A stretch of DNA of 64,000 nt from Saprospiraceae bacterium (GTDB lineage Bacteria > Bacteroidota > Bacteroidia > Chitinophagales > Saprospiraceae). The notes beneath the pieces were generated by a model. It ran no database searches. It was not told where the DNA came from and saw only the letters and a program-made list of their open reading frames with translations. This document shows positions 1 to 64,000 of this stretch, in pieces (positions within the stretch are counted from its first letter, which is position 1; the number at the start of each line of letters is the position of its first letter). A program made the translations under genes and the position numbers. The stretch is from positions 1 through 64,000 of the forward strand of contig JABDMH010000106.1 of assembly GCA_013001595.1 (NCBI GenBank), given 5' to 3'.

Positions 1-1
1 C

Positions 2-1078
2 CCCTATGGTGGTAATCTTGCCTTTGGTTTTGCTCCCAGCTCAGCCAGCAATCCCGCGCTTGGATGGGAGACCACAACTTCACTGAACTTCGGTATTGAT
101 TTTGGATTTTGGGAAAACCGGATATACGGCTCCTTCGATATCTATCGAAATAGAACGACCGACCTTCTATTGGATGTGCCACTTCCTGCCATCACTGGCC
201 TCATCAATCCCACTACCCTCAATAGTGGCGAATTGGAAAATCGAGGCTGGGAATTTGAGCTAAGTAGTGTAAATGTGCGAACGCCAAATCTGAAATGGTC
301 TACCAATTTTAACTTGACTCATAACGAAAATGAGGTATTAAAGCTTGGTTTTGGCCTGTCGAATATCGTTGGTCTACAGCGGAATATTTCAACCAATATT
401 ACGCTGCCGGGCTACCCCATTGCCAGCTACTACTTTTATGAAACCGATGGGCTGCTCACCGATGTAAGTACCGAACCCATCGCACCAAACCAAGCAGTGG
501 GCCAGCCGAAAATAGTGGATCAGAATGGTGATGGTGAAATCACAGCAGATGATCGAAAAATCATGGATGACAATAGTCCGGGTTACATCTGGGGATTGAG
601 GAACAGTATTGAGTATAAAAATTTTGATTTTAGTTTTCTGATCAACGGTGTTCATGACTTACAGACATACTTTTTCCTGGGTCGATATATTGATAAAGCA
701 GATAATAGACGTAATCAAACCACGAACTGGGCCAATGGCTACCGTGGTGAGAATTCTCCTGGCAATGGTGATGCATATTATCCTTTTGGAGCTCCCCTAC
801 CCACGTTCACCGATCGTTGGCTTTATGCTGGAGATTATATCCGAGTGAAAAATATCACTTTGGGTTACACCTTGCCTCCTTCGGCTTTAGCTAAGGTTGG
901 TGTGACTAAGTTGAGAATTTTCAGCACAGCTGATAATTTATTCAATTTCACAGATTATCCTGGAGGCAATCCTGAGACGAATAATTATAATAGTGGAGAC
1001 CCGCTGTCGCAAGGTAGCGACTATGGTACTTATCCTTTGTCCCGAACTTTTGTCTTTGGTGTTAATGTCAGTTTTTAA
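2..1078 (+). CDS. SusC/RagA-type TonB-dependent outer-membrane receptor, C-terminal part
   Basis: About 358 C-terminal residues of a SusC-like receptor; frame 2 is open from the first complete codon, so the true start lies before the window. The visible part is beta-barrel sequence: alternating polar and aromatic strands, a conserved run LRIFSTADNLFNFTDYPGGNPE-like near the end (about 45 residues from the stop), and a terminal Phe (GVNVSF) as expected for BamA-dependent insertion. SusC proteins import oligosaccharides or peptides through the outer membrane with TonB energy. SusD follows 18 bases downstream, which confirms the pair. Substrate cannot be told from this end. Confidence 0.95.
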   Translation, partial: PYGGNLAFGFAPSSASNPALGWETTTSLNFGIDFGFWENRIYGSFDIYRNRTTDLLLDVPLPAITGLINPTTLNSGELENRGWEFELSSVNVRTPNLKWSTNFNLTHNENEVLKLGFGLSNIVGLQRNISTNITLPGYPIASYYFYETDGLLTDVSTEPIAPNQAVGQPKIVDQNGDGEITADDRKIMDDNSPGYIWGLRNSIEYKNFDFSFLINGVHDLQTYFFLGRYIDKADNRRNQTTNWANGYRGENSPGNGDAYYPFGAPLPTFTDRWLYAGDYIRVKNITLGYTLPPSALAKVGVTKLRIFSTADNLFNFTDYPGGNPETNNYNSGDPLSQGSDYGTYPLSRTFVFGVNVSF

Positions 1079-1096
1079 TTTAAATAACAGTCAGTT

Positions 1097-2551
1097 ATGA
1101 AACATAAAATATATATAGGAGCATTTTGGATCGCATGCCTAATGCTTACTAGTTGCGAAAAGGAACTGGACCTGGCACCGATTTCTTCGTTGACCAGTGG
1201 AAACTTCTACCAAACAGAAAAGCATATTGAGGAGGCACTCACTGCTGTATACGACAGGGCACAGGATTTTTTCCCAGCAGATGTAAGTTATTTGACCATT
1301 CCACGATCGGATAATACACCACAGGTGGGACTTAAATTGGATGATCTTGAAGGCAACATATCACGTTTTAATGAGACACCATCTAGTCCGAATGTACGAC
1401 AAGCTTGGGAACGAGGTTACAATTTGATATCTCGAGCCAATATTGTCATAGAACAAGCTGAAGAGGTTGAATTTACTGACCAGGCCAAGAAACAAAGCCT
1501 GATCGATCAAGCACGCTTCTTACGTGCTATGGCGTATTTTGATATGATACGCCTATTTGGAGATGTTCCCTTTATCACCGAATCAGTAGGCTTGGAAGAA
1601 AGCTTCACGATTCCGCGTACACCTTCCAATCAGATTTACGACTTTATCAAATCTGAGTTTGAAGCCTTGTCGTCAAATAGTGCATTACCGACTAAAGATA
1701 AGACTGGTGTGCCCACCAAGTTTGCCGCCAGTGGGCTAGCGGCTCGAGTTTACATGACTTTGGGAGATTTCGGTAAGGCCAAACAGCATCTGGAAAGCAT
1801 TATCAATAGTGGAGAATATCAGACTTTCGATGATTGGAGTGATCTTTGGAAAGATGCCAATGATAATGGGCCGCATGCCATTTTTCAGATACAATTTGTG
1901 TCTAGCGTGACCGGTGAGGGAAATTCACTACCGAATCGTTGGGGCCCACGTAATCCTTCACCAGTCAATTTACCTTTTGGTGGTTCAGACCGTGATTTAT
2001 TTGCCTCTGAAGATTTATGGAATGCCTTCAGTGAGAATGACCTAAGAAGGGATTTGACATTGCAGAATGGATTTGTAAGTATCGATGATGGTACTTTTCG
2101 AGATGGCATCATCTGGTTGACGAAATTCTTAATTCAGAATGATGCCCCAGCATTCCAGCAGTGGGAGATCAATTGGACCGTGATGCGTTACACCGATGTT
2201 TTGATGATGTATGCAGAAATCCTTAATCAGGAGAGCTATCCAAATAATGAAGCACTTGATATATTAAATATGGTGCGAACACGGGCAGGCCTAGATGCGA
2301 TGGATTTCACTGTGCTGAATTCGCAGGATGCATTTTTCGATGAATTATTGCATCAACGCCGTCTTGAATTTGCATATGAGGGACTGCGATGGTTTGACTT
2401 AAATCGTACTGGAAAAGATATGGAGATATTGAGTGAATTTGCATCAAATGAATTTCCATACCATGAGAGTCGACGTCTGATGCCAATTCCGACGCAGGAA
2501 CTGGATAAGGTCAGTGACCAAAACATTCTATGGCAGAATCCCGGGTACTAG
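1097..2551 (+). CDS. SusD/RagB-family nutrient-binding outer-membrane lipoprotein
   Basis: 484 residues, usual SusD length. The N-terminus is a lipoprotein signal with lipobox LTSC (Cys20), so the mature protein is lipid-anchored and, in this family, surface-exposed as the lid of the SusC barrel. Typical SusD landmarks are visible: an N-terminal TPR-like segment (RARFLRAMAYFDMIRLFGDVP), the C-terminal RRLEFAYEGLRWFDLNR block and a final IPTQELDKVSDQNILWQNPGY-like ending. It is translated from the same mRNA as the upstream SusC gene and the pair ends at a strong terminator. No glycoside hydrolase adjoins, so a polysaccharide substrate is not indicated. Confidence 0.95.
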   Translation: MKHKIYIGAFWIACLMLTSCEKELDLAPISSLTSGNFYQTEKHIEEALTAVYDRAQDFFPADVSYLTIPRSDNTPQVGLKLDDLEGNISRFNETPSSPNVRQAWERGYNLISRANIVIEQAEEVEFTDQAKKQSLIDQARFLRAMAYFDMIRLFGDVPFITESVGLEESFTIPRTPSNQIYDFIKSEFEALSSNSALPTKDKTGVPTKFAASGLAARVYMTLGDFGKAKQHLESIINSGEYQTFDDWSDLWKDANDNGPHAIFQIQFVSSVTGEGNSLPNRWGPRNPSPVNLPFGGSDRDLFASEDLWNAFSENDLRRDLTLQNGFVSIDDGTFRDGIIWLTKFLIQNDAPAFQQWEINWTVMRYTDVLMMYAEILNQESYPNNEALDILNMVRTRAGLDAMDFTVLNSQDAFFDELLHQRRLEFAYEGLRWFDLNRTGKDMEILSEFASNEFPYHESRRLMPIPTQELDKVSDQNILWQNPGY

Positions 2552-2569
2552 CCAAATTATAGATTTTCA

Positions 2570-2602
2570 ATGAAGGCCCGTATCAGCGGGCCTTCATTTT
2601 TA
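2570..2602 (+). terminator. Rho-independent terminator after susCD
   Basis: An 11-bp perfect stem (ATGAAGGCCCG pairing with CGGGCCTTCAT) with a 6-base loop is followed by TTTTAT. It lies 19 bases after the SusD stop codon. Confidence 0.9.
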
Positions 2603-2676
2603 TGGGTATGTCCTCGGTGCTCCACAAACTTCTCAATTATTGAGTTCATTTTTCATGCTGATAAAACCGGATTTAC

Positions 2677-3561
2677 ATGATACTTTTCCACAGGTCAGCC
2701 AGCATCGTGTTTTTTATGATTTTTCTGCTGTCAATCATAATGACTAATGGTCAAGATGCGTCCAACCGCGTTCTTTTTTTAGGGAATAGTGTTTTCTACA
2801 GTCGAGGCGGTTTATGCCCTACCTTCGAAGGATTCTGTAGGCAGGCCGGACTCGATTATCAGGCTGTTAGTCAATGGAAAAAGCCGTCCAGCCCTCACGG
2901 AATAGAGTTCTTGGATCATGGGCGAATCCCCTTGAACTTACCCGAGGTTGCCGCAGATCGAAGCATTCATGATTTGATTCGTTTAGGAAATTTTGACTTT
3001 GTTATTCTTGAAGCTAGGCGAGTTGGGTACTTGCTTCCAGCTCATGTTGATCTCCCAGAAAGTCGTGGTAAGCACATACCTTACAGGCAGAACTTTGAGG
3101 CCTTGAGTTCACTTCATCGTACGATTGTCAATTCTGGTGGCCAGATGGTGCTTTATATGCACCCTGGTGCGCACAATGCATTAGATATAAAGCATCCTGT
3201 TGCCCAGGTTTACCAAAGGCTCCATATTGATCTCGAAAAAAAAGAAATCGATGGTAAGGAACATGAAGTTATTTTGGTTCCTGCGATGCTGTTATGGCTT
3301 GATGCCTTACACCAATATGGAGAAGATGGATGGTATGCAGATTTAAATCACGGTAATGCCCTTGCCCGCTATGCCAGTGCGTGCATGCTTTTCACCTACA
3401 TAACTGGTGTCGATCCACGTAAAAATGATTTCAATAAACTCACAGAATTAACGCCTGCATGGCATGGAATTCCAGGTATGTCTAACCTAGTTGCTAAAGA
3501 TGATGATGCAAATTGGATTAAAGATCAAGTATGGCTTTACTATTTGACCAGACCGCGCTAA
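2677..3561 (+). CDS. Secreted SGNH-hydrolase-like protein with a GNS instead of GDS motif
   Basis: 294 residues with a Sec signal peptide (hydrophobic 9-23, then NGQ). Residues 32-38 read VLFLGNS, the position of the GDS block of SGNH/GDSL esterases with Asn replacing Asp; Ser38 would be the nucleophile. Near the C-terminus ADLNH gives Asp222 and His225 in the DxxH spacing of the family, followed by an Ala-rich helix and ITG, as in DUF4886-type SGNH proteins. It may be a carbohydrate esterase or a related secreted hydrolase. It stands alone behind the susCD terminator. The fold is inferred from motifs only; substrate unknown. Confidence 0.6.
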   Translation: MILFHRSASIVFFMIFLLSIIMTNGQDASNRVLFLGNSVFYSRGGLCPTFEGFCRQAGLDYQAVSQWKKPSSPHGIEFLDHGRIPLNLPEVAADRSIHDLIRLGNFDFVILEARRVGYLLPAHVDLPESRGKHIPYRQNFEALSSLHRTIVNSGGQMVLYMHPGAHNALDIKHPVAQVYQRLHIDLEKKEIDGKEHEVILVPAMLLWLDALHQYGEDGWYADLNHGNALARYASACMLFTYITGVDPRKNDFNKLTELTPAWHGIPGMSNLVAKDDDANWIKDQVWLYYLTRPR

Positions 3562-3689
3562 TGGGAATCTAGCATTAAAGGAATTTATGAAATCGTTCTG
3601 GTCTATTTTATGATGCTTGCAGGTCGAATAGAGATTCGAAACTTCTATGGTGAGATCACATATAGCTAACTGGATTGAGAAGGAGGATG

Positions 3690-4181
3690 TCAAAGCCCAG
3701 CGGTCATTTTACCCAGCTCAATCTTTTCGGCTTGGGAGAAATTTACTTCTCGGACTTGAGTCATGTCCACCCACAAATATTTATAGCCACCTGTAAAACT
3801 CAAGAAGCGCATGCGCCGCCTAAGTGCCCTCAATTCTTTGGCAGTGGCTGTCCGCTGCACTCCGAGATTCCCATAAAGCTTGATGGCAGGGTAGGAGCTG
3901 AATTTTATACTTAGTAGAGACTTAATCCAGAACACCTTACTACTATACACAGCCAGTACACATATACGGCTGTTCTCAATCGCAGACCTTGGCAGCTTGC
4001 TTGGAAATTTCTCAAAGTAAAACCCACTAGTTTGATCTTTATCGAGAAATAGAGTTCCGATCGGCGTGTTCGTTGGTTCACCATCGGCAGAAATGCTGGC
4101 AATGGCTACATGTAAACTGGAGCCGAAACTATTGCTGAAGTGACGCCGGATCTTCTGCCAATCTTCTACAATATCAAGCAT
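3690..4181 (-). CDS. Pyridoxamine 5'-phosphate oxidase-like FMN-binding protein
   Basis: 163 residues from the ATG at 4181. The frame is open to an earlier ATG at 4262, but that codon lies inside the groEL terminator, so the shorter form starting MLDIVEDWQKI is preferred. The sequence fits the split-barrel flavin fold: HVAIASISADGEPTNTPIGTLFL early, then a central strand pair around ENSRICVLAVYS and the ending KYLWVDMTQVREVNF. Members of this family reduce or bind flavin and F420-type cofactors; no specific reaction can be assigned. It reads away from groEL on the same strand, but the terminator between them makes it a separate unit. Confidence 0.65.
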   Translation of the reverse strand: MLDIVEDWQKIRRHFSNSFGSSLHVAIASISADGEPTNTPIGTLFLDKDQTSGFYFEKFPSKLPRSAIENSRICVLAVYSSKVFWIKSLLSIKFSSYPAIKLYGNLGVQRTATAKELRALRRRMRFLSFTGGYKYLWVDMTQVREVNFSQAEKIELGKMTAGL

Positions 4182-4229
4182 ATGATTTTGAACAACTTTT
4201 AGATACTGAAGGACGTGAAAATCGACAGC

Positions 4230-4270
4230 AAAAAAAAATCCCGTGCTCTCGGAAGAGAACACGGGATTTT
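4230..4270 (-). terminator. Rho-independent terminator of groES-groEL
   Basis: Stem ATCCCGTG/CACGGGAT (4238-4267) extended by a CTCT/AGAG-like inner part; on the minus strand it is followed by nine T. It sits about 25 bases after the groEL stop. Confidence 0.9.
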
Positions 4271-4293
4271 TATAATTCCCTTGGTCACTTGGA

Positions 4294-5943
<1,650 letters not shown>

Positions 5944-5985
5944 TCAATATTTTAGATTATTTAAGGAATATAAAATCTTGTGGAC

Positions 5986-6002
5986 CTGATGAAAATCATC
6001 AG
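5986..6002 (-). other. Small hairpin between groES and groEL
   Basis: CTGATG and CATCAG are separated by five A/T bases, in the 95-base spacer. There is no U tract next to it, so it is not an obvious terminator. It could be an mRNA processing or stability element that adjusts the GroES:GroEL ratio; that role is inference. Confidence 0.35.
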
Positions 6003-6032
6003 ACCAGAGTTTTGAGTTAAGCTTGAACCTAG

Positions 6033-6305
6033 CTATTTATCTAGGATAACAAGAATGTCATCTTCTCGCATGATGAGAAAGTCTTCACCATCGTAAGACA
6101 GCTCCTGGCCTGCATATTTGCCGTAGAGTACTATGTCTCCTTCGGCTACAGTCATCAGATTGCCATCTTTACCGGGTCCTACGGCAACGATTTCTCCTCT
6201 TTGAGGCTTCTCCTTGGCCGTATCGGGAATGATGATCCCTCCTACCGTCTTCTCGTCAGCCGGAGCAGGTTTTACAACTACTCGATCATTGATTGGCTTC
6301 ATCAT
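6033..6305 (-). CDS. groES: 10-kDa co-chaperonin GroES
   Basis: 90 residues. Caps the GroEL ring and closes the folding chamber. The sequence has the full GroES pattern: [21 protein letters not shown] with the mobile loop, [10 protein letters not shown], and the ending [11 protein letters not shown]. The start MMKP offers two ATGs; either is possible. No CIRCE operator (TTAGCACTC-N9-GAGTGCTAA) is seen upstream, so HrcA control is not indicated; instead a -24/-12 promoter lies about 56 bases upstream of the ATG. Confidence 0.98.
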
Positions 6306-6360
6306 ATTGTCTAAATTATTTTAATGTTAGGAAAATTGGTTCAATTTCAATCTTGGTTAC

Positions 6361-6376
6361 AGCACTTCTTATGCCA
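6361..6376 (-). promoter_or_regulatory. Candidate sigma54 (-24/-12) promoter of groES-groEL
   Basis: The minus strand reads TGGCATAAGAAGTGCT. Compared with TGGCAC-N5-TTGC(A/T), only two positions differ and the GG and GC pairs are exactly 10 bases apart, as RpoN requires. Predicted transcription start is near 6350, giving a 45-base leader to groES. No TAnnTTTG element is seen in this interval. Confidence 0.6.
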
Positions 6377-6440
6377 GTCGCATTTTTCTGTCATTATTGC
6401 AGTATATCCTCTGAGATCCCAACAGAACCTGCTCATTCAT

Positions 6441-6475
6441 TGTCATTTCCTGTCAGTTTTCTTGCCATTTTGACA
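6441..6475. promoter_or_regulatory. Repeated TGTCA/TGCCA/TGACA boxes upstream of the groES promoter
   Basis: On the plus strand TGTCA occurs at 6441 and 6451, TGCCA at 6463 and TGACA at 6471, spaced 8-12 bases (about one helical turn). They lie roughly 90-125 bases upstream of the predicted groES start, the usual place for activator sites of sigma54 promoters. Further single copies occur at 6372 and 6389. Binding protein unknown. Confidence 0.45.
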
Positions 6476-6488
6476 CAAACAGACAGAT

Positions 6489-6525
6489 GAAAAAAACCTG
6501 ATGAATCATTATCATCAGGTTTTTC
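6489..6525 (-). terminator. Terminator of the miaB-secG operon
   Basis: A perfect 10-bp stem AACCTGATGA/TCATCAGGTT (6495-6521) with a 7-base loop. T runs flank both sides, so it could work in both directions. It lies 25 bases after the secG stop and separates secG from the groES promoter. Confidence 0.85.
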
Positions 6526-6545
6526 TTTACCCTATTTATCTGGGA

Positions 6546-6806
6546 TTATTCTGAAATTAGACTTTCCGCGCCACCCGATGTTCCAACCATCAGGGTAGTA
6601 ATGATACAAAGCGTGAAGAGCGCGATGGCCAAGCCCCAGGTGATCTTTTCAATGAAGTCAGTGGATTTAGCAGCGCCAAACATTTGATTGGCACTTTGTC
6701 CTCCAAAAGTAGAATCAACTCCACCTCCTTTTGGGTTTTGGATAAGGACCACCGCCATCAGCAATAAACTGACTATGGCGATCAAAAAGGTCATAAAAGT
6801 TACCAT
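6546..6806 (-). CDS. secG: Preprotein translocase subunit SecG
   Basis: 86 residues with two membrane segments (about 4-22 and 54-74) joined by the conserved cytoplasmic loop VLIQNPKGGGVDSTFGG. It is the small accessory subunit of the SecYEG channel. An in-frame ATG four codons later (MTFLIAI) is an equally plausible start. The gene directly abuts the upstream coding sequence, so translation is probably coupled. It is the last gene before the operon terminator. Confidence 0.95.
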   Translation of the reverse strand: MVTFMTFLIAIVSLLLMAVVLIQNPKGGGVDSTFGGQSANQMFGAAKSTDFIEKITWGLAIALFTLCIITTLMVGTSGGAESLISE

Positions 6807-8708
6807 CTATCTCTTGTTTTTTTGCAACTCTGCAATTTTCTGCGCAAAGAAAACACTTTTTTCGGGAATTATCAAGCGCAGTTTCTCATACATCTGGATG
6901 GCTCGTTTCTTATGCCCCTGCTTGGCCAATAACTCGGCCAGGGCTTCCGATACCAATGCTTCATCAGGTAACAAACTATCCTTTTTCCAAGATTTCTTTT
7001 TCTTCTTCTTGCGTTTTTTCTTCTTTTTCTCTCTTTTCTTCTTGGCTTTTTTAGCATCTTCTTCCATGAAGAACAACGCTGATTTTCCCTTCTTCTTTTT
7101 CTTCTTCTTGCGTTTTTTCTTTTTCTTTTTCTTTTTCTTGGTCTCCTGCTCGAGGTCATGATATCCCTCTGAAGGAGCATTGCCCAAACTCTGTAACCAA
7201 GCTATAAATGGGCTATCGATGTCCTCATCGCCAATTGGCTTGAGGCTTTCTTCATCTAAAATGAGTTGACCTTGTTCATCTTCATCTGGTTCTGCTAGCC
7301 CATCTCCGCCTTTAGTGGTAGCTTCTTCAAGTGGTACTTCGACGTCCAGAGATTCAGAAATGAGACTTGGCCGGTCTGTGAAAGTGGTGAGGTCTCCAGG
7401 ATCCCAAAACATGGCATCAATTTCAGCAAAATCTAGGCTTGATGTATTGAAGTCATGGGGTTCGCTATCTGCTGAGTCAGACATCGAGACTGCTTCTAAT
7501 GGCACATCAGGAGAAGCTTCTACTTTATCAAGTGGAACTTCAAAAATGGACAATTCAACCGGATTCCACAAGTAAGCTGGTTGCTCATCTTCGATGGAGC
7601 TGGTCACTTCATCTGCCTCCACGACATGGGTTGCAATCCAATTGGTGATGAAGAGTGTTGAGTTCCAAAAAATGGCATCAGGAATCTCCAGCTCAAAGGT
7701 CGCTCGTGCGCCTGAAGTGGAAGCAACTTCTGGATGCCGCTGGTGGAAATCTGATAGGAAAGCATCGGGATTCCAATGGAGCGCATCGGGAATATCCAGT
7801 AGTTTTTCTACCGTTACGGGCTCTGGAGTTGAAATGAATCTTTCTTGGTTGAGAACAGTTAAAAAGGGATCAGCATTCCAAAGGATCGCATCGGGAATGT
7901 CAATTAATTCAACTGCTGGAGTCTCACGCTGCTCATCGATATGGTCAAAATAGGCATTGGAAAAGCTAAAGGCATCCCATAAGTATGCTGCATTATCGTC
8001 ATCAAGTAAATCACCGACTCTAAAATCCACTGTAGCTACCTGATCAGCTGGTTGCCATGAGCGATCTTCCGCACCAATGGCTGGAAGGTCAAAGTGAGAT
8101 GTAGGTTCCTCTTTTTCCTCCTCGGTCCCCAATGCACCAGATTTATCTTCATCATCCAAATGGATGGAGTCTTCGATAGCTGCCTCCTTGACATCGTCAA
8201 CCAAAGTGGTTTCCTCTTGATCTTTTTCAATTAGGTCCGCAAGTTCCTCATCGGAAATCTGCTCTTCCACATCCTCTTGAGCAAAATAGGATACTTGCTC
8301 TTCCGTAGTTTCTTCATGGACAATTGTGGTGTCTTCAGCATCGGAGAAGTCTTCCTGCTGACCTGTAGCTTTTGGCTCTTCAGCATATGCAGGTACATGA
8401 TCTATTTCTTCTTTTTCTACGGGCAGCGGATCATCTTTACGCAGACTTTGTAGTTTGTTCATCCATTCCCCCAGTCGCCGCCGATCAGCGATATAGAGTG
8501 CTGCTTTTTCTAAGAGTTCTTGGTTGACCATCCCTTGGTCCAGGTGGTCTTTTATGGCTATCAATAAATGAAGGTGGGTATTATAGGGGAAGCGATTGCT
8601 TATGTCCTTGAGCTCATTTTTGTCTACTCTCTTTAAGGCATTGGGCTGCCTCAGATAGAATGAGAGTGGTTTACCATGAATGAGCGTTTGCTCCATATTG
8701 CCTTTCAA
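6807..8708 (-). CDS. Acidic repeat protein with poly-lysine tracts and C-terminal TPR-like segment
   Basis: 633 residues (or 629 from the second Met, MEQTLIHGKP). It has no signal peptide. The N-terminal 60 residues look helical; residues about 90-250 are very acidic. The middle carries six degenerate copies of a motif like IPDAxxWNPxxF. Two long lysine/arginine tracts follow, separated by KSALFFMEEDAKKAKK. The last 50 residues (LVSEALAELLAKQGHKKRAIQMYEKL) resemble one TPR unit. The place between secG and lptE is held by poorly conserved proteins in many Bacteroidota. Function unknown. The A-rich lysine codons are a possible site of length variation. Confidence 0.8.
   Translation of the reverse strand: MKGNMEQTLIHGKPLSFYLRQPNALKRVDKNELKDISNRFPYNTHLHLLIAIKDHLDQGMVNQELLEKAALYIADRRRLGEWMNKLQSLRKDDPLPVEKEEIDHVPAYAEEPKATGQQEDFSDAEDTTIVHEETTEEQVSYFAQEDVEEQISDEELADLIEKDQEETTLVDDVKEAAIEDSIHLDDEDKSGALGTEEEKEEPTSHFDLPAIGAEDRSWQPADQVATVDFRVGDLLDDDNAAYLWDAFSFSNAYFDHIDEQRETPAVELIDIPDAILWNADPFLTVLNQERFISTPEPVTVEKLLDIPDALHWNPDAFLSDFHQRHPEVASTSGARATFELEIPDAIFWNSTLFITNWIATHVVEADEVTSSIEDEQPAYLWNPVELSIFEVPLDKVEASPDVPLEAVSMSDSADSEPHDFNTSSLDFAEIDAMFWDPGDLTTFTDRPSLISESLDVEVPLEEATTKGGDGLAEPDEDEQGQLILDEESLKPIGDEDIDSPFIAWLQSLGNAPSEGYHDLEQETKKKKKKKKKRKKKKKKKGKSALFFMEEDAKKAKKKREKKKKKRKKKKKKSWKKDSLLPDEALVSEALAELLAKQGHKKRAIQMYEKLRLIIPEKSVFFAQKIAELQKNKR
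7000..7140 (-). repeat. Direct repeat encoding two lysine-rich tracts
   Basis: A stretch of more than 25 bases built of TTCTTTTTC/TTCTTG/CGTTTTTTC units (plus strand) occurs near 7000 and again near 7095. It encodes two near-identical Lys blocks in the 6807-8708 protein. Low-complexity sequence of this kind is prone to slippage. Confidence 0.8.
7400..8000 (-). repeat. Degenerate protein repeat IPDAxxWNPxxF, six copies
   Basis: Within the 6807-8708 gene, motif copies read AAYLWDAFSF, IPDAILWNADPF, IPDALHWNPDAF, IPDAIFWNSTLF, PAYLWNPVEL and IDAMFWDPGDL. Spacing is roughly 35 residues between the best three. The Trp and following Asn/Asp are invariant. Confidence 0.75.
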
Positions 8709-8712
8709 TTTA

Positions 8713-9225
8713 TTACCAATTTGTAAAAGCTTTATTGAAGATATCCTCAGTTAGCTGAGTAAAGATGACTGTAATGAGACCATCTTGTATATCCAATAAG
8801 TTTTGCTCCCTACTATAATCTTGGAAAAAGGTGAATGTGTTTTCCCAGTTGTTTTCTTCATCTAAGGCATAATCATATTTCATACGAACTGAAATTTCCA
8901 GCCGATTGAACGCAATGGATTCTCCCGGTTGTGGAGCCACCGACGTTACGGAAAATCTCGAAATCTCACCACTAAACTCGATGTCTGGATTAAGGTCACT
9001 GAAATTAAGCCTGGATTCATTAATAAATTTCTGTTTGAGTGCTTCACTGAATTGCTGCCCCAAGTCTGACGGAGCGGTCGGAATCCTGTTTTCCAAGTCG
9101 GTTACATAAAAAGTCTGAGCATCTGCGGGTATAGAAATTCCTTTAAAGGAATAACAGCCGGAGCTGAAAAGCATTCCACTCAACAGTAACCCAAGAAGTG
9201 TGCCTATATGTATCCGTCCTAGCAT
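8713..9225 (-). CDS. lptE: LPS-assembly lipoprotein LptE-like
   Basis: 170 residues with a lipoprotein signal (lipobox FSSGC, Cys24) followed by YSFKG, the typical start of LptE in this phylum. LptE plugs the LptD barrel and helps place lipopolysaccharide in the outer leaflet. The body is weakly conserved, ending ADIF-like helix LTEDIFNKAFTNW. The place between the sigma54 activator and secG is the standard one for LptE in Bacteroidota. It follows the activator by 9 bases, so it is in the same operon. Confidence 0.85.
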   Translation of the reverse strand: MLGRIHIGTLLGLLLSGMLFSSGCYSFKGISIPADAQTFYVTDLENRIPTAPSDLGQQFSEALKQKFINESRLNFSDLNPDIEFSGEISRFSVTSVAPQPGESIAFNRLEISVRMKYDYALDEENNWENTFTFFQDYSREQNLLDIQDGLITVIFTQLTEDIFNKAFTNW

Positions 9226-9234
9226 GGGTAAGGA

Positions 9235-10527
9235 TTACTGTAGTTCATACTGCTTGATTTTTCGATATAGAGTACGCTCCGAAATGCCCAGATCCTGTGC
9301 AGCATCCTTACGTCTCCCTTTATGTTTATTGAGTGCTTTGCCAATTAGCTCTTTTTCCATTTCCTCAATAGATAAGTTCTCATCAACTTCTTCCGTTTCT
9401 GAAAACCGAGTGGACTGTGTGTTGGGTAAGATGATTGGTTTACTAAGATCAGGCGGTGCCTGTCGCTCTGGTATTGGGTATGTCTCTTCAGGTTTTGTAG
9501 CATCTGCCAGATGATCCTTTAGTTCCTGACGAATCTCGCGAATCGGTCCACTATCTCCCCTGGCAAGTTGCTTCAATTGCCGATCTGGCATTTGCAGGTC
9601 ATTGTTTTGCACGAGTTCGAAAATGAGGCTTTTAAGATCATTCAGATCAGATTTCATGTCAAAAAGAAGCTTATACAAGATCTCCCTTTCTTGAAGCCCA
9701 TCACCATTTCCCTGTGTCCGATGCAAAGCTGGCAATCTGCTGGTATGAACGCTCGGAATAAAGGTCTCAAGAACAGCAGCGTCGATAGACCTTTCTTCTG
9801 ATAGCACAGACATCTGTTCAGCAACATTTTTGAGCTCTCTGATGTTTCCGGGCCAATTATGGCGCTCCAATAGTGACTTTGCGTCGGGGGTGAGTTCGAT
9901 AGGATCTGTTCGATATTTTTCGGCAAAATCCAAAGTGAATTTTCGGAAGAGCATATAAATGTCTTCTCGCCGATGGCGTAATGCGGGTACATGAATGGGA
10001 ACGGTACTCAGCCGATAATATAAGTCCTCCCGAAATTTGCCAGCCCTTACCCGATCCATCAGATCGATGTTTGTCGCTGCAATCACCCTCACATCTGTTT
10101 TAAGTACCTTGCTGGAGCCCACCCTCAAAAATTCGCCACTTTCCAATACGCGTAATAGGAAGGCCTGAGTGTCTAGAGGCATCTCACTAATCTCATCTAA
10201 AAAGATGGTGCCTGAATTTACAGTTTCGAAATAGCCTTTGCGTTCACTTGTTGCCCCAGTAAAAGCGCCTCTTTCATGTCCAAATAATTCCGAGTTGATG
10301 GTCCCCTCCGGTATTGCACCACAATTGATGGCGATGGAAGTGTTGTGCTTACGTGGACTAAGGGCATGAATAATTTTGGAAAATGCCTCTTTCCCAACCC
10401 CACTTTCTCCACTTACCAGTACAGTCAGTTCAGTAGGGGCTACCCTCACTGCCGTGCTGAGGGAGTTGTCAAGAGAAGTTGACCTCCCAATAATACCAAA
10501 ACGCTGTTTTATTGCTTGGATATTCAT
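9235..10527 (-). CDS. Sigma54-dependent activator without sensor domain, Fis-type DNA binding
   Basis: 430 residues. The AAA+ domain begins at the N-terminus, with no receiver, GAF or PAS domain before it. Walker A is GESGVGKE (40-47), the sigma54-contacting loop GAFTGA is intact (87-92), Walker B is GTIFLDE (106-112). A linker of about 130 residues with a predicted coiled segment leads to a Fis-type helix-turn-helix (RKDAAQDLGISERTLYRKI). It therefore should open RpoN promoters, with control by its amount or by a partner protein. Its ATG overlaps the miaB stop (ATGA), so it is translated with miaB. Candidate targets are the two -24/-12 promoters in this window. Confidence 0.93.
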   Translation of the reverse strand: MNIQAIKQRFGIIGRSTSLDNSLSTAVRVAPTELTVLVSGESGVGKEAFSKIIHALSPRKHNTSIAINCGAIPEGTINSELFGHERGAFTGATSERKGYFETVNSGTIFLDEISEMPLDTQAFLLRVLESGEFLRVGSSKVLKTDVRVIAATNIDLMDRVRAGKFREDLYYRLSTVPIHVPALRHRREDIYMLFRKFTLDFAEKYRTDPIELTPDAKSLLERHNWPGNIRELKNVAEQMSVLSEERSIDAAVLETFIPSVHTSRLPALHRTQGNGDGLQEREILYKLLFDMKSDLNDLKSLIFELVQNNDLQMPDRQLKQLARGDSGPIREIRQELKDHLADATKPEETYPIPERQAPPDLSKPIILPNTQSTRFSETEEVDENLSIEEMEKELIGKALNKHKGRRKDAAQDLGISERTLYRKIKQYELQ

Positions 10528-11948
10528 TGAGGCATTGCTACTTCGACGGTTTTATCTGCAACAACACCAATCAATGTCGCACTAGTGGCGTCTTTGATGG
10601 TCACTTTGGTGTAGTCTCCTGGTTTAAAGCCTGGTATTTTACGGAAGACAACCATCTTATTCTGAGAATTTCTCCCTTTGAAATATTCCTTAGACCGTTT
10701 CGAATCGCCTTCAATTAAGATTTCGAAAGACTGCCCTACGTCCTTACGGTTGTGTTGTCTGGAGAGTTCGTTTTGCAATGCAATAACTCCCTGCAGCCGC
10801 CTTTTCTTCTCCTCCAGAGGAACATCATCGGCATATTTCTTTGCTGCAGGGGTCCCTGGCCGTTCTGAGTACATGAACATGTAAGACATGCTATATCTAG
10901 CATACCGCATGATGTTCAGCGTTTCCTCATGATCCGCTTCTGTTTCACTGCAAAAACCAGCAATGATATCTGAGGAGATGGCACAGTCAGGAACTAGTTC
11001 GTAAATCCGATCTATTTTGTTTTTATACCAAGCTTGATCATAGGTTCGGTTCATCAGTTTCAATACCCTACTACTGCCGGACTGGACAGGTAGGTGTATG
11101 TATTTGCAAATGTTTGGATATCGAGCTATGGTATGAAGTACTTGGTCGGTTATGTCTTTGGGATGTGAGGTTGAAAACCTGATGCGTAAAAGAGGATGAA
11201 TATCTGCAACCATGGCAAGCAGATTGGCGAAGGATACTTGAGGTATTCCTTCTCTTGTCCATGAGTATGAATCCACATTTTGTCCAAGCAGGGTCACCTC
11301 ACGATAACCACGCTCAAATAGATCGCTTGCTTCGGCAACAATGCTAAATGGATCTCGGCTTCGCTCCCTTCCTCGAGTGTAGGGTACTACGCAGAATGAA
11401 CACATGTTGTCACAGCCACGCATAATCGAGATGAATGCCGTGACACCACTACTATTCAATCTGACGGGGCTTATGTCAGCATATGTTTCTTCCCGGGACA
11501 GAAAAACGTTGACGCCTCGATTCCCTTCGTCGGCATCCGCGAGCAGAGTGGGCAGATCACGATAAGCATCAGGTCCTACTACCAGATCTACTAGTTTCTC
11601 TTCTTCCAGCAGTTTATTTTTTAAGCGCTCTGCCATACAACCCAAAACACCTACTAGTGAACCGGGCTTATCGGCCAAACTCTTTTCAAAAACACGCAGT
11701 CTCTTACGTACGGTTTCTTCAGCTTTTTCCCGAATGGAGCAGGTATTGATGAGTACAAGATCTGCATCATCGAGGTTGGGTGTGGGATGATAGTTGGCCT
11801 CTCCTAGAATCGATGCTACGATTTCGCTGTCGCTAAAATTCATTTGACATCCGTAGCTCTCGATATAAAACAGCTTACCTGAAGACGTTTTCTTATCGCC
11901 CGTGAAGACTTCTCCTTGTCTTTCCTCAACTATTGCTTTGTCAGTCAT
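10524..11948 (-). CDS. miaB: tRNA-2-methylthio-N6-isopentenyladenosine37 methylthiotransferase MiaB
   Basis: 474 residues. Radical-SAM enzyme that adds a methylthio group to i6A37 of tRNAs. Three cysteines of the N-terminal UPF0004 domain are visible (ESYGCQMN, NTCSIREKAEE, LGCMAERL), then the radical-SAM cluster RGCDNMCSFCVVPYTRGRE, and a C-terminal TRAM domain. A 25-residue N-terminal extension precedes the conserved start. It is the first gene of the minus-strand operon that runs to secG. Upstream, TACCTTTA at about 12003-12010 (minus strand) is close to a -7 element. Confidence 0.97.
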   Translation of the reverse strand: MTDKAIVEERQGEVFTGDKKTSSGKLFYIESYGCQMNFSDSEIVASILGEANYHPTPNLDDADLVLINTCSIREKAEETVRKRLRVFEKSLADKPGSLVGVLGCMAERLKNKLLEEEKLVDLVVGPDAYRDLPTLLADADEGNRGVNVFLSREETYADISPVRLNSSGVTAFISIMRGCDNMCSFCVVPYTRGRERSRDPFSIVAEASDLFERGYREVTLLGQNVDSYSWTREGIPQVSFANLLAMVADIHPLLRIRFSTSHPKDITDQVLHTIARYPNICKYIHLPVQSGSSRVLKLMNRTYDQAWYKNKIDRIYELVPDCAISSDIIAGFCSETEADHEETLNIMRYARYSMSYMFMYSERPGTPAAKKYADDVPLEEKKRRLQGVIALQNELSRQHNRKDVGQSFEILIEGDSKRSKEYFKGRNSQNKMVVFRKIPGFKPGDYTKVTIKDATSATLIGVVADKTVEVAMPQ

Positions 11949-12099
11949 GATCCTTGGATGCTAGAGTTTTAGTATCACTAGCCCTTTATAGATAGGGCGC
12001 CTAAAGGTACAGATTAATTGACTATCTATGCCATTTTGGCAGCGATATGAGCACATGATAATTTCATATTTTGACGATTGTTAATTTTTAAAGTACGCT

Positions 12100-12852
12100 A
12101 TGACCAAACAATTTGGATTGATTGGATTCCCACTATCACACTCATTTTCTAAGAAGTATTTTGCGGATAAGTTTGCAGCTGAGGCCATTACAGATACAGC
12201 TTATGACAACTTTCCTATTTCAGACATCAAAATGTTGCCCGATCTCCTAAAGCAACATCCTAATCTAATTGGATTGAATGTGACGATACCTTATAAAGAA
12301 GTTGTCATTCCATATCTGGATAAGTTGGCACCTGATGCAGAGGCCATCCATGCAGTCAATACCATTTTGGTTCATCAGAATGGTCACTGCCATGGTTTCA
12401 ACTCTGACATCTATGGTTTTGATCGATCTTTGTCTGATCTATTGCCAGATGGTTATGATGGAGGTGCTTTAATACTGGGTTCCGGGGGAGCCTCCAAAGC
12501 TGTTCGCTATGTATGTCGGCAGCGTGGCATTCCTTATTTGGTTGCCTCCAGAAAAGAGGGAGAGGGATTCATTGCTTATGAAGCTATAGATGGAGCACTT
12601 TTGGCTGATTACCGACTGGTCGTCAATACAACACCCCTTGGTATGCATCCAGAGGTTGAACAGGCTCCCGATCTGCCCTATGATGTACTAGATGAATCCA
12701 ACTATCTGTATGATCTAATATATAATCCGGCAGAAACTCGCTTTCTACAGTTGGGATCCTCCAAGGGATGTTGTGTCAAGAATGGATTAGACATGCTGGT
12801 GCTACAGGCTGAGCGGTCTTGGGAGATCTGGAATGATCCACCTATGATTTAG
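12100..12852 (+). CDS. aroE: Shikimate dehydrogenase
   Basis: 250 residues, slightly short for AroE. Reduces 3-dehydroshikimate to shikimate with NADPH in aromatic amino acid synthesis. Landmarks: FPLSHSFS (substrate serines), NVTIPYKE with the catalytic Lys, NSDIYGF with the catalytic Asp, the GSGGASKAV nucleotide loop and VNTTPLGMHP. It is divergent from miaB across a 151-base gap. Confidence 0.95.
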   Translation: MTKQFGLIGFPLSHSFSKKYFADKFAAEAITDTAYDNFPISDIKMLPDLLKQHPNLIGLNVTIPYKEVVIPYLDKLAPDAEAIHAVNTILVHQNGHCHGFNSDIYGFDRSLSDLLPDGYDGGALILGSGGASKAVRYVCRQRGIPYLVASRKEGEGFIAYEAIDGALLADYRLVVNTTPLGMHPEVEQAPDLPYDVLDESNYLYDLIYNPAETRFLQLGSSKGCCVKNGLDMLVLQAERSWEIWNDPPMI

Positions 12853-13408
12853 GATCGATTGCAGAGGAGCGGTATCCAGAAGATCTACCCGTGACAGTGT
12901 ATCGTAAATTGCTGTTTAGCAATCAGTTAAGCCAAACGCAATCAAAAGGTAGGTCGTAGCGATTGGGTAATAATTGATTCTGTAAGCAACTTCCTAATAG
13001 TCATCCTGAGTGCATACATTTTTACAAAAATGGAGAGTGAAATGATAAGGGGGCATGCTCATAGTTTTCTCAATCTTTTCCATGATACTATGTTTGCTGA
13101 ACCCTTTCAGGGTCTTTGGAGATCTCAATAAAAACCCAATTGTTATGCCGAGTGAAACGAAGTGGAGCCGAAGGGCGACTCTTTGCACTCCACTTAGCCT
13201 ACATTTGTATAATGAGTGTGTTTTAGGTCTCTGAGTAAAGGCAACTCCTGAAATCGGTCACCGGCAAGGAGTTTTAGCGAAGTCGAAGCACTTATTTATC
13301 TGTCATTCCCAGCCACTCATTCTTCAAAAAAAGTAAACGTCTTTAGTGGACAATAGACCATTTATTTACTAAATTATAGATACGAAAGAGACCACCGAGA
13401 AGATTAAT
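12853..13408. repeat. Gene-free interval with fragments of an interspersed palindromic repeat
   Basis: 556 bases without a supportable gene. It contains pieces of the kind often scattered between genes in this phylum: GTCATCCTGAG near 13000, GCCGAGTGAAACGAAGTGG near 13147 followed by GCCGAAGGGCGACTCTTT, and TAGCGAAGTCGAAGCA near 13273 followed by GTCATTCCCAG. The pieces look decayed and do not form one intact hairpin. Confidence 0.4.
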
Positions 13409-14599
13409 ATGTCGCATAAAGGAGCAAGTCACATCGACCTATCGAATACAGAAATCGCCTTTGCCCACCTATCTGATGTACAACTTAGAAAAGCGATTTT
13501 GATTTTTCGCTTGATGCACATTGGTTGGTTGGTTGATGTATTGTCTCGACTTGCTCTGCTCCTTTTGAAATGGAAAGTGCCAGGAGTCAACGCATTGATA
13601 AGGAAGACCCTATTTGATCAGTTTATCGGAGGAGAAACTTTATCAGAGACCAGTTTGCAAATTGAGAACTTGTGGGATCGTGGTATTCTATCGGCTTTGG
13701 ATTATGGTGCTGAGGGAAAGACTGCAGAGGTCGATTTGGACGCTGCGCATGATATGTTTTTTCATGCCATTCGATTTGCGGCCCAGCGAAAAGGGGTGCC
13801 AGTAGTTTGCATCAAGATCAGTGCGCTTTCCGCCAACGACTTGCTGGAGGATGTGAGTGGCCGAAAGGAACTTACGGAAGAACAAGTGAAAAAATGGAAA
13901 AGGGTTGAACAACGATTAGATCATCTCTGCGATGAGGCTGCTCAGCTAGAAGTCCGGTTGTTCATTGATGCCGAAGAGTCGTGGTTTCAGGATGCCATAG
14001 ACGAATTGGTTCATCTAATGATGCATCGGTATAATCAGTCAAAGGTAATCGTGTATCAGACCTATCAATTATATCGACATGATAGATTGGCATATTTGAA
14101 GTCTTCGCATCAGCATGCAATATCGGCAGGTTTTCTATTGGGGGCTAAGTTGGTCAGGGGTGCTTATCTGGAAAAAGAAAACCTGCGGGCTCTGGAGAAG
14201 GGTTATCCTTCACCCATTCATAAGACTAAGGAAGACACTGACAGGGATTATGATGCTGCCTTGGTGTATTGCGTTCAACACTATCAACAAATATCTCTGT
14301 GTGCTGCTACTCACAATCGGACTAGCTGTGAAAAATTGACCATGCTCGTCCAACATGCTAGCCTGCCGAGAAATCATGCTCATTTAAATTTCTGCCAACT
14401 GTATGGCATGGGGGATGACCTTACCTTTAATTTAGCCGCCAGTGGATTCAATGCTACGAAGTATGTTGTTTTCGGAAGTATTGATGATGTATTTCCCTAT
14501 TTGATACGGAGAGCAGACGAAAACGATGCAGTAACTGACGATTTTAGCCGAGAATATATCATGCGTGTGTCAGAAATGCGTAGACGCCAGAATCGGTAA
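13409..14599 (+). CDS. Proline dehydrogenase family protein
   Basis: 396 residues, a monofunctional FAD-dependent proline dehydrogenase that makes pyrroline-5-carboxylate and passes electrons to quinone. Conserved blocks appear in order: FIDAEES, IVYQTYQLYR, AKLVRGAYLEKE, CAATHN, CQLYGMGDDLTFNLA and the C-terminal PYLIRRADEN, which carries the proline-carboxylate arginines. The partner P5C dehydrogenase is not in the window. It is preceded by the 556-base gap and stands alone. Confidence 0.93.
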   Translation: MSHKGASHIDLSNTEIAFAHLSDVQLRKAILIFRLMHIGWLVDVLSRLALLLLKWKVPGVNALIRKTLFDQFIGGETLSETSLQIENLWDRGILSALDYGAEGKTAEVDLDAAHDMFFHAIRFAAQRKGVPVVCIKISALSANDLLEDVSGRKELTEEQVKKWKRVEQRLDHLCDEAAQLEVRLFIDAEESWFQDAIDELVHLMMHRYNQSKVIVYQTYQLYRHDRLAYLKSSHQHAISAGFLLGAKLVRGAYLEKENLRALEKGYPSPIHKTKEDTDRDYDAALVYCVQHYQQISLCAATHNRTSCEKLTMLVQHASLPRNHAHLNFCQLYGMGDDLTFNLAASGFNATKYVVFGSIDDVFPYLIRRADENDAVTDDFSREYIMRVSEMRRRQNR

Positions 14600-14644
14600 C
14601 GGGCCGTCATTTGCACTTACACTTAAAAGCCAATGGCAGTTTCG

Positions 14645-15028
14645 TCAAAATGCACCGGTGGCCAACATCACCATGGTGCAAGCACGGACAGGCAAAATGC
14701 CATGTGCCCGTGCCAATTTTTCCAACTCGGTGTTTTCGGCTCCAGGATTAAAAATGATTCGTTCAGGCTTCAACCCCAATATGTAATCGTATATGGCCTT
14801 TTGTTTAGACGCACGAAGATATAGGGTGATGGTGTGTATTTCAGATAGTTTCGGTTGGCCAACATGAATGTTGGTATCGCCAATTTTGCCGGATTCAAGA
14901 CCAATTGGGATGGGCAAGTGACCTTTATCTTTCAATCGATTAACGGCGATATGGGCGTATCTGTTTGGGTTGGTTGAAGCACCTATTACCGCAACTCTTA
15001 ATGGTTTGACGGCAGTGTTGATTGCCAT
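14645..15028 (-). CDS. CoA-binding domain protein (YccU-like)
   Basis: 127 residues forming one Rossmann CoA-binding domain: VAVIGASTNPNRYAHIAV at the start (nucleotide loop), LPIPIG, and IIFNPGAENTELEKLARAHGI near the end. It follows the thiolase by 9 bases and is likely the last gene of the fatty-acid operon, which fits a protein that handles acyl-CoA or CoA. Exact role unknown. Confidence 0.85.
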   Translation of the reverse strand: MAINTAVKPLRVAVIGASTNPNRYAHIAVNRLKDKGHLPIPIGLESGKIGDTNIHVGQPKLSEIHTITLYLRASKQKAIYDYILGLKPERIIFNPGAENTELEKLARAHGILPVRACTMVMLATGAF

Positions 15029-15037
15029 GATGTACGA

Positions 15038-16210
15038 TTAGTTGAGTAGTTCATAAATTCCAGCAATACCTTGCCCACCTCCAATGCATGCAGTTACCAT
15101 CCCGTATTTTTGTTTTCTGCGCCTCATTTCGTTGAGCAGTTGGGTGGACAATTTTGCACCGGTGCAACCTAGGGGATGACCCAATGCTATGGCGCCTCCA
15201 TTTACATTGACGATGTCTGGATCCAGCTCCATTTGTTGGATGACGGCCAGTGATTGAGCGGCAAATGCCTCATTTAATTCGATTAAATCTATGTCTTTAA
15301 TTTGAAGGCCTGCATGCTGTAAAGCTTTGGGAATGGCAGCGCAGGGCCCAATGCCCATATAGAGTGGATCAACTCCAGCCACGGAGCAGGAAATTAGTCT
15401 TGCCATCGGCTCTAGCCCCAGATTTTTAACCATTTCTTCGCTCATCACCAGGGCAAATGCTGCTCCATCAGAAGTTTGGGACGAGTTCCCAGCCGTCACA
15501 GATCCACGATTGGCAAATACGGGTCTGAGCTTGGCTAGTAACGCTAAGCTCGTATCTCGACGCACACCTTCATCGGTGTCAACGACCCATGATCTTTCTT
15601 TTCGTTGGTCTTCTTCTACATATACTTCTTCAACTTCGATGGGTACGATCTCATCCTTAAATTTACCGTCATCAATAGCTTTGCCGGCAAGCTGATGTGA
15701 TCTTAGTGCAAAGGCATCTTGGGCTTCTCTATTGATGTCATACTTCTTCGCCACAGCTTCTGCAGTCAACCCCATTCCGGCCAAGTAAGTGGGCGTATCC
15801 TTTGCCACATCGTAGTTGGGTGCCAGCTTATAACCAGTCATTGGAATGGCGCTCATACTTTCCGTGCCACCGGCAATAAAACAATGTCCCATACCGGCCT
15901 TGACCTTGGCCACAGCGATCGATATGGTTTCCAGACCTGATCCACAATAGCGATTGACGGTCATACCTGGTACTGGTTTACCTAATGCACGAACACTGAT
16001 CATGCGTCCAATTTGTAGACCCTGCTCACCTTCTGGATTCGCACATCCCACGATCACATCATCTACCACATCTCTATCTAATTCAGGAGTCTGGTCCATC
16101 AGATGATTGATCACATCGATTGCCAAATCATCGGAACGATAAAATCTGAAACCGCCCCGCTTTGCTTTTCCTACTGCCGAACGATATACTTTAATAATGT
16201 AAGCTTCCAT
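15038..16210 (-). CDS. fadA: Acetyl-CoA C-acyltransferase (thiolase)
   Basis: 390 residues. Cleaves 3-ketoacyl-CoA with CoA in the last step of beta-oxidation. Cys89 in NRYCGSGLETI is the acylated nucleophile; NGGAIALGHPLGCTGAK holds the catalytic His; TACIGGGQG near the end holds the second Cys. It lies 20 bases after the FadB-like gene and is co-transcribed with it. Confidence 0.95.
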   Translation of the reverse strand: MEAYIIKVYRSAVGKAKRGGFRFYRSDDLAIDVINHLMDQTPELDRDVVDDVIVGCANPEGEQGLQIGRMISVRALGKPVPGMTVNRYCGSGLETISIAVAKVKAGMGHCFIAGGTESMSAIPMTGYKLAPNYDVAKDTPTYLAGMGLTAEAVAKKYDINREAQDAFALRSHQLAGKAIDDGKFKDEIVPIEVEEVYVEEDQRKERSWVVDTDEGVRRDTSLALLAKLRPVFANRGSVTAGNSSQTSDGAAFALVMSEEMVKNLGLEPMARLISCSVAGVDPLYMGIGPCAAIPKALQHAGLQIKDIDLIELNEAFAAQSLAVIQQMELDPDIVNVNGGAIALGHPLGCTGAKLSTQLLNEMRRRKQKYGMVTACIGGGQGIAGIYELLN

Positions 16211-16230
16211 GTTGTTGATATTAACTAAAT

Positions 16231-18618
16231 TTAGTTGCGCAGTGGCTTATTTGTCTCCAACATATGCTGAATTCTTTCCAGCGTCTTTTGTTCTCCACAC
16301 AAACTTAAAAACGCCTCTCTTTCTATATCCAGAAGATATTGTTCCGATACTTTCGACTCGCTGGTGAGATCTCCACCACACAGCACCCAAGCGACCTTTT
16401 TCGCAATAAAGACATCGTGATCTGAGGCATACCGTCCCAAATGCAAAGAACTAATGGCCGCATAGAGGGCTGCAAGACCTGATCTGCCCATAACATGGAT
16501 ATCTGTGCGAGCACTCGGTGCGACATAGGTTTCTGCCAGTTGCAACACCTTTTCTTTGGCACTACTGATTACATCATCCTTGTAGATGATCACCTCATCT
16601 TTTGCATTGAGATACCCATAATCATATGCCATCGGTGCTGAAGTAGAAACTTGAGCCATGGCTATGGTCTTAAAATATTCGATCAGCGTGGGCATCTTTA
16701 CATCTCCTTCAAAGAAGCTGTCTGATATGCGTAGTGCAAATTCTTTTGTGCCCCCACCACCAGGTAATAAGCCAACCCCCACCTCAACTAATCCGATATA
16801 GGATTCTGCGGCACACTGCGCACTATCGCAATGCATAATCAACTCACAACCTCCACCAAATACGTAACCTTGCGTAGCCGCTACAACAGGAATGGTTGAA
16901 TATCTACAGCGCATTGTCGTATCCTGAAACAGCTTTACTGCTAAGTTCAATTGGTCATATTCCTGCTGGAAAGCCAGCATCCCAATCATCATAAGATTGG
17001 CCCCTACAGTGAAATTCTTGGCGTGATTTCCAATAACCAGCCCCCTCCAATCACCCTCCTCGGCGATGTCAAGGGCTTTATTAACACCGGTTAATATTCC
17101 TTCGCCGATGGCATTCATCTTACTGGTAAATTCAAGACACAGTACTTGGTCACCAATATCGTGAAGGATCACCTCATCATTTTGAAAGACCGGTTTGCTT
17201 CCTCTGAAATTATCCAGGTGAATATGGTCTTCAGAACCAGGGACTATTTGATATTCTCCAGTGTTTAAATCGTAGAATGAGCGTACACCATCTTCGATTT
17301 TATAAAAAGAATCATGGCCCTTTTTCACCATCTCTGTGACCCATGGTGCTACAGCATCTCCCCCTTGTTCTGCTGCTTCGACCCCCTTCTCCACACCAAT
17401 TATATCCCAATATTCAAAAGGACCGTAGGACCAAGCGAAGCCAGCTTTAACTGCAGTATCAATACCATGGATTTGATCAGTGATCTCTGGTATGCGCTTA
17501 GACACGTAAGCAAATAAGCTGCTTAGGGACATCCTGATGAGTTGACCACCTTGATCTTCGTGGTCAAATAGTTTACGAATGCGTTGCTTATCTCCGTCTA
17601 TCTGCTTCGCCAGCGATAGGCTGGCTAAGGAACTCTTGGCGGGTTTTTCATATTCAAGCGACTTCAGATTCAATGACAAAATGATGCGTTTGCCCTTGTC
17701 GTCCTTTTCATCTGTTTTTTTATAGAATCCTTGTCCAGACTTATTGCCATAATATTCATGGTCCAGGAGGTACTGAAAATATGCTGGCAACTCAAGCTTC
17801 TGGGCCTGTTCGTCATTGGGGCAGTTTTTCATGATGCCCTTGGTGACTTTGGCTGCAGTATCGTGGCCCACTAAATCACCGAGTCTAAATGTACCCGTCT
17901 TTGGTCTTGCAAGGGCCGGACCAGTCAGCTTATCAATTTCACCAATTGTTAGGTCCAAATCATCCGCTATCTGGTAGATCCTGCTCATAGCATAAACGCC
18001 CACTCTATTGGCGATAAATGCAGGTGTATCCTTGCAGCGGACAGTTGACTTACCAAGAATATTTGTTCCAAAGGTCATAAGAAAATCCACCAGAGCGGGA
18101 TCTGTATGATCAGTGGGAATGATTTCCAACAGTTCTAGATACCTGGGTGGGTTGAAGAAGTGTGTTCCACAAAAATGTTTTTTGAAGTCATCGGTTCGTC
18201 CCTCGGTCATCAGATGAATGGGAATCCCAGAAGTATTCGAAGATACGATGGAGCCTGCGGCTCGATACTGATCAACTTTCGTAAAGATTTCCTTCTTAAT
18301 ATCGAGGCGCTCAATGACTACTTCTATTATCCAGTCACAAGATGCGATGCTCTCAAAATTGTCTTCTAAATTTCCTGTCTTTATTCGAGAAGCATTTGAT
18401 TTTTTATAGAGCGGTGCGGGTTTGCTAGCTATAGCCTTTTTCAGCGCTTCATTCACTATGCGATTACGCTGTGATGGATTGTTCCTAGCCGATTCGTCCA
18501 GATCTCTAGGTACGATATCCAGGAGCAACACATCCATGCCGACATTAGCCAAGTGACAAGCAATTCCTGATCCCATAATGCCCGAGCCTAGGACTGCTAC
18601 CTTCTTAATATGCCTCAT
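16231..18618 (-). CDS. fadB: 3-hydroxyacyl-CoA dehydrogenase / enoyl-CoA hydratase
   Basis: 795 residues. The NAD-binding dehydrogenase domain comes first (VAVLGSGIMGSGIACHLANV) and the crotonase-like domain last (GYVFGGGCELIMHCD and GVGLLPGGGGTKE), the order of FadN from Bacillus rather than E. coli FadB. It carries out hydration and oxidation of enoyl-CoA. First gene of the operon fadB-fadA-CoA-binding protein. Electrons from the missing acyl-CoA dehydrogenase step would go to EtfAB, encoded at 55876-57634. Confidence 0.95.
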   Translation of the reverse strand: MRHIKKVAVLGSGIMGSGIACHLANVGMDVLLLDIVPRDLDESARNNPSQRNRIVNEALKKAIASKPAPLYKKSNASRIKTGNLEDNFESIASCDWIIEVVIERLDIKKEIFTKVDQYRAAGSIVSSNTSGIPIHLMTEGRTDDFKKHFCGTHFFNPPRYLELLEIIPTDHTDPALVDFLMTFGTNILGKSTVRCKDTPAFIANRVGVYAMSRIYQIADDLDLTIGEIDKLTGPALARPKTGTFRLGDLVGHDTAAKVTKGIMKNCPNDEQAQKLELPAYFQYLLDHEYYGNKSGQGFYKKTDEKDDKGKRIILSLNLKSLEYEKPAKSSLASLSLAKQIDGDKQRIRKLFDHEDQGGQLIRMSLSSLFAYVSKRIPEITDQIHGIDTAVKAGFAWSYGPFEYWDIIGVEKGVEAAEQGGDAVAPWVTEMVKKGHDSFYKIEDGVRSFYDLNTGEYQIVPGSEDHIHLDNFRGSKPVFQNDEVILHDIGDQVLCLEFTSKMNAIGEGILTGVNKALDIAEEGDWRGLVIGNHAKNFTVGANLMMIGMLAFQQEYDQLNLAVKLFQDTTMRCRYSTIPVVAATQGYVFGGGCELIMHCDSAQCAAESYIGLVEVGVGLLPGGGGTKEFALRISDSFFEGDVKMPTLIEYFKTIAMAQVSTSAPMAYDYGYLNAKDEVIIYKDDVISSAKEKVLQLAETYVAPSARTDIHVMGRSGLAALYAAISSLHLGRYASDHDVFIAKKVAWVLCGGDLTSESKVSEQYLLDIEREAFLSLCGEQKTLERIQHMLETNKPLRN

Positions 18619-18768
18619 TGAAATGAAATTTGACTTAAAGTTAATAAAAAGGCCATGACCTCAATGCAGCCAAATACCACAAGTACAAAGGGAACTTGTT
18701 CTAGATGGCAACACTGTACAACTCCGATATTTTAGTGCTTTTGTGATACTCACGATTGAGAAAGTTGA

Positions 18769-18845
18769 ATGTTCTATAGCCTTGAACATACTAAATGGGT
18801 GTAGAAATGCATTACTTAGACAGATTTCCTTTTCTCTATAGAAAA
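18769..18845. promoter_or_regulatory. Two inverted repeats upstream of the exbB promoter
   Basis: ATGTTC-N9-GAACAT at 18769-18789 and TTTTCT-N4-AGAAAA at 18830-18845. They lie about 125 and 70 bases before the predicted exbB start, suitable positions for activator binding. The rest of the 330-base gap between fadB and exbB is A/T-rich without a gene. Confidence 0.35.
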
Positions 18846-18888
18846 AACCTTACCCTTTAACATATAAAACTAATTAGTAATATATATT

Positions 18889-18904
18889 TGGCAAGAATAT
18901 TGCT
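18889..18904 (+). promoter_or_regulatory. Candidate sigma54 (-24/-12) promoter of exbB-exbD-tonB
   Basis: TGGCAAGAATATTGCT matches TGGCAC-N5-TTGC(A/T) at every position but one, with GG and GC exactly 10 bases apart. Predicted start near 18915, about 34 bases before the exbB ATG. Confidence 0.7.
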
Positions 18905-18948
18905 TATTACCTATTAGGTTTTTTATTAATGTAAATCAAACGGAACAT

Positions 18949-19635
18949 ATGTTTGCTCAAATTCTATTGCTACAAGCGACAGCTGATCTAGAGCCTGAGA
19001 TGCAATCGCAAAGTTTTTTCGATATCATCGCTATGAGTGGCCCTATGGGTATGGTGATAGTGGCGGTGCTCCTATTGTTGTCGGTCATAGCATTCTATAT
19101 ATTTATTGAGCGATGGCTTACCATAAAGCGAGCTGGCAAGGTAGACCAACACTTCATGAACAACATTCGAGCAAGTGTACAAGCAGGCAATATCGCTTCT
19201 GCAAAAGCACTGTGCCAAACCACAGATTCTCCAGCATCGAGAATGATCGAAAAGGGCTTGCAGAGAATTGGTAAGCCACTACGAGATATAGATGCAGCCA
19301 TTGAAAATGTGGGTAATCTTGAACTTTTTAAGTTGGAGAAAAACTTGTCAACACTGGCCAGTATTGCCGGTGCCGCACCAATGATTGGCTTCTTTGGGAC
19401 GGTCACAGGTATGATCCTCGCCTTTTATACGATGGCCACAGAACAAAATGTAACACCTGATGTGTTGGCCAACGGTATCTATCAAGCCCTGATCACCACA
19501 GCCTTTGGCCTCTTTATTGGCATCCTTGCCTTCATTGGCTATAATGTGTTGGTCGCTAATGTGGAGAAGGTGGTATACAAGATGGAGCACACGACGGTAG
19601 AATTTATGGATCTTTTGCAGGAACCTGCGGCTTAA
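18949..19635 (+). CDS. exbB: MotA/TolQ/ExbB proton channel protein
   Basis: 228 residues with three membrane segments (about 30-53, 140-165, 182-205). The ExbB core is clear: SIAGAAPMIGFFGTVTGMILAF and the last helix ALITTAFGLFIGILAFIGYN. With ExbD it forms the inner-membrane channel that turns proton flow into work for TonB. First gene of a three-gene unit behind a sigma54-type promoter. An ExbB role is more likely than TolQ because a TonB-type protein follows and no Pal or TolB adjoins. Confidence 0.93.
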   Translation: MFAQILLLQATADLEPEMQSQSFFDIIAMSGPMGMVIVAVLLLLSVIAFYIFIERWLTIKRAGKVDQHFMNNIRASVQAGNIASAKALCQTTDSPASRMIEKGLQRIGKPLRDIDAAIENVGNLELFKLEKNLSTLASIAGAAPMIGFFGTVTGMILAFYTMATEQNVTPDVLANGIYQALITTAFGLFIGILAFIGYNVLVANVEKVVYKMEHTTVEFMDLLQEPAA

Positions 19636-19646
19636 TCAATTGAATC

Positions 19647-20051
19647 ATGGCATTAAAAAAGAGAAATAAAATAAGTGCAGAATTTAGTATGTCGTCACTG
19701 ACGGACATCATTTTCTTGCTGCTCATATTTTTTATGTTGACTTCCACCCTGGTTAGTCAGAATGCGTTAAATTTAAAGTTACCCAGTTCAACATCTAAAA
19801 CAGTTGCTCCCCAATCGATAGCAGTATCTATCGAGAAGCAAGGTAGATTCTACTATAATGGTAAGCGAATGAGCGTAGGAAATGTAGAGAAGAATCTTCG
19901 TGAAGCAGTACGTTCGGCAGGAAATAGGGATAAGGTGACCATCAGTATTGTATCTGAACGGGGAACACCAATAGAGTATGTAGTGCAGATTATGGACATG
20001 GCAAATCGACTTAAAGTGCAGGCGATTCTGGCAACAGAACCCATTAAGTAG
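19647..20051 (+). CDS. exbD: ExbD/TolR-family biopolymer transport protein
   Basis: 134 residues: short cytoplasmic start, one membrane helix (about 20-40) with the functional Asp in SSLTDIIFLLLIFFML, then a periplasmic domain ending in AILATEPIK. Works with ExbB as proton-driven stator. Only one ExbD is present; some Bacteroidota operons carry two. 11 bases after exbB. Confidence 0.93.
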   Translation: MALKKRNKISAEFSMSSLTDIIFLLLIFFMLTSTLVSQNALNLKLPSSTSKTVAPQSIAVSIEKQGRFYYNGKRMSVGNVEKNLREAVRSAGNRDKVTISIVSERGTPIEYVVQIMDMANRLKVQAILATEPIK

Positions 20052-20117
20052 CAAATTTTAACAGATTCATAGGCCTGGTAGGGCCTGAAAGATCGTTTCT
20101 TACTAAAGGATAGTTTC

Positions 20118-21041
20118 ATGATGGAAGAAACCAATACGAACGAGAGAGACAAGAGGAGGGGCTGGATCATCAGCTTTGCTACCCATGCTGTCATTCTGAT
20201 TTTGGCCCTGCTTCCATTTTTACAATATGAAGATCCCCCTCCCGGCCAGCAAGGCGTCTTAGTGAGTTTTGGGGCACCAGACATGGGTAGTGGAGATGAT
20301 CGCCCAGATACGCAACAAGAAGCGGAAGTCGTACCAGAACCACCTTCTGAAGAAGAAATGGTGGAGGAAGAGGTGGTCGAAGATCCTGTAGAGGAGGTTG
20401 TAGAGGAAGAGGTAGCTCCAGTGGAGGAATTTCCTGAGCCTACTCCAGATATTCCTGAAGAGGTAGTCACTAAGGATGAACCTGATGTGGCCGCCATTCA
20501 AAAGAAGAAGGAAGAGGAAGAACGCAAGAAAATAGCGGAGGCGGAGAAGGCCAAGAAGGCTGAAGAGGCTCGAAAAAAGGCCTTAGCCGAGGTTGAAGCC
20601 AAGAAAAAAGCGGAGGCAGAAGCTCAGAAGAAGGCTGATTATGAGAAAGCCAAGAAGCAATTTGGTGATTCTTTTGGGGGTGGGAAAGGAGAGACAGATG
20701 CACCGGGAAATCAGGGTGATCCAAATGGGGATCCCGACGCAAGTCGGTTGGAAGGAATAAGTACTGGGTCTGGTGTCGTCGGTGGCGGACTGGGCGATCG
20801 TGGTGTAGTATATGAACCCAAGATCAAGGATAATTCACAAAAGACAGGTACCGTCGTAGTACGTGTTTGCGTGGGTCGCGATGGACAAGTCGTTAGTGCA
20901 GATTATACACAGAGGGGATCAACCACTGCAGACAGTGAGCTTCGAGCCATAGCCATTCGCAGTGCGAAACGTTTCAAGTTTTCAAAGAGCAGCATCGATA
21001 AACAATGTGGGACGATCACCATTGACTTTAAGGTGCGGTAA
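20118..21041 (+). CDS. tonB: TonB-family energy transducer with TolA-like coiled linker
   Basis: 307 residues. One N-terminal membrane helix (about 16-34), then a Pro/Glu/Val-rich stretch (60-120), a highly charged Ala/Lys/Glu coiled segment (130-190), a Gly-rich hinge and a C-terminal TonB-like domain (TGTVVVRVCVGRDGQVVSAD ... FKFS). The charged helix resembles TolA, the C-terminus TonB. It would carry ExbBD energy to SusC-type receptors. A good Shine-Dalgarno (AAAGGA) lies 7 bases before the ATG. Two Cys in the C-terminal domain could form a disulfide. Confidence 0.88.
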   Translation: MMEETNTNERDKRRGWIISFATHAVILILALLPFLQYEDPPPGQQGVLVSFGAPDMGSGDDRPDTQQEAEVVPEPPSEEEMVEEEVVEDPVEEVVEEEVAPVEEFPEPTPDIPEEVVTKDEPDVAAIQKKKEEEERKKIAEAEKAKKAEEARKKALAEVEAKKKAEAEAQKKADYEKAKKQFGDSFGGGKGETDAPGNQGDPNGDPDASRLEGISTGSGVVGGGLGDRGVVYEPKIKDNSQKTGTVVVRVCVGRDGQVVSADYTQRGSTTADSELRAIAIRSAKRFKFSKSSIDKQCGTITIDFKVR

Positions 21042-21091
21042 GTATTGTTCAGGATCGTGGATCGATTGAGAATATTTCCTTTCTTGCAGGC

Positions 21092-22405
21092 ATGAAGTCT
21101 TATCGTGAATGGCTGCAGTTTCTCTACAGTCAGCTGCCCTTTTTTCAGCGCGAAGGCAAGCCCGCTTTCAAGAAGGATCTATCAAACATCCTTACCCTGT
21201 GTAGCAAGCTAGGTGATCCACACCACCAATTTCGCTCTATTCACATTGCCGGTACAAATGGGAAGGGATCGGTTAGCCATATATTGTCGGCCATTTATCA
21301 AAGTGCGGGCTACCAGGTCGGCCTGTACACTTCCCCTCACTATGTGGATTTTCGAGAACGTATTAAGATCAATGGGAGATGTATTAGCGAGGATGATGTC
21401 GTCACTTTTTGTGAAAGGATCTTTCATGAACACAATGATTTGCAACCCAGTTTTTTCGAGATCACGGTTGCCATGGCATTCGACCATTTTGCTAGGTCCG
21501 CGGTTGATATAGCCATTGTTGAAACAGGCCTTGGTGGCCGTTTAGATTCCACCAATATACTTTCGCCACTGTTGTCAGTGATTACCAATATCAGTCTAGA
21601 TCATCAGAGTATGCTGGGAGGTACATTGAGAGAGATTGCTGAAGAAAAGGCTGGAATTATCAAGCCAGGAGTTCCAGCCTTAATTGGAGAACATCAACCT
21701 GAAGTGGAGGAGGTCTTTAGAGCTGCCGCTGCTGTCGCCGACAGTGAGCTGCACTTTGCTGAAAACTGGGCGAACTACTCTTTTGAGGAGCAGTCGGCAT
21801 CTGGCATCACCTGCAAAAAATTGAGCCAAGATCATCCAGATCTTCCACCGAAAGTGCACTTGAGTCTACTGGGTGATTTTCAGGTGACCAATATGAATAC
21901 TGCTATTGCCGGGGTGTCCCTCTTATCTTCAATGAAGATAGTGAGAGTAGAAAACTCGGCCATCATCAAAGGACTGGCCAATATACAGGCTTTGACCAAC
22001 ATGATTGGCCGATGGCAAGTATTGCAGCAGAAGCCCTTGATTGTGGCAGATAGTGGGCATAATGAGGCAGGTTTTCATGCGGCCATGGAATTGGTGAAAC
22101 GAGCAGACTATGAGCAATTACATATGGTCATTGGCTTTGTCAAGGACAAGGACATCTCGACCATGCTTCTTTTTTTACCGAAGGAGGCTAAATACTACTG
22201 GTGTGCGGCTGACTTGCCCCGGGCATTGCCGGCTGAGCAACTGGCCATGCAAACGGCACCAATGGGCTTAGAGGGAAAGAGCCATCCATCTGTTCTGGCC
22301 GCCTTCCGTCGAGCCGTAGAAGAAGCCTCGGCGACAGATTTTATTTTTATTGGAGGAAGTACATTTGTGGTGGCTGAGGTGCTATCTCATGCCATGGCCG
22401 ACTGA
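21092..22405 (+). CDS. folC: Folylpolyglutamate synthase / dihydrofolate synthase
   Basis: 437 residues. Adds glutamate to folates (and to dihydropteroate). The Mur-ligase-like ATP site HIAGTNGKGSVSH is near residue 52, followed by YTSPHYVDFRERI, VETGLGGRLDSTN, and TNISLDHQ. The C-terminal domain has the variant VADSGHNEAGF in place of the usual DGAHN block. It follows tonB by 50 bases and probably shares its transcript, though the functions are unrelated. Convergent with the next gene, six bases apart. Confidence 0.95.
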   Translation: MKSYREWLQFLYSQLPFFQREGKPAFKKDLSNILTLCSKLGDPHHQFRSIHIAGTNGKGSVSHILSAIYQSAGYQVGLYTSPHYVDFRERIKINGRCISEDDVVTFCERIFHEHNDLQPSFFEITVAMAFDHFARSAVDIAIVETGLGGRLDSTNILSPLLSVITNISLDHQSMLGGTLREIAEEKAGIIKPGVPALIGEHQPEVEEVFRAAAAVADSELHFAENWANYSFEEQSASGITCKKLSQDHPDLPPKVHLSLLGDFQVTNMNTAIAGVSLLSSMKIVRVENSAIIKGLANIQALTNMIGRWQVLQQKPLIVADSGHNEAGFHAAMELVKRADYEQLHMVIGFVKDKDISTMLLFLPKEAKYYWCAADLPRALPAEQLAMQTAPMGLEGKSHPSVLAAFRRAVEEASATDFIFIGGSTFVVAEVLSHAMAD

Positions 22406-22411
22406 ATTCGT

Positions 22412-23218
22412 TTATCCACCGAGCTTATAGTGGTTCATCAGGAGTCTTTCAAATACGGAAGGTGGCAACCACCGTTTCAACAGGGTTACGGTTTTTTGGA
22501 ATGGTCTGGCTACCACGTATTTGGAACGAAGCCTTTTGGTGGAGATCAATCTGGCCACCTCTTCAGCTACTGCATCTGCCTCAATGCCATTGGCCACCTC
22601 TTCATTCATTAATTTTTCTGCCTCCATCAGCTCAGGGTTGTATACTGAATCTTTGGGCAGATGAGACACCCTTTTTTCTTTGATGTTCGTATTTATCGAT
22701 CCCGGCTGGAGGGTGCAGACTTGGACACCAAATTTTTTGACCTCGGTACGTAAGGCCTCAGTCAATCCTTCCACTGCAAATTTGCTGGCACTATAGATGG
22801 AACGGTATGGCAGTCCCATGAGACCGGCAATGGAACTGATGTTGATGATTTTACCGGATCTCCGTTCTCTCATTTGAGGTAAAATGGCCTTGATCATCCT
22901 GAGTAAGCCATTGAAATTGGTGTCGATAACTTGATCAATATTTTCAAATGGTGCTTCCTCTAAGGAGCTTATCATGCCGATTCCAGCATTATTTATCAAT
23001 ACATCAATGTGACCATGTTTCTCCACCACTTGGTTGATGGCTTTGGTTATAGAGTCCCAATCCATTACATCGACCTGTAGCCATGAGAAGGAAGATTGGT
23101 CTTGTGCAGATCTGCTTGTTCCGTAAACGGCATGGCCATCTGCTGCCAAATGGCGGGCAATGGCGCTCCCAATCCCGGATGATGCTCCCGTTACAACAAT
23201 GATCAGAGATTCATTCAT
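22412..23218 (-). CDS. Short-chain dehydrogenase/reductase (SDR)
   Basis: 268 residues from MNESLIIVV (an ATG four codons earlier exists). Classical SDR: VTGASSGIGSAIA cofactor loop, NNAG, catalytic Ser in NISSIAG, and YSASK with the Tyr/Lys pair. The C-terminus has an extra helical tail (LLKRWLPPSVFERLLM) that could associate with membranes, as in SDRs acting on lipids or sterols. The substrate is unknown; a 3-ketolipid reductase is one possibility given the alpha-oxoamine synthase nearby. Confidence 0.9.
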   Translation of the reverse strand: MNESLIIVVTGASSGIGSAIARHLAADGHAVYGTSRSAQDQSSFSWLQVDVMDWDSITKAINQVVEKHGHIDVLINNAGIGMISSLEEAPFENIDQVIDTNFNGLLRMIKAILPQMRERRSGKIINISSIAGLMGLPYRSIYSASKFAVEGLTEALRTEVKKFGVQVCTLQPGSINTNIKEKRVSHLPKDSVYNPELMEAEKLMNEEVANGIEADAVAEEVARLISTKRLRSKYVVARPFQKTVTLLKRWLPPSVFERLLMNHYKLGG

Positions 23219-23396
23219 TTGGTTGTACATATCCAGTCTACATTATCACGTAGATCTGTAGTGATTTCCAAAGATGCAAAAAAGAGAGCTGCCAGTCACG
23301 TTCTAGCCTGTGAGGAGTGTCATTCCGCGGAACTTTAGGCCAATACACTCGATTCAAGGTCGAATGATGATAGGTGAAGGCATTTACTAGCTATTG

Positions 23397-24359
23397 CTAG
23401 GCGGTCAAGAGAATATCCGTATTTCCCGCGATTTCCAACCCAGCACAGACTCCGGTGTCTTCAATGATTGTGCCGGAAGCTCGACGATAGATTATGTGGT
23501 GCTTGGCGCCAATACTTTCGTTGACTTTGCCGGTCATATTTCCTTGAATGGGTGAGACCAGATCAGCGCCTGGTGCTTGTGTTGCCATGATTTCTAGGTG
23601 ACTCTCGCCATCGAAGAAAGTCAAATTCACTCCATCTGGTCTCATAGCTGCCTGCATGGTTGCTCCGGTATATGTCGTAAACAACTTGATGTTGGTGCCA
23701 TCCCAAACCAGCGCCAAAAATCCAATAAATGAGCCAGTTATCCAAGGTATATGTGCTACGGAGGCCATCACTGATATTTGATTTTCTTGATAGTTGTTGC
23801 ACTGAGTCCAAATCCAAGATTTGGGAAAAGAAGACCCCCAGTCTTTCTCGATGTATCCCTTGCCACCACTAAATGAAAGTTCCTTGTCCTGCATTTTCAA
23901 AGTTCCATTCAGGTTATGATCAAGGCTCACCAGGCCATGGTTGCATTGCATAAATGGAACGAATGAATACCATCCCATAATACCCGGCCTGAGAAAACTG
24001 CCTTTCCATTTTGCGACGTGGGAAAAATCTATATGACCACTGATATCTGGGAGGTTTAGGGTAATTGCATGATCCGAGAATATATTATCACCAATGGCTA
24101 TGCTAAACGTTTCTGCAGATGGTTTGAATTGATCTATATGGAAAATATGGTATTGACTTCTTGCATTGATGCCATCGATTACTTGAATAAAGGCATGGGA
24201 ATCGGATCCGTGAGATATACCAGGGATAAAGGCCCAAGCTTGCGTTCGGTCTGACGAAACCATTTTGAAATACCACCCTTCGAAGTACGACCTGTTCTTG
24301 CCCCACCCTTGAAAAGTTGCAGGGCGCCAAATAGCGCGCAAACGTTTGAGTAGATGCAT
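23397..24359 (-). CDS. Tocopherol-cyclase-like protein
   Basis: 320 residues. The N-terminal RSYFEGWYFKMV and the later GYIEKDWGSSFPKSWIWTQCN blocks match the tocopherol cyclase family (lipocalin-like double beta fold). Plants and cyanobacteria use the family to close the chroman ring of vitamin E, but many heterotrophic bacteria carry homologues whose substrates are unknown. No tocopherol pathway gene is seen here. It is separated by 114 bases from the divergent alpha-oxoamine synthase gene. Confidence 0.8.
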   Translation of the reverse strand: MHLLKRLRAIWRPATFQGWGKNRSYFEGWYFKMVSSDRTQAWAFIPGISHGSDSHAFIQVIDGINARSQYHIFHIDQFKPSAETFSIAIGDNIFSDHAITLNLPDISGHIDFSHVAKWKGSFLRPGIMGWYSFVPFMQCNHGLVSLDHNLNGTLKMQDKELSFSGGKGYIEKDWGSSFPKSWIWTQCNNYQENQISVMASVAHIPWITGSFIGFLALVWDGTNIKLFTTYTGATMQAAMRPDGVNLTFFDGESHLEIMATQAPGADLVSPIQGNMTGKVNESIGAKHHIIYRRASGTIIEDTGVCAGLEIAGNTDILLTA

Positions 24360-24444
24360 GAACTTAGATTAGCCGAATGGGGTGAAAGGTACCTAAAATG
24401 AGCTATTTATTATGGTCAATAACACGCTATTCGATAAATCTGGC

Positions 24445-24452
24445 TATTTTTG
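24445..24452 (+). promoter_or_regulatory. Bacteroidota -7 element before the alpha-oxoamine synthase gene
   Basis: TATTTTTG fits TAnnTTTG and lies 21 bases before the ATG at 24474. No convincing -33 TTG is seen. Confidence 0.5.
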
Positions 24453-24473
24453 CGCAGCTATATTAATCAATAG

Positions 24474-25724
24474 ATGATGGATCTTTTCAATAAAATACAA
24501 GAGAACGCGGGACCTTTGGGAAAATATGCAGATGTGGCGGAAGGATATTACATCTTTCCAAAACTAGAGGGCGAGATAGCTAATCGCATGATATTCAATG
24601 GTAAGGAAGTTATTGTCTGGAGTGTGAACAACTATTTAGGTCTGGCCAATCATCCTGAAGTAAGGGCCGTAGATGCTATGGCGGCTGGCGATTTCGGTAT
24701 GGCTTACCCGATGGGATCTAGGATGATGTCGGGCAATACGGACTCACATTGTGAATTAGAAGAAGCCCTCGCCAAGTTCGTTGACAAACCTGCCGGCCTC
24801 CTAGTTAATTTTGGCTATCAGGCCATGTCCTCATGCATAGATGCTTTACTGTCTCGCCAGGATGTGGTGGTCTATGATTCGGATTGTCATGCGTGCATTG
24901 TAGATGGTGTGCGTATGCATATGGGCAAACGTTTTGTGTTTGATCACAACGACATGGAAAGCCTTGAAAAGAACCTAAAACGTGCTACAAATCTTGTCAA
25001 TAAGACTGGTGGCGGTATACTGGTAATCTCTGAGGGCGTATTTGGCATGCGGGGTGAGCAAGGAGATCTGAAGGGCATCATTGCATTGAAAGAAAAATAC
25101 GGATTTCGACTCTTGGTTGATGATGCCCATGGATTTGGTACGCTGGGAACAACGGGAGCTGGGGCAGGAGAGGAGCAAGGTGTACAAGATCAGATCGATG
25201 TTTACTTTTCTACCTTTGCCAAATCAATGGCTGGTATTGGTGCCTTTTTTGCGGGGGAACCAGAAATCATGAGGTTCCTGAAATACAATATGCGTTCGCA
25301 AATTTTTGCGAAATCCTTGCCTATGCCATTTGTTATTGGTGGCCTAAAGCGGTTGGAATTATTAAAGACCAAACCGGAATTGAAGGACAACCTTTGGAAG
25401 ATAGCCAATGCTCTTCAATCTGGTCTAAGGGAACGAGGATTCAATCTCGGACAAACAACCAGTTGTGTCACGCCTGTAATTTTGCAAGGTACGGTAGGCG
25501 AAGCCACACAAATGGTCAATGATCTCCGGAATAATTTCAATATTTTTTGCTCCATCGTAGTTTATCCCGTCATCCCTAAAGGCATGATTTTGCTTCGACT
25601 TATTCCAACAGCAGTGCACACGATGGAAGATGTCACAGAAACACTGGAGGCATTTACAGTTGTAGCAGAAAAGCTTCGTAAGGGTATTTACAACGAGGAG
25701 TTTAAGGTGGCAAGAATAGCCTGA
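24474..25724 (+). CDS. PLP-dependent alpha-oxoamine synthase (serine palmitoyltransferase-like)
   Basis: 416 residues. This family condenses an amino acid with an acyl-CoA: serine palmitoyltransferase, BioF and KBL are members. Visible: the fold-type-I start VNNYLGLANHPE, SGNTDSHCELEEALA, the cofactor Asp/His block LLVDDAHGFGTLG, and the Schiff-base lysine K250 in YFSTFAKSMAGIGAF. Sequence style (GSRMMSGNTDSH, LKYNMRSQIFAKSLP) is nearer to bacterial serine palmitoyltransferases than to BioF, and no biotin gene adjoins. If so it starts sphingolipid synthesis, common in Bacteroidota. KBL is the main alternative. Confidence 0.8.
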   Translation: MMDLFNKIQENAGPLGKYADVAEGYYIFPKLEGEIANRMIFNGKEVIVWSVNNYLGLANHPEVRAVDAMAAGDFGMAYPMGSRMMSGNTDSHCELEEALAKFVDKPAGLLVNFGYQAMSSCIDALLSRQDVVVYDSDCHACIVDGVRMHMGKRFVFDHNDMESLEKNLKRATNLVNKTGGGILVISEGVFGMRGEQGDLKGIIALKEKYGFRLLVDDAHGFGTLGTTGAGAGEEQGVQDQIDVYFSTFAKSMAGIGAFFAGEPEIMRFLKYNMRSQIFAKSLPMPFVIGGLKRLELLKTKPELKDNLWKIANALQSGLRERGFNLGQTTSCVTPVILQGTVGEATQMVNDLRNNFNIFCSIVVYPVIPKGMILLRLIPTAVHTMEDVTETLEAFTVVAEKLRKGIYNEEFKVARIA

Positions 25725-25826
25725 CATTTGTACGTTGTAGATTGCAGTTGTATTTCGAATATTAATTGAACCGAAAATGCAACTACTCTTCTTCGCCTCA
25801 TTAATTCGATTATTTTTTTAGGCTAT

Positions 25827-27269
25827 TTATTTTTCTAGCAAATGCTCCTTTGCCAGATCGAATATGCGACCATTTATTACGGCATATTTTGCTTCGTCAT
25901 CCTTGGTCAGAATTAGAGGTGGGTCTGTACCCAAATCGATATTTGTTGCCGGCGATGAACTCGCTCCAATAATATTTAATGGGCACTTAAGCTTTGCGAT
26001 TCGTGTTACCATCTCTTGCACACGGACCGTGGTATATCCATCTTTTAATAAGTGCGTCATTTGAGCATCCGATAATTGACTAAGGTGTTGAAAAGTCTTC
26101 GGATAAACCTTTCCTGGTTTGATTATTAAACCCGATGCATCAAGTTCTTGATAGGCAAAATAATTATGTAGGTCACCAATATCCGAAATGCTGTAATGTG
26201 GTTGAAACCCTCGGTGGTCTTTTGTGTTTACTTCACCGTGCCGAAATCCAATATCCAATATATAGGGCACACCATTTTTCATCATGGTTGCTTCTCGAAT
26301 GATTACATCATGCAGGAATCCTTTGTTTAGGGGGATTCTCAGATATGCCTCTAGAGAATGTTTGCGAAATTTATGATTGATAATATTTTGAAAGGCACCT
26401 AGCAGCGCTATGAAATTTAGTTTGCGCAGATGTTGTTTTTCCAAGTCTCCTCTTAATGCACCAGTTTCTATCAAGATGGTACGTGTGCCCCATTTTTGAA
26501 TATTATCTCCAAAGGCACGGGGTTCGAATTCATCAGAATATCGACCGATTTTATTTGGCAGGTAATTTTGTAAAATGGCATTCATGGCAACAATAAGTTG
26601 CATTGATTCCGTTCGAGTCTGGTTCCACGACTTGGCTTCATCATATGCAGGAGCCAAAAAGGACATGCTTGCCGGGTGGTGTGTCTTTCCTGCAGAAGAG
26701 TATCTATTTTGATCATGTAAATTAAATCCCCAATGTGGAGCTAAGTCATCGACTGCCGCTTTCAGGATTTTGGACTCTGGACATTGTAGGCGCAACGCAT
26801 CCCGGTTGAGATCGACTTGCAGTGCATTGCGTCTCTGGTAGCGCTCAGCACCATCGGGATTGAGCATCGGAATAAAATAGAGGGTTGTGTTTTGCAGAAT
26901 GTAATTTCTGAGGGGATCGAGAGAATCTTGAGTAGCGAAAAAGTTGAATAAATCGAAAATCGCCATGGTTGCGGTGGGTTCATTTCCATGCATTTGTGAC
27001 CACAATAATATTTTTGTGGGCCCCTTACCGACCTTCACTTGGTATATGTCTCGGCCTTCAATCGATTGTCCCAAGACTTTTTTCTCAAATAGGTCTGTCG
27101 GCAGTTTGTCTATGAGGGGAATAATATCGCGGTGCTTAAATCGTCGGCCTTTGATGACGGGCTCACTGTAAGCTTCATATTGTGTATCTGGGAAGGTAAT
27201 TAGTTCTTGCCCACAGGCTACTGATGTGAGAATTACCAATATACATATGTAGAGTTGATTCCATTTCAT
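25827..27269 (-). CDS. M14-family zinc carboxypeptidase, secreted
   Basis: 480 residues from the ATG at 27269; the frame stays open 100 codons further but the signal peptide MKWNQLYICILVILTSVACGQ marks the true start. The zinc site is visible: His94 and Glu97 in SQMHGNEPTA, then DLNRD and NLHDQNRYSS with the third ligand; TILIETGALRGD holds the catalytic Glu. Residues beyond 320 form an additional C-terminal domain of unknown role. Acts outside the cytoplasm on peptides or cell-wall peptides. A near-consensus -7 box (GATCTTTG) lies only 6 bases before the ATG. Confidence 0.88.
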   Translation of the reverse strand: MKWNQLYICILVILTSVACGQELITFPDTQYEAYSEPVIKGRRFKHRDIIPLIDKLPTDLFEKKVLGQSIEGRDIYQVKVGKGPTKILLWSQMHGNEPTATMAIFDLFNFFATQDSLDPLRNYILQNTTLYFIPMLNPDGAERYQRRNALQVDLNRDALRLQCPESKILKAAVDDLAPHWGFNLHDQNRYSSAGKTHHPASMSFLAPAYDEAKSWNQTRTESMQLIVAMNAILQNYLPNKIGRYSDEFEPRAFGDNIQKWGTRTILIETGALRGDLEKQHLRKLNFIALLGAFQNIINHKFRKHSLEAYLRIPLNKGFLHDVIIREATMMKNGVPYILDIGFRHGEVNTKDHRGFQPHYSISDIGDLHNYFAYQELDASGLIIKPGKVYPKTFQHLSQLSDAQMTHLLKDGYTTVRVQEMVTRIAKLKCPLNIIGASSSPATNIDLGTDPPLILTKDDEAKYAVINGRIFDLAKEHLLEK

Positions 27270-27785
27270 AAGGTGCAAAGATCGAAAAACTTTGACATGA
27301 TGAAATCTAATCCTGCAAAGGTGCTTGTCATGTATGGAGTTGGAAGATGGGAAGTGAGTGCACCATCCGACTTCGCTTCGATGAGCTCCTGGGAGGGAGT
27401 TTATGGAGGGCAAAGTTTGGCGCGTAGAGACCTTGAGTTTTGTAAAGTGTGCAAAGATGTGGTTGATTATTCCAGAGAGAAGCAGCATCCCTTTGCTGCG
27501 GTATTCATAGGATGAACATAGAGTTAAGAAAAGAAATTGGCTTATTGGCTTATTCGGAGCAACCACCAAGAGGCCAACTCCTCAATATGCCGATACGCCA
27601 GTAAGCTAACCCCCTAATATACGAACTCGCTCAATGACACCATTTGTTGTATTACATATTAAGAAATAGTATAATGTAACTTGCAGATATTCAATAATCA
27701 ATACGGTATATATGTTAAAAGGAGATTATGTATAAGATATTGGTATTGTTTTTGCTTTTAATATGTCCTAGACAAATGTTACGCT
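27270..27785. other. Gene-free interval
   Basis: 516 bases between the divergent M14 peptidase and giant T9SS protein genes. I see no protein with family features, no RNA gene and no clear terminator. The only feature of note is the short overlapping ORF at 27728-27856. Confidence 0.5.
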
Positions 27786-27856
27786 ATGGCGAGATTGTTA
27801 CTCTTCAGCTTGGGCATATTGATGGCCACCCAGCTTCATGGACAGGCAGTGCCTAA
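27728..27856 (+). other. Short upstream ORF overlapping the start of the giant T9SS protein gene
   Basis: A 42-codon ORF begins with a hydrophobic, signal-like run (MYKILVLFLLLICPR) behind AAAGGAG, then overlaps the following signal peptide in another frame. Could be a leader ORF or chance. Confidence 0.3.
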
Positions 27857-30800
27857 CTGTCGAGATGTGAATGTAAGCGTGGATGCTTTTGGCACGGCCA
27901 GTTTTGTACCAAGGGACCTAATTACCAATGTGGCCACTGGCATAGATACCGTTGAAGTGCGGATCTACAATGAACTGGATTTGCTGGTCTTTGGACCATT
28001 TAGGGTGTCTGTAGATAGTACTATCAGCGTAGCAGCATGTGCCTATATCGATCGCAGCCTCAAGGGGTTGATCAGTAGTGACCTAGGTGCTTGTTGGTCT
28101 ACCTTAAGCTTTAAGAAGACAGCTGGACCGGTTATTTTGGGGCGCACTTATGACGTATACTGCTATGATCCACTTGCACATGGACCCGATTCACTCCCTA
28201 TGGTCGTTAATGCTTGCGATCCACGGAATACAACCCCAGCTTTTGTCGCGGACTGGATTGAGGTTTTTGATTGTGATGAGGGTGTGCAGGATACTGCCAA
28301 ATTGATATTTCGTGAATGGGAACTTTTTGACAAGGACGGACGACGTGGACGGGCTTTTGATACCATCGTTGTGTTTAACATCCCGGAAATTACTGTCACC
28401 AACATCTACTGTGCACAGGGAGACACCATCTATTGCAGCAATCTAGATAGCTTAGTTGGACCTTACATTTCTATTCCTGAAATGCCGATGGTAGGTGGTG
28501 CTTGCATAGACATTCCCTTGATTGAATTTACCGACACGGATGGAGACGGTATCCTAGAAATATCTGGTCAACTTTTTGATAGCAAATGTGGACTGAATGT
28601 ACATATAGACACTGAGCGTTCTGATGTAGACTGTGCTACACAATACCGCATCACACTTGATCTCAAGCAGAATTGCTATGGAGCTCCGCAGACCACATGT
28701 ACGGTACCGGTGCCTGCAGGTATGCTGCCCAACGTTATGGAAAGCGTTGTTCCAGGGTATTGGCGTTGTGTATTCTGGATCATTGACTTGGACACCTTGG
28801 CTCCAACCATGCACTGTAAAGATCCCGTTTTATTTTCGGGGGCATTTGATCTGGCGTATTGGGTGTACACGACCGAAGGAGATGCATCCATTGATTACAC
28901 ATGGGATCCTTATCATCTGATTTTGTCAGGAAACGACGCTGGCGGGACAGATTCTATTGCAGAAGTGTGCCTAACGGTATCTAAAGATACGGTGATCACC
29001 TTCAGCTATGAATATCAATCTCAAAATTCTGACGCAGGAAATGATCCCTTTGGATATGTGCACAATGGAGCCTTTTATCAGCTTACTAAAGGGGATCTTG
29101 TGAACGAACCAGGTCCAGTCATACAGACCGGATATCGCATCGTGGAATTAAGGGCAGGAGATACCTTTTGCTTTTCGCAGCGCTCTACCAATGGCATGTC
29201 AGGTAGGGCCATCACCACCATCAAACCCTTAACCATTGTTTCTACGAGTGGCGATCTCTGTGTGGCTCATTCCTATATCCCCGACGTCTATGTCCAAGAT
29301 GATTGGTCTGGAATAAAAACCGTCAAGGCTACCGTGCCTGGATATGGCACCTATGTATTGGATTACAATGCAGACAAAGATTGTTACGAATCTCATGAAA
29401 GGGTAGCACTACCTCATTCAGCCGATCTCTACAAAGTACACTATGAAGCATCGGATAGCTGCCATAACCTAACCATCGATACTTGCTATATGCTTGTCAA
29501 AGATAGAACCAGACCTACTGCAGTGATTGACAAGGGGGTGACCGTAAGTTTATCGGGAAAGAAAGTCTGGCTGGATGCCGAATCACTTAATGAAGGAAGT
29601 ACGGACAACTGTGATCTTAATATGATCGTAGTCCGCCGGGCTGATTGGTATGAGGCTTGTGTAGACCTATGTGACAGTCTTGTGCCGGTCTGCGTGACTG
29701 AGCATCATGACACCTTGTGGAAGTCTATTCTTGAGGTGGATAAGGATATTGATGAAGTGGAAGCACATTACAATGAGGTATTGTGGAACTGGAGGGAAGA
29801 TCAACGACCATGTTCCAATCTATTGTATAACGCCTGGATGTATGATCTGATCAAATATGGAACTTTGCATTGCAAGGATGCCTATTTCGATCAAGAAGAT
29901 GAGGTGATGAAAATGATTCAAGCATGTAGTGAAGATGTACGAGATTATTTCGAACCCGTTCTGTTGCATCCAGATCCATATGAGACAGAAAGTGAGGTCA
30001 CTCCTGAAAATGACTTTAGGTTTGATGATCGACTCTTTGACCTGTACCAACAAATTGGAGGTGGTTGGAGCGATGAGGTCCCTTTCGACTGTAGCGATGC
30101 TTGCGGTGCTGTGATCGTCGAAGTCCTGGTCATGGACTACTGGTGCAATTGGTCAAAAGCGTGGACGAATGTTTGGGTGGAAGATAAGACATCAGCCAAA
30201 GTAGTGCAAGAAGTCGAAGACATTGACATCACTTGTAAGATTTATAAAACACCTAAATACCAGATTGAAAATCAAGATCATCCACTGAGTATAGCGTCCT
30301 TAGTCGACTTGGCTAAAGAAAAAGACGCAGATGCCTTAGGGGCCCTGGATGCAATATTCGGTGGTTACCAGAAAGTTTGGGAGGGCCCCTATGGCAATTA
30401 CTTGGATGTAGATGGGACACCAGTAGAAACACGTATACCATTCGTTGATTCTGCTTGTTATTGTCGCTTTGATAGTGTTAGAAGGACGTTGATTTATGAT
30501 GAACACCTGGGAGAATCCTACTGGAAGATCGATACGGTCTATGATTGTGGTTATGATGAGTTGAGGGATACGTTTAATCAGGGATTGGTGTTGGCAAATT
30601 GTGCTGGCCTGGTAGATTGTAGTCAGGATATTTGGTGCGATATTGATCACTGTGGCGAAGGATATCTCTATCGGACATTTAAGATATGGCAGGGTTGTCC
30701 TCCAAATTTTTATTCCGATTCAACGGTACCTGATTCAATCAAGCAGGCACACATTCCCGATACGATTGTAAGGAAACAACGGATCAGAATCTATAATGAA

Positions 30801-32210
30801 TGCCGGTTGGAAAAGGAGTTTTTTGATGTTCCTATTGATCAGGAATTGCAATCCTGCGGCATTGTGTATGATGAGGATGGTAGTGGCAATGTAGGTGGAG
30901 ATCTGCATCCTGACTATGCAGGCTGGATGACATATCGCTTCGATGACGATTGCCGTCTTGTAGGCATTGCCTATGAGGATTATGTGTTCAAGATCATCGG
31001 AGGTGATGAAGGGTGCTATAAAATCCAAAGGACTTGGTACTATATGGATTGGTGCGAAGGTCAACCCACGGATAAATTCTGGTATAATAACACAGCACTA
31101 GATGTCGATAGCTGCGTCCAATTCTTATTGCTATATGACACGTTGCCTCCTCAATGTTTTATCCAGGGACCAGTCGAAGACGGAGACACCATTGAGACAG
31201 GTGCCTGTGCCTATGATTTTGAGGCTATGGTGTGGTTTGAGGATGCCTGCGGGATAACCAGATACAATTGGCAGCTGATCGATGTGACGGATCCTGCCAA
31301 TCCGACAACCATCGATCAAGGAGCCGACCAAGTAGACTCTCTATCAGCAATGATCTCCTCTGATGATTTGCTACCGGGCACCTACAAGCTAAAGGTTGAG
31401 ACTACTGATGAATGCAACAATGAGGGAGTATGTACTTACAGTTTTACAGTGAAAGCGGTCAAAAAACCTACTGCCATCTGTCTGACAATAGTGACGGCCA
31501 AACTAAATCCCATGGATTTGGACCAAGATGGGGTGATTGATACCGCTATGATTACTATTTGGGCAAATGAGATAGATCAAAGCAGCAGTTGGATTTGTGA
31601 GGATACAGCAATTGAGCTGCGTTTAGAACTCTTAGATGGCATCGAAGATGATGTACTGGGAGGCGAAGCCGACAGTTTGACCTTAGGATGTGTACATGTT
31701 GGCAACAATAGCGTGCGGATGTGGGTCATCAGTCATCCCAGTGGTACTTACGACTATTGTGATGTAAATGTGATTGTTCAGAGTGATGGAAGCGGCTGTA
31801 ATTTCACGGATCCCGTAGAAAGCAAACCTCAATCCTTTGAAGTTAGTAATAGAATTGGCAAATTCCCAGTGCGAAAACCTGAGCTTCCCCTTGATCTATT
31901 CCGGGGTAGTGCTCCAGCTGATGTCAATACCAGTCACGGTATTGTTGATGAGTTTGAGCTTATGCAAAATTATCCCAATCCATTTAGGGATCAAACGACA
32001 ATCGAGTTCCATCTTCCTGCATCAGGCCAGGTTTCCCTATCTGTATTTGATCTGACCGGTAAACTTGTATTTGAGCGGGAGGGAGATTTTTCCAAAGGAC
32101 TTAATAGGGTCGTTTTGTCTAAGGATCAGATTAAAAATGGAGGCTTAAAGTATTATCGGGTGAGATCGGGAGAATACGTGGAGACCAAACGAATGATCGC
32201 CATTGAGTGA
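27786..32210 (+). CDS. Giant Cys-rich secreted protein with type IX secretion sorting domain
   Basis: 1474 residues. Signal peptide MARLLLFSLGILMATQLHG, a long Asp/Thr/Cys-rich extracellular part, and a C-terminal T9SS type-A sorting domain (QNYPNPFRDQTTIEFHLP ... VFDLTGKLV ... KRMIAIE). The middle has short blocks that recall Ig-like or HYR-type adhesin repeats (for example DTLAPTMHCKDPV, KDRTRPTAVIDKG and DTLPPQCFIQGPV, each opening with a D-x-x-x-P pattern), but no enzyme motif is seen. It is likely secreted through the outer membrane and kept on the surface or released. Closest in style to giant Saprospiria adhesin-like proteins; function unknown. Followed by a terminator. Confidence 0.85.
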   Translation: MARLLLFSLGILMATQLHGQAVPNCRDVNVSVDAFGTASFVPRDLITNVATGIDTVEVRIYNELDLLVFGPFRVSVDSTISVAACAYIDRSLKGLISSDLGACWSTLSFKKTAGPVILGRTYDVYCYDPLAHGPDSLPMVVNACDPRNTTPAFVADWIEVFDCDEGVQDTAKLIFREWELFDKDGRRGRAFDTIVVFNIPEITVTNIYCAQGDTIYCSNLDSLVGPYISIPEMPMVGGACIDIPLIEFTDTDGDGILEISGQLFDSKCGLNVHIDTERSDVDCATQYRITLDLKQNCYGAPQTTCTVPVPAGMLPNVMESVVPGYWRCVFWIIDLDTLAPTMHCKDPVLFSGAFDLAYWVYTTEGDASIDYTWDPYHLILSGNDAGGTDSIAEVCLTVSKDTVITFSYEYQSQNSDAGNDPFGYVHNGAFYQLTKGDLVNEPGPVIQTGYRIVELRAGDTFCFSQRSTNGMSGRAITTIKPLTIVSTSGDLCVAHSYIPDVYVQDDWSGIKTVKATVPGYGTYVLDYNADKDCYESHERVALPHSADLYKVHYEASDSCHNLTIDTCYMLVKDRTRPTAVIDKGVTVSLSGKKVWLDAESLNEGSTDNCDLNMIVVRRADWYEACVDLCDSLVPVCVTEHHDTLWKSILEVDKDIDEVEAHYNEVLWNWREDQRPCSNLLYNAWMYDLIKYGTLHCKDAYFDQEDEVMKMIQACSEDVRDYFEPVLLHPDPYETESEVTPENDFRFDDRLFDLYQQIGGGWSDEVPFDCSDACGAVIVEVLVMDYWCNWSKAWTNVWVEDKTSAKVVQEVEDIDITCKIYKTPKYQIENQDHPLSIASLVDLAKEKDADALGALDAIFGGYQKVWEGPYGNYLDVDGTPVETRIPFVDSACYCRFDSVRRTLIYDEHLGESYWKIDTVYDCGYDELRDTFNQGLVLANCAGLVDCSQDIWCDIDHCGEGYLYRTFKIWQGCPPNFYSDSTVPDSIKQAHIPDTIVRKQRIRIYNECRLEKEFFDVPIDQELQSCGIVYDEDGSGNVGGDLHPDYAGWMTYRFDDDCRLVGIAYEDYVFKIIGGDEGCYKIQRTWYYMDWCEGQPTDKFWYNNTALDVDSCVQFLLLYDTLPPQCFIQGPVEDGDTIETGACAYDFEAMVWFEDACGITRYNWQLIDVTDPANPTTIDQGADQVDSLSAMISSDDLLPGTYKLKVETTDECNNEGVCTYSFTVKAVKKPTAICLTIVTAKLNPMDLDQDGVIDTAMITIWANEIDQSSSWICEDTAIELRLELLDGIEDDVLGGEADSLTLGCVHVGNNSVRMWVISHPSGTYDYCDVNVIVQSDGSGCNFTDPVESKPQSFEVSNRIGKFPVRKPELPLDLFRGSAPADVNTSHGIVDEFELMQNYPNPFRDQTTIEFHLPASGQVSLSVFDLTGKLVFEREGDFSKGLNRVVLSKDQIKNGGLKYYRVRSGEYVETKRMIAIE

Positions 32211-32254
32211 TCTAAGCGCTCAACATGCAAAGAATTAAACCAAAGCGTTACACC

Positions 32255-32297
32255 AAGAACTCTTTTCTCTAAAGTGAGGAAGGAGTTCTTTCATTTT
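32255..32297 (+). terminator. Probable terminator after the giant T9SS gene
   Basis: AAGAACTC pairs with GAGTTCTT (32255-32290), with a mostly paired inner stem (TTCTC/GAGGAA), then TTTCATTTT. The rest of the 301-base gap holds only the signal-peptide-like ORF at 32448. Confidence 0.65.
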
Positions 32298-32447
32298 GGT
32301 TACCGTCAATTTGAGTGGCAATCAATTGCATCTCCATCCTTATTGCTACAAATGGGATATGTTGGATGACTACTATTTTGCCAATAGTTTTTGTCTTCAT
32401 TAGGTAGTTGAGGATCAAACCATTTCTTACCACTTTTATTATTTCGA

Positions 32448-32519
32448 ATGAAATGGTCACATATTTTGATCATCGTGATTTTAGTATTTTGTTCAGCAAA
32501 TGCTCAGATAAATGCATAG
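32448..32519 (+). pseudogene. Orphan signal-peptide ORF (23 codons)
   Basis: ATG at 32448 encodes a well-formed Sec signal (MKWSHILIIVILVFCSANAQ, cleavage after ANA) and then stops three codons later at 32517-32519, overlapping the SGNH gene start in another frame. It looks like the 5' end of a decayed or frameshifted secreted-protein gene, or a leader peptide. Confidence 0.35.
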
Positions 32520-33261
32520 ACGAAGATTTTTAACGGATGCTGGTTTGATATCCACGGCCGTCTTAGGTGGCACCTCAGCATTTTCTCGACTAAATGGAGA
32601 GGATGCACCGACCGTTCCCACAGGGTTGCGCATTTTGTTTCAGGGAGATTCCATTACTGATGCTGGCAGAAATAGAGGGAACTACTATGCCAATGCCGAC
32701 AGTGGCATGGGTGGAGGATATGTCTATCAAATTGCAGCCGACCTTCTGGGAGGTAACCCTGAAGCAAATCTGCAGTGCTTTAATAGGGGCATCAGTGGAC
32801 ATAAGGTATTTCAACTGGCCGACCGCTGGGATTTGGATTGTCTGGCACTAAAGCCTGATGTTCTCAGTATTTTGATCGGGGTCAATGACTATTGGCATAT
32901 GCTGGGAGGGCGCTACGACGGCTCCGTTGCGGTATATGAAGGGGATTTTGCAGAGTTGCTAGAACAGACAAAGAAGGCATTGCCAGAGGTGCAATTGATG
33001 ATCGGTGAACCATTCGCTGTGGCGGGAGGTACTGCCATTGATGATCAGTGGGATGCTTTTGACGGATACCGTGCAGCTGCTGAGCGAGTGGCCAAGGAAT
33101 TTGATGCAGCTTTTATCCCATATCACCAGATTTTTGCTGATGCATTGGCTCACGCACCTGCGGACTATTGGTGTCCGGATGGTGTTCACCCTTCGATGGC
33201 AGGGGCCCATCTCATGAAAGAGGCGTGGTTGAAGGAGTTCGAAAGACTCATGAAATCATAG
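32512..33261 (+). CDS. SGNH/GDSL-family hydrolase with twin-arginine-like signal
   Basis: 249 residues. N-terminus RRRFLTDAGLISTAVLGGT resembles a Tat signal. Block I is ILFQGDSITD with Ser47 as nucleophile, block II GISGHKVFQLADRW, block III GVNDYW, and block V DGVHPSMAGAHLM with Asp and His. All four catalytic positions are present, unlike the 2677-3561 protein. Likely a periplasmic esterase acting on acylated sugars. No neighbour defines the substrate. Confidence 0.88.
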   Translation: MHRRRFLTDAGLISTAVLGGTSAFSRLNGEDAPTVPTGLRILFQGDSITDAGRNRGNYYANADSGMGGGYVYQIAADLLGGNPEANLQCFNRGISGHKVFQLADRWDLDCLALKPDVLSILIGVNDYWHMLGGRYDGSVAVYEGDFAELLEQTKKALPEVQLMIGEPFAVAGGTAIDDQWDAFDGYRAAAERVAKEFDAAFIPYHQIFADALAHAPADYWCPDGVHPSMAGAHLMKEAWLKEFERLMKS

Positions 33262-33268
33262 GCTGAGA

Positions 33269-33276
33269 CATTTTTG
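33269..33276 (+). promoter_or_regulatory. Near-consensus -7 element before the 33308 gene
   Basis: CATTTTTG differs from TAnnTTTG at the first base and lies inside the 46-base gap between the SGNH gene and the next start. Confidence 0.3.
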
Positions 33277-33307
33277 CAGACATTAGTTGATAAATAATAA
33301 GATAAAC

Positions 33308-33739
33308 ATGACGATAAAGCAATTAATAAAATTGGAGGATAAGGCATCTGAGGTCTGGGTCGTTAGTCCTGCTTTGCATTGGGATACGGAAAATCAAGCT
33401 TTTTCAGAGCTGGTCAGTGTAAACCTCGGGGAGAAAACGAAGTATCGATATATTGTGCCTGCTACTCGACAAATCGAGAAAAATCTCAGAGTCTATAAGA
33501 AATTATACAATGTATCTGACCAAGAGGTGGCCAAGAATTTCCTTTTTCTTCCTGAGTCGGATTTTAACCCCTTTATTCCTGAAAGTGCCATTTACGATGC
33601 CTCTTCAGATTGTATCGCATGTTCAGCACCAGGAATGGTCGATGGAACTGATGTAATCCGCTATGATGAGGCTACATCCAAGAAGATGGCTGCATCATTC
33701 AAGAAAGTTTGGAAGAAATACAAAAGGACCAACCCTTAG
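33308..33739 (+). CDS. Small conserved-looking protein of unknown function
   Basis: 143 residues from MTIKQLIKLEDKASEVW; an ATG seven codons earlier (33287) is also possible and would lie only 10 bases after the -7-like box. Soluble, no signal peptide or membrane segment. The sequence WVVSPALHWDTENQAFSELVSVNLGEKTKYRYIVPA reads like a beta-strand-rich start and the tail is basic (KKVWKKYKRTN). I do not recognise the family. Confidence 0.65.
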   Translation: MTIKQLIKLEDKASEVWVVSPALHWDTENQAFSELVSVNLGEKTKYRYIVPATRQIEKNLRVYKKLYNVSDQEVAKNFLFLPESDFNPFIPESAIYDASSDCIACSAPGMVDGTDVIRYDEATSKKMAASFKKVWKKYKRTNP

Positions 33740-33810
33740 AGCGTTTTGTGCAGATCTCTCAATAGGGGTTCGACCTCCCACATTTCTTGGGATATTTGAT
33801 GCCATTCAAG

Positions 33811-33818
33811 TATCTTTG
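33811..33818 (+). promoter_or_regulatory. Bacteroidota -7 element at the start of the metal-efflux operon
   Basis: TATCTTTG is an exact TAnnTTTG match followed by C. It ends 5 bases before the GTG start at 33824, so transcription would begin at or next to the start codon. A TTG lies 21 bases upstream of the element. Confidence 0.55.
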
Positions 33819-33823
33819 CGATT

Positions 33824-34219
33824 GTGAAAGAAGGCTTTTCCATATTTTTTGCTATCTATTTTCTTTTAGGTGGGCTCTTCCCGAATGCTGATTTCGGTCA
33901 ATTAGCCCATATCCCTGAGGCAATAGCTCACTTCCAAGAACATCAACGAGAGGCACAATTAAAACGTGTTGATTTTTCTATCCTTTCTTTCATTCAAGAT
34001 CACTATAGTGATCCCGATGGTCATGAGCATGACGATCAGACTTCTCATGATCAACTGCCTTTGCAACATGTACATCAAACCGTTCAGCTCGTGCACCTGC
34101 AGGTGCAGGTTGCCTTTGTAGACTGGTTGTATCCTGCGGTATCTGAAGAAATTATTTTTTATCGAGTACTGACTTCTGAAGATTTTCGCGTAGGCATTGA
34201 TCATCCTCCCGCCTCTTAG
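33824..34219 (+). CDS. His-rich small exported protein of the metal-efflux operon
   Basis: 131 residues from a GTG codon. Signal or anchor segment MKEGFSIFFAIYFLLGGLFP, then a central Asp/His cluster (DPDGHEHDDQTSHDQ) and HVHQTVQLVHLQVQV. The His/Asp cluster could bind divalent metal in the periplasm. It lies 54 bases before czcA, the usual position for such small proteins in Bacteroidota cation-efflux operons. Confidence 0.7.
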   Translation: MKEGFSIFFAIYFLLGGLFPNADFGQLAHIPEAIAHFQEHQREAQLKRVDFSILSFIQDHYSDPDGHEHDDQTSHDQLPLQHVHQTVQLVHLQVQVAFVDWLYPAVSEEIIFYRVLTSEDFRVGIDHPPAS

Positions 34220-34273
34220 CAGATCACCTTTCTGTATTTTCTCTTTTTCTAGCACTTTTTAAACCAAGATGCG

Positions 34274-37200
34274 ATGTTTGATCGTATTGTACATTTTTCG
34301 ATACATAATAAGCTGATTATAGCCATATTCATAGCTGTACTAATCGGTGTCGGCGTCTATTCCGTGACCCATCTATCTCTGGATGCAGTGCCAGATATTA
34401 CCGATAATCAAGTCCAGGTGATCACTTCATCTCCAGATCTATCTGCACAGGAGGTGGAACGTCTGATCACTTACCCATTGGAAATGCAGATGGGAAATAT
34501 TCCGGACCTCAAAGAGATACGTTCTATTTCACGTTTTGGTCTTTCTGTTATTACAATCGTGTTCCAGGAACATGTGGACATTTATTGGGCTAGGGAACAG
34601 ATTAATCAACGCATTCAGAATGCCAGAAGTGAAATTCCCATTGAACTAGGATCCCCGGTCATGGGACCGATTTCTACTGGTTTGGGGGAGGTATATCAAT
34701 ACGTCATTTATCCGGAAGAAGGATATGAGGATCAGTATGGCCCAACAGAGCTGCGTAGCATCCAGGACTGGATCATTAAGAGACAATTAGTCGGGGTGCC
34801 AGGTGTGGTCGAGGTGAACAGCTCCGGCGGTTATGTCAAGCAATTTGAGATCGCACTTAATCAAGACAAGTTGAAAGCTTTTGGACTTTCGCTAGATCAA
34901 ATCTTTACCGCGGTAGAGCAGAATAATGCAAATGCAGGCGGGTCCTATATTGAAAAGAAGAACCAAGTGTTTTTTATCCGCGGAGAAGGCATGGTCGAGT
35001 CTTTAAGGGACTTGGAAAACATCGTCGTCACCACGAGGAGTGGAGCACCCGTCTTGATCAGGCATTTGGCAAATGTTCAATTGGGGCATGCTCCAAGATT
35101 CGGTGCGATGACGATGAACGGAAAGGGAGAAGTGGTGGCAGGTCATGTAATGATGCTCAAGGGCGAGAATTCCATGGAGGTGACAAAGAATATTAAGACC
35201 AGGATTGAACAGATCAAAGAAACATTACCGGAGGGAGTTGTACTGGAACCTTTTCTAGATCGATCGGATCTTGTAAATCGTACTTCGCATACAGTTGCCA
35301 AGAATTTGATTGAAGGAGCACTGATCGTGATATTTATCCTAGTGTTATTATTGGGCAATTTCCGTGCTGGTTTGATCGTGGCATCAGTCATACCCATCAG
35401 TATGTTGTTTGCTGTCAGCTGTATGCAATTATTCGGTGTTTCAGCGAACCTGATGAGCTTGGGAGCTATTGATTTTGGATTGATCGTCGATGGGGCCGTT
35501 ATCATGGTGGAAGCCATTTTACATAGAATTCAGCTGAGGCCTCGGGAGTCATCACTTTCCCCTCAGGAAAAGGAGACAGAGGTGTACCATGCCGCTTCGA
35601 ACATTCGTACTTCAGTGGCATTCGGAGAGATTATCATTTTAATTGTCTACGTGCCGATATTCTTCTTGCAGGGGGTTGAAGGTAAGATGTTTATTCCCAT
35701 GGCACAGACCGTAAGTTTTGCCATTCTAGGTGCTTTCATTTTATCGCTGACCTATGTACCAATGATGTCTGCTTTATTTCTCAAAAATGCCAAGGTCAAG
35801 GACAATAGTTTTTCAAATAGAATTATGCATTTCTTGTATGAGGCCTATGCACCGCTTCGAGATTTTTGCTTCCAATTTAGGTACTGGGTGCTGGCACTGA
35901 CGCTTGGGCTGTTTATTTTTAGCTTATGGATTTTCTCAAAGATGGGTAGTGAATTTATACCCACATTGGAAGAAGGGGACTTCGCATTGCATCAGATACT
36001 TCCTCCAGGAAGTTCCATTTTAAAGAGTGTGGAGGTGTCTGCCAAACTTCAAGATATCCTCACCAGTAAATTTCCGGAAGTGGAAAAGGTGGTTACAAAA
36101 ATCGGGACTTCAGAAATACCATTTGATCTCATGCCACTGGAGGCCGGTGATATTTTTGTGATTTTAAAACCCAAAGACCAGTGGGTTACTGCAGATAATA
36201 GGGAGGATATGTTTTCAGCTATGGAGACGGAATTGGAGAAGTATCCCGGTGTTAATTATGAATTTACCCAACCGATCCAAATGCGTTTTAATGAATTAAT
36301 GACCGGGGTGAGGCAAGATATTGCCATCAAGATTTATGGAGAAGATTTAGGTGTTTTGGTGGAAAAGGCACATGAAGCAGTATCGATTTTGAATACGATT
36401 TCAGGTGTGGGGGATATTAAGGTGGAGCCAACGGCAGGTCTGTTGCAAATGGTGGTGGACTATGATCGGGCGAAAATGGCTAAATATGGTATTTCGATCG
36501 GTAAAGTTAATGATATCATTAAAGCGTCTTTTGGTGGCAAAACTGCAGGTAAGTTTTATGAGGGCGAACGTCGATATAATGTGGTTGTTCGCTTGAGGGA
36601 AGCTGAACGACAGGATATTAGGAGTCTCCGTGCGATGCATGTAGATCTGCCGAGTGGTGGATATATTCCTCTATCAGAACTTGCAGCCATTAGCTTGGAG
36701 GAGGGGCCTACTCAGATATCACGAGATGATACGAAACGAAGGATTGTGATTGGAGTAAATGGTCGTAACCGTGATATTGCATCCTTGATCGCTGATATCA
36801 AATCATATTTCGCTGAACATCTCGACTTGCCACCAGCTTACTACGTTCAGTATGGTGGTCAATTTGAAAATTTGGAGCGGGCACAATCGCGGTTGATGAT
36901 AGTTGTACCCTTAGCTCTATTGCTAATTTTCCTGCTACTGTATTTTACATTCCACTCTCTTAAGTATGCCTTATTGATTTTTACGGCCATACCATTATCA
37001 GCGATTGGCGGTATCTGGGGTCTATACTTTCGTGGAATGCCATTTAGTATCTCGGCGGGTGTTGGATTCGTAGCGCTGTTTGGCGTAGCCGTACTCAACG
37101 GAATTGTCTTGGTTGCCTACTTTAATGAATTGCGCCAGAAGAGTGACCTTGATCTGAGAGAAGTAATTAGGAAGGGCACAAAGGTAAGGTTAAGACCGGT

Positions 37201-38569
37201 GGTGATGACTGCTGCTGTTGCCTCATTGGGCTTCCTGCCCATGGCTATCAGTGGAAGTGCTGGTGCCGAGGTTCAACGACCCCTTGCTACCGTGGTAATC
37301 TGTGGGCTTATTACTGCCACATTCCTCACCCTGGTCATTGTACCTATTTTGTATTACATGGTCGAAAGATTAACAACAATTAAGGTGCAGAAAAGCACAA
37401 TTGGGTTGTCTATCGCTCTTCTTCTTTCTATATCGGTTCAGGCCCAGCGCCATATTACCTTACCTGAAGCATTGCAGATTCTGGAAGGAGAAGAACAACT
37501 CCTTACGCAGTCCATTGAATGGAGAAAAGATGCTTTGTATGCGAGGTCGCAGCAACCACAAATGCCCTTAACCTGGAATTTCTCGATCAGTGGAGAAGAG
37601 TTCGATTTTGGGAATACACCAGGCATACAATCAATGAATTTGCAAAAGAATTTTCGATCGCCAAAAATTAAAGGGGCATACCATACCTACTACCAGGTTC
37701 AACAAGAGGTTGTGCAAAATCGACATAATTTAGATATTCTGCAGCTGAAACAACAACTCGCCAACATTTATATAGATGTTGCTTATTTGAGTTCCTTGCA
37801 GGAAATGGAGGAAGAGCTGCTGAACACCTATCGAGACTTTGGTCGCATTGCCACTGAGAAAGCTGCCTTGGGCGAGGACTCCTATATTCCTTCCAGACAG
37901 GCACAGCTTGAAACCGAGGATATAGAAATCATGCTTCAGCAGATTTCGGGTCGCCAAAGACTGCAACTCGACTTGATGCGCAGTTGGCTTGGTGATTCAA
38001 CACTTTCAGTCACCGCATTGGATGAGGTTACATTCGGTGATGAGAGACTGGACCTGGCTGCACATCCGATTCTCCAAAATCTTGAAGTACAGCGTCAATC
38101 TTTGTCAGCGCAACTTGATGTTCAACAAGCTCTTGCCAAACCCCAGACCTTGGTGGGTTCAAGACTACAGCGAGTGAATGGCAAGTTTTTATTTTTTGGA
38201 TTTCAAGTTGGAATCAATGTACCATTTGCGGGCAGCTACCTGAAACAGCAAAAATCTGCATTTATAGCTGAAGAACAAGCCTTGGTTCTAAGGCAAGATT
38301 GGGAAAGGAAGCAAATAGAATTGCGCCAGAGGGCACTGTATGAGGAGCGAGAACTACTAGACCAGCGGTTAGAGAGAATAAGCATCCATTTAATCGAACA
38401 TGAGGCACTGACTAAAGATGTGCGAAAGGCCTATGAACTTGGAGAGATCGATTATACTGATATGGTCTTGAGTTATCAATCATATTATGCGTTGCGAAAG
38501 GAGCAACTGGAATTATTAAGGCAAAGTTTGTTGAAATTGAATGCATTTATCCATTATGTAAATTATTAA
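34274..38569 (+). CDS. czcA: CzcA/CusA-type heavy-metal RND pump fused to a CzcC/TolC-type outer-membrane channel
   Basis: 1431 residues against about 1040 for a plain CzcA. Residues 1-1035 are the RND pump: start HFSIHNKLIIAIFIAVLIGV, periplasmic loops and the heavy-metal proton-relay helix LGAIDFGLIVDGAVIMVE (Asp400, Asp406). The pump ends with VPILYYMVERL. Then KSTIGLSIALLLSISVQAQ (about 1041-1057) looks like a complete signal peptide, followed by an OMF domain (1058-1431) with helical coiled stretches and a final YGLINA-like end. Such fusions occur in Bacteroidota. Exports divalent cations such as Co, Zn or Cd, or Cu/Ag. The downstream adaptor completes the tripartite pump. Confidence 0.93.
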   Translation: MFDRIVHFSIHNKLIIAIFIAVLIGVGVYSVTHLSLDAVPDITDNQVQVITSSPDLSAQEVERLITYPLEMQMGNIPDLKEIRSISRFGLSVITIVFQEHVDIYWAREQINQRIQNARSEIPIELGSPVMGPISTGLGEVYQYVIYPEEGYEDQYGPTELRSIQDWIIKRQLVGVPGVVEVNSSGGYVKQFEIALNQDKLKAFGLSLDQIFTAVEQNNANAGGSYIEKKNQVFFIRGEGMVESLRDLENIVVTTRSGAPVLIRHLANVQLGHAPRFGAMTMNGKGEVVAGHVMMLKGENSMEVTKNIKTRIEQIKETLPEGVVLEPFLDRSDLVNRTSHTVAKNLIEGALIVIFILVLLLGNFRAGLIVASVIPISMLFAVSCMQLFGVSANLMSLGAIDFGLIVDGAVIMVEAILHRIQLRPRESSLSPQEKETEVYHAASNIRTSVAFGEIIILIVYVPIFFLQGVEGKMFIPMAQTVSFAILGAFILSLTYVPMMSALFLKNAKVKDNSFSNRIMHFLYEAYAPLRDFCFQFRYWVLALTLGLFIFSLWIFSKMGSEFIPTLEEGDFALHQILPPGSSILKSVEVSAKLQDILTSKFPEVEKVVTKIGTSEIPFDLMPLEAGDIFVILKPKDQWVTADNREDMFSAMETELEKYPGVNYEFTQPIQMRFNELMTGVRQDIAIKIYGEDLGVLVEKAHEAVSILNTISGVGDIKVEPTAGLLQMVVDYDRAKMAKYGISIGKVNDIIKASFGGKTAGKFYEGERRYNVVVRLREAERQDIRSLRAMHVDLPSGGYIPLSELAAISLEEGPTQISRDDTKRRIVIGVNGRNRDIASLIADIKSYFAEHLDLPPAYYVQYGGQFENLERAQSRLMIVVPLALLLIFLLLYFTFHSLKYALLIFTAIPLSAIGGIWGLYFRGMPFSISAGVGFVALFGVAVLNGIVLVAYFNELRQKSDLDLREVIRKGTKVRLRPVVMTAAVASLGFLPMAISGSAGAEVQRPLATVVICGLITATFLTLVIVPILYYMVERLTTIKVQKSTIGLSIALLLSISVQAQRHITLPEALQILEGEEQLLTQSIEWRKDALYARSQQPQMPLTWNFSISGEEFDFGNTPGIQSMNLQKNFRSPKIKGAYHTYYQVQQEVVQNRHNLDILQLKQQLANIYIDVAYLSSLQEMEEELLNTYRDFGRIATEKAALGEDSYIPSRQAQLETEDIEIMLQQISGRQRLQLDLMRSWLGDSTLSVTALDEVTFGDERLDLAAHPILQNLEVQRQSLSAQLDVQQALAKPQTLVGSRLQRVNGKFLFFGFQVGINVPFAGSYLKQQKSAFIAEEQALVLRQDWERKQIELRQRALYEERELLDQRLERISIHLIEHEALTKDVRKAYELGEIDYTDMVLSYQSYYALRKEQLELLRQSLLKLNAFIHYVNY

Positions 38570-38570
38570 G

Positions 38571-39752
38571 ATGAAATACCAAATCTTACTACTAGGATTT
38601 CTTTCGGTCCTTTGGTCCAACTGCTCAAATCAAAAGATGGAGGATCAAATGGATGCTCACGCTCATGAGGTAGATGATCACCTTGAGATGGCTGAAGAAG
38701 AAGTTATACTAACGAATGTTCAAATAAAGAACATTGGGCTCACCTATGATAAAATTAAATCCCGATCTATTCGCTCTACCGTTGAGCTTACAGGAAGGAT
38801 CGAATTGCCACCATCTGGCAAGGCAGTTGTGGGAAGTGCGCTAGAGGGTAAAATTGAAGAGGTTTATGTAGCTGCTGGTCAAAAAGTCGTGAAAGGTCAG
38901 CGTCTATTTGCTCTTCAGAATCTGGACATTATCGATTGGCAGCAGCAGCTCTCTGAACAAAAAGCAGCTTTGGTATACCTAGAAAAAGACCTAGCACGCC
39001 AACAAGAACTAGCTCAACAACAATTGGCACCAAAAAAGAACTACGAGGCGGCCCAATCAAAGTTCAGCCAGACCGTTGCAAGAATAAAAGCCTTGGATAA
39101 AAAACTTGAGGATATAGGCATACGATCTGATACCTTAAGGTATACTTCGCGTTTTTATGTCACGGCACCTCAAGCTGGAATTATTCAACATTTGCTGGTA
39201 AGTACCGGAGAGTATGTAACAAGGGCTACTCCTCTTGCCGACATTCTAAATAATAAAAACCTGCACCTACATTTGCTGGCCTTTGGCGAACAGATAGGCA
39301 AATTGGAAGAAGGTCAGCTGCTAAACTTCTATGTGCAATCAAGGCCCGATCGCATCCTACAGGCCAAGATATTTTGGATCAATGAAATGGTGGATACGGA
39401 AGATAATAGCTACGATGTACATGCCGAGATTGTCGGAGATGTGTCTTTGCTTTCTCCAGGAGAGTTCGTTGAAGCTCGCGTAATTGATCAGGAACGCTTG
39501 GTTAATACGCTACCCAGTGAGGCCATTACTTCTGATAAGGGCCTCTATTACATCTTCGCTGTTGAGGGAGCAGATGAATCCTCGATTCATTTTAGTAAGG
39601 TACAGGTTAATCGTGGCGTCAGTGATCTGGGGTATGTTGAAATTTTACCGATCGATGATATTCCAGACGGATCAGATATCGCCGTAGAAGGTGCTTTTTT
39701 TATTATGGCTCAATCGAAAAAAGGCGAAGAAGGCACGGGACATCATCATTAG
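38571..39752 (+). CDS. czcB: Periplasmic adaptor (CzcB-type membrane fusion protein), lipoprotein
   Basis: 393 residues. Lipoprotein signal with lipobox WSNC (Cys19). Next is a Asp/His/Glu-rich stretch (MDAHAHEVDDHLEM) likely to bind metal, then the lipoyl half-motif GSALEGKIEEVYVAAGQKVVKG, a coiled hairpin (90-150), the second lipoyl half APQAGIIQHLLVSTGEYV and a beta-barrel and membrane-proximal domain. The C-terminus is HHH. It bridges CzcA to the outer-membrane channel. It starts one base after the czcA stop. Confidence 0.93.
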   Translation: MKYQILLLGFLSVLWSNCSNQKMEDQMDAHAHEVDDHLEMAEEEVILTNVQIKNIGLTYDKIKSRSIRSTVELTGRIELPPSGKAVVGSALEGKIEEVYVAAGQKVVKGQRLFALQNLDIIDWQQQLSEQKAALVYLEKDLARQQELAQQQLAPKKNYEAAQSKFSQTVARIKALDKKLEDIGIRSDTLRYTSRFYVTAPQAGIIQHLLVSTGEYVTRATPLADILNNKNLHLHLLAFGEQIGKLEEGQLLNFYVQSRPDRILQAKIFWINEMVDTEDNSYDVHAEIVGDVSLLSPGEFVEARVIDQERLVNTLPSEAITSDKGLYYIFAVEGADESSIHFSKVQVNRGVSDLGYVEILPIDDIPDGSDIAVEGAFFIMAQSKKGEEGTGHHH

Positions 39753-39829
39753 GTAAAGTGGGAGCGAAGCCAGTTTGGTAGGGCTAGTCTACACTGATCA
39801 TTATCTTGTACCGGTAAAAAGCTTTTTCC

Positions 39830-40834
39830 ATGATTGACAATCATACCCATTTGTTTGAAGACGCGGTTGATCTGGTGCAATACTGGGAGGATTTTGCTAA
39901 TGCAGGCATTGATAAGATCGGACTCCTCTGTGTGAGCAATCCCTTTGACTCAGCTGTTAATGACAATGCAAGGGGTCTTCGGATGAAGCGTTCTTTTCCG
40001 GACCGTGTCTTTTTGTTACCTGGATGTGAATATAGCTTTGATGATCAACGGTTCAGGCATCAGCAAAGTATGTACCTAAGCCAACAAGTGGATCGATATG
40101 CAGCAATCGGAGTCGATGGCTGGAAGTGCCTTGAGGGTAAGCCGGGTTATCACAAATACGATTTGTCGGGGCCATTCTACAGCGATTTTCTTGATGCACT
40201 GACGGTGCATCAGCTGCCATTGCTGATCCATGTCGGGGATCCGATTGAATTCTGGAATGCAGACACGCTGCCAAAGTGGGCATTTGCGGAATGGTACTAT
40301 GACGATCGCCATCCATCGCTTGAGTACCTGCGCAAGGATGCCTTGACGATGATAGAACAACATCCAGACCTGATAGTAGTCCTGCCACATTTTTTCTTTA
40401 TGAGCTATGAGCTAGATAGTGCAGCGGATCTATTGGCAAAGCATCCCAATGTTTTGTTCGATCTTGCTCCCGGTGTTGAAATGTTTTTTGGTTTTTCCTC
40501 CGACAGGGAGCAGGCGCAGGCATTTTTTACCACCTATCAGGATCGCATTCTTTTTGGCACGGATCGGGGTGTGGCAGAAATGCCAGCAGAACCACGTGCA
40601 TCAATGATTATGCGTTTCCTTACCACGGCAGATTCATTCGATCCACCGCACAGCGATGTAGTGATGTGGCCAGATGATAGGGCGCCCATCAGGGGAATTG
40701 ACTTGCCATCTCCTGTGGTGGACAAGATCACCGCACAGAATTTTGTGGATCACTTTGGTGCTGTGCCCAGAGCATTGGATGAAGACCTTCTGCAGGCAGA
40801 GCTCAATCGGCTAAGGGAAATATATGGCAGCTAG
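39830..40834 (+). CDS. Amidohydrolase-2 family metal-dependent hydrolase
   Basis: 334 residues. A TIM-barrel amidohydrolase: metal motif HTH in MIDNHTHLFED at residues 4-6, LIHVGDP with the second His, VVLPHFFF and FGTDRG with the catalytic Asp. These enzymes hydrolyse or decarboxylate small organic acids and esters. Substrate not evident. It follows the adaptor by 77 bases but has no link to metal efflux. Confidence 0.85.
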   Translation: MIDNHTHLFEDAVDLVQYWEDFANAGIDKIGLLCVSNPFDSAVNDNARGLRMKRSFPDRVFLLPGCEYSFDDQRFRHQQSMYLSQQVDRYAAIGVDGWKCLEGKPGYHKYDLSGPFYSDFLDALTVHQLPLLIHVGDPIEFWNADTLPKWAFAEWYYDDRHPSLEYLRKDALTMIEQHPDLIVVLPHFFFMSYELDSAADLLAKHPNVLFDLAPGVEMFFGFSSDREQAQAFFTTYQDRILFGTDRGVAEMPAEPRASMIMRFLTTADSFDPPHSDVVMWPDDRAPIRGIDLPSPVVDKITAQNFVDHFGAVPRALDEDLLQAELNRLREIYGS

Positions 40835-40988
40835 TTTTCTTGTCCACTATGACTCATTTATAATCTTGCCAGATCGGAGTTTCAACAAGACGATTTTTAG
40901 CATACGTAGTGACACATCAGCCTATCCCCATTTCTAGGTATTTTTTTCAATCATCATTTCGGTAGATTCCTGAGCGCAGGAGTCGACT

Positions 40989-40996
40989 TACTTTTG
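40989..40996 (+). promoter_or_regulatory. Bacteroidota -7 element before the crystallin-like gene
   Basis: TACTTTTG matches TAnnTTTG, with TTC 19 bases upstream in the -33 position; 42-base leader to the ATG at 41039. Confidence 0.5.
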
Positions 40997-41038
40997 GGTA
41001 ACATTAATTAATTATTCAAATATATAAATCCAATCGAG

Positions 41039-42133
41039 ATGAAAACTATTAATTTTCTATTCGTTACGATGCTTTTGAGCATCTATAGTATGATACAACC
41101 GACCACAGCCCATGCAGCTGATGGCGACATGACTTTTTATTCCTCCAGTAATTATCGAGGCAGCAAGAAATCAATGAATCCTGGTGAATATGACAACTGC
41201 AGTAGCTGGCGTTATCGATCTTGGAAGATTGATGATGGATGCTGTGCCGAGATTACCTATTACAAACGTAGTGGTGGATACGGAACAAAGAAGTTTTGTG
41301 GTGCCGTTAAAGATTTTTACACTTCCCTTCGCAGTATTCGAGGTCTGAAATATGGATCGACGCAGGGTTGGAGAAATGTAAAAAGTGTCAAGTTTTATTG
41401 TGATGGTGATGGAGACGGGACTGCCCACCATAAACCAAACAACAATTCAGGAAATCGAGGTAATCGTGGAAATACGGGAAATGTCAATGCAGACAAAAAT
41501 CTCAAATTGCCGACCTGGTATGGACTGAGAGATTTCAAGGGAAATACACAGCAGTATGCTCCGCGTAGGTACAATCGTTTTCCGGTGTCCTGGTCACATC
41601 AGTCCGTCATTATTCCGCATGGATTTGAGGTAAGGTTTGACTGGTATGGTGCGGGTAATCGCAAAAAGAATAAGGTGCTGAAGGCAGGGGAGTATAAAGA
41701 TCTGTACAGATTATTTAGAGGCTGGGGTTTTAGAAATAATGGTCAGGCCTACTGGAGGGATATGATAGAGGTATACATCTACAAGGAAGGTCAAGGTAAC
41801 CCCTATGGTGCTCCGGTCAAAGATGAAGCCAATGCTAAATATAAAGTGCAATTCTTTGGCTCACAGAATTTCAGGGGAAATAAGAGGTCTTATGAACCTA
41901 ATCTTTACACACGAGTACGTGCATGGAATGGCAGATCCTTGATTATTCCTAGGGGTGTAAAAGTGAAGTTTAACTTCTACGGTGCTGGCAATAGGAAGAA
42001 GCATCAGACCTTAGCTGCTGGAGAATACGACAACCTATACAGTGTATTCAATAAATGGGGATTTAGGAGTAGCAGCACCAATAATTTTAATCCATGGGCC
42101 GACATGTTTGAGGTAGACATTATTAAGGAATAG
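41039..42133 (+). CDS. Secreted protein with three beta/gamma-crystallin-like repeats
   Basis: 364 residues. Signal peptide ends around PTTAHA. Three repeats: about 28-121 (MTFYSSSNYRGSKKSMNPGEY), 152-255 and 265-364. The last two share WYGAGNRKK/FYGAGNRKK, L-x-AGEY-x-x-LY and WGFR near their ends. The F/Y-x6-G start and Ser/Tyr pattern fit Greek-key beta/gamma-crystallin domains, often Ca-binding. A disordered Asn/Gly linker (GDGDGTAHHKPNNNSGN) separates repeat 1 from 2. Rich in Arg, Lys and Tyr. No T9SS sorting domain. Role unknown; a surface or matrix protein is plausible. Confidence 0.7.
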   Translation: MKTINFLFVTMLLSIYSMIQPTTAHAADGDMTFYSSSNYRGSKKSMNPGEYDNCSSWRYRSWKIDDGCCAEITYYKRSGGYGTKKFCGAVKDFYTSLRSIRGLKYGSTQGWRNVKSVKFYCDGDGDGTAHHKPNNNSGNRGNRGNTGNVNADKNLKLPTWYGLRDFKGNTQQYAPRRYNRFPVSWSHQSVIIPHGFEVRFDWYGAGNRKKNKVLKAGEYKDLYRLFRGWGFRNNGQAYWRDMIEVYIYKEGQGNPYGAPVKDEANAKYKVQFFGSQNFRGNKRSYEPNLYTRVRAWNGRSLIIPRGVKVKFNFYGAGNRKKHQTLAAGEYDNLYSVFNKWGFRSSSTNNFNPWADMFEVDIIKE

Positions 42134-42182
42134 ATTTTTTGTTTGATACTGATAGTACACCAGTCACATAGTGGTAAGGAAG

Positions 42183-42212
42183 GGGCACTTCACATGGAGT
42201 GTCCCTTTTTTT
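42183..42212 (+). terminator. Terminator after the crystallin-like gene
   Basis: GGGCACT pairs with AGTGTCC(C) around an 8-base loop, then seven T. Confidence 0.75.
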
Positions 42213-42278
42213 ATGTGCGGTGGCATGCCAGCCCCCTCCCCCCAAAAGGTGATATTGACCATTCCCCCCTACGCGTGA

Positions 42279-42308
42279 TTGATGAACTGGGTCCAGAACA
42301 TACCTTTG
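42279..42308 (+). promoter_or_regulatory. Promoter of duplicate gene 1 (TTG-N19-TAnnTTTG)
   Basis: TTG at 42279-42281, a 19-base spacer and TACCTTTG at 42301-42308. Exact match to the Bacteroidota primary-sigma consensus; 30-base leader. Confidence 0.75.
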
Positions 42309-42338
42309 GATCATTAATTATCACTAAAATATCAAATC

Positions 42339-43115
42339 ATGAAATCTTTAATTTTAATAAAATCCTTTCTCATCCTGATGGTTTCAGGAATGTTACTGAT
42401 GTCTTTCAATGACGTTGTGTACCAAGAATCCAGTGATATCCATACACTGGTCATCAAACCGGATCTGAGAGTCTCCAGAATTTCTACGCCGGGAGGACTC
42501 TGTGCTGGCATTAAGAATAAAGTGAGGGTGACCGTTACCAACAGCCAAATGGCAGGAGTCAAAAAGAAAATTCCCGTCATTTTATTCGTGGTACAGAATG
42601 GACAACCTACCACATCGTATGTAGGACATAGTACGAGTGGCATCGGACCAAATTCCAACAGTGGCATACCTGTCTACTTCAATAACGTAGTGGTTGCCAA
42701 GACAGGAAATGTGACGCTACGGGCCGTCGTAAATCCAGATCAGGAATTGCTAGAATCAGTATATAATAACAATACGAGAGTACAGCGAGTACGAGTCGCC
42801 AGAAGATGCAATGCAGCGAAGCCAGCGGTGACGGGTAAGAACCTCACCGTCACCATGTACAAGTCCGGAACATGGTATGCCGGAAGTGGCGATCCAATTT
42901 CAGGAGTACAGGTCAAAGTCCGGAAGAACGGATCAACCATTGGTACTGGCACAACTGCTGCAAATGGCAAAGTTACAATCCCAAATATTCCAATTGGAAA
43001 GGTTACGTTCGAAATTACTAAGAATGGATGTGTAGCAGAATATTACAACGGCTACAACAGTTATGGAATGCCAGGATATAATACCAATGTGAACAGGGCC
43101 ATGTCCTGCAATTGA
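42339..43115 (+). CDS. Secreted CARDB-like protein, tandem copy 1
   Basis: 258 residues. Signal peptide MKSLILIKSFLILMVSGMLL. Residues 40-152 look like one CARDB-type Ig-like adhesion domain (PDLRVSRISTPGGLCAG ... VNPDQELLESVYNNNT). Residues 168-258 form a second beta domain of carboxypeptidase-regulatory or SpaA type (GVQVKVRKNGSTIGTGTTAANGKV), with a final Cys. Two conserved Cys pairs may form disulfides. No enzyme motif and no T9SS domain. Likely extracellular structural or adhesive. Confidence 0.78.
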   Translation: MKSLILIKSFLILMVSGMLLMSFNDVVYQESSDIHTLVIKPDLRVSRISTPGGLCAGIKNKVRVTVTNSQMAGVKKKIPVILFVVQNGQPTTSYVGHSTSGIGPNSNSGIPVYFNNVVVAKTGNVTLRAVVNPDQELLESVYNNNTRVQRVRVARRCNAAKPAVTGKNLTVTMYKSGTWYAGSGDPISGVQVKVRKNGSTIGTGTTAANGKVTIPNIPIGKVTFEITKNGCVAEYYNGYNSYGMPGYNTNVNRAMSCN

Positions 43116-43141
43116 TCAAGGAGAATAGGCATTTAGATGGA

Positions 43142-43172
43142 GGGTAGTAACGTTGGTTGCTACCCTTTTTTT
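43142..43172 (+). terminator. Terminator of duplicate gene 1
   Basis: GGGTAGTAAC pairs with GTTGCTACCC (one mismatch), then seven T. Confidence 0.85.
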
Positions 43173-43238
43173 ATATGCGGTGCCATTCTAGCCCCCTCCC
43201 CCAAAAAGGTGATATTGGCCATTCCCCCCTACGCGTGA

Positions 43239-43268
43239 TTGATGACCTGGCTCCAGGACATACCTTTG
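43239..43268 (+). promoter_or_regulatory. Promoter of duplicate gene 2 (TTG-N19-TAnnTTTG)
   Basis: Same elements as copy 1: TTG, 19-base spacer and TACCTTTG at 43261-43268. Both boxes are unchanged between copies although some spacer bases differ. Confidence 0.75.
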
Positions 43269-43298
43269 GATCATTAATTATCACTAAAATATCAAATC

Positions 43299-44075
43299 AT
43301 GAAATCATTAATTTTAATAAAGTCTTTTCTCGTCCTGACACTTTCAGGAATGTTACTAATGTCTTTTAATGACGTTGCATACCAAGAATCTAATGATGTC
43401 CATATACTGGTCATTAAACCAGACCTGAAAGTCTCCAGAATTTCTACACCGGGAGGGCTCTGTGCAGGCATCAATAATAAAGTGAGAGTGACCGTCACCA
43501 ATAGCCAAATGGCGGGTGTGAAAAAGAAAATTCCGGTCATTTTATTCGTGCTACAAAATGGACAACCTACTACATCGTATGTAGGACATAGTACGAGTGG
43601 CATCGGACCAAATTCCAATAGTGGCATACCAGTCTACTTCAAAAACGTAGTGGTTGCCAAGACAGGAAATGTGACACTACGGGCGGTCGTAAATCCAGAT
43701 CAGGAATTACTAGAATCAGTATATAATAATAATACGAAGGTGCAGCGAGTACGAGTCGCCAGAAGATGTAATGCAGCGAAGCCAGCGGTTACCGGTAAAA
43801 AGCTAACCGTGACAGTATATCACTCCGGTTCTTGGCAAGCCGGTAACTATGATCCAATTTCAGGCGCTAGCGTTATCGTCAAAAAGAATGGAACAACCGT
43901 GGGATCAGGAACTACCGGCTCAAATGGGAAAGTCAGTATTCCTAATATCCCTAAAGGCTCAGTCAAGTTTACAATTGACAAGGATGGTTGCACTGCTGAG
44001 TACTTCAATGGCATAAACAGCTATACTATGCCTGGCTATGATGCCAAGGTAAATCGAGCGATGTCATGCAATTGA
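43299..44075 (+). CDS. Secreted CARDB-like protein, tandem copy 2
   Basis: 258 residues, same layout as copy 1. In residues 1-166 the copies differ at about a dozen positions, mostly conservative; in 167-258 they differ at about a third of positions, including YKSGTWYAGSGDP versus YHSGSWQAGNYDP. The N-terminal Ig-like domain is thus held while the C-terminal domain diverged. Own promoter and terminator. Confidence 0.78.
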   Translation: MKSLILIKSFLVLTLSGMLLMSFNDVAYQESNDVHILVIKPDLKVSRISTPGGLCAGINNKVRVTVTNSQMAGVKKKIPVILFVLQNGQPTTSYVGHSTSGIGPNSNSGIPVYFKNVVVAKTGNVTLRAVVNPDQELLESVYNNNTKVQRVRVARRCNAAKPAVTGKKLTVTVYHSGSWQAGNYDPISGASVIVKKNGTTVGSGTTGSNGKVSIPNIPKGSVKFTIDKDGCTAEYFNGINSYTMPGYDAKVNRAMSCN

Positions 44076-44135
44076 TGTGAAAGCATTAATCCACAATTGG
44101 GTTTCTAATATTTAACTTGGTTCAGATATAGAATA

Positions 44136-44167
44136 GGGTAGTGGCTACGATAGTCGCTACCCTTTTT
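44136..44167 (+). terminator. Terminator of duplicate gene 2
   Basis: GGGTAG/CTACCC stem continued by GGCTA/TAGTC with one bulge pair and a 3-base loop, then five T. Lies between converging genes. Confidence 0.85.
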
Positions 44168-44180
44168 GAATGTGTGCATA

Positions 44181-45197
44181 TTAGGCGAAAAACCAGTAAT
44201 CTTCAACCGGTCTTTTTTGCCAGCTGGTCATGAGTGCTTCAATTTCTTTTTGTCCGTCTGGGGAAGAAACAACCACCATGATTTGAGGTTTTGATAGAGA
44301 TGGTAGCGATGCATAACTCGCCATCTTAACACCATATATTTCCTTCCCAATTTTTTGCTGATTGTCACATACCCAGCGAAAATCATCTGCTCTTTCTAGA
44401 AGCAGTTTGGCCATATCTTTGCCGTTTCTGCCAGCACCCCAGAGCACTAGCGGCCGATCAAGGTTTCTATCCAGCGCATAAAAGTTTGCAATCTTCAGAT
44501 CAAAGTAGCGATTGTCTTGATAGCAGTCCCAAGTGCGTGAAATGCGATCACTGCGATCGCGCCAGTAGTGCAAAATCTTGTCGATCCCAACCACCTTCAA
44601 ACCATCTGCGTAGAAGCGGAAACATAAATCATAGTCTTCTGGGTATATGTCAGGATTGAAGGCACCTACACGGTCGAAGTCTTTTCGGTGAATAATCCAG
44701 CAATGAGAGGGTATGACACACTCCTTATATATTTCCTCATAGTGCCGCTGGCATCTAGCTACCTCATTAAGCCATGCTTCATAACGCAAAAATCCTCCAC
44801 CCACTGAGCCCTGATCGACAAAGTGCTGGGTGCCACCCGCTATGATGGTTCCTCGTCCATATGGCAGCCATGTGTGCACTAATGTTTCTAATTTGTCGCT
44901 GGGCATGAGGTCATCGCTATCCATTCGGTTTATGAGTTCTCCTTCACTACGTGCATAACCATATCGCAATGCTGGAATTAATTTAGGCTCATCCGTATGA
45001 AAAAGTTTGATGCGCGAATCTATTTTGCTATACCTTGCTGCGATCTGCGGTGTGCGATCTGTAGAGTGGTCATTGACCACAATCAACTCCCAATGAACAT
45101 ACGTCTGTGCAATTACAGAATCCAGACAGGCCTGGATATAAGGCTCCGTGTTTTTGGCTGCCATGATGATGGAAACCAAGGGAAGTCTTCTTCGCAT
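44181..45197 (-). CDS. Family 2 glycosyltransferase with C-terminal Rossmann-like domain
   Basis: 338 residues. GT-A fold: LVSIIMAAKNTEPYIQACLDSVIAQTY, VVNDHSTD, and the metal motif NRMDSDD. After about residue 250 a short Rossmann-like domain follows (RPLVLWGAGRNGKDMAKLLL), as in PglD or sugar-nucleotide proteins. Cytoplasmic; transfers a sugar to a lipid or protein. Third gene after phoD-like and FG-GAP genes, 9 bases downstream, so co-transcribed. Confidence 0.9.
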   Translation of the reverse strand: MRRRLPLVSIIMAAKNTEPYIQACLDSVIAQTYVHWELIVVNDHSTDRTPQIAARYSKIDSRIKLFHTDEPKLIPALRYGYARSEGELINRMDSDDLMPSDKLETLVHTWLPYGRGTIIAGGTQHFVDQGSVGGGFLRYEAWLNEVARCQRHYEEIYKECVIPSHCWIIHRKDFDRVGAFNPDIYPEDYDLCFRFYADGLKVVGIDKILHYWRDRSDRISRTWDCYQDNRYFDLKIANFYALDRNLDRPLVLWGAGRNGKDMAKLLLERADDFRWVCDNQQKIGKEIYGVKMASYASLPSLSKPQIMVVVSSPDGQKEIEALMTSWQKRPVEDYWFFA

Positions 45198-45206
45198 CTG
45201 GGGAGA

Positions 45207-46361
45207 CTATTTGAGAAGATTTTCATACCAATATAGACCACTTCTTCCTGGAAGTACCAAGTCGATGTCTCCATCATTATCTAGATCTGCCGCCTTCGGA
45301 TCAAGGCCCACTCCAGCTGGCCCATTCTCCTGGATGGCGTATCGCTCGAATGCTTGTCGATCGGCATCATATTCATAGCGATAGATAACCAGTGGATCAT
45401 GAGCTCCCGGATCGCGACCTTCATGAGACCAGAACCTTTTGCCATTGATGAATTCCTTTGTGCCGTTCTGGTCGAGATCTACCCACAATGGACTATGACC
45501 TTGTGACCATGTGGAGTCTATAAGGTGCTTGCGCCAGACTCTCTGCTGGCCATCTCGGTACTGTTCCATCCAATAGGTGCCATAATCATGACCCATCGAC
45601 CAGATCAGGTCGGTATCACCATCGCCATCCAAGTCATCTACGATCACAGGTATGGAGGCTTTACCTAGTTCAAATTCAGGGTGCCAAATCCAATCTCCAT
45701 TCCTCGGATCCTGAGGAGCTTCGGCCCACCCATGTATGCCGACATAGTCTCCCATTCCATCACCGTTCACATCACCAAAGCCACAACCATGTCCCGCACC
45801 TTTTGGGTGTATGGTATGTCGGGACCAATGGGGAGCCGCTTGATCAGGAGGATTGGTCACCTCATACCAAGCCGCAAATTCCCAACCATTCGGTAGAAGA
45901 TCATGCGTACCATCTCCATCGATGTCGTAAAGCCTCCCTGTTTCCATAGCTCCCGGTTCAGCAACCATGTGCTTGGTCCATTCGCCTAAGACAGCTCCCG
46001 GGTGTTCGAGCCAATAGATGGATCTGCTGCGGAAATTAACATGCACCAGATCGATCCATCCATCTTGATTGACATCTAGTTCAAGGTGGCTGTAGCCATC
46101 TGGTCTACCCTTAATAATTTCAACATCCCGCACGAAATGCTGCTTCCAGTTCGGTCCTTCATACCAGTGGGCTCCGCTGACCACATCCATGCGACCATCT
46201 TTGTTGACATCCATGACGGCACAGGCGCTATATTTCACCGTATCGCATATCACATGCAGCCGAAAGGCCAATGGTGCATTGCCATCGCGCTGACTTTGAG
46301 CCGTAGTGCCACAGCTCAATGTGCTAAGCACCGCTAAAAATACCAGGGCTCTTTTCATCAT
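45207..46361 (-). CDS. FG-GAP/VCBS-repeat lipoprotein
   Basis: 384 residues starting at MMKRALVF; the frame is open 14 codons further, into the previous gene. Lipobox TLSC. Seven calcium-loop units are visible (DVNKDGRMD, DVNQDGWID, DIDGDGTHD, DVNGDGMGD, DLDGDGDTD, DLDQNGTKE, DLDNDGDID), consistent with one seven-bladed beta-propeller like integrin alpha. Likely outer-membrane anchored binding protein. 8 bases after the PhoD-like gene. Confidence 0.88.
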   Translation of the reverse strand: MMKRALVFLAVLSTLSCGTTAQSQRDGNAPLAFRLHVICDTVKYSACAVMDVNKDGRMDVVSGAHWYEGPNWKQHFVRDVEIIKGRPDGYSHLELDVNQDGWIDLVHVNFRSRSIYWLEHPGAVLGEWTKHMVAEPGAMETGRLYDIDGDGTHDLLPNGWEFAAWYEVTNPPDQAAPHWSRHTIHPKGAGHGCGFGDVNGDGMGDYVGIHGWAEAPQDPRNGDWIWHPEFELGKASIPVIVDDLDGDGDTDLIWSMGHDYGTYWMEQYRDGQQRVWRKHLIDSTWSQGHSPLWVDLDQNGTKEFINGKRFWSHEGRDPGAHDPLVIYRYEYDADRQAFERYAIQENGPAGVGLDPKAADLDNDGDIDLVLPGRSGLYWYENLLK

Positions 46362-46369
46362 TATAATAC

Positions 46370-48013
46370 CTATAATTGATCTTGAGATATGGTGACGGGC
46401 CACCCGGGAAATTGTTTTGCTTCGCCTTCAGTCACATTGGCATAGCGAGGCCAGCACTCAAATACAACTGACTTTTCCTTCTTATTGAATCGAATGAGTC
46501 CATATCCAGCTCCATTTGAGTCCGTATCAGGATTGGCGAAGGCATGCATAGTGATCTTATTATCAAATCCATCTAGGTAGTCTCCTGTCCAGGGTAGTGG
46601 ATTGTTCGGATCATGCTGACCACCAGGCTGTTCATCTTCGGGCCACCACCATCTGCTGTAATAGTTATTGACAATGGCAGGAACTACAAATGCCCAGGGA
46701 CCATCGCGAAAAGATTTGATTCCATGGTGAATCACAGTGGCCAAATGCTGATCCCCGGCGATGTGCACTGCCTTGGCAGCCTTAATGGCTTCCAGTGCTT
46801 TGTTGCGGCCGGTCTGAGGCCATCCATTGGAGTCTAAATCGGCATGCAAGCGATTTTGCTTTTGCCCATGTAAATGCGCTCCGCCACAAAAACCCGTCTG
46901 AGAGAATACTGCTTTCAGCGCTATTCCATCCCGTTTGGTGGCCCAATCATTAAGGAAAGTCAGCTGTCTTTCTCCAAGTAGAACGAGCCCTTCTAGATCG
47001 ACAGTGGTTGGATCGTATTCTGGATTGTTAATGTGGTCGGGTCGAGGACCTTGCTGCGGAATTTTGCCCGCTGGACCGGACTTGAATTTTCGATCTTCGA
47101 TGATGGCAAAATCCACATCGCCCAGTATTAAGTTGGTATAGTATACCCCAATACCTTGTGCAATGGGCGCGGGGTCGTACGGATCCGGTAGATGTGAGGT
47201 TTGGCACCGTTCTACCATTTTAACATATTCATGATGATATCGATAGCCTCCATCATCAGCGACCTCTTTTTTGGATTTTATGCCTCCCTCTCCCCAGAGG
47301 TTGCCCTGGCCAATATCGTGGTCATCGGGAATGCAAATGCATGGACGGTCTTTGAAGAGATCTCTGAATTGTAAACCAAATTTGATCCATGCCGCTGTAT
47401 GTTCTTTATGATCATAGGATTGATCTCCGGCAAAGAACAGCAAGTCTGGATCATGGTGATCGATGTTGCGTATATAATTTGGGCGCATGCCACGATCCTT
47501 ATTTGAATTGCATGACATGGCCGCCACCACGATCTGGTCCTTATCTTGAGGGTCTTTTCTTACCAGACCTTCAAAGCTGGCTTTTTCACCATGTCTAATC
47601 CGATATGGTGTATCTCTGCTATGATCCCAATCACTCACTACAAACAGGCCTGACCATCCCAAATCATTGATCCTTATCTTTTGGATCTCCTGCCAGGTGT
47701 CTCCCTCCTTTATTTCTAGCCTAACTTCTCGAGATTCTTTGGGATATAGCGGATAAAGTTGAGCGGTAAGCTTTAAGGTATGATCAGAGACGGTGTACAT
47801 CCCAAATGCGACTACGGAATCCCTGTTGACTCTTAGATCAACAATTTTGCTGAGCGCCCGATTCCACCAGTCGTTTACAGCCAAAGTATCTAGATCTTCA
47901 AAAGGTGCTGCTACTGGTGGTGGAAGGTCTATGCCGAGTGGGTCATTGGGTTGACAGGAGTAGGTAAGTAGCAGGATTGTAAATGCCAGAAATGGTAGTG
48001 CTCGAGTTCGCAT
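46370..48013 (-). CDS. PhoD-like metallophosphatase lipoprotein
   Basis: 547 residues. Lipobox TYSC (Cys20). After an N-terminal beta domain the catalytic part shows SCNSNKDRGMR, FFAGDQSYDHKEH and CIPDDHDIGQGN, the metal-binding blocks of alkaline phosphatase D, and HIAGDQHLAT. Hydrolyses phosphodiesters or monoesters in the periplasm or at the surface. First gene of the unit with the FG-GAP protein and glycosyltransferase. Regulation not visible; no Pho box is recognised. Confidence 0.85.
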   Translation of the reverse strand: MRTRALPFLAFTILLLTYSCQPNDPLGIDLPPPVAAPFEDLDTLAVNDWWNRALSKIVDLRVNRDSVVAFGMYTVSDHTLKLTAQLYPLYPKESREVRLEIKEGDTWQEIQKIRINDLGWSGLFVVSDWDHSRDTPYRIRHGEKASFEGLVRKDPQDKDQIVVAAMSCNSNKDRGMRPNYIRNIDHHDPDLLFFAGDQSYDHKEHTAAWIKFGLQFRDLFKDRPCICIPDDHDIGQGNLWGEGGIKSKKEVADDGGYRYHHEYVKMVERCQTSHLPDPYDPAPIAQGIGVYYTNLILGDVDFAIIEDRKFKSGPAGKIPQQGPRPDHINNPEYDPTTVDLEGLVLLGERQLTFLNDWATKRDGIALKAVFSQTGFCGGAHLHGQKQNRLHADLDSNGWPQTGRNKALEAIKAAKAVHIAGDQHLATVIHHGIKSFRDGPWAFVVPAIVNNYYSRWWWPEDEQPGGQHDPNNPLPWTGDYLDGFDNKITMHAFANPDTDSNGAGYGLIRFNKKEKSVVFECWPRYANVTEGEAKQFPGWPVTISQDQL

Positions 48014-48146
48014 TTATTGAGATTTTTTTGGCAAAAAAATACCGGAAGATAACGAAATAGGGGAGAACCAAACTCAATGCTTCGTCGTGACCTGGATCAT
48101 ATACTTTTACCACAATGGTGAAAATAGGATGATAGCTGCCCTGACC

Positions 48147-48767
48147 TTATTTAGCCGGTGGCATGGTGCCAAAGACCCAATCCCAAAGTGGGCTGGACAC
48201 TCCAAAAGCCTTATCAGGGAATTTGTAATGATGTAGGGCATGGTGCTTTTTCTGCTTCTTCAAAAACGAAGGCACCTTAAGGGCATGAGTCTGAAAATGC
48301 ACAAAAGTATAAGTGAGGTAGCCGGTCATAAAGCCGGGAATGAATAGATATACGTAGGAGCCCAAAAGCAAGGAAAAGAACAAAAAGAGGATGCTGAGGA
48401 TGATCAACCCGGGAAGGGGTGGCATCAAAATCCGATTGGTATCATGCGGAAATTCGTGGTGAATGCCATGAAAGACATATGCCAGCTTGGCAGCCAATTT
48501 TGAATTTGGGAAGTGCACATCCAGATGAAATAAGTAGCGATGGGCAAAGTACTCGAAAAGGGTCCAAGAGAAGAAAGCCCCAATAAAGATAAGAATGGCT
48601 TTGCCCGCCTGGTCAGTAATAGACAAAGAGGTCGCCTTATATAGCAATATGATTACCACCGTAGCGTACACGCACGCACTGACTAATGGAGGAGCCTTGG
48701 TAAATACCTCTAGAAATGGATAACGAAATAGTTTTCCTTGTCCCTGTGTTTTTACGGTCTCTTTCAT
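48147..48767 (-). CDS. Fatty acid hydroxylase-family membrane enzyme
   Basis: 206 residues with four membrane helices. The di-iron histidine clusters of the family are present: HRYLFH, HGIHHEFPHD, HFQTH and HHALHHYKFPD. The size and clusters fit fatty acid 2-hydroxylase or sterol desaturase. With the serine-palmitoyltransferase-like gene at 24474 it could make hydroxylated sphingolipids; the link is inference. Minus strand, separate unit. Confidence 0.88.
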   Translation of the reverse strand: MKETVKTQGQGKLFRYPFLEVFTKAPPLVSACVYATVVIILLYKATSLSITDQAGKAILIFIGAFFSWTLFEYFAHRYLFHLDVHFPNSKLAAKLAYVFHGIHHEFPHDTNRILMPPLPGLIILSILFLFFSLLLGSYVYLFIPGFMTGYLTYTFVHFQTHALKVPSFLKKQKKHHALHHYKFPDKAFGVSSPLWDWVFGTMPPAK

Positions 48768-48914
48768 TTCTTCAGATTGTGTGGATTGAAATGTAGTACA
48801 CTATCCAAAAATGGTCAAAGTGCCAAGTCGCCTTTTTAACTGACTTTAATCACCTTTCCATTTATTTTCCAAAGATAGATACATATCTTAAGCAATTCAT
48901 TAATCTGGACAGGT

Positions 48915-49937
48915 ATGTCATCAAATCGTAGATCTTTTCTAAAAATAGGTAGCATGTTGGTGCCCTCTTCTTTCATACCTCATAAACACCTACGGCCTGC
49001 GAAGAAGCCAGTGGTCATTTCCACATGGGATAGTGGCGTCACTGCCAATCGAGGTGCTTGGTCGATACTTAGTAGCAATGGCAATGCTTTGGATGCCGTG
49101 GAGCAGGCAGGGATTGACATTGAAAATGAAGTGAGTTGTTGCGTTGGGCTGTCCGGCTATCCAGACAGGGACGGTTATGTCACACTCGATGCATGCATTA
49201 TGGACCATGAGGCTAACTGCGGATCGGTAGCATTTCTAGAACGGATCAAACATCCCATCTCTGTGGCACGAAAAGTGATGGAGGAGACACCGCACATTAT
49301 GCTAGTAGGTGCAGGCGCTCAACAGTTTGCCCTTGAACAGGGATTTCCCCTGGAGTCACCAGATCTTTCTCCAGAAGCACAAAAAGCCTATGAGCGATGG
49401 TTGGAGCAATCTGATTATAAGCCGGTGATCAATGTAGAGCGGCAGGATCCAATGCCAGCAAAAGGCCAGGTGCCCAAGCGACTGGAGGATGGATCTTTCA
49501 ATCATGATACAATGGGCACGATCGCCATAGATATGGTTGGAAATCTTTCGGGGATGTGTACGACCAGTGGTTTAGCCTTCAAAGTGCATGGTAGGGTTGG
49601 TGATTCGCCCATCATCGGTGCAGCCTTGTTTGTTGACAATGAAGTAGGTACAGCGGTGTGCACTGGAAAAGGGGAGGAAGTGATCAGAACTGCTGGTGCT
49701 CACTTGGTGGTAGAATATATGAGGGATGGATTGGCACCTGAAATGGCTTGCCGTAAATGCATCGAACGTATTGTGGGTCGAGATAAGCAAATGGCAAAAG
49801 ACTTTCAGGTTGGCATCATCGCATTGAATAAGCAGGGTGAAGTTGGAGCCTTTGCCGTGCAAAAGGGTTTCAACTATGTGGTGACCAATGATCATCAGGT
49901 AGATGAGATTATCAATGCCCGTAGTTATTTTGGATAA
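48915..49937 (+). CDS. Glycosylasparaginase (N4-(beta-N-acetylglucosaminyl)-L-asparaginase)
   Basis: 340 residues, Ntn-hydrolase. The autocleavage site is NHDTMGTIAIDM with Thr199 as the new N-terminal nucleophile, followed by GLAFKVHGRVGDSPIIGAALF and GKGEEVIRTAGA. Cuts the GlcNAc-Asn bond, so it may process N-linked glycopeptides. The N-terminus (NRRSFLKIGSML) resembles a Tat signal, so it is likely exported. Divergent from the fatty acid hydroxylase gene. Confidence 0.9.
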   Translation: MSSNRRSFLKIGSMLVPSSFIPHKHLRPAKKPVVISTWDSGVTANRGAWSILSSNGNALDAVEQAGIDIENEVSCCVGLSGYPDRDGYVTLDACIMDHEANCGSVAFLERIKHPISVARKVMEETPHIMLVGAGAQQFALEQGFPLESPDLSPEAQKAYERWLEQSDYKPVINVERQDPMPAKGQVPKRLEDGSFNHDTMGTIAIDMVGNLSGMCTTSGLAFKVHGRVGDSPIIGAALFVDNEVGTAVCTGKGEEVIRTAGAHLVVEYMRDGLAPEMACRKCIERIVGRDKQMAKDFQVGIIALNKQGEVGAFAVQKGFNYVVTNDHQVDEIINARSYFG

Positions 49938-49992
49938 GGGTCTTTGCTACGATTGACAGGTGTAGGCAAGTCAGTAAGTTGGCTAATAACTG

Positions 49993-50532
49993 TTAGAACT
50001 TCAGCAAATGATAGCCCCTTTGCATGTACATGGTAACGGTTGTAAGCATGGACGTAGCAATACCTACTTTTGAATAAACCTGATCCGGAACAATCTTTTC
50101 ATGAATGAGGGATTGACCGCAAACAGTGATCAAAACTCCAGTAGCCTCCAAGGCATCAATTAACTTGAGATTGGGATTGGGGCAGCCATAAATATCTGCG
50201 TAAGCTTCTTCATTTAGCAAGGTGACTGTGGCCCCGCCATGAACTGCCAGTACGATGTCCAAGGAATCTGAAGGCACACCTCCGAGTGAATGCAAATTCA
50301 TCAGTCGAGCCACATTGTTTAGAGCAGGGTTTATTTTCTTTGGATCTTCTTGTCCGGAAACAATGTCAATGACAATCTGATAGCGAAGGTTGGGATCGGG
50401 CTTTACGGTAGCATCATGGAGTGGATAGATGCCACCAAATTGCTTGATGATGGGGTTGACAAAATCTTCCTGCTGTGCATGAAGATCGAAAAGAATAATA
50501 AGTAGGGATGTAGCAAGCAAATATCGCATCAT
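49993..50532 (-). CDS. Exported DsrE-family protein
   Basis: 179 residues from MMRYLLATSLL; the frame continues 14 codons earlier without benefit. Signal peptide ending DLHAQ. The core IVLAVHGGATVTLLN ... DALEATGVLITVCGQSL fits the DsrE/DsrF sulfur-carrier fold, with the Cys in VCGQSL. Proteins of this kind are common in Bacteroidota periplasm; role not established. Convergent with the glycosylasparaginase. Confidence 0.8.
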   Translation of the reverse strand: MMRYLLATSLLIILFDLHAQQEDFVNPIIKQFGGIYPLHDATVKPDPNLRYQIVIDIVSGQEDPKKINPALNNVARLMNLHSLGGVPSDSLDIVLAVHGGATVTLLNEEAYADIYGCPNPNLKLIDALEATGVLITVCGQSLIHEKIVPDQVYSKVGIATSMLTTVTMYMQRGYHLLKF

Positions 50533-51416
50533 AGTAAAACATTCCTTTGTGATCAATTCACTGAATAAATTCAAGTTAAATTTGAAAATGGGTGATTCTC
50601 CTCTTCATTACAACTCAAAATCTATTTTAGGTCCTTCATCAGATAAATATCTCGATAGAGCAATAGGTTTGTCGACGCCAATATCAGTACGTCATACTCT
50701 TCGCAATTAGCAAGGGACTTACAGAGACCTCGCTGCCATGCATAAATAAGAAATATTCATCACAGGTATCACACTTTGGCCATGGCTTCTTGCAAACCGG
50801 CTTGATTAATGCAGATTTAGCCTTGCCCTAAAATATAATCGATTTCACTGGGAAACGATAATGACTTCTTCACTTAGCTAATCAGTTATTTTTACTTACG
50901 CTCTAACTCTTGGCGAAAGAAATTAGTAGGCTCACGCACTGTGTCTATCCTCACTCTGTCCGGGATTTTCAACTAAATCATTGCATACGTTTACATAGTT
51001 TACCGGGAGTCAGATCTTACGTATAAGGCTTAGGAGTACATCTAGTAAGCCAAAGTACTTCGTATGCATAGAAAGAAGCTACAGTAGGATCAATTGAGCG
51101 CAATATTTAGATGGTCAGTGCGCCTGAAATGATGCAAGTCATTAGGCTCCTTGCTCAGGGCCATGACCCAGCGAATTAGGGGAGTGATTATTGCATGAAG
51201 TGACTGGTTATCAAATATCTGCTGGACCCAGGGGATATTGACTTTTCTATTTTGGAATATTTGAGAACTTTTCCAAGCAATAAGATCCTATATTCTGTAT
51301 TCGATGTCTGCTCACAAAATAAGGCATCCTCAGCCATTATTACTTCAAATATTATCAATCAGCAATAATAATATGGTGGTGAAAGAATAGATCAAATCAT
51401 CTAACTATTTTGCAGT
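50533..51416. other. Long gene-free interval
   Basis: 884 bases between two genes reading away from each other. Six-frame reading shows only short interrupted frames. I see no tRNA, rRNA or family motif. It could hold an untranslated RNA or the remains of a lost gene. A/T-rich except around 51120-51240. Confidence 0.5.
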
Positions 51417-52427
51417 GTGAAAAATGAACACATACCGAAAATTGAATTACATGTGCATTTGGACTGTTGCCTCAGTTTCGACGTTGTGCAAAAGTTAGAT
51501 GCAAGCATCGATGAACGACAGTATAGAAAGTATTTTCGGGCAAATGGAAAATGTGCCAACCTGGCTGACTACTTGCAACGAGCAACGCGTGCGGTCGATT
51601 TAATGCAGTCTGATAGGTCGCTCAAGTTGGTCACGGATGATCTGTTCGACCAATTGGTAACAGATAGAGTCATTTATGCAGAGATCAGATTTGCTCCATT
51701 GCTACATACCCGACAGGGATTGGGAGAGGAAGAAATTGTGCGTATAGTCACGGATGCAGTAGCTGAGAATATTGAACGTACGGGTATTTCTGCCAACCTT
51801 ATTTTATGCACACTGCGGCATTATTCTCAAGCACAGAGCATATCAACCGCTGAGTTGGTTTATGCCTTTAGAGATCAGGGTGTGGTAGCCCTTGATCTGG
51901 CTGCTGACGAAGCTGGATTTTCCATAGACAATCATGTCTTGGCATTTGAATATGCCAAGGCCAATGGCATGCACACAACTGCCCATGCGGGTGAAGCATG
52001 CTCTGCGGAAAGTGTTTGGGAGACAATCGATCAGTTGAAACCAGACCGCATAGGACATGGTATTAGAGCTAGTGAAGACCCTGCATTGGTTGAATATATT
52101 AAGCACCAAGGAATACATTTGGAAATATGTCCCACCAGTAATATTCAAACAAATATTTATTCGAAAATGTACGATCATCCGGTTGATCAATTATTAGGGG
52201 CAGGAATTTCTCTAAGTATTAATACAGATGGAAGGACCATTTCTGGAACCAGCTTGACCGAGGAGTATACCAAGTTGGTGCATGCATTCTCCTGGGGTTT
52301 GGCAGAATTCAGGCAAGTCAATTGCAATGCCTTAGACGCGGCTTTTATAGACGAAGATCTGAAGCGTGCATTGTCTTCAGTGATAGATAGTGCCTATGGA
52401 ACAAATTTGATTTCCTCCCGGCAATAG
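51417..52427 (+). CDS. add: Adenosine deaminase-family protein
   Basis: 336 residues from a GTG codon (another GTG is two bases earlier, out of frame). Zinc ligands HVH (12 and 14) in LHVHLDCCLS, HAGEACS with the catalytic Glu, RIGHGIRAS and SINTDGRT. The variant LDCCLS instead of LDGS, and NTDGR instead of NTDDP, mark an ADA-like subfamily that may use another purine. Converts adenosine or a related 6-aminopurine to the hydroxy form. A TATTTTG-like -7 box ends 4 bases before the GTG. Confidence 0.88.
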   Translation: MKNEHIPKIELHVHLDCCLSFDVVQKLDASIDERQYRKYFRANGKCANLADYLQRATRAVDLMQSDRSLKLVTDDLFDQLVTDRVIYAEIRFAPLLHTRQGLGEEEIVRIVTDAVAENIERTGISANLILCTLRHYSQAQSISTAELVYAFRDQGVVALDLAADEAGFSIDNHVLAFEYAKANGMHTTAHAGEACSAESVWETIDQLKPDRIGHGIRASEDPALVEYIKHQGIHLEICPTSNIQTNIYSKMYDHPVDQLLGAGISLSINTDGRTISGTSLTEEYTKLVHAFSWGLAEFRQVNCNALDAAFIDEDLKRALSSVIDSAYGTNLISSRQ

Positions 52428-52430
52428 ATG

Positions 52431-54260
52431 TTATTGGTACCCTGCAGCCTGAAGTTGGAATAGCTCTGCATACAGCCCTTCCTGATCAAGCAATTGTTGG
52501 TGGGTACCCAGCTCAAGAATTTCTCCATGTTTTAATACAAGGATTCGATTTGCCATGCGAACGGTACTAAATCGATGCGAGATGATCACCGCTGTCTTTC
52601 CCGTTGTCAGTTCAGCAAATCGCTCAAAAGCTTGAAATTCTGCGCGCGCATCTAGCGTTGCGGTCGGCTCATCCAAAATAAGTAATTTGGCATCTTTCAT
52701 ATATGCCCTGGCCAAGGCCACTTTCTGCCATTCACCTCCCGAGAGATCTTTTCCCTCTGCAAATCGTTTACCCAGGACCTGTTCATATTTTTTTGGCAGG
52801 CCTTGGATGACAGGATCAGCCAGACTGTTGACCGCAGCCATTTCAATCTGGTCTTGATCGTTGATTTTCGAAATGTCGCCAATGGAAATGTTATCTGCAG
52901 CCGTGAAGTAGTAGCGCACATAGTCTTGAAATATTACGCCAATGGCGTACCTATATTGGGCCAAATCATATTCTTTGATGTTGATGCCATCGAGGAAAAT
53001 ATTGCCTTCATTGGGATCATAGAGCCGGGCAAGGAGTTTGACGAGTGTTGTCTTTCCTGCGCCGTTTTCTCCAACCAGGGCCAGTTTCTCTCCTGCCCTT
53101 AGGGTAAAACTAATATTCCTTACTGCCCATTCATCTGAACCCGGATATTTAAAACCGACCTTATCGAAGGTAAAACCTGCTCTAATTATTGGGGGCATTG
53201 GTTTGTTACCCTCATTGATATGCATGTTTGCCTCAATGTCCATAAAGGAAAAATAATCTTGCAGATACAAGGCATATTCTGTGATGCGAGAAAATCGTGA
53301 AAAGATGCTTTGCAACTGGTTGCGCAACCGACTGAATGATCCAGAGAGAAAAGTCAAATCTCCCAATGTGAGTAGACCGCCTACAGTGCGTAGGATGATG
53401 AGAATGTAGGCTCCGTAATAGGCACAATCACCAATGATGTGATAAACACTTCCCCATACCGTCCTGCGAATGGCCAGCTTTCTATTGGCCTGGTAATATT
53501 TGTCGGCCAGTTTTCTGAAGCGACTAGCTAAGAAAGATGAGAGTCCAAACAATTTGATCTCCTTTGCGGTAGCATCACTGGCACCAATATATCTAAGGTA
53601 ATCCAGCTTTCGCCGCTCTGGAGTCCAACTGCGTACCAATGAATAGCTGGATCTACTGAAATGAGCTTCATTGAGAAAACTGGGAATAATGGCAAATAAG
53701 AGTAGAATCACAAGCCAAGGCTCAAAAACGATCAGTCCGGTTATCAAGGATAAGACCGTAATTATGTCTTGTAGCTGTCCCAATACCATTGTCATCAGAG
53801 ATACTCTACCGGTGGTTTGTCGGCGAGCACGCTCCAATTTGTCGTAAAATTCAGGATCTTCAAATTGCGCGAGGTCCATTTTGGCCGCTTGCTCTATTAA
53901 CTCGATCGACGATTTATTAGCATATAAATCACCCAAGAGGGTATCGAACAATGTAATACCCCTATTAAGGACATCAGAAATGATAGCCAGGAAAAGCTCC
54001 CAACCCAGCAGCCACCAGATTCTTGAATAGATGGGTGCTTCCATACTCATCTGCACCACTACTTCATCGATTATCAATTTACCCAACCAAAGCATCAATA
54101 CAGGCAACACGGATTTCACTAGCCTGGATCCGACATTGGCCACAAATAGGAGGTTGCTGGTATTCCAGATCATTTGGAAGAACCGGGGCAGGTAGCGTAA
54201 TGATCTTGTACTCTCCACCAGTCCAGGTTTCTTCGCTTTATTTCTTGTTGATGTAGTCAT
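52431..54260 (-). CDS. ABC exporter, fused membrane and ATPase domains
   Basis: 609 residues from MTTSTRNKAKK; the frame runs 37 codons further without family similarity. N-terminal half: six membrane helices (type IV exporter). ATPase: Walker A LVGENGAGKTT, signature LSGGEWQK, Walker B LLILDEPTATLD and His switch IISHRFST. A homodimeric exporter of lipids, peptides or drugs. Stops 3 bases before the adenosine deaminase end. Substrate unknown. Confidence 0.93.
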   Translation of the reverse strand: MTTSTRNKAKKPGLVESTRSLRYLPRFFQMIWNTSNLLFVANVGSRLVKSVLPVLMLWLGKLIIDEVVVQMSMEAPIYSRIWWLLGWELFLAIISDVLNRGITLFDTLLGDLYANKSSIELIEQAAKMDLAQFEDPEFYDKLERARRQTTGRVSLMTMVLGQLQDIITVLSLITGLIVFEPWLVILLLFAIIPSFLNEAHFSRSSYSLVRSWTPERRKLDYLRYIGASDATAKEIKLFGLSSFLASRFRKLADKYYQANRKLAIRRTVWGSVYHIIGDCAYYGAYILIILRTVGGLLTLGDLTFLSGSFSRLRNQLQSIFSRFSRITEYALYLQDYFSFMDIEANMHINEGNKPMPPIIRAGFTFDKVGFKYPGSDEWAVRNISFTLRAGEKLALVGENGAGKTTLVKLLARLYDPNEGNIFLDGINIKEYDLAQYRYAIGVIFQDYVRYYFTAADNISIGDISKINDQDQIEMAAVNSLADPVIQGLPKKYEQVLGKRFAEGKDLSGGEWQKVALARAYMKDAKLLILDEPTATLDARAEFQAFERFAELTTGKTAVIISHRFSTVRMANRILVLKHGEILELGTHQQLLDQEGLYAELFQLQAAGYQ

Positions 54261-54379
54261 CCCTTTGTTAACCCACCGATGTACATAAAAGTTGACCTTC
54301 AAATTTAGAAACCTGCCTCGATGGTAGCCCCATGAATGTCTTATCTTTCGCTGGTAACAACATTTGAACACGTTCCTTT

Positions 54380-55123
54380 ATGAAGCATTTTGTGGCCTAC
54401 GCTAGGTTGTTTTTCTTTTTGAGCACAATGGCCATTGGTATTCTCTTTTGCATGATCAGTGCGGTGTTCGGAGGAAATTTCATCAGGAGGAACATTAAGA
54501 TTCGCAAGGCCTGGATTCGGTTCGTCGCACCATTAATGGGTATCCGTATGAAGCAGACAGGATTCATACCAGATGGACCCTGTCTATTTATAAGTAACCA
54601 TCGCAGTTTTTTGGATCCAGTAGTGGCTTTATATTATGTCTCCGCCTGGCCACTAGCAAAGGCAGAAATTAGCAGATATCCCCTGATTGGTTATGGGACA
54701 CGCCTTACGGGTATATTATTTGTAAATCGAGGGAGCATGGACAGTAGAAGAGGAGCTAAGCATGCCATCGCCCAAGTGTTGAGCAGGGGCGAAGGGGTGT
54801 TGGTCTACGCAGAAGGAACCACAAATACGGATGCCAAAACCATTGAGCTCAAAGGTGGCTCCTTTAAAGTGGCAATGGATCTGGGCGTGCCGATTATTCC
54901 CATAGCCATCGAATATGAAGATACAGGAGACCATTGGGGAGGTAGCTCTCTGCTGACGCACTACATCAAGCAGGTAGGAAAGAGAAAAACAGCCTGTGCC
55001 ATCGCCTTTGGACCTACAATCCATGGAGTAGACTATCGAGATTCCGTGCAAAAAACAAAGCTATGGATGGATAGTCAGCTGCTTGAATTTAGGCAAGAGT
55101 TTGATGCCAAATTAGATAGGTAG
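54380..55123 (+). CDS. plsC: 1-acyl-sn-glycerol-3-phosphate acyltransferase
   Basis: 247 residues with one N-terminal membrane helix. HX4D box is NHRSFLDP (His74, Asp79) and the glycerophosphate-binding block is YAEGTTNTD. Acylates lysophosphatidic acid in phospholipid synthesis. Divergent from the ABC exporter and convergent with the nuclease gene. Confidence 0.93.
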   Translation: MKHFVAYARLFFFLSTMAIGILFCMISAVFGGNFIRRNIKIRKAWIRFVAPLMGIRMKQTGFIPDGPCLFISNHRSFLDPVVALYYVSAWPLAKAEISRYPLIGYGTRLTGILFVNRGSMDSRRGAKHAIAQVLSRGEGVLVYAEGTTNTDAKTIELKGGSFKVAMDLGVPIIPIAIEYEDTGDHWGGSSLLTHYIKQVGKRKTACAIAFGPTIHGVDYRDSVQKTKLWMDSQLLEFRQEFDAKLDR

Positions 55124-55140
55124 TTATTATTCCTGGAGAA

Positions 55141-55749
55141 TTAAGATTTTTCCCGGCGACGATTTATTTCGTCCCTGATGCGGGCGGCTCGCTCATAATT
55201 TTCCTCGGAAAGGACCTCGTCCAGCATTTTTTGCAGGGCGTCTATCGAGTAGCTGGTTAGGGAGGTGGTACTTTTTTCCTTTTCTTTCATCACCATTCTA
55301 GGCTTTTCTTCTTCCCCCTCCTCAACACCTTCTTCCAATATCACCCCTGCCGTTTCCAGAATAAATTCATAGGTATAGACAGGGCAGTTAAACCGCACCG
55401 CCATAGCCAGTGCATCAGAAGTTCTGGAGTCTATTTCGATGATTTCACCCTGTCTCAGGCAGACTAATTTGGCATAGAAGATACCATCAAGCAAGTCATT
55501 AATGATGACTTCCTTCAAATCTATGTTGAATGTATCTAGGGCGTTTTTGAATAGATCGTGGGTAAGTGGCCGATTGGGAGTCATCCTTTCCATAGCCACA
55601 GCTATGGCTTGTGCTTCAAAAGCCCCGATCACAATGGGCAAACGCCTCGTACCATCCTGTTCACCTAAAACTACGGCATAGTTATGTGATTGAGAAACAC
55701 TGTGCGACAGGGCTACAATATCCAATTGAATCTTTTGCATTTCGGCCAT
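55141..55749 (-). CDS. Bifunctional nuclease-family (DUF151) protein with UVR domain
   Basis: 202 residues. Residues 1-135 are the DUF151/BFN domain (SRTSDALAMAVRFNCPVY). A short Lys/Glu linker follows, then a UVR motif (LQKMLDEVLSEENYERAARIRDEI), a helical contact module of UvrB/UvrC and ClpC. The fusion is usual in Bacteroidota. Nucleic-acid binding or nuclease role likely, not proven. Confidence 0.9.
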   Translation of the reverse strand: MAEMQKIQLDIVALSHSVSQSHNYAVVLGEQDGTRRLPIVIGAFEAQAIAVAMERMTPNRPLTHDLFKNALDTFNIDLKEVIINDLLDGIFYAKLVCLRQGEIIEIDSRTSDALAMAVRFNCPVYTYEFILETAGVILEEGVEEGEEEKPRMVMKEKEKSTTSLTSYSIDALQKMLDEVLSEENYERAARIRDEINRRREKS

Positions 55750-55875
55750 ATGGAAGGTCCTTACAAAGCTTAAGAGCGAAAGTAATACAAAATATAATAA
55801 ACGGGAACCACGACATATGTCAAGCTCACTCTACTTCTACATCTATATCAATACCCGTACCAGTTTAAGGCAAAT

Positions 55876-56838
55876 TTAACCGTGAGAAGCCTTATACTTT
55901 TTAACTGATTCGGTAAGCCGAGGAACCACGTCAAATAGGTCACCCACCACCCCATAGTCTGCGGCTTTAAAGAATGGAGCTTCCGGGTCTTTGTTGACGA
56001 CTACGATGCAATGGGAGTTATTCACACCACCGAGATGCTGGATGGCTCCTGATATTCCAATCGCAATGTATAGGTTCGGCCTGATGGTGACACCAGTCTG
56101 TCCAACATGTTCATGGTGAGGTCTCCATTCTGAATCAGCCACAGGTCTACTGCAGGCGGTTGCGGCACTGAGGGCATCAGCCAAATCCAGGAGAATCTGC
56201 CAGTTTTCTGGACCCTTAAAGCCCCTCCCTCCGCTGACCACCAATTCAGCTTCTGGCAATGGGACGGCGCCTTCCTGCTTTTTCACGTCCGTGATTTCCA
56301 GCTCCGAGGTGGGAAGATCCATCTCGATGGTATCGACGTCCAGCACTTCTCCACTCACTTCTACCTGAAAAGAATTGCTCATTAAGGAAAGCATCTTTAT
56401 GTCACTTTCCATCGCATAGGTAGCAGTGGCTTTTCCAGAAAAGGCAACACTATTAACTTCAAAACCATTTTCGATCATGGGTAAACCATTAACGTTCGCT
56501 ACGTAACCTGCCTCAAGTTTGACAGCAAGCCTACCAGCAATGGATTTTCCCGTGCTTGAATGACTCAGGATTAATACTGTGGCGCCTGTTTTACGCACTG
56601 CTCCAGCGATGGCTTTGGCATAAATGGCTCCGTCAAGATGCTCAGGCACATTGGGGATGTTTTTTACCTCCTTTGCACCGTACTTTCCCAGATCCGATGC
56701 ATTATCGGGAGAACCCAAAGTAAGTGCGATGCAATTGGTCTGCAAAAGATCGGCCGTCTTGCGAGCATACGATACTGCTTCAAAGGCCACCTTCTTACAT
56801 TTTCCTTCAGGACTCTCAGCAAATACCAATACGGACAT
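55876..56838 (-). CDS. etfA: Electron transfer flavoprotein alpha subunit
   Basis: 320 residues. FAD-binding C-terminal domain visible: VSGGRGFKGPENW, GQTGVTIRPNLYIAIGISGAIQHLGG and the ending YGVVGDLFDVVPRL. Carries electrons from acyl-CoA dehydrogenases to the respiratory chain, with EtfB. Follows etfB by 55 bases. Confidence 0.97.
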   Translation of the reverse strand: MSVLVFAESPEGKCKKVAFEAVSYARKTADLLQTNCIALTLGSPDNASDLGKYGAKEVKNIPNVPEHLDGAIYAKAIAGAVRKTGATVLILSHSSTGKSIAGRLAVKLEAGYVANVNGLPMIENGFEVNSVAFSGKATATYAMESDIKMLSLMSNSFQVEVSGEVLDVDTIEMDLPTSELEITDVKKQEGAVPLPEAELVVSGGRGFKGPENWQILLDLADALSAATACSRPVADSEWRPHHEHVGQTGVTIRPNLYIAIGISGAIQHLGGVNNSHCIVVVNKDPEAPFFKAADYGVVGDLFDVVPRLTESVKKYKASHG

Positions 56839-56893
56839 ATTTCAAATTTTATAACAATGAGATGGTTGTTGTGTAGTTATCATGGGCCAGGTA

Positions 56894-57634
56894 TCAAATG
56901 ACTTTGGCCTCTTCGGCAAGCTTTCGCACTAATGCGTCCATGTCTTCAGGATCGATCATTTCACAGGCTTCTCTCGGAGGAGGAGTGGAGTACTTGACAA
57001 TTCGTGCCATCTGCGATACAGCGACCGGTTCCACCACATTAAGGGGCTTTCTTTTTGCCATCATGATTCCCCGCATATTCGGTATACGTTGCTCAGCGAG
57101 CCCTTTCGAGGCACTCAAAATGAAAGGCGATGGAAGTGCGACGATTTCATCTCCTCCTTCGATCTCTCTGGTCACCGAGGCTTTCCCATGAGCATAAGTC
57201 ATATGATTGGCATAAGAAATAAAAGGCAAATCCAATAATTCTGCCAACATTGCGCCCACAGAGGCGGCGTTATAGTCAATCGATTCTTTTCCGGTATAGA
57301 TGATATCGAATTCCTGGTCCCTGGCTACGTTGGCTATCTGAACGGCCACATCGTAACCATCCTGTGGATCTTTATTGACCCTAACCGCCTCATCGGCACC
57401 AATGGCTAAGGCTTTCCTAATGATGGTATCATTGTTTGCAGTTCCCACATGACAAACGGTAATGGTGCCACCATGTTCTTCCTTCATTTCAACGGCCCTA
57501 ACTAAGGCATACCATTCATCATATGGATTCATGATGTATTGGACACCTTCTTTATTGAAATGCGTTTGATCTGCCGTGAAAGAGATCTTCGCTGCGGTGT
57601 CCGGCATACTGCTGATACAAACCAATTGTTTCAT
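56894..57634 (-). CDS. etfB: Electron transfer flavoprotein beta subunit
   Basis: 246 residues from MKQLVCISSMPDTAAKI; nine codons of the open frame upstream lack similarity. Visible: the adenine-nucleotide domain with CHVGTANNDTIIRKALAIGADEAVRV and YTGKESIDYNAASVGAMLAELL, then the recognition loop LPSPFILSASKGLAEQRIPNMRGIMMAKRKPL. First gene of the etfBA operon, with a TATATTTG element 24 bases before the ATG. Confidence 0.97.
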   Translation of the reverse strand: MKQLVCISSMPDTAAKISFTADQTHFNKEGVQYIMNPYDEWYALVRAVEMKEEHGGTITVCHVGTANNDTIIRKALAIGADEAVRVNKDPQDGYDVAVQIANVARDQEFDIIYTGKESIDYNAASVGAMLAELLDLPFISYANHMTYAHGKASVTREIEGGDEIVALPSPFILSASKGLAEQRIPNMRGIMMAKRKPLNVVEPVAVSQMARIVKYSTPPPREACEMIDPEDMDALVRKLAEEAKVI

Positions 57635-57658
57635 ATAGGATGGCTTAGTGAATGATGC

Positions 57659-57666
57659 CAAATATA
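57659..57666 (-). promoter_or_regulatory. Bacteroidota -7 element of etfBA
   Basis: TATATTTG on the minus strand. It ends 24 bases before the etfB ATG, and a TTTT run lies about 20 bases upstream. Confidence 0.6.
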
Positions 57667-57692
57667 GAAAGTATCTTGTGGAGGCTAAAATC

Positions 57693-57700
57693 TATATTTG
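57693..57700 (+). promoter_or_regulatory. Bacteroidota -7 element of the TPR gene
   Basis: TATATTTG on the plus strand, 38 bases before the ATG at 57739. The etfB element lies only 26 bases away on the other strand, so the two promoters overlap back to back. Confidence 0.55.
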
Positions 57701-57738
57701 ACCGACCTTGTATTGTTAAGATCCTTAGACTTTAATCC

Positions 57739-58050
57739 ATGGACCGGATTGCTTATCTACAGACGATCATAGAAGAAGACCCGGAAACACCTTTTCCTTA
57801 CTTTGCCTTGGCCAAAGAATTTGAAAAAAAATCTGACTTTTCAGCAGCCAAAAGTAATTACGAATACTTGCGTCATCACCACCCAAAATATGTGGGGACC
57901 TACTACCATTTAGGAAAACTGATGGAGAAATTAGACCACCTCGATGAAGCCTTGGCAGTCTATGAGCAGGGTATAATTGTGGCCGAAGAGCAGAATGATT
58001 TGCATAGCAGATCAGAGCTGCAAGGTGCCAAAGACATGTTAACGATCTAG
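57739..58050 (+). CDS. Small TPR-repeat protein
   Basis: 103 residues made almost only of two or three TPR helices (PYFALAKEFEKKSDFSAAKSNYEYLRH; YYHLGKLMEKLDHLDEALAVYEQGI). Soluble adaptor-like protein of unknown partner. Convergent with dapF, four bases apart. Confidence 0.85.
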   Translation: MDRIAYLQTIIEEDPETPFPYFALAKEFEKKSDFSAAKSNYEYLRHHHPKYVGTYYHLGKLMEKLDHLDEALAVYEQGIIVAEEQNDLHSRSELQGAKDMLTI

Positions 58051-58054
58051 GAGG

Positions 58055-58837
58055 TCAGACTTCAATGGCTCCGGCAAAAACTTTTTGTGCCGGACCACAG
58101 AGCCAAATGTTTTCAAATCCCGCTAAATTCCTTTTGAATTTAATGCTAAGATGGCCACCTTTCGTCTTTACCTTAATCTTGCTGTTCGTCAACTCATTCC
58201 TAAGGGCATGTGCCAATGCAGCTGCAGTGACACCCGTACCACAACTCAAGGTCTCATCTTCGACACCGCGTTCGTACGTTCCCACAATGATTTGGTCTGA
58301 GTGCACCTCCACAAAGTTGACATTGATGCCATTGTCCTTGAATCTATCTGCATATCGGATAGCCCGCCCAGCATCCACAATGTCGATGTCATCTAAATCT
58401 TCGACAAATGCAATATAATGGGGTGAGCCTGTATCCATGATGTAGTATCCCTCACCGATTTCAACAGCTTCCAAGTTTTGCATCTTCAACTCAATAGAGC
58501 CATTCTTCATGATCTTTGCTGTATGGATGCCATCTACTGCTTCAAATCTGCCACTTCGGTCAAATTTGCCTAGGTCGCGACTGCATGCCACCGCGCATCG
58601 TGCTCCATTTCCACATAATGATCCCTCTTTGCCATCCGCATTGAAGTAGGTCATATTGAAAGCGTTTTTGGGGGAAGCTTCCAATAAGATCAACCCATCT
58701 GCACCAACACCAAATCTGCGATGGCAAATGTGCTTGAGGATTTCTTGATCCTTGGCAGATAAGTGCTGGTCAGTAAACTGATCAATAATTACAAAATCAT
58801 TACCTGTGCCCTGGTATTTATAAAAAGGGATCTGCAT
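58055..58837 (-). CDS. dapF: Diaminopimelate epimerase
   Basis: 260 residues. Interconverts LL- and meso-diaminopimelate for peptidoglycan and lysine. Both catalytic cysteines are present: Cys75 in SLCGNGARC and Cys199 in LSCGTGVT; the start KYQGTGNDFVIID is typical. Its ATG directly abuts the stop of a small membrane ORF upstream. Confidence 0.96.
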   Translation of the reverse strand: MQIPFYKYQGTGNDFVIIDQFTDQHLSAKDQEILKHICHRRFGVGADGLILLEASPKNAFNMTYFNADGKEGSLCGNGARCAVACSRDLGKFDRSGRFEAVDGIHTAKIMKNGSIELKMQNLEAVEIGEGYYIMDTGSPHYIAFVEDLDDIDIVDAGRAIRYADRFKDNGINVNFVEVHSDQIIVGTYERGVEDETLSCGTGVTAAALAHALRNELTNSKIKVKTKGGHLSIKFKRNLAGFENIWLCGPAQKVFAGAIEV

Positions 58838-59041
58838 TTAGTTTTGAGCTTCAATCTGGTGGTCAATAGGCAGGTCATTGTCGGCCAGGTAGCACTTTCG
58901 TGCCATCATGACAGTCAACATGAACACAATTAAACCAAGGCTCAGATAGGAGATTTTCCAACCCCAGATATTGCCGAGATAGCCATCAGTTTCATCTGTG
59001 TCGTTTTGATCTTTCAAGGGCCCAATCTTGCTCTGCGTAAT
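58838..59041 (-). CDS. Small membrane ORF abutting dapF, non-ATG start
   Basis: Up to 67 residues, from the stop codon next to dapF (TAA then ATG) back to an in-frame TAG at 59053. It has a polar start (GPLKDQNDTDETDGY), a membrane helix (ISYLSLGLIVFMLTVMMA) and a polar end (CYLADNDLPIDHQ). No ATG precedes the helix: possible starts are ATT at 59041, giving MTQSKIGPLK..., or TTG at 59020. A frameshift near 59020 is an alternative, because neighbouring frames continue upstream. Direct contact with dapF suggests coupled translation. Confidence 0.5.
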   Translation of the reverse strand: MTQSKIGPLKDQNDTDETDGYLGNIWGWKISYLSLGLIVFMLTVMMARKCYLADNDLPIDHQIEAQN

Positions 59042-59046
59042 GGGAA

Positions 59047-59070
59047 CGAACTAAAGGGTCCTTTTGTTCG
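59047..59070. promoter_or_regulatory. 24-bp imperfect dyad upstream of the small ORF and dapF
   Basis: CGAACTAAAGG faces CCTTTTGTTCG with a two-base centre; 10 of 11 pairs match. No T run follows, so it is more likely an operator or RNA hairpin than a terminator. The remaining bases to 59272 show no gene. Confidence 0.4.
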
Positions 59071-59272
59071 CTCGAGCTCAGCAAAAAGTTTATTCATTTT
59101 CAATAAGTAGTCCTTGGCTTTGCGGTCATATCAAAACTCACTTGGCTATTTTTCTGTTCAGTTATCAAAAGTTGGAAAGGTTTTGGTTATTATAGCGTTA
59201 AAGGTGTATGAAGACTTGAGCAGTTAATTGATTGTTTGATAATTTTCTGAGGGACACCCAAAAAAGGAGCAC

Positions 59273-60694
59273 ATGAAGAATATTGGATTGATGGTAATCG
59301 TGGCACTTTTGAGTTCTATCATCACGGTAGGGCTTTTTAAGTCTTTCGATGCACGTGAGAAGATTATCATTAGAGAAGCCATGCCTTCGCAGCGAGCAGC
59401 CCTAGCAGAGCGGCCTGTAAATCTCGCTCCTCGGCGTTCGGTCATCGTCAATACACCTACCGATTTTGTTACGGCTTCCACTTTGGCCACACCTTCTGTC
59501 GTGTTTATCAAAACCTTACATGCCAATAAGCGCAGCTACTGGAATTATAAGTATACCGCATCTTCTGGGAGTGGTGTAATCGTATCTCCAGATGGATATA
59601 TCGTGACCAATCACCATGTGGTCAGTGAGGGTTCTGAGATAAATCTGACCTTAAATGACAAACGGAAATATTCTGCTGAATTGGTGGGAAGTGATCCAAC
59701 GACAGACATAGCCTTACTCAAGATTGATGCTAAGAACTTGCCTTACGTTTCATTTGGAAATTCTGATTCTCTACAAATTGGAGAATGGGTGATGGCCATT
59801 GGCAATCCATTCCGGCTAGAGTCAACTGTCACCGCTGGTATTGTGAGTGCCAAAGCCAGGAATATCAGTATTTTGGACAATGAGGCTAGCGTGGAATCAT
59901 TCATTCAAACTGATGCCGTGGTCAATCAGGGCAATAGTGGCGGAGCCTTGGTCAATACTAATGGAGAATTGGTGGGCATCAACGCTGCTATCATCACCCA
60001 ATCAGGAAAGTATGAGGGATATTCGTTTGCGATACCTAGCAATTTGGCTAAGAAGGTCATTGCTGATCTACGGGAATTTGGTGAGGTACGTCGAGGAATA
60101 TTGGGTGTAAGTATTAAGAACATCAATGACGAGTTGGCAAAGAAAATCGGGCTAAAGGAAGTGAAAGGGGTCTATCTCGATTATGTGAATCCCAATAGTG
60201 CTGCCAAGAAGGGTGGTCTGCAGAGTGGTGATGTCATTACAGGAATTGATGGTACGTTGACCAACACATTTCCACAATTGCAGGAAATTATTGCCCGTAA
60301 ACGGCCAGGAGATCTATTGCAGGTGTCATACTTTAGGGACGGTGAATCTGCAAATGCAGAAGTGCGGCTAGAGCAAAAGATTGTCCGTGAACTAGATCCG
60401 ATGATGGTAGAAATCGGATTTGAGCTGAAAGATCTTTCAGATTCTGAGACCCGAAAATTTGGCAAATCTGGTGCAAAAGTAAACAGCATCTATCGCGATA
60501 GTAAGATTATGGCTACCAACATGGATCTGGATTTCATCATCACCTCTGTCAATGGTGATCCAGTCGCTAATGTAGTTGAAACCCTCGAAGCCATTAGGAA
60601 TGTGAAGGCCGGAATCGTAGAACTCGGTGGCTTCTATCCCCAATTTGAAGGTGAATTCTTCTACGCATTTCGCGTAGAGGATGAAAATAACTGA
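59273..60694 (+). CDS. HtrA/Deg-type serine protease
   Basis: 473 residues. N-terminal membrane anchor or signal (6-22), trypsin-like domain with His115 (TNHHVV), Asp145 (TTDIALLK) and Ser222 (QGNSGGA), then a PDZ domain (GVYLDYVNPNSAAKKGGLQSGD) and a second, weaker PDZ. Degrades misfolded periplasmic proteins. Strong GGAG three bases before the ATG. The C-terminal segment is longer than DegS, matching DegP/DegQ. Confidence 0.95.
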   Translation: MKNIGLMVIVALLSSIITVGLFKSFDAREKIIIREAMPSQRAALAERPVNLAPRRSVIVNTPTDFVTASTLATPSVVFIKTLHANKRSYWNYKYTASSGSGVIVSPDGYIVTNHHVVSEGSEINLTLNDKRKYSAELVGSDPTTDIALLKIDAKNLPYVSFGNSDSLQIGEWVMAIGNPFRLESTVTAGIVSAKARNISILDNEASVESFIQTDAVVNQGNSGGALVNTNGELVGINAAIITQSGKYEGYSFAIPSNLAKKVIADLREFGEVRRGILGVSIKNINDELAKKIGLKEVKGVYLDYVNPNSAAKKGGLQSGDVITGIDGTLTNTFPQLQEIIARKRPGDLLQVSYFRDGESANAEVRLEQKIVRELDPMMVEIGFELKDLSDSETRKFGKSGAKVNSIYRDSKIMATNMDLDFIITSVNGDPVANVVETLEAIRNVKAGIVELGGFYPQFEGEFFYAFRVEDENN

Positions 60695-60696
60695 TT

Positions 60697-61731
60697 CTAC
60701 TTTAGATCAGTAGGTCGCAACCGTTGAATGACATTTATGGTGTAATCAATCATGGCGTCGTCTAGGTCAAGGTGTGTCACCATGCGGATGAGATACTTGC
60801 CCATAGCCGATGCTGCAATGTCATGCTGGAGTAGCACCTCCACAAATCGATCACCGTCGTAAGATTCGTCCAGTTCAAAAATGATAATATTGGTCATTAC
60901 TGGATTGATAGTTTTTATGAACGATTTTTCGGATAGGGCTGCCCCTATTTTCTTTGCGCGATGATGGTCTTCGCTCAGTCTCGCTATGTTGTTTTTTAAA
61001 GCAAATAGACCGGCAGCTGCCATAAAGCCTGACTGTCTCATTCCACCCCCCATAACTTTTCTATATCGCCTGGCCTGAGAAATAAAGGAGGCCTTACCTA
61101 AAAGTAGCGAGCCAACTGGTGCGCCCAATCCTTTAGATAAGCAAATGGAAATACTGTCGAACAGCGCACCCCATTGTGCAGGTTTTTCCTTTGTTTCTAC
61201 CAAAGCATTAAACAAGCGTGCTCCATCTAAATGTAAGCCGATGCCTCGCTCATCACAAAGTTGCCTTATGGGGTAGATCTCTTCGAGGCGATAGTAGCTA
61301 CCTCCACCTTTGTTGCTGGTATTTTCGATCACTACCAAAGCTGTCTTAGGGAGCCATCCGCGGTTTGGTTTGATGGCATCACTTATTTGATCGGCATTAA
61401 TTTTTCCATTGTTGCCTTTGATCAGGTTTACGGCGGCACGAGCATTGTAAGCATAGCCTCCCGTTTCGTATTGGTATACATGTGAGGTTTCGTCACAGAT
61501 CAATTCTGTTAAATCATCACAATGCATCTGTATTGCGATTTGATTGGTCATGGTGCCTGATGGGCAAAACACTGCTGCATCCATACCAAAGAGCCTTGCA
61601 GCGTACTGCTCCAGTGCGTTTGCAGTGGGGTCCTTGCCAAAAACATCATCACCTACCTCAGCCATAAGGATGGCTTCCAGCATAGCCGTGGAAGGTTTAG
61701 TAACGGTATCACTAAGTAGATTTACGTGCAT
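60697..61731 (-). CDS. ltaE: Low-specificity L-threonine aldolase
   Basis: 344 residues from MHVNLLSDTVTKPS. The frame is open to an ATG at 61800, but a TATATTTG promoter lies between, so the shorter start is preferred. Splits threonine to glycine and acetaldehyde with PLP. Landmarks: VGDDVFGKDPT, EDTSHVYQYE-like GG region, LHLDGARLFNA and CLSKGLGAPVGS with the cofactor lysine. Divergent from lepA. Confidence 0.94.
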   Translation of the reverse strand: MHVNLLSDTVTKPSTAMLEAILMAEVGDDVFGKDPTANALEQYAARLFGMDAAVFCPSGTMTNQIAIQMHCDDLTELICDETSHVYQYETGGYAYNARAAVNLIKGNNGKINADQISDAIKPNRGWLPKTALVVIENTSNKGGGSYYRLEEIYPIRQLCDERGIGLHLDGARLFNALVETKEKPAQWGALFDSISICLSKGLGAPVGSLLLGKASFISQARRYRKVMGGGMRQSGFMAAAGLFALKNNIARLSEDHHRAKKIGAALSEKSFIKTINPVMTNIIIFELDESYDGDRFVEVLLQHDIAASAMGKYLIRMVTHLDLDDAMIDYTINVIQRLRPTDLK

Positions 61732-61779
61732 ACGAGGTAGATCTCCGGTGCCATATTCTTCTGTAAGAGGATGTGCCAC

Positions 61780-61787
61780 CAAATATA
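61780..61787 (-). promoter_or_regulatory. Bacteroidota -7 element of ltaE
   Basis: TATATTTG on the minus strand; predicted start about 42 bases before the ATG at 61731. It rules out the longer ORF start. Confidence 0.55.
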
Positions 61788-61875
61788 GTGTTTTGTCCAT
61801 CTCGACTGCCAGGTCTTGACTATTTTGACAACTGCACTGTTAGAGAAAGTTACAGGCTATTCCTGCTAATGGGTG

Positions 61876-61883
61876 TATATTTG
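61876..61883 (+). promoter_or_regulatory. Bacteroidota -7 element of lepA
   Basis: TATATTTG followed by CAGCTT and the ATG at 61890. Only 6 bases separate box and start codon, so the mRNA may be leaderless. Confidence 0.5.
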
Positions 61884-61889
61884 CAGCTT

Positions 61890-63689
61890 ATGCAGCATCT
61901 TAGAAATTTTTGTGTCATTGCCCACATAGATCATGGCAAAAGTACCCTCTCAGATCGACTATTGGAAGTAACCAATGCTGTGTCGGAGCGTGCCATGAAG
62001 GATCAGGCGCTGGATGACATGGACTTGGAGCGCGAACGCGGAATAACGATCAAGAGCCACGCGATCCAGCTATATTATAAAGATACAGATGGGCAAGACT
62101 ACACATTCAATCTAATCGACACACCGGGTCATGTTGATTTTTCGTATGAAGTATCCAGATCTATTGCTGCATGTGAGGGAGCGCTATTGCTGGTAGATGC
62201 AACTCAAGGCATTCAAGCCCAGACTATATCCAATCTGTATTTGGCCATTGAGCATGATCTAGAGATCATTCCCATCATTAATAAGATCGACATGCAAAGT
62301 GCTATGACGGATGATGTGGCAGATCAGATCATCGATTTGATAGGTTGTAGCAGGGAAGAGATCCTTCTAGCCAGTGGAAAGACTGGTCAGGGAGTACCCG
62401 GAATATTGCGAGCAATCGTAGAGCGTATACCGGCTCCAAAAGGTGATCCAAAAGCACCGCTGCAGGCATTGATTTTTGATTCGGTATTCAATCCATTCAG
62501 AGGAGTCATCGTCTACTACAAAATAATGAATGGCACTTTGAGCAAAGGTGATCTTGTTCGTTTTGTCAATACAGGTAAGGAGTATGAAGCCGACGAGATC
62601 GGAGTGTTGCAGCTTGAACAAAAACCGGTACAGAAACTTGAAGCAGGAAACGTTGGGTACATCATCACAGGGATTAAAGTTTCTAAAGAGATCAAAGTAG
62701 GGGATACTATAACACATGTAGACCAACCATGTAAAGAAGCCATCCATGGTTTTGAAGATGTGAAGCCCATGGTGTTTGCCGGCATTTTTCCCATCGAAAA
62801 TGAAGATTTTGAAGACCTGCGAGACAGCTTGGAAAAGCTGCAACTAAACGACGCTTCTTTGATATTCGAGCCCGAATCGTCTGCTGCACTCGGCTTCGGG
62901 TTTCGCTGTGGCTTCCTGGGTATGTTGCATCTCGAGATCGTGCAAGAGCGTCTTTCGCGTGAATTTGATCAGGAAGTAATCACTACGATTCCGAATGTAT
63001 CTTACTATGCCTACCTGAAAAAGACACCAACCGAAGGGATCCTGATTGACACACCCAATGATATGCCAGATCCAACCTTATTGGATCACATTGAAGAACC
63101 CTACATTGAAGCGCAGATCATTACCAAGCCGGATTACATCGGTACGATCATGAAGTTATGTATGGATAAGCGCGGCATCCTCGCCAAGCAACATTATCTG
63201 ACGACTGAACGCGTAGAACTTACCTTTGAATTGCCCCTCGCAGAAATCGTTTTTGATTTTTATGATCGACTCAAATCCATCACGCGTGGATACGCCAGTT
63301 TCGACTATGCACCACTTGATTATCGCACTTCTGACCTAGTGAAGTTGGATTTGCTGCTTAATGGAGACCTGGTAGATGCGCTATCAGCACTGGTGCATCG
63401 AGAAAAGGCTGCGGCTTTTGGTCGACAGATCTGCAAGAAGTTGAAAGATCTTTTACCGCGTCAACAATTTGTGATTGCGATACAAGCGGCCATTGGAGCC
63501 AAGATAGTGGCGAGGGAAACCATTTCCGCCCTGAGAAAAGATGTAACAGCAAAATGCTATGGTGGTGACATCACCCGAAAGAGAAAATTACTGGAAAAGC
63601 AGAAAAAAGGTAAGAAGAAAATGCGTCAAGTGGGCAATGTGGAAGTTCCGCAGAAAGCTTTTCTTGAAGTGCTTAAGCTGACTGACTAG
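61890..63689 (+). CDS. lepA: Elongation factor 4 (LepA)
   Basis: 599 residues from [19 protein letters not shown]; the open frame extends 39 codons further without similarity. Back-translocase GTPase on ribosomes. GTP motifs: [17 protein letters not shown] and NKIDMQ. The C-terminal LepA-specific domain ends with [26 protein letters not shown], the normal end. Length is that of the family. Confidence 0.97.
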
Positions 63690-63734
63690 TGTTACTACTG
63701 CTACCTTTCTAGGGGTGTAGCATAACTCAGTACA

Positions 63735-64000
63735 TTAGTGGATAATCAACCTTTTCGTGACTTGCTCACCTCTCAAAATAACGTTTAGCAAATAGATTCC
63801 CTTCGGCAGCCGCCCTGGCTGGATGCGGACAATAGGCTGTACAGGCATCTCAACTGCATAGACTTTCTTGCCGGTGAGATTGGAGATGCTGAGGTCAAAA
63901 TCTCCGAACAATTGTGCTGGGAATGTGAGATCAAATGGGCCTTGGGTGGGATTGGGACTGATTTGAAAGTCTCTCAAGAGGCTAGATTCAAAGAGAGGAG
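63735..64000 (-). CDS. C-terminal end of a T9SS-secreted protein (partial)
   Basis: The frame is open to the window edge, about 87 residues. It contains a T9SS type-A sorting domain: DFQISPNPTQGPFDLTF, SISNLTGKKVY and a final GIYLLNVI ... TKRLIIH. The main part lies beyond the window. The apparent start at 63977 is a TTG inside the frame and not a real start. Confidence 0.9.
   Translation of the reverse strand, partial: PLFESSLLRDFQISPNPTQGPFDLTFPAQLFGDFDLSISNLTGKKVYAVEMPVQPIVRIQPGRLPKGIYLLNVILRGEQVTKRLIIH

Follow-up and report, generated by a model that had tools for sequence, protein, structure and literature searches.

A predicted sigma-54 promoter and conserved TGNCA boxes before groES-groEL in Saprospiraceae suggest a chaperone regulon with an AAA+ activator

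INTRODUCTION

HrcA/CIRCE or sigma-32 commonly controls groESL in many other bacteria, and control of the chaperonin by RpoN (sigma-54) is unusual in bacteria at large. The initial annotation of the DNA studied here, which took chaperonins to be usually under a heat-shock sigma factor, HrcA/CIRCE or the primary sigma factor, is right in this for bacteria at large. One described exception is groESL3 of Bradyrhizobium, which is controlled by NifA and tied to nitrogen fixation. The accessible part of PMC4842269 lists groESL3 among the RpoN-dependent genes, and as a groESL operon with a sigma-54 promoter it resembles the locus described below. However, groESL3 is one of several copies, whereas the present genome yielded one groES copy together with a heat-shock gene set.

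Within the phylum Bacteroidota the above expectation does not hold, as RpoN control of chaperone genes has been published for the fish bacterium Flavobacterium psychrophilum (PMC9723704), so that the promoter type of groESL is already known. The accessible part of that paper reports that the mapped starts of groES-groEL, dnaK, grpE-dnaJ, htpG, clpB and lon have a sigma-54 motif, and describes three proteins with a sigma-54 interaction domain whose roles are left open by the authors; the locus tags suggest the gene order EBP (0733), lptE (0732) ... groES (0729), groEL (0728) (PMC9723704). Furthermore, a 2025 survey (PMC12316311) describes, in its accessible part, an enrichment of chaperone genes among the sigma-54 targets of Bacteroidota, and names GroES of Bacteroides thetaiotaomicron as dependent on sigma-54. 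The reference given there for the latter statement is a Blattabacterium nitrogen recycling paper and looks misnumbered.

In the literature searched we found no paper naming the activator or the boxes of Bacteroidota chaperone genes, and no explanation of how HrcA-less Bacteroidota induce their chaperones. Here we describe the groES-groEL locus of a Saprospiraceae bacterium (assembly GCA_013001595.1) within a stretch of 64,000 nucleotides (contig JABDMH010000106.1, positions 1 to 64,000, hereafter the window). The candidate activator and the boxes of the chaperone genes are new here. The starts were mapped in F. psychrophilum, whereas the boxes and the candidate activator at this locus are known from sequence alone.

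RESULTS

The groES-groEL locus and its promoter

On the minus strand of the window the order is miaB, an AAA+ sigma-54 activator (EBP), lptE, a lysine-rich protein, secG, a hairpin, groES and groEL. The elements are:

4294..5937, minus strand: groEL (Cpn60; PF00118)
6033..6305, minus strand: groES (Cpn10; PF00166)
6361..6376, minus strand: predicted sigma-54 -24/-12 promoter of groES-groEL, TGGCATAAGAAGTGCT, conserved in the family and the order
6490..6526, minus strand: terminator-like hairpin and U tract between secG and groES (-18.6 kcal/mol, z -5.5)
6546..6806, minus strand: secG (PF03840)
6807..8708, minus strand: open reading frame of the lysine-rich protein, without a Pfam match at E 0.001
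8713..9225, minus strand: lptE (PF04390)
9235..10527, minus strand: EBP, AAA+ sigma-54 activator with GAFTGA loop and Fis-type HTH_8, candidate activator of groESL
10524..11948, minus strand: miaB, first gene of the presumed EBP-encoding operon (TIGR01574 over cut-off)

A motif scan upstream of groES located TGG at -24 and TGC at -12 in TGGCATAAGAAGTGCT (6376-6361), and the exact spacing of 10 bases between GG and GC that the initial annotation had described was recovered. The predicted start lies near 6350, about 45 nt 5′ of the ATG. The terminator-like hairpin (6526-6490), which was not among the matches of a simple terminator scan, parts secG from groES, so that groES probably needs a promoter of its own. 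The product of 6807-8708, which adjoins secG, is large and carries long lysine-arginine tracts.

We compared this site with groES upstream regions of relatives. The groES search was positive in 115 of 119 genomes, this genome included, and after exclusion of eight weak groES rows (E values of 3e-6 and above, 46 residues or fewer) gave 122 upstream regions, of which 75 belong to the same family and 47 to other families of the order. A strict GG-N10-GC scan overlooked many sites because GA or GT is frequent at -12; instead we scored matches of at least 10 of 11 positions to TGGCAYRNNNNNTGCW within 250 bases, with dinucleotide shuffles and the reverse strand as controls. Such a site precedes groES in 54 of 75 family loci, where shuffles gave 1.2 and the reverse strand 1, and in 28 of 47 loci from other families (0.7 in shuffles, 0 on the reverse strand). 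By its pattern and its conservation above chance TGGCATAAGAAGTGCT is a predicted sigma-54 promoter.

The GG-N10-GC motif holds in this genome but not as a strict rule: among the promoters that could be anchored (60 of the 75 family and 34 of the 47 other-family regions) the -12 element reads TGAT in 34 of the 60 family members. The -12 elements of the sigma-54 sites of groES, dnaK, clpB and grpE in relatives are mostly TGA or TGT and not TGC. RpoN of this group may read GA, or the heat-shock promoters may be deliberately weak. Two groES copies occur in seven family genomes, and in four of these (L057, L063, L066, L071) one copy is without a credible sigma-54 site, as if only one copy belonged to the regulon; L057 retains a 13-mer of the kind described in the following section.

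TGNCA boxes upstream of groES

The following boxes lie upstream of the promoter:

6463..6475, minus strand: distal 13-mer TGTCA-AAA-TGGCA (boxes one and two), presumed enhancer, 86 bases before TGG
6441..6455, minus strand: two further boxes from the motif scan, TGACA (6455-6451) and TGACA (6445-6441)
6389..6401, minus strand: proximal box TGCAATAATGACA, ending 12 bases before TGG

The initial annotation had named four TGTCA/TGCCA/TGACA boxes about one helical turn apart and about 90–125 bases upstream. This is borne out: TGTCA (6475-6471), TGGCA (6467-6463, TGCCA on the opposite strand) and the two TGACA boxes have starts 8, 12 and 10 bases apart and lie between about -125 and -91 relative to the predicted start. 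One more box, a fifth, TGACA (6393-6389), was absent from that description and forms the end of the proximal element. Among the anchored promoters, a TGNCA starts at -19 to -10 from TGG in 49 of the 60 from the family (1.8 expected) and in 10 of the 34 from outside it (0.7 expected). The distal 13-mer, TGNCA-N3-TGNCA at 50–150 bases upstream, is present in 31 of the 60 anchored groES promoters of the family with about 0.2 (0.21) expected and lacking in the other 29; in the 34 anchored groES promoters from other families of the order it was found in none, and single TGNCA boxes persist there. The comparison of groES upstream regions proposed with the initial annotation hence finds both the sigma-54 site and the boxes conserved, and we regard the conserved TGNCA boxes as presumed enhancer sites.

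A candidate activator upstream of groES

The genome has one rpoN, RpoN was found in 115 of 119 genomes, and an AAA+ EBP with a GAFTGA loop is encoded in the window at 9235-10527. An orthologue of this EBP (E 1.9e-116 or better) was found in 116 of 119 genomes; its nearest named relatives include sequences from a Bacteroidia MAG (81%), a Bacteroidetes MAG (63%) and a Saprospiraceae MAG (61%). Among 120 groES loci (G058 and G059 are left out of this count) the EBP is codirectional with and at most 10 kb upstream of groES in 29, of which 19 are from the family and 10 from other families; the two genes are on different contigs in 79 and apart on one contig in 10. The same order, EBP-lptE-...-groES-groEL, is suggested for F. 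psychrophilum by the locus tags in the accessible part of the paper.

PspF is a described EBP that autoregulates through its own enhancer sites. The window EBP resembles it in layout, with an AAA+ domain and a C-terminal HTH; a receiver domain was not found in 9235-10527. It is not PspF, as it scores 271.4 bits with TIGR02974 against a cut-off of 443.55 bits, and its presumed targets are cytosolic chaperones, unlike the phage-shock operon. With this PspF-like layout and no receiver domain, control of the EBP would probably depend on a partner protein or on the titration of chaperones.

The 13-mer on the miaB-EBP operon

A further 13-mer of this kind lies in front of the presumed operon that encodes the EBP:

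12029..12041, minus strand: 13-mer TGCCAAAATGGCA upstream of the miaB-EBP operon, a presumed operator for autoregulation, conserved in family loci
12002..12009, minus strand: TACCTTTA, which nearly matches the sigma-A -7 box of Bacteroidota and lies 19 bases downstream of the 13-mer

For comparison, 40 miaB-EBP loci were chosen among those with enough contig. In the family, where 22 miaB loci were counted (20 relatives, this genome and L179), all 22 carry a 13-mer at most 350 bases before miaB with 0.16 expected, and in 15 of the 22 it lies 19–20 bases before a TAnnTTTG-like box. The miaB coding sequences of the 20 relatives, 28.6 kb in total, contain none. Two loci of named relatives outside the 22, L180 and L182, have 13-mers 116 and 62 bases before miaB; the distant L181 has none at the EBP operon. 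In other families the 13-mer was found in 13 of the 15 loci in which miaB was recognised (0.11 expected) and, as three of the remaining five loci have one at a similar distance, in 16 of 20 overall; four of these 20 have no 13-mer in front of the EBP operon, and in these families the TAnnTTT box stands at varying distances from the 13-mer.

When a box recurs on the operon that encodes the regulator itself, this usually indicates autoregulation, which we infer for the EBP. Since the box adjoins the sigma-A-type promoter of the operon, its position suggests that the EBP regulates its own operon negatively. The F. psychrophilum data differ at this point: the EBP-lptE promoter is listed there as motif SM5 in the accessible part of PMC9723704, in contrast to the TGNCA 13-mer and the TAnnTTTG-like box before miaB here.

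Chaperone genes sharing the boxes

This genome contains 38 occurrences of the pattern TGYCANNNTGRCA, compared to 7 of the backward control pattern. All 38 were checked, and eight lie outside open reading frames of at least 180 aa; five of these eight precede groES, clpB, two hsp20 genes and the miaB-EBP-lptE-secG operon. The remaining three (L333, L338 and window positions 58901-58913) have no sigma-54 site nearby and were left out of the regulon. The 13-mer at 58901-58913 is situated between dapF and a gene for a trypsin/PDZ (HtrA-like) protease (59273-60694).

From the end of the 13-mer to a TGG-N10-GA site the distance is 44 bases in the clpB promoter and 43 and 44 bases in those of the two hsp20 genes, and the groES elements end 86 and 12 bases before TGG. 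For grpE, a near-copy of the 13-mer ends 12 bases before TGGCAAGTAAATTGAT, the same spacing as that of the proximal groES box. The dnaK upstream region has a sigma-54-like site and two TGNCA boxes, with no 13-mer. Hence groES, clpB, two hsp20 genes, grpE and dnaK all carry sigma-54-like sites in this genome, and the similar boxes and sites before clpB, hsp20, grpE and dnaK look like those of a heat-shock or protein-quality regulon. The SM4 regulon of F. psychrophilum is alike, with groES-groEL, dnaK, grpE-dnaJ and clpB behind sigma-54 promoters in the accessible part of PMC9723704.

With a relaxed pattern, sigma-54-like sites were found in relatives before dnaK in 23 of 26 loci (0.7 in shuffles, 0 on the reverse strand), before grpE in 16 of the best 30 loci (1.3 in shuffles, 0 on the reverse strand) and before clpB in 13 of the best 30 loci (1.0 in shuffles, 0 on the reverse strand). 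The grpE sites, which read TGGCAA, were detected by a wider pattern selected after viewing the grpE sequence of this genome; a first scan with a strict sixth base had given two doubtful sites in 30 relatives and none here. The 13-mer was not seen in most dnaK, grpE and clpB loci of relatives.

GC-type sigma-54 sites occur 43 times genome-wide compared to 7 for the backward pattern; 31 of the 43 are inside open reading frames of at least 80 aa, and among the 43 the groES site is the only one with a 13-mer within 160 bases upstream. At L164, L172 and L139 sigma-54 sites such as TGGCATGATTTATGCA and TGGCATGGTTTATGCA precede envelope-type genes (lytic transglycosylase-like by eye). These sites, which are without a 13-mer, may be targets of another activator.

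Which protein binds the boxes?

Three lines point to the EBP at 9235-10527 as the activator: its position near groES, the elimination of other EBPs by their lack of an HTH, and the 13-mer on its own operon. We found three clear EBPs among nine PF00158 matches in this genome (EBP counts per genome rest on at most 27 scored candidates each), which agrees with the three proteins with a sigma-54 interaction domain in the accessible part of the F. psychrophilum paper. The presence of two further EBPs leaves room for a different reading, in which the sigma-54 promoter is real and the TGNCA boxes are bound by a different EBP or by a separate regulator of heat shock (activator or repressor) with the miaB-EBP operon among its targets. 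A general regulator of this kind would fit boxes on both sigma-54 and sigma-A-type promoters as well as the EBP does. In addition, two draft genomes with groES boxes, G041 and G044, yielded no orthologue of the window EBP, and the sole EBP found in G041 is without an HTH.

However, among the three EBPs here the one at 9235-10527 alone has a Pfam HTH over threshold. The C-terminal end of the third looks helix-turn-helix-like and gave only a sub-threshold HTH_17 match. The second has no Pfam HTH here or in the nine family genomes scanned (eight of the 20 family genomes with two EBPs were scanned, and in each the other EBP is without one); as it carries HTH_8 in 11 of 11 genomes scanned from other families, the elimination argument is valid only within the family. 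The recurrence of the motif at the operon of a single regulator across the order also points to this regulator, and binding of the boxes by another protein appears rather unlikely to us. The second EBP is of the receiver type (here L177:1858-3138; L259-L278 in relatives), and GAFTSA or GSFTSA replaces GAFTGA in its loop in 19 of 20 genomes read and in this genome.

Other promoter classes

Alternatively, a housekeeping sigma-A promoter could be the main source of groESL transcripts, with the sigma-54 site as a minor or conditional start: the chaperonin is essential and needs a basal supply, and a sigma-70-type scan gave four weak 9-of-12 matches on the groES strand (6422-6285). We set these matches aside as they are weak and the consensus, that of E. 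coli, is wrong for the phylum; over the whole 1.4 kb the scan gave 9 matches with 2.9 (sd 1.7) expected. Because of them the sigma-54 site, which the initial annotation had called the only promoter-like sequence before groES, stands as a site, with 'only' being slightly too strong. The sigma-A -7 box of Bacteroidota, TAnnTTTG, is absent from the 240 bases 5′ of groES in this genome, and in relatives it is barely above shuffles (11 of 75 family regions compared to 8.4; 8 of 47 others compared to 6.2). The full Bacteroidota sigma-A pattern was found in one of 122 groES upstream regions, and the terminator-like hairpin after secG also speaks against this reading. We regard a main sigma-A source as very improbable.

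Control of groESL by HrcA/CIRCE or sigma-32, the usual arrangement elsewhere, has a negligible probability and is for HrcA close to refuted: in contrast to HrcA/CIRCE systems, the repressor was found in 0 of 119 genomes by a search that rings in 7 of 14 named genomes as a positive control, halves of the CIRCE inverted repeat (GAGTGCTAA) in 0 of 122 groES upstream regions, and a sigma-32-like pattern in 0 of 75 family and 1 of 47 other-family regions.

None of the sigma-A, sigma-32, sigma-70 and CIRCE patterns is clearly enriched across the 122 groES upstream regions, with the sigma-32-like and sigma-70 patterns near the chance level. Together with the conserved site and boxes, RpoN in 115 of 119 genomes and HrcA in none, this supports the sigma-54 control of groES-groEL that the initial annotation had put forward.

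DISCUSSION

We propose that RNA polymerase with sigma-54 (RpoN) would wait at 6376-6361 and transcribe groES-groEL once an AAA+ EBP, sitting on the TGNCA boxes (the 13-mer near -125 and the proximal copy near -45), opens the closed complex by ATP hydrolysis. The activator is most likely the EBP at 9235-10527, encoded in the operon just upstream of groES. A signal would reach it through a partner protein or through free chaperone (titration), and it would probably also act on the sigma-A-type promoter of its own operon. The promoter, the boxes, their conservation, the boxes common to chaperone genes and the 13-mer on the EBP operon are read directly from the DNA, and from these we infer binding, activation and autoregulation by the EBP and its inducing signal. 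Taken as a whole, this explanation, with groESL on a sigma-54 site, the EBP activating through the TGNCA boxes, a chaperone regulon and control of its own operon, appears quite probable to us.

Extended to the order, it would mean that heat shock runs without HrcA and on RpoN, with a receiver-less EBP as the master activator of groESL, dnaK, grpE, clpB and hsp20 through TGNCA boxes and as a regulator of its own operon; we consider this wider picture moderately likely. The conserved box and the single candidate activator make the question open to a gene-removal and binding experiment. A chaperone regulon under an ATP-driven activator would differ from the logic of a sigma factor or a repressor, in that without active ATP hydrolysis there would be no transcription.
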